A stretch of 11,840 nt of DNA from an uncultured Oscillospiraceae bacterium (GTDB lineage Bacteria > Bacillota > Clostridia > Oscillospirales > Oscillospiraceae). Location: assembly GCA_934589665.1 (NCBI GenBank), contig CAKTOJ010000048.1, positions 1 to 11,840 of the forward strand, written 5' to 3'. The position numbers were made by a program, and so were the translations under genes. The notes beneath the pieces are model-generated. The model worked only from the letters and a program-made list of their open reading frames with translations. It was not told the DNA's origin and searched no databases. This document shows, piece after piece, positions 1 through 11,840 of this stretch; the stretch's first letter is position 1; every line of letters starts with the position of its first letter.

Positions 1-3
1 AAA

Positions 4-21
4 GCCAGTCCGTAGACTGGC
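4..21 (-). terminator. Hairpin with UNCG-type tetraloop, possible minus-strand terminator at window edge
   Basis: A perfect 7-bp stem GCCAGTC/GACTGGC closes a 4-nt loop. Read on the minus strand the loop is C(TACG)G, a member of the very stable UNCG tetraloop class, and it is followed directly by TTT, where the window ends. This is the shape of an intrinsic terminator for minus-strand transcription, but no minus-strand gene lies between it and position 1519, so what it would terminate is unclear. It could instead be a structural RNA piece or a remnant of whatever stood here before the neighbouring cassette. The U-tract cannot be judged beyond three bases. Confidence 0.45.
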
Positions 22-59
22 CGGGTGGAAGTGACCTCCCTTCATGGTTTTATATATGA

Positions 60-89
60 AAACGCCGCCCGTTGTCCCGTTGGGCGGCG
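60..89. repeat. Left copy of 30-nt hairpin repeat flanking the GHKL gene
   Basis: The segment starts AAACGCCGCCC, has an 11-nt loop and ends GGGCGGCG; bases 63-70 pair perfectly with 82-89. It recurs at 1631-1660 with a single difference (C at 78, T at 1649), loop included. On the minus strand this copy is followed by TTTT, so it can act as a minus-strand terminator. Because the repeat is itself palindromic, the two copies are both direct repeats and stem-level inverted repeats. They lie 1571 bp apart and enclose exactly one gene. Confidence 0.85.
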
Positions 90-105
90 CAATCCAAAGG
101 ATTTC

Positions 106-133
106 TTGATTTTTCTTTAATAGCTGCTACAAT
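106..133 (+). promoter_or_regulatory. Extended -10 sigma-A promoter for the GHKL-ATPase gene
   Basis: A -35 like TTGATT (106-111) is separated by 16 nt from TACAAT (128-133). The -10 is preceded by TGC, which makes an extended -10 (TGnTACAAT). The expected start of transcription near 140 would leave a leader of about 55 nt before the Shine-Dalgarno site at 183-189. The promoter lies just inside the left hairpin repeat, so the cassette carries its own promoter. Confidence 0.55.
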
Positions 134-193
134 TATATTGTAATGTTCTAATAAGTTTACTTGCAGATTGACTGTCATTATGAGGAGGGCTTT

Positions 194-1519
194 ATGATTA
201 TATCTATTCCCGACAAGCTGACACCTGTCAGAGCTGTTAATTTTGCAAAATATATTGGCACTTTAGAAGCTAATTGCGATAACTTTGAATACGACTTTTC
301 TGCGATGCAACATTGTCGACCATTTGGATTGCTTATAATTGCCGCGGCAATTAGAAATAACATGAAGCGATTTCCTCGTGCTCAGCACAATATGATCAAT
401 ACAGAACAAACACAAGGGGGACGATTTGCAGCAGACTTTGGCTTTTTTCAAAGTATGGGAATTGATATCGGCATTGCAAGGGAAGAGGACGATGTTGGCA
501 ACCGCTATATTCCAATAAAAAAGATTACTGCTGCGAATCTTCATAAACAGTATTCTGATACCGTAGTATTAAACGAAAAAGTTGATCGTCATGCTCGGGT
601 GTTATCGGATGTGCTTGTTGCGGATTTGTCCAAAGAAGTTCGGACAGCTGTTCAATACTGCTTTAGAGAAATCATCCGAAATACTTTTGAACACGCTAAT
701 ACAGATAGCCTGTGGGTATGTGGACAGTACTGGCCATCACGAGATGAGGCGGAAATTGCTATACTTGATGAAGGAATTGGAATTTATAAAAGTCTGAAGT
801 CCAATTTGAGAATTAAAGTAAATTCATGTAGCGAAGCAAATATGATGGCATTACAGCCCGGGCTTTCGTCTACATATGGTCAAAAGCAAGACCCCTTTGA
901 CATTTGGCAGAATTCAGGCTATGGGTTATATGTTGCAAGTACACTTTGTGCAATGAATGGTGGCTATTTTGTTTTAAGTAGCGGTGATGCCACAGCGTTA
1001 ATCAATGGAGATGGGAATATTCAAACAATATATGACAGTCTCCAAATGGGGACTGCCGTTTGCTTGAATATTCGAACAAATAGTAGAAAACTGCAATCAT
1101 TCGAAAAGACCTTGACCGCTATTGTGAGCGAAGGAGAAAGAAAAGCTCGCGAAAATGGGTCTCAGCGTATTTTGTCGGCTTCAAAAGTTACAACCGTTGC
1201 CTCTATGTTAAAACACATAGAGGCATCCCTATCCACAGATGATAATTCAGTTGGCGTAGAGCCTATTGGAAAGAATCTTATCCCTATAAATACACAAGTT
1301 ACTTTTGAAGTATTATCAACGATAGATGGAGATTTAACTGGAAACTTTGAGTTCAATGGGGATAAAATACCCGGTCGTCTTACAAATGTTACAAAGGCAA
1401 ATAAAAAATTGTATCTTTCTCATCATTCGAAAATACAAGCTGTTGTCAGGAAATATAAGAATGGGGTATATTGCTTACTAGAACCAAGCTATTATAAGTC
1501 AAAAAGCAAGAAAGGCTAA
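194..1519 (+). CDS. GHKL/HATPase-type ATP-binding protein with STAS-like N-terminal region
   Basis: Predicted 441-residue soluble protein. An in-frame TTG at 161 would add 11 residues, but AGGAGGG at 183-189 lies inside that extension and sits 4-5 nt before ATG 194, which I take as the start. Residues 1-60 resemble a STAS-like fold, with a small alternating strand/helix region around PFGLLIIAAAIR (43-54). The centre has all GHKL (Bergerat) signatures: N-box E159/N163 in FREIIRNTFEHA, G1 box DEGIG (192-196), G2 box GYGL (242-245) and G3-like GTAVCLNI (286-293). ATP binding is therefore well supported. There is no phospho-acceptor histidine domain, receiver or membrane segment, so it is not a classical sensor kinase; anti-sigma-kinase-like or ATP-driven switch roles fit better. 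The C-terminal ~110 residues are strand-rich and unrecognised. The gene is clearly more AT-rich than its surroundings, stands alone with its own promoter and is flanked by matching hairpin repeats. Such ATPases also occur in mobile and defence islands; that role here is inference. Confidence 0.8.
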   Translation: MIISIPDKLTPVRAVNFAKYIGTLEANCDNFEYDFSAMQHCRPFGLLIIAAAIRNNMKRFPRAQHNMINTEQTQGGRFAADFGFFQSMGIDIGIAREEDDVGNRYIPIKKITAANLHKQYSDTVVLNEKVDRHARVLSDVLVADLSKEVRTAVQYCFREIIRNTFEHANTDSLWVCGQYWPSRDEAEIAILDEGIGIYKSLKSNLRIKVNSCSEANMMALQPGLSSTYGQKQDPFDIWQNSGYGLYVASTLCAMNGGYFVLSSGDATALINGDGNIQTIYDSLQMGTAVCLNIRTNSRKLQSFEKTLTAIVSEGERKARENGSQRILSASKVTTVASMLKHIEASLSTDDNSVGVEPIGKNLIPINTQVTFEVLSTIDGDLTGNFEFNGDKIPGRLTNVTKANKKLYLSHHSKIQAVVRKYKNGVYCLLEPSYYKSKSKKG

Positions 1520-1630
1520 ATGTTTTGTATATTTGATTACCCTCTCGTTTTAATGGATGTATGCAACCGCACTAACCGGGAACATGATTGAAATAGCAAT
1601 GATACCCCTCAGCAATCTACAATCTATGGG

Positions 1631-1660
1631 AAACGCCGCCCGTTGTCCTGTTGGGCGGCG
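1631..1660. repeat. Right copy of 30-nt hairpin repeat flanking the GHKL gene
   Basis: It matches 60-89 at 29 of 30 positions. The stem 1634-1641/1653-1660 extends by two A-T pairs to 1632-1662. Downstream on the plus strand is TTGTTCTCGT, a weak U-rich tail, so this copy may also terminate the GHKL transcript, whose stop codon lies about 110 nt upstream. Conservation of the whole loop, not only the stem, argues for a shared origin rather than two independent terminators. Confidence 0.85.
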
Positions 1661-1764
1661 TTGTTCTCGTCATTTTGAAATATTAGAATAAAAACCTCTT
1701 GCCGACTGCCAGCAAACCGTTGATATATCTGCGTTTTCTGAAATCCTATAATTACACTCCGACC

Positions 1765-1800
1765 AAAAATCTCCGAAATCAAGCGATTTCGGAGATTTTT
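1765..1800. terminator. Bidirectional intrinsic terminator, perfect 16-bp stem
   Basis: AAAAATCTCCGAAATC (1765-1780) pairs without mismatch with 1785-1800 across the loop AAGC. The T-run at the end of the 3' arm and the A-run at the start of the 5' arm give a U-tail in both directions. It insulates the aminotransferase unit from the GHKL gene. Its arm core ATTTCGGAGA also occurs in the terminator at 4514-4549. Confidence 0.85.
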
Positions 1801-1971
1801 ATTATCAAAAAGTTGCAAAAATTCATTTTCCTCTCTTTTTGATTGCCCAATTTACACACGGATTTACATATAGGCAACACCATAATATCTGCCAAACAGC
1901 ACGCAAATCCCAATATCCGCCATTACATTATATAAGTTCCGCCTACCCCAAAGCTTCCTTGGAATTTTTTC

Positions 1972-2000
1972 TTGACATTCACAGCACGTGCATTTATAAT
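1972..2000 (+). promoter_or_regulatory. Consensus sigma-A promoter of the aminotransferase
   Basis: An exact TTGACA (1972-1977) and an exact TATAAT (1995-2000) are 17 nt apart. Transcription should begin near 2007, leaving a leader of about 150 nt before the aminotransferase start. So strong a promoter ahead of a long structured leader suggests control after initiation. Confidence 0.9.
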
Positions 2001-2026
2001 CGCAAACATCTGAATATTGTATGTCT

Positions 2027-2118
2027 CCTCCGGCACCGGCCGGAGGGTAAAAGGCATCCGTGACCGAGCCGTAGGTATTCCGATTTATGTCGGATAAGGC
2101 TGGGTCATGGATGCCTTT
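2027..2118 (+). ncRNA. Structured 5' leader, candidate riboswitch or attenuator of unknown class
   Basis: Two hairpins are visible. Hairpin 1 pairs CCTCCGG (2027-2033) with CCGGAGG (2040-2046) around a 6-nt loop. Hairpin 2 has a 16-bp outer stem, 2050-2065 with 2103-2118 (one G-U pair), then GCC/GGC (2068-2070 with 2098-2100), then TCCGA/TCGGA (2079-2083 with 2090-2094) with a 6-nt loop and an unpaired stretch GTAGGTAT (2071-2078). The 3' arm ends TTTACTTTTC, a terminator-like tail. TCTCCT at 2024-2029, overlapping the 5' arm of hairpin 1, is also perfectly complementary to AGGAGA (2143-2148) of the downstream Shine-Dalgarno site, so two exclusive folds are possible. I could not match it to any known riboswitch consensus (SAM, TPP, FMN, glycine, lysine, purine, guanidine, ZTP, T-box and others considered from memory). 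Confidence 0.6.
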
Positions 2119-2155
2119 ACTTTTCAGCAAATCTTTATTAAAAGGAGAAATTGTC

Positions 2156-3280
2156 ATGAACATCAAACCCTTTGCCGTGGAAGAATGGATGAACGAGTAC
2201 GAGACCAATGCGCGCTATAACATTGCCGAGACCTGCGTGGACTCCGTTTCCCTCGACGAGCTTTTTGCCCTCACCGGCGAGAGCAAAGACGAATTTTTAT
2301 CCAAATTCTGCGCAACACGTCTGACCTATGGCGACATCTGGGGTAGCGACACGCTGCGCGGGGGTGTGTGTAAGCTCTACCGTACCGTCAAGCCGGATGA
2401 GGTCGTGCTGACGCACGGTGCGGCAGGTGCGAACCATCATGTGTTCTGCTCTCTCATCTCCGCGGGCGACCGCGTGGTGAGCATCATGCCCACCTATCAG
2501 CAGCTCTACTCCATCCCAGAGGCCATCGGTGCAGAGGTCGCCATCATGCACCTCAAGCAGGAGCACAATTATCTGCCTGATCTCGACGAGCTCAAATCCC
2601 TTGTGACGCCTGAGACGAAGATGATCTGCATTAACAATCCCAACAATCCCACCGGTGCGCTCATGGGCTGGGAGCTGCTCACACAGATCATCGAGATCGC
2701 GCGCGGCGTGGACGCTTATATTCTCTGCGACGAGGTCTACCGGCATCTGACACAGGCCGACGGCTGGTGTGAATCCATTGCCGACCTTTACGAAAAGGGC
2801 ATCTCGGTCAGCAGCATGTCCAAGGTCTTTTCGCTCGCCGGCATCCGAATGGGCTGGATCGCCACGCACGACAAGGCAGCGGTGAAGGCCTTCCTCTCCC
2901 ACCGCGACTATAACCTCATCAGCTGCGGCATGTTCGATGACGCGGTCGCATCGCTTGCTTTGCGCCACAGCGACAGGATGATCCGCCGTAATCAGGCCAT
3001 CGTGCGCGAAAACCTCGCCATTCTGGACGTATGGGTGCAGGAGCATCCGCACTTTTACTACACCAAGCCGCAGGCTGGCACAACTGCGCTGGTCTATTAC
3101 GATTTTGACATTCCTTCTTATGAGTTCTGCAAGCGGATGTACCACGAGACCGGTGCCTTTGTCACGCCGGGTGACTGCTTCGAACAGCCGCGCAGCATGC
3201 GCATCGGCTACGCCTGCGACGCACAGACGCTCAAAGACGGCCTTGCCGCTCTGGCAGCATTTGCGGAAAAGCTCGGCTGA
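2156..3280 (+). CDS. PLP-dependent aminotransferase, class I/II fold
   Basis: Predicted 374-residue cytosolic enzyme that transfers amino groups via pyridoxal phosphate; the substrate cannot be read from sequence. The start is ATG 2156, preceded by AAAGGAG (2141-2147, spacer 8 nt); the open frame extends up to an ATG at 2087, but that codon lies inside the leader hairpin. Fold-type I landmarks are in the right order: the glycine-rich HGAAGANHH (87-95), NNPNNPTGA (160-168), the PLP-ring aspartate in CDEVY (D192), the Schiff-base lysine in SSMSKVFSLAG (K223) and the carboxylate-binding arginine in MRIGYA (about R349). Length is close to the aspartate-aminotransferase-like superfamily norm, slightly short at the N-terminus. 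It is monocistronic or reads on into the sigma gene 84 nt downstream, since no terminator is seen between them. Regulation is probably by the structured leader. I do not recognise a specific biosynthetic pathway from the neighbours. Confidence 0.9.
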   Translation: MNIKPFAVEEWMNEYETNARYNIAETCVDSVSLDELFALTGESKDEFLSKFCATRLTYGDIWGSDTLRGGVCKLYRTVKPDEVVLTHGAAGANHHVFCSLISAGDRVVSIMPTYQQLYSIPEAIGAEVAIMHLKQEHNYLPDLDELKSLVTPETKMICINNPNNPTGALMGWELLTQIIEIARGVDAYILCDEVYRHLTQADGWCESIADLYEKGISVSSMSKVFSLAGIRMGWIATHDKAAVKAFLSHRDYNLISCGMFDDAVASLALRHSDRMIRRNQAIVRENLAILDVWVQEHPHFYYTKPQAGTTALVYYDFDIPSYEFCKRMYHETGAFVTPGDCFEQPRSMRIGYACDAQTLKDGLAALAAFAEKLG

Positions 3281-3303
3281 AAATCCGCTCTTATTTCTTG
3301 ACA

Positions 3304-3351
3304 TTTCGCCCGACAATTTGTACTCTTGATTCGTATGAATATAAGGACGGA
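3304..3351 (+). promoter_or_regulatory. Putative ECF-type promoter of the sigma gene (autoregulation)
   Basis: CCGACA (3310-3315), 16 nt, CGTATG (3332-3337). The same arrangement occurs at 4553-4600 before the lipoprotein operon, with identity extending through TTTC upstream and GGAC downstream. CGTA with a 16-nt spacer is the -10 layout of Firmicutes ECF promoters. A separate sigma-A-like element, TTGACA (3298-3303) and TACTCT (3321-3326) with 17-nt spacing, overlaps it and could supply basal expression. Confidence 0.6.
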
Positions 3352-3364
3352 GGGAGGCGAGGCC

Positions 3365-3838
3365 ATGCAGTGGGATTTTGAGGCGTTCTATCTGCGGCAC
3401 TTCAAGGCAATTTACCGCGTCTGCTATGCCTTTATGAAAAACGCGCAGGACGCCGAGGACTGCATGGAGGATACCTTTGTCAAGGCCATGACCTGTGATG
3501 CCGCCTTTGAAAACGAGCGGCACGAGCGCTCCTGGCTGACCAAAACGGCCATGAATCTCTGCAAGGACAGGCTAAAGCACTGGTGGCGGCAGAAGGTGAC
3601 ACCCATTGATGAGGAAACGGAGCAGGCTGCTGCGGAGCCGGACGAAAAACGTGAGGTCACAGAGGCCGTCATGGCTCTGCCAGTCAAATACAAGGAGGTC
3701 GTCTGGCTGCACTACTACGAGGGCTATCAAACCGACGAGATCGCAGCCATACTGAACCGTCCGCCGTCGACCGTGCGAAACCAACTGCGGGACGCCCGGA
3801 CGAAACTGAAGCTTACATTGGGAGGTGAGGACGCATGA
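3365..3838 (+). CDS. ECF-type RNA polymerase sigma factor
   Basis: Predicted 157-residue sigma-70 family protein with only regions 2 and 4, the hallmark of extracytoplasmic-function sigma factors. Region 2 covers about residues 5-73 (FEAFYLRHFKAIYRVCYAFM, then AQDAEDCMEDTFVKAM and the WLTKTAMNLCKD segment). An acidic linker follows (about 74-98). Region 4 covers about 100-150, with LPVKYKEVVWLHYYEGY and a helix-turn-helix TDEIAAILNRPPSTVRNQL for the -35 element. The start is ATG 3365, with GGAGGGAGG at 3349-3357; in-frame TTG 3326 and ATG 3335 lie upstream of this Shine-Dalgarno site and in the presumed promoter. The stop codon overlaps the next gene (ATGA), implying translational coupling to the anti-sigma factor. 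A near-identical promoter motif upstream of this gene and of the acyltransferase operon points to autoregulation plus control of that operon. Confidence 0.92.
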   Translation: MQWDFEAFYLRHFKAIYRVCYAFMKNAQDAEDCMEDTFVKAMTCDAAFENERHERSWLTKTAMNLCKDRLKHWWRQKVTPIDEETEQAAAEPDEKREVTEAVMALPVKYKEVVWLHYYEGYQTDEIAAILNRPPSTVRNQLRDARTKLKLTLGGEDA

Positions 3839-4506
3839 ACGAAAACAATATCAAAAAAGCATTTGACGAAATTGAGCCGGACGCCGGCGCGCAAGAGCGG
3901 ATGTATGCCAACATTTTGAAAAAGGCATCGGCACAGCGTGCCGCATCTGAAAGCAAAGCCGATGTGTCCTCAACATCCGTTCCGCTGCCCACACGCCGCC
4001 CGACTCCGCTGTGGAAGCGTTTCGGCGCAATGGCCGCGTGCCTTGCACTCGTGACAGTTCTCACACGTGGCTTTCTGCATCCGTTTTTTGCCGGGAACAG
4101 CGAGGGAGACGAGCCTCCGGTCATGGTCGGCTCGCCGTTTGAGGATGTGCAGAGCGCGGCAGACTTTGCAAAGCTGGGCTTCACCATCGACGCGCCGGAG
4201 GGCGCGGAGAACGTGACCTATACCATCGCAGACGGCGAGATCGCCCGCGTGGACTTCGCACTGGATGGCCATGAATACACCTATGAAGCGTCAAAGCTGG
4301 ACGGCAACTTTTCCCGCGCAGACGGAGAGGCCGTCGGCAGCGCCGCATTGAGCGCAGAGTACGGAGCCGTGCTCGACCGCGTATCGCCCGACACCTGGCG
4401 CGCGCACTGGAGTGGCGACGGCGTCAGCTATTATCTGACGAACTTTGACGGCGCAGAGGAGGCGGCCATTACAGTCCTTGCGAATACACTGATGGAAGGC
4501 ATCTGA
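3835..4506 (+). CDS. Membrane-anchored anti-sigma factor (predicted partner of the ECF sigma)
   Basis: Predicted 223-residue single-pass membrane protein. The N-terminal ~60 residues are cytoplasmic and charged (KKAFDEIEPDAGAQERMYAN), as expected for a sigma-binding segment. A transmembrane helix lies at about 63-84 (GAMAACLALVTVLTRGF), with basic residues R54, R55, K61 and R62 on the inner side. The rest (about 88-223) is extracytoplasmic and strand-rich, with the repeated feel of DUF4367-type sensor domains (YTIADGEIARVDFALDGHEY). No zinc-binding HxxxCxxC (ZAS) motif is visible, so it is not a classical ZAS anti-sigma factor. The start overlaps the sigma stop by 4 nt, with GGGAGGTGAGG just upstream. 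Position and topology rather than sequence identity carry the call. A strong terminator follows. Confidence 0.75.
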   Translation: MNENNIKKAFDEIEPDAGAQERMYANILKKASAQRAASESKADVSSTSVPLPTRRPTPLWKRFGAMAACLALVTVLTRGFLHPFFAGNSEGDEPPVMVGSPFEDVQSAADFAKLGFTIDAPEGAENVTYTIADGEIARVDFALDGHEYTYEASKLDGNFSRADGEAVGSAALSAEYGAVLDRVSPDTWRAHWSGDGVSYYLTNFDGAEEAAITVLANTLMEGI

Positions 4507-4513
4507 ACACGGT

Positions 4514-4549
4514 AAAATTTCGGAGAGTAAACACTCTCCGAAATTTTTT
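4514..4549 (+). terminator. Intrinsic terminator of the sigma/anti-sigma operon
   Basis: AAAATTTCGGAGAGT (4514-4528) pairs perfectly with 4533-4547 over the loop AAAC, giving 15 bp. A T-rich tail continues to 4555, interrupted once by A at 4550. The end of that tail overlaps the TTTC that begins the second ECF-type promoter, so the next operon starts immediately behind the terminator. Confidence 0.9.
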
Positions 4550-4552
4550 ATT

Positions 4553-4600
4553 TTTCATCCGACATTTTGCTCCGCTCCCTCGTATGGATGTATGGACAGG
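4553..4600 (+). promoter_or_regulatory. Putative ECF-type promoter of the lipoprotein/MBOAT/DHHW operon
   Basis: CCGACA (4559-4564), 16 nt, CGTATG (4581-4586). Aligned without gaps to 3304-3351, it matches at 32 of 48 positions, and the matches cluster at the -35, the -10 and the initiation region (ATnTAnGGACnG). No convincing sigma-A promoter is seen between the terminator at 4514-4549 and the lipoprotein start. The leader would be about 85 nt. Direct control by the adjacent ECF factor is inference. Confidence 0.6.
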
Positions 4601-4680
4601 CAAGAGCACAGCGTTTCCGGAGACGCCGCTCCGCCGCCCACATTCATAAAACATCTTAAACTTTAAAGGAGCAAATCATA

Positions 4681-5343
4681 ATGAAGCGTATTTTGACTTT
4701 TGTGCTTGCCATGAGCATGATGCTTTCCCTCGCCGCCTGCGGCGGCAAGTCCGATGACAACAAGGACAATAACGATAAAAACACAGAGGTGACCATGACG
4801 GCCCAGGAGATCATGGATACCCTGAAAGAGAAGCTGGGCGGCAGCTTCGACTGTGACACGACCGAGGACGAGGCCCGCATGAGCGGCTATTGGGGCTTTG
4901 ATATGGATAAGGTGGAAAGTTGGGCGGCCATGAGTAATTCCAATTCCAGCCTGAACCCCAGCACCACCGTCATTGTCAAGGTCACGGACGGCTATGCACA
5001 GGATGCCGCCGCGCTGTTGCAAACCGGTTATGAGCAACTGCTCAGCTACTCCCGCATGTACAATATGGATCTGCAAAAGGTCCTGCAGGCACGTCTTTTT
5101 GTCAGCGGCAATTACGCGGCCCTGCTGATTCTCGGTGCCGAGGGTGACTGGGCAGCCAGCGACGAGGAGCAGGCCAAGTTCGCCGCTGACGAAGCCGCCA
5201 AGGTCGATGCCGTATGGAACGGCATTTTCGGCTCCGCAGATAACAGCATCACGATTCCCGAGGATACCGGCAGTGACAACGGCGGCTTTTTTGATATGAG
5301 CGATGATGAGCTTCCCGAGGGCGAAATCATGATCGGCGGCTGA
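4681..5343 (+). CDS. Secreted lipoprotein, DUF4358-like, of the surface O-acetylation operon
   Basis: Predicted 220-residue lipoprotein. A type II signal peptide is clear: MKRI, a hydrophobic stretch and the lipobox LSLAAC with lipidation cysteine C20, then a polar D/N/K-rich linker (about 23-36) that keeps the domain off the membrane. The domain from about 38 (TAQEIMDTLKEKLGG) to 175 looks like the DUF4358 family, which I know mainly from Clostridia next to MBOAT and DHHW genes; its function is not established. The C-terminus is acidic and of low complexity (SDDELPEGEIMIGG). AAAGGAG (4665-4671) supports the ATG. The stop is one base before the MBOAT start, so the genes are translationally coupled. 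A role as an accessory factor on the outer face of the membrane is inferred from this context. Confidence 0.75.
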   Translation: MKRILTFVLAMSMMLSLAACGGKSDDNKDNNDKNTEVTMTAQEIMDTLKEKLGGSFDCDTTEDEARMSGYWGFDMDKVESWAAMSNSNSSLNPSTTVIVKVTDGYAQDAAALLQTGYEQLLSYSRMYNMDLQKVLQARLFVSGNYAALLILGAEGDWAASDEEQAKFAADEAAKVDAVWNGIFGSADNSITIPEDTGSDNGGFFDMSDDELPEGEIMIGG

Positions 5344-5344
5344 T

Positions 5345-6736
5345 ATGGTATTCTCCAGCCTGACATTTTTACAATGCTTCCTGCCGCTGTGTCTGCTCTC
5401 TTACTTCATCGTCCCGCAGAAATGGCGCAACGCCATCCTGTTCCTGTTCAGTCTGCTGTTTTACGCATGGGGTGAGCCGGTCTATGTGGTGCTGATGCTG
5501 TTTTCCACCGCATTGGACTACACCTGCGGACAGGTGGTAGAGCGGTACCGTGGACAGCGGGGAGCAAAGATCGCGCTGCTAGTGTCGGTCTGCGTGAACC
5601 TTGGCTTGCTGGGCGTGTTCAAATACAGCAGCTTCCTCATCGGCACCGTCAATTCTCTGTTCGGCACGGCGCTTCCGCGGCCGGATCTGCCGCTGCCCAT
5701 CGGCATCAGCTTCTACACCTTCCAGACCATGAGCTACACCATTGATATCTACCGCGGCGAAGCGAAAGCGCAGAAGAACATCATCAATTTCGGTGCATAT
5801 GTGACCTTATTCCCGCAGCTCATCGCCGGCCCCATCGTCCGCTACCAGACGGTAGCGGACGAGCTGGAGAACCGGAACTGCTCCGCCGATCTGTTTGCCT
5901 CTGGCGTGAAACGCTTTGCCTGCGGCATCGGAAAGAAGGTACTGCTGGCAAACAACATCGGTCTTTTGTGGGAGGCTGCATCCGCACAGGCCTCCCACAC
6001 GGTATTGACGGCGTGGCTGGGCGTCATTGCCTACGGTTTCCAGATCTATTTCGACTTTTCCGGCTATTCCGATATGGCAATCGGCCTCGGACGGATGCTG
6101 GGGTTCCGCTTTTTGGAAAACTTTAACTATCCATTCTTAGCAGACAGTATCACCGATTTCTGGCGGCGCTGGCACATCTCGATGGGAACATGGTTCCGCG
6201 ACTATGTGTATATTCCGCTCGGCGGGAACAGGGGCGGCCTTACAAAGCAGCTGCGCAATATTGCCATCGTCTGGCTGCTCACCGGCCTCTGGCACAGGGC
6301 CAGCTGGAACTTCGTCCTCTGGGGCGTGTATTTTGGCGTGCTGCTGGCGGCAGAAAAGCTGTTTCTGCTGCGCTGGCTCAAGAAACTGCCTGCTGTGCTT
6401 CGCCACATTTACGCACTGGTGCTGGTGACGGTCAACTGGACGCTGTTTGCGTTCACAAATGTCACCAAAGGCTTTATGTGGCTGAAAGCCATGTTCTCCG
6501 GCAGACTGTACGACAGCGCCAGCCTTTATCTTCTGCTGACTTATGGGCTGATGCTGGCGGTTTGTGCTCTGGCCGCCACGCCCCTTTGCAAACGCTTCTA
6601 TGAAAAGCTGAACTCCCGTCTGGGGCAGCGGGCGCTGACTGCGGCCGACTGCGGCGGACTGCTCTGCGTACTGGTGATGTCCATGGCCTATCTGGTCAGC
6701 GGCAGCTACAATCCGTTCCTTTACTTCCGATTTTGA
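5345..6736 (+). CDS. MBOAT-family O-acyltransferase (AlgI-like)
   Basis: Predicted 463-residue polytopic membrane protein with about ten hydrophobic segments. It belongs to the membrane-bound O-acyltransferases that move an acyl group, usually acetyl, across the membrane for transfer to a cell-surface polysaccharide, as AlgI and PatA do. Family landmarks include LPIGISFYTFQTMSY (117-131), FPQLIAGPIVRY (156-167), YFDFSGYSDMAIGLG (235-249), DFWRRWHISMGTWFRDYVYI (271-290) and LTGLWHRASWNFVLWG (312-327). H277 is conserved, and H317 corresponds to the presumed catalytic histidine. Length matches AlgI-type proteins. The ATG lies one base after the lipoprotein stop and has only a weak ribosome site, so it depends on coupling. 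The next gene, a DHHW protein, is the usual partner that passes the acyl group on. The polymer acetylated cannot be named: no glycosyltransferases are in the window. Confidence 0.9.
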   Translation: MVFSSLTFLQCFLPLCLLSYFIVPQKWRNAILFLFSLLFYAWGEPVYVVLMLFSTALDYTCGQVVERYRGQRGAKIALLVSVCVNLGLLGVFKYSSFLIGTVNSLFGTALPRPDLPLPIGISFYTFQTMSYTIDIYRGEAKAQKNIINFGAYVTLFPQLIAGPIVRYQTVADELENRNCSADLFASGVKRFACGIGKKVLLANNIGLLWEAASAQASHTVLTAWLGVIAYGFQIYFDFSGYSDMAIGLGRMLGFRFLENFNYPFLADSITDFWRRWHISMGTWFRDYVYIPLGGNRGGLTKQLRNIAIVWLLTGLWHRASWNFVLWGVYFGVLLAAEKLFLLRWLKKLPAVLRHIYALVLVTVNWTLFAFTNVTKGFMWLKAMFSGRLYDSASLYLLLTYGLMLAVCALAATPLCKRFYEKLNSRLGQRALTAADCGGLLCVLVMSMAYLVSGSYNPFLYFRF

Positions 6737-6745
6737 GGTGAGAGT

Positions 6746-7843
6746 ATGCGAAACAAGATCATAACCTCTTTTTTCTGCCTGCTGCTGGCGGCGTCCGCAC
6801 TCATCGGGCTGATGATACCGGACCGGTACTATTCGGAGCGGGAAAAGCGCACCCTGACGCAAAAGCCGCGCTTCACCGCCGCTTCTTTCATCTCCGGCAA
6901 GTTCGGCGACGAGCTGGAACGCTACCTCACCGATCAAATCCCTCTGCGGGACGGCTGGGTAACCATGAAGACCTATCTGGAGCTGGCCGCCGGGAAACGG
7001 GAAAGCGGCGGCGTTTACATTTGCAAGGATAAGTACCTGATGGACAAATTCACCTCTTACAGCAAAAAGCAGCTTGCCGCCAACGCAGCCGCCCTTGCTG
7101 ATTTACAAAAGAAGCTGGCGGCAGAGGGCATCCCCATGAACACGATGCTCGCACCCGTGGCGGCGCAGGTCCTCACGGACAAGCTGCCCGCCTATGCCCC
7201 TGCGGCGGACTACGCCGCTGTTCTGCAAGTGCTGACCGACACAGGAATTGATACGGTGAACGTATTTTCTGCCCTCTCCGCTCACAGCAGCGAAAACATT
7301 TATTACCGCACCGACCACCATTGGACGAGCCTTGGGGCCTACTACGCCTACTGCGCATGGCGCGGCGTCGAGCCATCGGCGGTCGACTGGACGCAGGAGG
7401 TACTCTGCGACAACTTCCGCGGCACGACTTGGAACAAGGTTCCCCTGCCTACGATCTCCGCCGAGGAGATTACTGCATGGTACCGGCATCCGGAGCGCCG
7501 TGTATCCTACAATGACGGGCAGTATGAAACGGACAGCATCTATGAACGCAGATACCTTGAGGGCAGTGACCAATACGCGGTGTTTCTGAACTCCAATCAG
7601 GCGCAGACAGTCATCGCGGGCAGCGGAGAAAACGGCAGACTTCTGCTCATCAAGGACTCCTATGGCAATACATTCGTCCAGTTTCCTGTGGAGGACTATG
7701 CCGAAGTCCACGTTCTCGACCTCCGTTTTTTCAAGGGTGACGTGACCGAATACGCCAAAGAGAACGGCATTACTGATGTACTGGTGCTCTACGGCACACA
7801 GAACTTTATAAAGGACACAAGCCTACAGACTGCGGCAGGATAA
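6746..7843 (+). CDS. DHHW-family extracytoplasmic protein, probable polysaccharide O-acetylation partner
   Basis: Predicted 365-residue protein with an N-terminal membrane anchor or uncleaved signal (about 4-24, IITSFFCLLLAASALIGLMI) and an exported catalytic-type domain. The family signature TDHHW is at 189-193 within YYRTDHHWTSLGAYYAY. A second block, LLIKDSYGNTF (300-310), carries a serine (S305) placed like the nucleophile of the SGNH-like AlgJ/AlgX acetyltransferases; D190, H192 and S305 form a plausible triad by analogy, not by proof. The region KFGDELERYLTDQIPLRD (52-69) is also typical of the family. The start ATG 6746 follows GAGGTGA (6735-6741), which begins in the MBOAT stop codon; the gap is 9 nt. 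With MBOAT supplying acyl groups outside, this protein would complete transfer to a glycan. No clear terminator follows. Confidence 0.85.
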   Translation: MRNKIITSFFCLLLAASALIGLMIPDRYYSEREKRTLTQKPRFTAASFISGKFGDELERYLTDQIPLRDGWVTMKTYLELAAGKRESGGVYICKDKYLMDKFTSYSKKQLAANAAALADLQKKLAAEGIPMNTMLAPVAAQVLTDKLPAYAPAADYAAVLQVLTDTGIDTVNVFSALSAHSSENIYYRTDHHWTSLGAYYAYCAWRGVEPSAVDWTQEVLCDNFRGTTWNKVPLPTISAEEITAWYRHPERRVSYNDGQYETDSIYERRYLEGSDQYAVFLNSNQAQTVIAGSGENGRLLLIKDSYGNTFVQFPVEDYAEVHVLDLRFFKGDVTEYAKENGITDVLVLYGTQNFIKDTSLQTAAG

Positions 7844-7866
7844 CTGTGTCAGACGGAAAAACTTTG

Positions 7867-7895
7867 TTGACGATGCCCGGCCAAAAGCGTATAGT
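7867..7895 (+). promoter_or_regulatory. Sigma-A promoter of the HxlR regulator
   Basis: TTGACG (7867-7872) and TATAGT (7890-7895) with 17-nt spacing. A 6-bp inverted repeat, TGTTGA (7865-7870) and TCAACA (7900-7905), brackets the promoter; it may be chance or half-sites for an autoregulator. The alternative ECF reading with CGTA at 7888 does not share the spacing or flanks of the other two sites. Confidence 0.7.
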
Positions 7896-7940
7896 AAGTT
7901 CAACAGGTTTTTATCAATAAAACGATTGGAGGAGTGCCCT

Positions 7941-8279
7941 ATGGATTTGCCCGCCTGCCCGGTGGAAACGACGCTGATGCTCATTGGCGACAAATGGAAG
8001 GTTCTGATCCTGCGCGACCTGATGGGCGGCACCAAGCGCTTCGGTGAGCTGAAGAAATCAATCGGCCATGTGACGCAAAAGGTGCTCACTGCCCAGCTGC
8101 GGGATATGGAGGATAAGGGGCTTCTCACCCGCAAGGTCTATGCCGAGGTTCCGCCGCGGGTCGAGTATACCCTGACGGAGACGGGATACAGCCTGAAGCC
8201 GATTCTGGATTCCATGGTGGTCTGGGGTACTGGCTACCAGCAGCAAAACGCCGCGCGAGAGGAAGCACACGGGCTTTAA
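7941..8279 (+). CDS. HxlR-family winged helix-turn-helix transcriptional regulator
   Basis: Predicted 112-residue DNA-binding regulator. The start is ATG 7941, six bases after GGAGGAG (7928-7934); an in-frame TTG at 7926 overlaps that site and is rejected. The family's hallmark N-terminus CPVETTLMLIGDKWKVLIL has a cysteine at position 6, the residue that senses electrophiles or oxidants in HypR/YodB-type members. The recognition helix and wing lie in FGELKKSIGHVTQKVLTAQL and LLTRKVYAEVPPRVEYTLTE. These proteins act as dimers, often repressing an adjacent reductase or efflux gene, but none is next to it here: lexA is convergent and the DHHW gene belongs to another system. Its target is therefore probably elsewhere or itself. 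The sensing role of C6 is inference from the family. Confidence 0.92.
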   Translation: MDLPACPVETTLMLIGDKWKVLILRDLMGGTKRFGELKKSIGHVTQKVLTAQLRDMEDKGLLTRKVYAEVPPRVEYTLTETGYSLKPILDSMVVWGTGYQQQNAAREEAHGL

Positions 8280-8350
8280 TGCCGCGCGCTATGTGGCTTC
8301 ACCGCCAGTTTTTGTCCAATTAGCGTGCAGCACACATCAGCAAAAAGCAG

Positions 8351-8385
8351 AAACAGCGCCTGTGAGGATCACAGGCGCTGTTTTT
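8351..8385. terminator. Bidirectional terminator between hxlR-type gene and lexA
   Basis: AAACAGCGCCTGTGA (8351-8365) pairs with TCACAGGCGCTGTTT (8369-8383) over a GGA loop, so the stem is probably 13-15 bp. TTTTT follows on the plus strand. On the minus strand the exit is TTTCTGCTTTTTG. It serves the convergent ends of the regulator gene and lexA. Confidence 0.9.
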
Positions 8386-8400
8386 ACCGTTCTTTCCAAC

Positions 8401-8426
8401 TGCTAAACGCGTGCTCGTGTTTAGCA
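8401..8426. other. Extra hairpin downstream of lexA
   Basis: TGCTAAACGC pairs with GTGTTTAGCA (10 bp, one G-U pair) around a 6-nt loop. It lies in the 3' untranslated part of the lexA transcript, between the stop codon and the terminator. There is no U-tail, so it is more likely a stabilising or processing structure than a second terminator. Function unknown. Confidence 0.5.
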
Positions 8427-8458
8427 ACGCTCCTGCGCCACATTCAGCACAGTCACGT

Positions 8459-9115
8459 TTAATACTGGCGCACCACGGCAACGACCTTGCCGAGGATCTC
8501 GCACTCCCGTCCGTCGATGGGCTGATAGTCGGGGTTCGCAGGCAGGAGCCAGATCTCCCCATTCTGCTTTTTGAAGGTCTTGACCGTGGCCTCATCGCCG
8601 ATGAGCGCAACGACGATCTCCCCATTCACCGCCGTCTGCTGGCGGCGGACAACGACCAGATCATCCGGCAGAATCCCGACGCCGAGCATGGACTCGCCCC
8701 GCACGCGCAGTGCAAAAAACTCCCCGCTGCGATTGCCGGTGTCAAAGGTCAGGTAGTCCTCCACGCACTCCTGCGCCAGAATCGGGCTGCCTGCGGCGAC
8801 ATTGCCGACGATGGGAATGCGGTTTTCCCTCGCATCCGTCTCCTCCATAAAGTCGCTCCGTGCCGGCGGCGCAGAGGCAGCGGCAGACTGCTGCCCTAAC
8901 GCCTCTGCGCTGAGCTTGATCGCGCGGCCCTTGCCTGCGCTGCGCTCCAGATAGCCCAGCTCCTCAAGGTGCTTGATGTGAAAATGCGCGGTGGAGGGCG
9001 ACTTGAGGTCAAGCGCAGCGCAGATTTCGCGCACAGAGGGCGGATAGCCCTGTTCTCTCACGCATTTAACGATGTAGTCATAGACCTTCTGCTGCATTTT
9101 CGACAGCTTTTCCAT
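8459..9115 (-). CDS. lexA: LexA, SOS-response repressor and self-cleaving peptidase
   Basis: Predicted 218-residue protein that represses DNA-damage genes and cuts itself when stimulated by RecA filaments. The N-terminal winged HTH (about 1-70) has the LexA pattern MQQKVYDYIVKCVREQGYPP, SVREICAALDLKSPSTAHFH and HLEELGYLERS. A hinge (about 71-98) follows, then the S24 peptidase domain: cleavage site A108-G109 in VGNVAAGSPILA, nucleophile S142 in RGESMLGVGILPDDL and general-base K179 in DEATVKTF. All catalytic residues are present and length is normal. The start is at 9115, preceded by AGGAGGAGG (9125-9133) with a 9-nt spacer; a longer frame reaching 9181 runs through the promoter and is rejected. 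It is divergent from the MoxR gene and convergent with the HxlR regulator. A degenerate LexA box inside its promoter indicates autoregulation. Confidence 0.97.
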   Translation of the reverse strand: MEKLSKMQQKVYDYIVKCVREQGYPPSVREICAALDLKSPSTAHFHIKHLEELGYLERSAGKGRAIKLSAEALGQQSAAASAPPARSDFMEETDARENRIPIVGNVAAGSPILAQECVEDYLTFDTGNRSGEFFALRVRGESMLGVGILPDDLVVVRRQQTAVNGEIVVALIGDEATVKTFKKQNGEIWLLPANPDYQPIDGRECEILGKVVAVVRQY

Positions 9116-9149
9116 CGTGTCAAGCCTCCTCCTGTTTACTCTTATGTGC

Positions 9150-9178
9150 AGTATAGCACATTCGTTCGAATCGTGCAA
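9150..9178 (-). promoter_or_regulatory. lexA promoter with embedded LexA box
   Basis: On the minus strand, TTGCAC (9173-9178) and TATACT (9150-9155) are 17 nt apart. The spacer holds CGAACGAATGTGCT (9155-9168), which fits the Gram-positive LexA box CGAAC-N4-GTTCG fully in the left half and partly in the right (GT and C conserved). LexA bound here would block polymerase, which is the usual autorepression. Confidence 0.7.
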
Positions 9179-9223
9179 CATCTGCTTGAGGAATTTCTGC
9201 GTTTTTTTCTTGCCGACACGGCA

Positions 9224-9252
9224 TTGACACGTTCGGCAGGACTATGTAAAAT
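9224..9252 (+). promoter_or_regulatory. Sigma-A promoter of the MoxR/VWA operon
   Basis: TTGACA (9224-9229) and TAAAAT (9247-9252) with 17-nt spacing. Its -35 lies 46 bp from the -35 of the divergent lexA promoter, and the LexA box is about 56 bp upstream of it, so direct LexA repression of this side is possible but not obvious. Confidence 0.8.
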
Positions 9253-9286
9253 AAAAGGTGAATTTGCACAACGAAAGGGAGACACC

Positions 9287-10099
9287 ATGACCACTTCATT
9301 CCACGGAACCGAAAATTACGTCGCCTCGCCTGAGCTGATGGGCGCGGTGAATATCGCCGTTGCGCTGCAAAAGCCGCTGCTTATCAAGGGCGAGCCGGGC
9401 ACCGGCAAGACCATGCTCGCACAGGCGGTTGCCGACGCGCTGGGCAAAAAGCTCATCATCTGGAACGTAAAGTCCACCACCAAGGCGCAGGACGGCCTGT
9501 ACGTCTACGATGTGGTACAGCGTCTCTACGACAGCCAGTTCGGCTCGGCCGGCGTGGACGACATCGGCAAATACATCAAGCTTGGCAAGCTCGGCGAAGC
9601 CTTCTCTGCCGATGAGCAGGTCGTTCTGCTCATCGACGAGGTGGATAAGGCCGATCTGGAGTTCCCGAATGACCTGCTCTGGGAGCTCGACAAGATGGAA
9701 TTCTACATTCCCGAGACAAAGGAAACCATCAAGGCCAAACACCGCCCCATCGTCATCATCACCTCAAACGCCGAAAAGGAGCTGCCCGACGCCTTCCTGC
9801 GCCGCTGCATTTTTCACTATATCGCCTTCCCCGCACAGGAGCAGATGGAAAAGATCATCCGCGTGCACTTCGACAAGCTCGATGAAGAGCTGCTCCGTCA
9901 GGCAATGCAGGCGTTCTATTATCTGCGCTCCATCGAATCGATTGAGAAAAAGCCCTCCACCAGTGAGCTGGTGGATTGGATTCGCGCGCTTGAGCTCGGC
10001 GGCGTCGATCCCGCGCGCATCATGAAGGAGATCCCCTTCGCGGGCGTACTGCTCAAAAAGGACAAGGACATCGCGGCGATGCAGCGCCGGATGCGGTAA
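9287..10099 (+). CDS. MoxR-family AAA+ ATPase
   Basis: Predicted 270-residue cytosolic ATPase. The start is ATG 9287 after AAAGGGAG (9274-9281); the frame is open far upstream through the lexA promoter and into lexA, which is antisense coincidence. Walker A GEPGTGKT (35-42), Walker B VVLLIDE (112-118), sensor-1 asparagine in ITSNAE (N161) and an arginine-finger pair in DAFLRRC (R172/R173) are all present. MoxR ATPases act as ring-shaped chaperones that remodel or insert cofactors into partner complexes and are nearly always paired with a von Willebrand A protein, as here four bases downstream. The closest functional analogies are RavA-ViaA and CoxD-CoxE. The client protein cannot be told: no metalloenzyme lies in the window. 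The C-terminal part (about 185-270) is the usual helical lid. Confidence 0.93.
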   Translation: MTTSFHGTENYVASPELMGAVNIAVALQKPLLIKGEPGTGKTMLAQAVADALGKKLIIWNVKSTTKAQDGLYVYDVVQRLYDSQFGSAGVDDIGKYIKLGKLGEAFSADEQVVLLIDEVDKADLEFPNDLLWELDKMEFYIPETKETIKAKHRPIVIITSNAEKELPDAFLRRCIFHYIAFPAQEQMEKIIRVHFDKLDEELLRQAMQAFYYLRSIESIEKKPSTSELVDWIRALELGGVDPARIMKEIPFAGVLLKKDKDIAAMQRRMR

Positions 10100-10103
10100 A
10101 GCC

Positions 10104-11303
10104 ATGTTCGTTGGATTTTTCTATCTTCTCCGCCAGCGCGGCTTCGGCGTCTCGCTCAACGAGTGGATGACGCTCATGGAGGGGCTGCTGCTGGGACTGC
10201 ACCACTCCACGCTGACGGGCTTTTACGACCTCTGCCGCGCCGTTCTGGTGAAAAGCGAGGCAGACTACGACAAGTTTGACGCGGTGTTTCTGGAGTATTT
10301 CAAGGACGTTCCCTTCCCCGAGGACATGCTGCCCGAGGAACTCATGAACTGGCTCGAACACCCCAAGAACGCACTCGCCGACTTCCGTGCCTTTCTGCGC
10401 AGTCAGGGCTATGAGGAAAAGAGCATTGACGAGATCCTGAAAATGTTTGAGGAACGTCTCAAGGAACAGAAGGAAGAGCACAACAAGGGCTCGTACTGGA
10501 TCGGCACCGGCGGCTACTCCAATTTCGGCAATGCCGGACACAGCCCGCAGGGCATCCGCGTCGGCGGCGAGAGCATCTACCGCCGCGCGTTTCAGATCGC
10601 GGGCAAGCGGAAATACCGCGACTTCCGCCGTGATAACACGCTCGACATCCGCCAGTTTCAAATGGCTTTCCGCCTTCTGCGGCAGTATTCCGACCAGTCG
10701 CTCGGCGACCGGACGGAGTTCGATGTGGACGGCACGATCCGCGACACCTGCGACAATGCCGGCACACTTTCCGTGCGCTACAAGCGTCCGCGGCGCAACA
10801 CGGTCAAGGTGCTCATGCTGATGGACTCCGGCGGCTCGATGAGCTACTATTCCCAACTGTGCTCCATGCTCTTTCAGGCGGCGCGCCAGTCCAACCATTT
10901 CAAGGAGCTCCACGTCTATTACTTCCACAACTGCATATATTCCACTGTCTATTCCGACCCGCGGATGTACCGTGAGCAGGGCGTCTCAACGGATTGGGTG
11001 CTGAAAAACTTCGGAAGCGAATACAAGGTTATTCTCGTCGGCGACGCATTGATGGATATGTACGAGCTGACCGAGAAGCGCTATGACTACCGCTACGGCG
11101 GCGCCACTCTCTCCGGCTTCGACTGGCTCAAGCGCTTCCGCGAGCAGTACGACCACATGATCTGGCTCAACCCCGAGGAGCCGCCGCGCTACGGCAGCTA
11201 CTGGGGACAGAGCTACGGCTATATTGCACGTCTCATCGACATGTACCCGCTCAGCGTCGATGGGCTTGAGCGCGGCATGAAGAAGCTTCTGGTCAGTAAA
11301 TAA
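10104..11303 (+). CDS. CoxE-like von Willebrand factor A domain protein, partner of the MoxR ATPase
   Basis: Predicted 399-residue soluble protein. The N-terminal half (1-120) is helical and acidic and ends in a charged stretch (EERLKEQKEEHNKGSYW). A basic, tyrosine-rich middle with RAFQIAGKRKYRDFRRD (161-177) is typical of this uncharacterised VWA family. The VWA domain covers about 233-395: the first MIDAS loop is MDSGGSMS (D241, G243, S245), so the usual DxSxS reads DxGxS, and a second acidic loop is LVGDALMDMY (D314). The substitution weakens but does not exclude metal binding and, from memory, occurs in other members. The start codon is four bases after the ATPase stop with no good ribosome site, indicating coupling. 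The protein probably delivers or recognises the client on which the ATPase works. The operon ends at the terminator at 11371-11406. Confidence 0.85.
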   Translation: MFVGFFYLLRQRGFGVSLNEWMTLMEGLLLGLHHSTLTGFYDLCRAVLVKSEADYDKFDAVFLEYFKDVPFPEDMLPEELMNWLEHPKNALADFRAFLRSQGYEEKSIDEILKMFEERLKEQKEEHNKGSYWIGTGGYSNFGNAGHSPQGIRVGGESIYRRAFQIAGKRKYRDFRRDNTLDIRQFQMAFRLLRQYSDQSLGDRTEFDVDGTIRDTCDNAGTLSVRYKRPRRNTVKVLMLMDSGGSMSYYSQLCSMLFQAARQSNHFKELHVYYFHNCIYSTVYSDPRMYREQGVSTDWVLKNFGSEYKVILVGDALMDMYELTEKRYDYRYGGATLSGFDWLKRFREQYDHMIWLNPEEPPRYGSYWGQSYGYIARLIDMYPLSVDGLERGMKKLLVSK

Positions 11304-11309
11304 GCCGAC

Positions 11310-11343
11310 GCTGCATCTGCCGCCCGCAGGCAGCAAATGCAGC
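11310..11343. other. GC-rich imperfect hairpin after the VWA gene
   Basis: GCTGCAT (11310-11316) pairs with ATGCAGC (11337-11343), and inside it CTGCC (11317-11321) pairs with GGCAG (11329-11333), leaving a CAA bulge on the 3' side. It has no T-run, so it is not an intrinsic terminator alone. It may stabilise the mRNA 3' end or be a repeat of the genome; no second copy is in the window. Confidence 0.5.
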
Positions 11344-11370
11344 ACGCATCTATTACATCCCTTTCAGCCA

Positions 11371-11406
11371 AAAAAAGAAGAGCTGCTTACGCAGCTCTTC
11401 TTTTTT
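11371..11406. terminator. Bidirectional terminator between the VWA gene and gdhA
   Basis: AAAAAAGAAGAGCTGC (11371-11386) pairs perfectly with 11391-11406 over the loop TTAC. The A-run and T-run ends make it work in both directions for the convergent genes. Confidence 0.92.
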
Positions 11407-11426
11407 GGTTTTCAAAGCAGTTCGGC

Positions 11427-11840
11427 TTAGAAAATGCCCTGGCACATCATGGCGTCGGCGACCTTCTGGAAACCGGCGATGTTCGCACCGGCGACCAGGT
11501 CGTAGCCCAGGCCGTAACGCTCAGCCGCCTCAACGGAAGCGTTGTAGATGTTCTTCATGATCTGATGCATCTTCGCATCGACTTCCTCAGCAGTCCAGTA
11601 CAGACGCTCGGCGTTCTGAGCCATCTCGAGCTCGGAAACGGAAACGCCGCAGGCGTTAACAGCCTTGGAGGGAGCGACGACCATGTGCTTCTGCTCCTTG
11701 AGGAACTCAAGCGCATCGTTGGTGGTGGGCATGTTGGCGACTTCGATGTAGTACTTGACACCGGACTCGGCAATCTTCTTGGCCCACTCCATGTTGACGT
11801 CGTTCTGGGTAGCGGCGGGCATGTAGATGTCCACGTCCTT
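11427..11840 (-). CDS. gdhA: Glutamate dehydrogenase, C-terminal part (gene continues beyond window)
   Basis: The last 137 residues of a glutamate dehydrogenase, which interconverts glutamate with 2-oxoglutarate and ammonia using NAD(P)H. The start lies beyond the right edge. Visible family blocks are DIYMPAATQNDVN (the PCATQNE-type dinucleotide-domain segment), VEVANMPTTNDALEFL read here as IEVANMPTTNDA, APSKAVNACGVSVSELEMAQN (normally PGKAxNAGGVxxSGLEMxQN) and the C-terminal NIAGFQKVADAMMCQGIF. The end matches the hexameric ~450-residue GdhA type closely. The cysteine in NACGVS and the serine in APSKA are departures from the commonest version, seen in some Clostridia. Coenzyme preference cannot be settled from this part. 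It converges on the VWA gene at a shared terminator. Confidence 0.95.
   Translation of the reverse strand, partial: KDVDIYMPAATQNDVNMEWAKKIAESGVKYYIEVANMPTTNDALEFLKEQKHMVVAPSKAVNACGVSVSELEMAQNAERLYWTAEEVDAKMHQIMKNIYNASVEAAERYGLGYDLVAGANIAGFQKVADAMMCQGIF

Follow-up and report, generated by a model that had tools for sequence, protein, structure and literature searches.

Envelope acylation under known and proposed control by ECF sigma factors

Envelope acylation controlled by an ECF sigma factor has been described in Bacillus subtilis, where SigV drives oatA, and dlt depends on it for induction by lysozyme (PMC5014341; PMC8287880). As far as the available excerpts of these papers go, the SigV-RsiV-OatA system, together with the SigV-dependent dltABCDE genes, combines an ECF sigma factor, a membrane anti-sigma factor, autoregulation and an envelope-acylation output, and the locus analyzed here appears to bring together predicted counterparts of these elements. 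The two systems differ in enzyme class, in the anti-sigma domain, in the promoter, and in the presence of a second promoter behind a putative terminator. OatA is, according to the same excerpts, a fusion of AT3 and SGNH domains encoded within the sigV operon, whereas the window (i.e., the whole stretch of 11,840 nt that was analyzed) encodes an MBOAT protein, a DHHW protein and a lipoprotein behind a candidate second promoter of their own. The outer part of RsiV has DUF4163 and DUF3298, while the anti-sigma candidate of the window has no such Pfam match at E 0.001.

Acyltransferases of the MBOAT/DHHW kind are known from other bacteria as well. In excerpts of the respective reports, PatA is auto-acetylated in its FXYXXF acyl-shuttle motif (PMC12148441), PatB1 of B. 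cereus is a secondary cell wall polysaccharide O-acetyltransferase (PMC9487903), and clostridial tandem MBOAT/DHHW pairs are proposed to O-acetylate cellulose (PMC7710045). Judged from these excerpts, PatA1/PatB1 of B. cereus and clostridial CcsH/CcsI resemble the pair in the window in that MBOAT and DHHW proteins are encoded in tandem. Unlike them, the window pair is linked to an ECF sigma switch and to a DUF4358 lipoprotein; a polysaccharide synthase gene beside the pair was not seen among the window proteins searched.

A previous inspection of this DNA (hereafter the sequence-only reading) held that no ECF regulon of this composition had been described. Indeed, none was found in open-licence PMC papers, and none with DUF4358 among the matches listed there. 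The principle, however, that an ECF sigma factor and a membrane anti-sigma factor govern envelope acylation is already known, since SigV drives oatA, and SigV-RsiV-OatA is a functional analogue of the present locus. What the locus adds, for uncharacterized clostridial sigma factors of the gut and rumen type, is a concrete, testable regulon in which envelope sensing would be tied to MBOAT/DHHW acylation.

Organization of the locus and proposed mechanism

All features of the locus lie on the forward (+) strand of the window, which probably comes from a member of the Clostridia. The sigma factor (157 aa, 3365–3838) consists of just the sigma2 and sigma4 domains (Sigma70_r2, residues 9–73; Sigma70_r4_2, residues 96–148) with a short linker, which by Pfam is the ECF (group IV) architecture, and the top solved relative in a profile search is SigW (5wuq). 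Its stop codon overlaps, in the sequence ATGA, with the start of a gene for a putative membrane anti-sigma factor (223 aa, 3835–4506). The sigma/anti-sigma unit is closed by a terminator-like hairpin (4514–4547, 15-bp stem) with a T-rich tail (the whole element spanning 4514–4557), the hairpin ending 11 nt upstream of the -35 of a second promoter. Three genes follow: a DUF4358 lipoprotein (220 aa, 4681–5343; PF14270, E 1.1e-06; lipobox-like LAAC), an MBOAT acyltransferase (463 aa, 5345–6736; PF03062, E 3.7e-27), whose C-terminus reads ...NPFLYFRF, and a DHHW/SGNH protein (365 aa, 6746–7843; PF14286, E 2.1e-25) with the motifs TDHHW and DSYGN.

Both units are preceded by the same promoter-like motif. 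The window has two copies of CCGACA-N16-CGTATG and no more, both of them on the forward strand: at 3310–3337 (-35 at 3310–3315, -10 at 3332–3337; putatively autoregulatory) and at 4559–4586 (-35 at 4559–4564, -10 at 4581–4586). The ATG of the sigma gene lies 27 nt downstream of the first -10, and that of the lipoprotein gene (4681) 94 nt downstream of the second. The distance of 1249 bp between the copies, as given in the sequence-only reading, was confirmed; the chance expectation is 0.01, and two copies were found in none of 200 shuffles. Likewise, the ungapped 48-nt alignment reported there (3301–3348 against 4550–4597) was recovered with its 32 identities, compared with a mean best identity of 21.8 and a maximum of 25 in 60 shuffles of both intergenic stretches. 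ECF promoters are described, in an excerpt of PMC8103513, as having AAC in the -35 and CGT in the -10; both window sites have CGT in the -10, and their -35 reads GAC (CCGACA).

We propose, with a probability of roughly 0.8, that the locus encodes a self-contained ECF sigma switch, which drives its own operon and the acyltransferase operon from shared promoters. The overlapping membrane protein (3835–4506) would keep the sigma factor (3365–3838) inactive until an envelope signal causes its release. The freed sigma factor would then start transcription at the copy at 3310, i.e., of its own operon in a positive feedback, and would also fire the copy at 4559, leading to transcription of the lipoprotein, MBOAT and DHHW genes. 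Since the terminator at 4514–4547 would split the two units, the effector operon would need a promoter of its own. Finally, the C-terminal tyrosine of the MBOAT protein would take up an acyl group, probably acetyl, from a donor in the cytoplasm and hand it on to the DHHW enzyme, which would attach it to a surface glycan. The comparisons described below support the pair of shared promoters, together with their conservation, their operon specificity and the near-private regulon in relatives; the anti-sigma function, use of the terminator, the signal, the donor, the acyl group and the glycan are inferred in addition.

Acetyl transfer onto a surface glycan is suggested by features of both enzymes. 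The C-terminal FLYFRF of the MBOAT protein satisfies the FXYXXF acyl-shuttle motif, and its partner has the PF14286 domain, the DHHW motif and the DSYGN motif expected of an SGNH partner, the serine of DSYGN probably being the catalytic one; against the structure of B. cereus PatB1 (5v8d), the DHHW protein scores E 1.5e-20. The switch could operate as described and yet serve to acylate something other than a glycan, e.g., teichoic acid or a lipid: the substrate is unreadable from sequence, and the MBOAT protein matches the DltB model TIGR04091, although at 164.8 bits it stays below the cut-off of 375 and does not reach a curated DltB score. Since the MBOAT protein shares the FXYXXF tail of MBOATs that use acyl-CoA, and since its DHHW partner is a relative of an enzyme that O-acetylates a secondary cell wall polysaccharide, we regard a non-glycan target as rather unlikely, though as a serious competitor to the glycan.

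Conservation of the promoter upstream of the sigma gene

A scan of genome contigs yielded 57 loci with a relative of the sigma factor, mostly from records titled Clostridia, Lachnospiraceae, Oscillospiraceae or Ruminococcus, many of them from ruminants. One locus (L057, 26% sigma identity) was dropped, and the sigma relatives in the remaining 56 share 39–62% identity with that of the window. Each locus was scored by its best match to CCGACA/CGTTAT with the spacing fixed at 16, over the 105 positions that begin between 150 and 45 nt upstream of the sigma match. The score was 12 out of 12 in 39 loci, 11 in ten, 10 in two, 9 in one and 7 in four; CCGACA-N16-CGTTAT or a near variant (at least 9/12) thus precedes 52 of the 56 sigma relatives, with at least 11 matches in 49/56. 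In random segments from the same loci, at least 10 matches were reached in 33/3000, part of which are possibly real sites. Among the four loci scoring 7, L018 has CCGACA-N16-CGTGCA closer to the gene, and L051–L053 have a promoter of another type, for which reason these three were left out of the site matrix. In 44 first sites that are non-redundant at 90% sigma identity, information content amounts to 1.4–1.95 bits at CCGAC and 1.8–1.95 bits at GTTAT, and the ribosome-binding site forms an additional conserved block. Mid-spacer positions carry almost no information (at most 0.14 bits), and the conservation is therefore that of a promoter rather than of the surrounding DNA.

When the matrix trained on relatives was applied to the window, its two sites scored 7.8 and -1.8, compared with 19.8–46.4 in the training set, because the window has CGTATG where the relatives have CGTTAT; position 4538 of the window scored 7.1 with the same matrix. 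Having learnt an invariant CGTTAT, the matrix fails to single out the second site of the window.

The first site overlaps with a sigma-A-like element, TTGACA-N17-TACTCT (3298–3326), which the sequence-only reading had noted and which is indeed present, possibly as a basal promoter. Conceivably, this element is the true promoter of the sigma operon and the CCGACA/CGTATG pair is incidental; sigma-A-like pairs are in fact enriched within 100 nt upstream of the first site (15/45, compared with 30/500 random segments). Among 45 sequences, however, a TTGACA-like box (at least 5/6) at this very place is found in the window alone, whereas the ECF pair is conserved, and a basal sigma-A promoter beside an ECF promoter would be compatible with a sigma switch. 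We therefore consider it very improbable that the ECF pair is incidental.

The second site and the genes behind it

A second copy of the motif is found in 24 of the 56 loci, 0.7 to 3.6 kb downstream and usually directly after the anti-sigma gene (this count leaves out a hit in L044, 3.2 kb away, and a minus-strand hit inside a reading frame in L055). Where at least 1600 nt follow the sigma match (n = 39), the second site is present in 17 loci and absent from 22. The full cassette of sigma, anti-sigma, lipoprotein, MBOAT and DHHW genes occurs in 13 loci (L002, L003, L004, L006, L009, L010, L016, L023, L028, L031, L032, L037, L054), and the second site precedes the lipoprotein gene in 13/13; ten of these are non-redundant at 90% sigma identity, and L002 and L003 come from one genome. 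In other loci, different genes occupy this position: a gene of a 430-aa lipoprotein family in L012 and L013, genes for proteins with a Cu_amine_oxidN1 domain in L026 and L056, and the gene for a 209-aa protein without family in L008, while in L015 and L021 the contig ends shortly after the second site.

Some loci without a second site (L025, L042) have a lipoprotein gene of the 430-aa family immediately 3' of the anti-sigma gene. Genes of this family of 400–450 aa (L012:8347–9693, L013:8340–9650, L025, L042, L045, L049, L136) either have a second site in front of them or come next after the anti-sigma gene; the three members scanned (L012, L013, L136) have no Pfam match.

Specificity of the motif and size of the regulon

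Specificity for the cassette was assessed with 50 MBOAT loci (of 82 matches), scanned over 1.5 kb upstream (521 nt for L299). They come from two sets of genomes: 18 of the genus that MoxR places nearest to the window, and 23 in which a cassette sigma factor occurs. MBOAT copies linked to the sigma gene have a perfect 12/12 site in all 12 cases, about 740–1040 nt upstream. By comparison, a site with at least 11/12 matches precedes 1/18 non-linked copies in the genomes with a cassette sigma factor (the one scoring 11/12) and 0/20 copies of the MoxR-nearest genus, so that 37/38 non-linked copies are without the motif. Conservation with a fixed 16-nt spacing at orthologous sigma and MBOAT loci, which had been proposed as a check on the shared promoter, was thus borne out in related loci. 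The one exception, L338 (the same place as L313), is a lipoprotein-MBOAT-DHHW operon on a different contig from the sigma gene of its genome; no sigma or anti-sigma match lies on this contig, which extends 3.7 kb upstream of the site. If the assembly is correct, the motif travels with the operon even away from the sigma gene.

A pattern search in 25 whole genomes gave 51 matches, compared with three for the reversed control, with no match in one genome. Most of them (43) are at the sigma locus, four lie inside reading frames elsewhere, and four precede genes for probably exported proteins, namely a 1209-aa protein with collagen and FG-GAP repeats, a 404-aa lipoprotein, a serpin and a small lipoprotein. 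The serpin gene (L138:400–1764, genome G689) is not at the sigma locus and immediately follows a CCGACA-N16-CGTTAT site. As counted in relatives, the regulon looks tiny and near-private.

The cassette looks accessory, because it is absent around MoxR in L083 and because 17/18 genomes of the genus are without a sigma match at E 1e-30, the remaining genome having a distant relative. L083, the nearest genome by MoxR (93%), has kept the genes lexA-MoxR-VWA, and 16 kb around its MoxR gene contain no match to the sigma/acylation cassette (window 3365–7843). No sigma relative above 63% identity was found among whole genomes from one family (297), the MoxR-nearest genus (18), its family (400) and its order (394), these samples overlapping; closer sigma relatives, at 83–90% identity, are known as proteins. 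No sigma relative was found in viral contigs; the promoter pattern matches at least 120 stretches there, which were taken as chance.

A more distant group of sigma factors (L067, L069, L082, L116–L134), with about 43–51% sigma identity, has promoters of the form CCRACR-N16-YGTATT, i.e., with a -35 of the common family and the same spacing as the window. In 21 genomes of this group, the strict pattern gave 23 matches, compared with one in the control; 16 genomes have between one and three matches each, and the other five have none. Fourteen of the 23 are at the sigma gene; unlike in the window, a second match at one and the same sigma gene was found in no genome.

Autoregulation alone therefore seems common in the wider family, and one might argue that the sigma factor of the window, too, drives only its own operon, the second copy being a relic or weak and the acyltransferase operon being transcribed by sigma A or by read-through. 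The absence of the second site from 22 of 39 sufficiently long loci would fit such an arrangement. On the other hand, the full cassette never lacks the second site, whose -35 and -10 are at high information, the MBOAT copies unlinked to a sigma gene lack the motif with a single exception, and in the window a terminator-like hairpin lies upstream of the second site. Control of the sigma operon alone is thus improbable, and a switch acting on both operons is preferred.

Hairpins at the second promoter

In 8/24 relatives (L003, L004, L006, L010, L016, L023, L024, L054), the second CCGACA is itself the 3' arm of a hairpin of 15–19 pairs with up to two mismatches, which is followed by a T-run. All of these sites precede a DUF4358 lipoprotein gene, and some of the loci are closely related. 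In the window, the hairpin is separate from the second -35, without a fused arm. By a strict test, which was designed after looking at sequences from plain folding and demands an arm ending at the -35, CCGACA is a hairpin arm at 0/45 first sites and at 0/169 other occurrences in these loci. Plain folding gives a weaker contrast: at least four of the six -35 bases are paired upstream at 15/25 second and 18/45 first sites, with mean energies of -16.2 and -8.9 kcal/mol, respectively. Separate terminator-like hairpins are about equally frequent before the second (8/25) and the first site (13/45), compared with 33/400 random segments. Hairpin and T-run would fit a terminator of the sigma operon, in which case one DNA stretch would serve as both terminator and promoter.

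Alternatively, the inverted repeat TGTCGG...CCGACA might be an operator for another regulator and no sigma promoter at all, a notion which draws on the fused hairpins just described. Yet the repeat is present at none of the 45 first sites, nor at the second site of the window, an invariant -10 at a fixed spacing of 16 would be left unexplained, and a hairpin followed by TTTT fits a terminator. An operator is hence scarcely credible, and we continue to read CCGACA as the -35 of a sigma promoter.

Co-variation of the -10 and sigma residue 56

The -10 reads CGTATG at both promoters of the window, a sequence known from one genome, as opposed to CGTTAT in relatives and CGTATT or TGTATT in the more distant group. 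The sequence-only reading had suggested a new promoter specificity on account of the -35. It is true that GAC departs from the textbook AAC, but some relatives (L116, L126, L133) read CCAAC, and the conspicuous variation concerns the -10.

Sigma residue 56 was compared in 59 non-redundant genes, excluding the window, 12 names with no site or another -10, and short or redundant (at least 90%) sequences. It is K or R in 41/42 genes with CGTTA-type sites and A in 17/17 with CGTAT-type sites (Fisher 6.5e-14, a value that ignores relatedness). The window sigma factor has S56, and its clade has S or A at this position. Residues 15 and 59 have higher mutual information with the -10 class and separate the classes still better; residue 56 was picked out because the window groups with the CGTAT class there. 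In a tree, the window clade (support 100/99) lies within the CGTTA-type clade (fork 96/87), away from the CGTAT group, and residue 56 and a CGTAT-type -10 thus seem to go together on separate branches. This co-variation is promising; a set of natural sigma-promoter pairs in which one residue is the candidate determinant of specificity would help to explain how ECF factors recognize promoters and to build orthogonal switches. An ‘HWW’ motif in region 2.4 was considered as -10 determinant as well, but was dropped, since L007, L040 and L066 combine HWW with CGTTAT.

Within a locus, the two promoters tend to vary together: in L013, L056 and the window both share the same deviations, while in L020 and L026 the core differs between them. 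Overall, cores agree better within loci than across them, at 309/312 positions compared with a shuffled mean of 299.5; the observed agreement was reached in 3/20000 shuffles (121/20000 with the window left out), and these shuffles are uncorrected for relatedness. Such agreement is expected if one sigma factor reads both sites. Together with conservation and specificity, it supports the core claim of the sequence-only reading, that this sigma factor recognizes the promoters of both its own operon and the lipoprotein/MBOAT/DHHW operon.

A wider and more tentative proposal, which we hold possible but would not yet favor, is that the loci represent a family of portable ECF cassettes, each controlling about two promoters. 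Residue 56 and both -10s would change together across this family and thereby give rise to a natural series of mutually insulated switches. The second -35 would double as an arm of the sigma-operon terminator in part of the family, the effector slot would be exchangeable (lipoprotein/MBOAT/DHHW, the 400–450 aa lipoprotein, or others) and the outer domain of the anti-sigma factor varied, allowing cell-surface sensing and remodeling without touching other regulons.

The anti-sigma candidate

Several features suggest that the 3835–4506 membrane protein is the anti-sigma factor: its position in the locus, the overlap of its start codon with the sigma stop codon, an N-terminal motif that is conserved, and a predicted helix. 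Among the window proteins, it is the best match for 34 other reading frames of the related loci. An AlphaFold2 model has one helix of low confidence at residues 62–80 (pLDDT about 57–62), which is read as membrane-spanning, and an outer beta domain at 102–222 (confidence >90). The protein has no match in Pfam or NCBIfam at E 0.001, and no clear relative of its outer domain was found.

Outer domains vary among relatives: the protein at the anti-sigma position in L030 (7471–9072) ends in a C-terminal von Willebrand A domain. In L009 (8371–10420), the interval that separates the anti-sigma gene from the second promoter contains a second sigma gene (8371–8958), followed by the gene for a 500-aa serpin-domain protein (PF00079, E 7.2e-81). 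As read from its sequence, the serpin-domain protein has a membrane helix, and its N-terminus resembles that of anti-sigma factors; it would be unusual for an anti-sigma factor to sense through a serpin.

Other elements of the window

Two further elements lie upstream of the cassette. A GC-rich inverted repeat (aacgccgcccgttgtcc...gggcggcg) is present in two copies, at 60–90 and 1630–1660, which flank a reading frame (161–1519) with a weak HATPase match. Upstream of an aminotransferase gene, the stretch 2015–2130, which matches no Rfam family at gathering score, is predicted to form a very stable two-hairpin RNA fold (-63.3 kcal/mol, z -7.5), possibly an uncharacterized cis-regulatory RNA.
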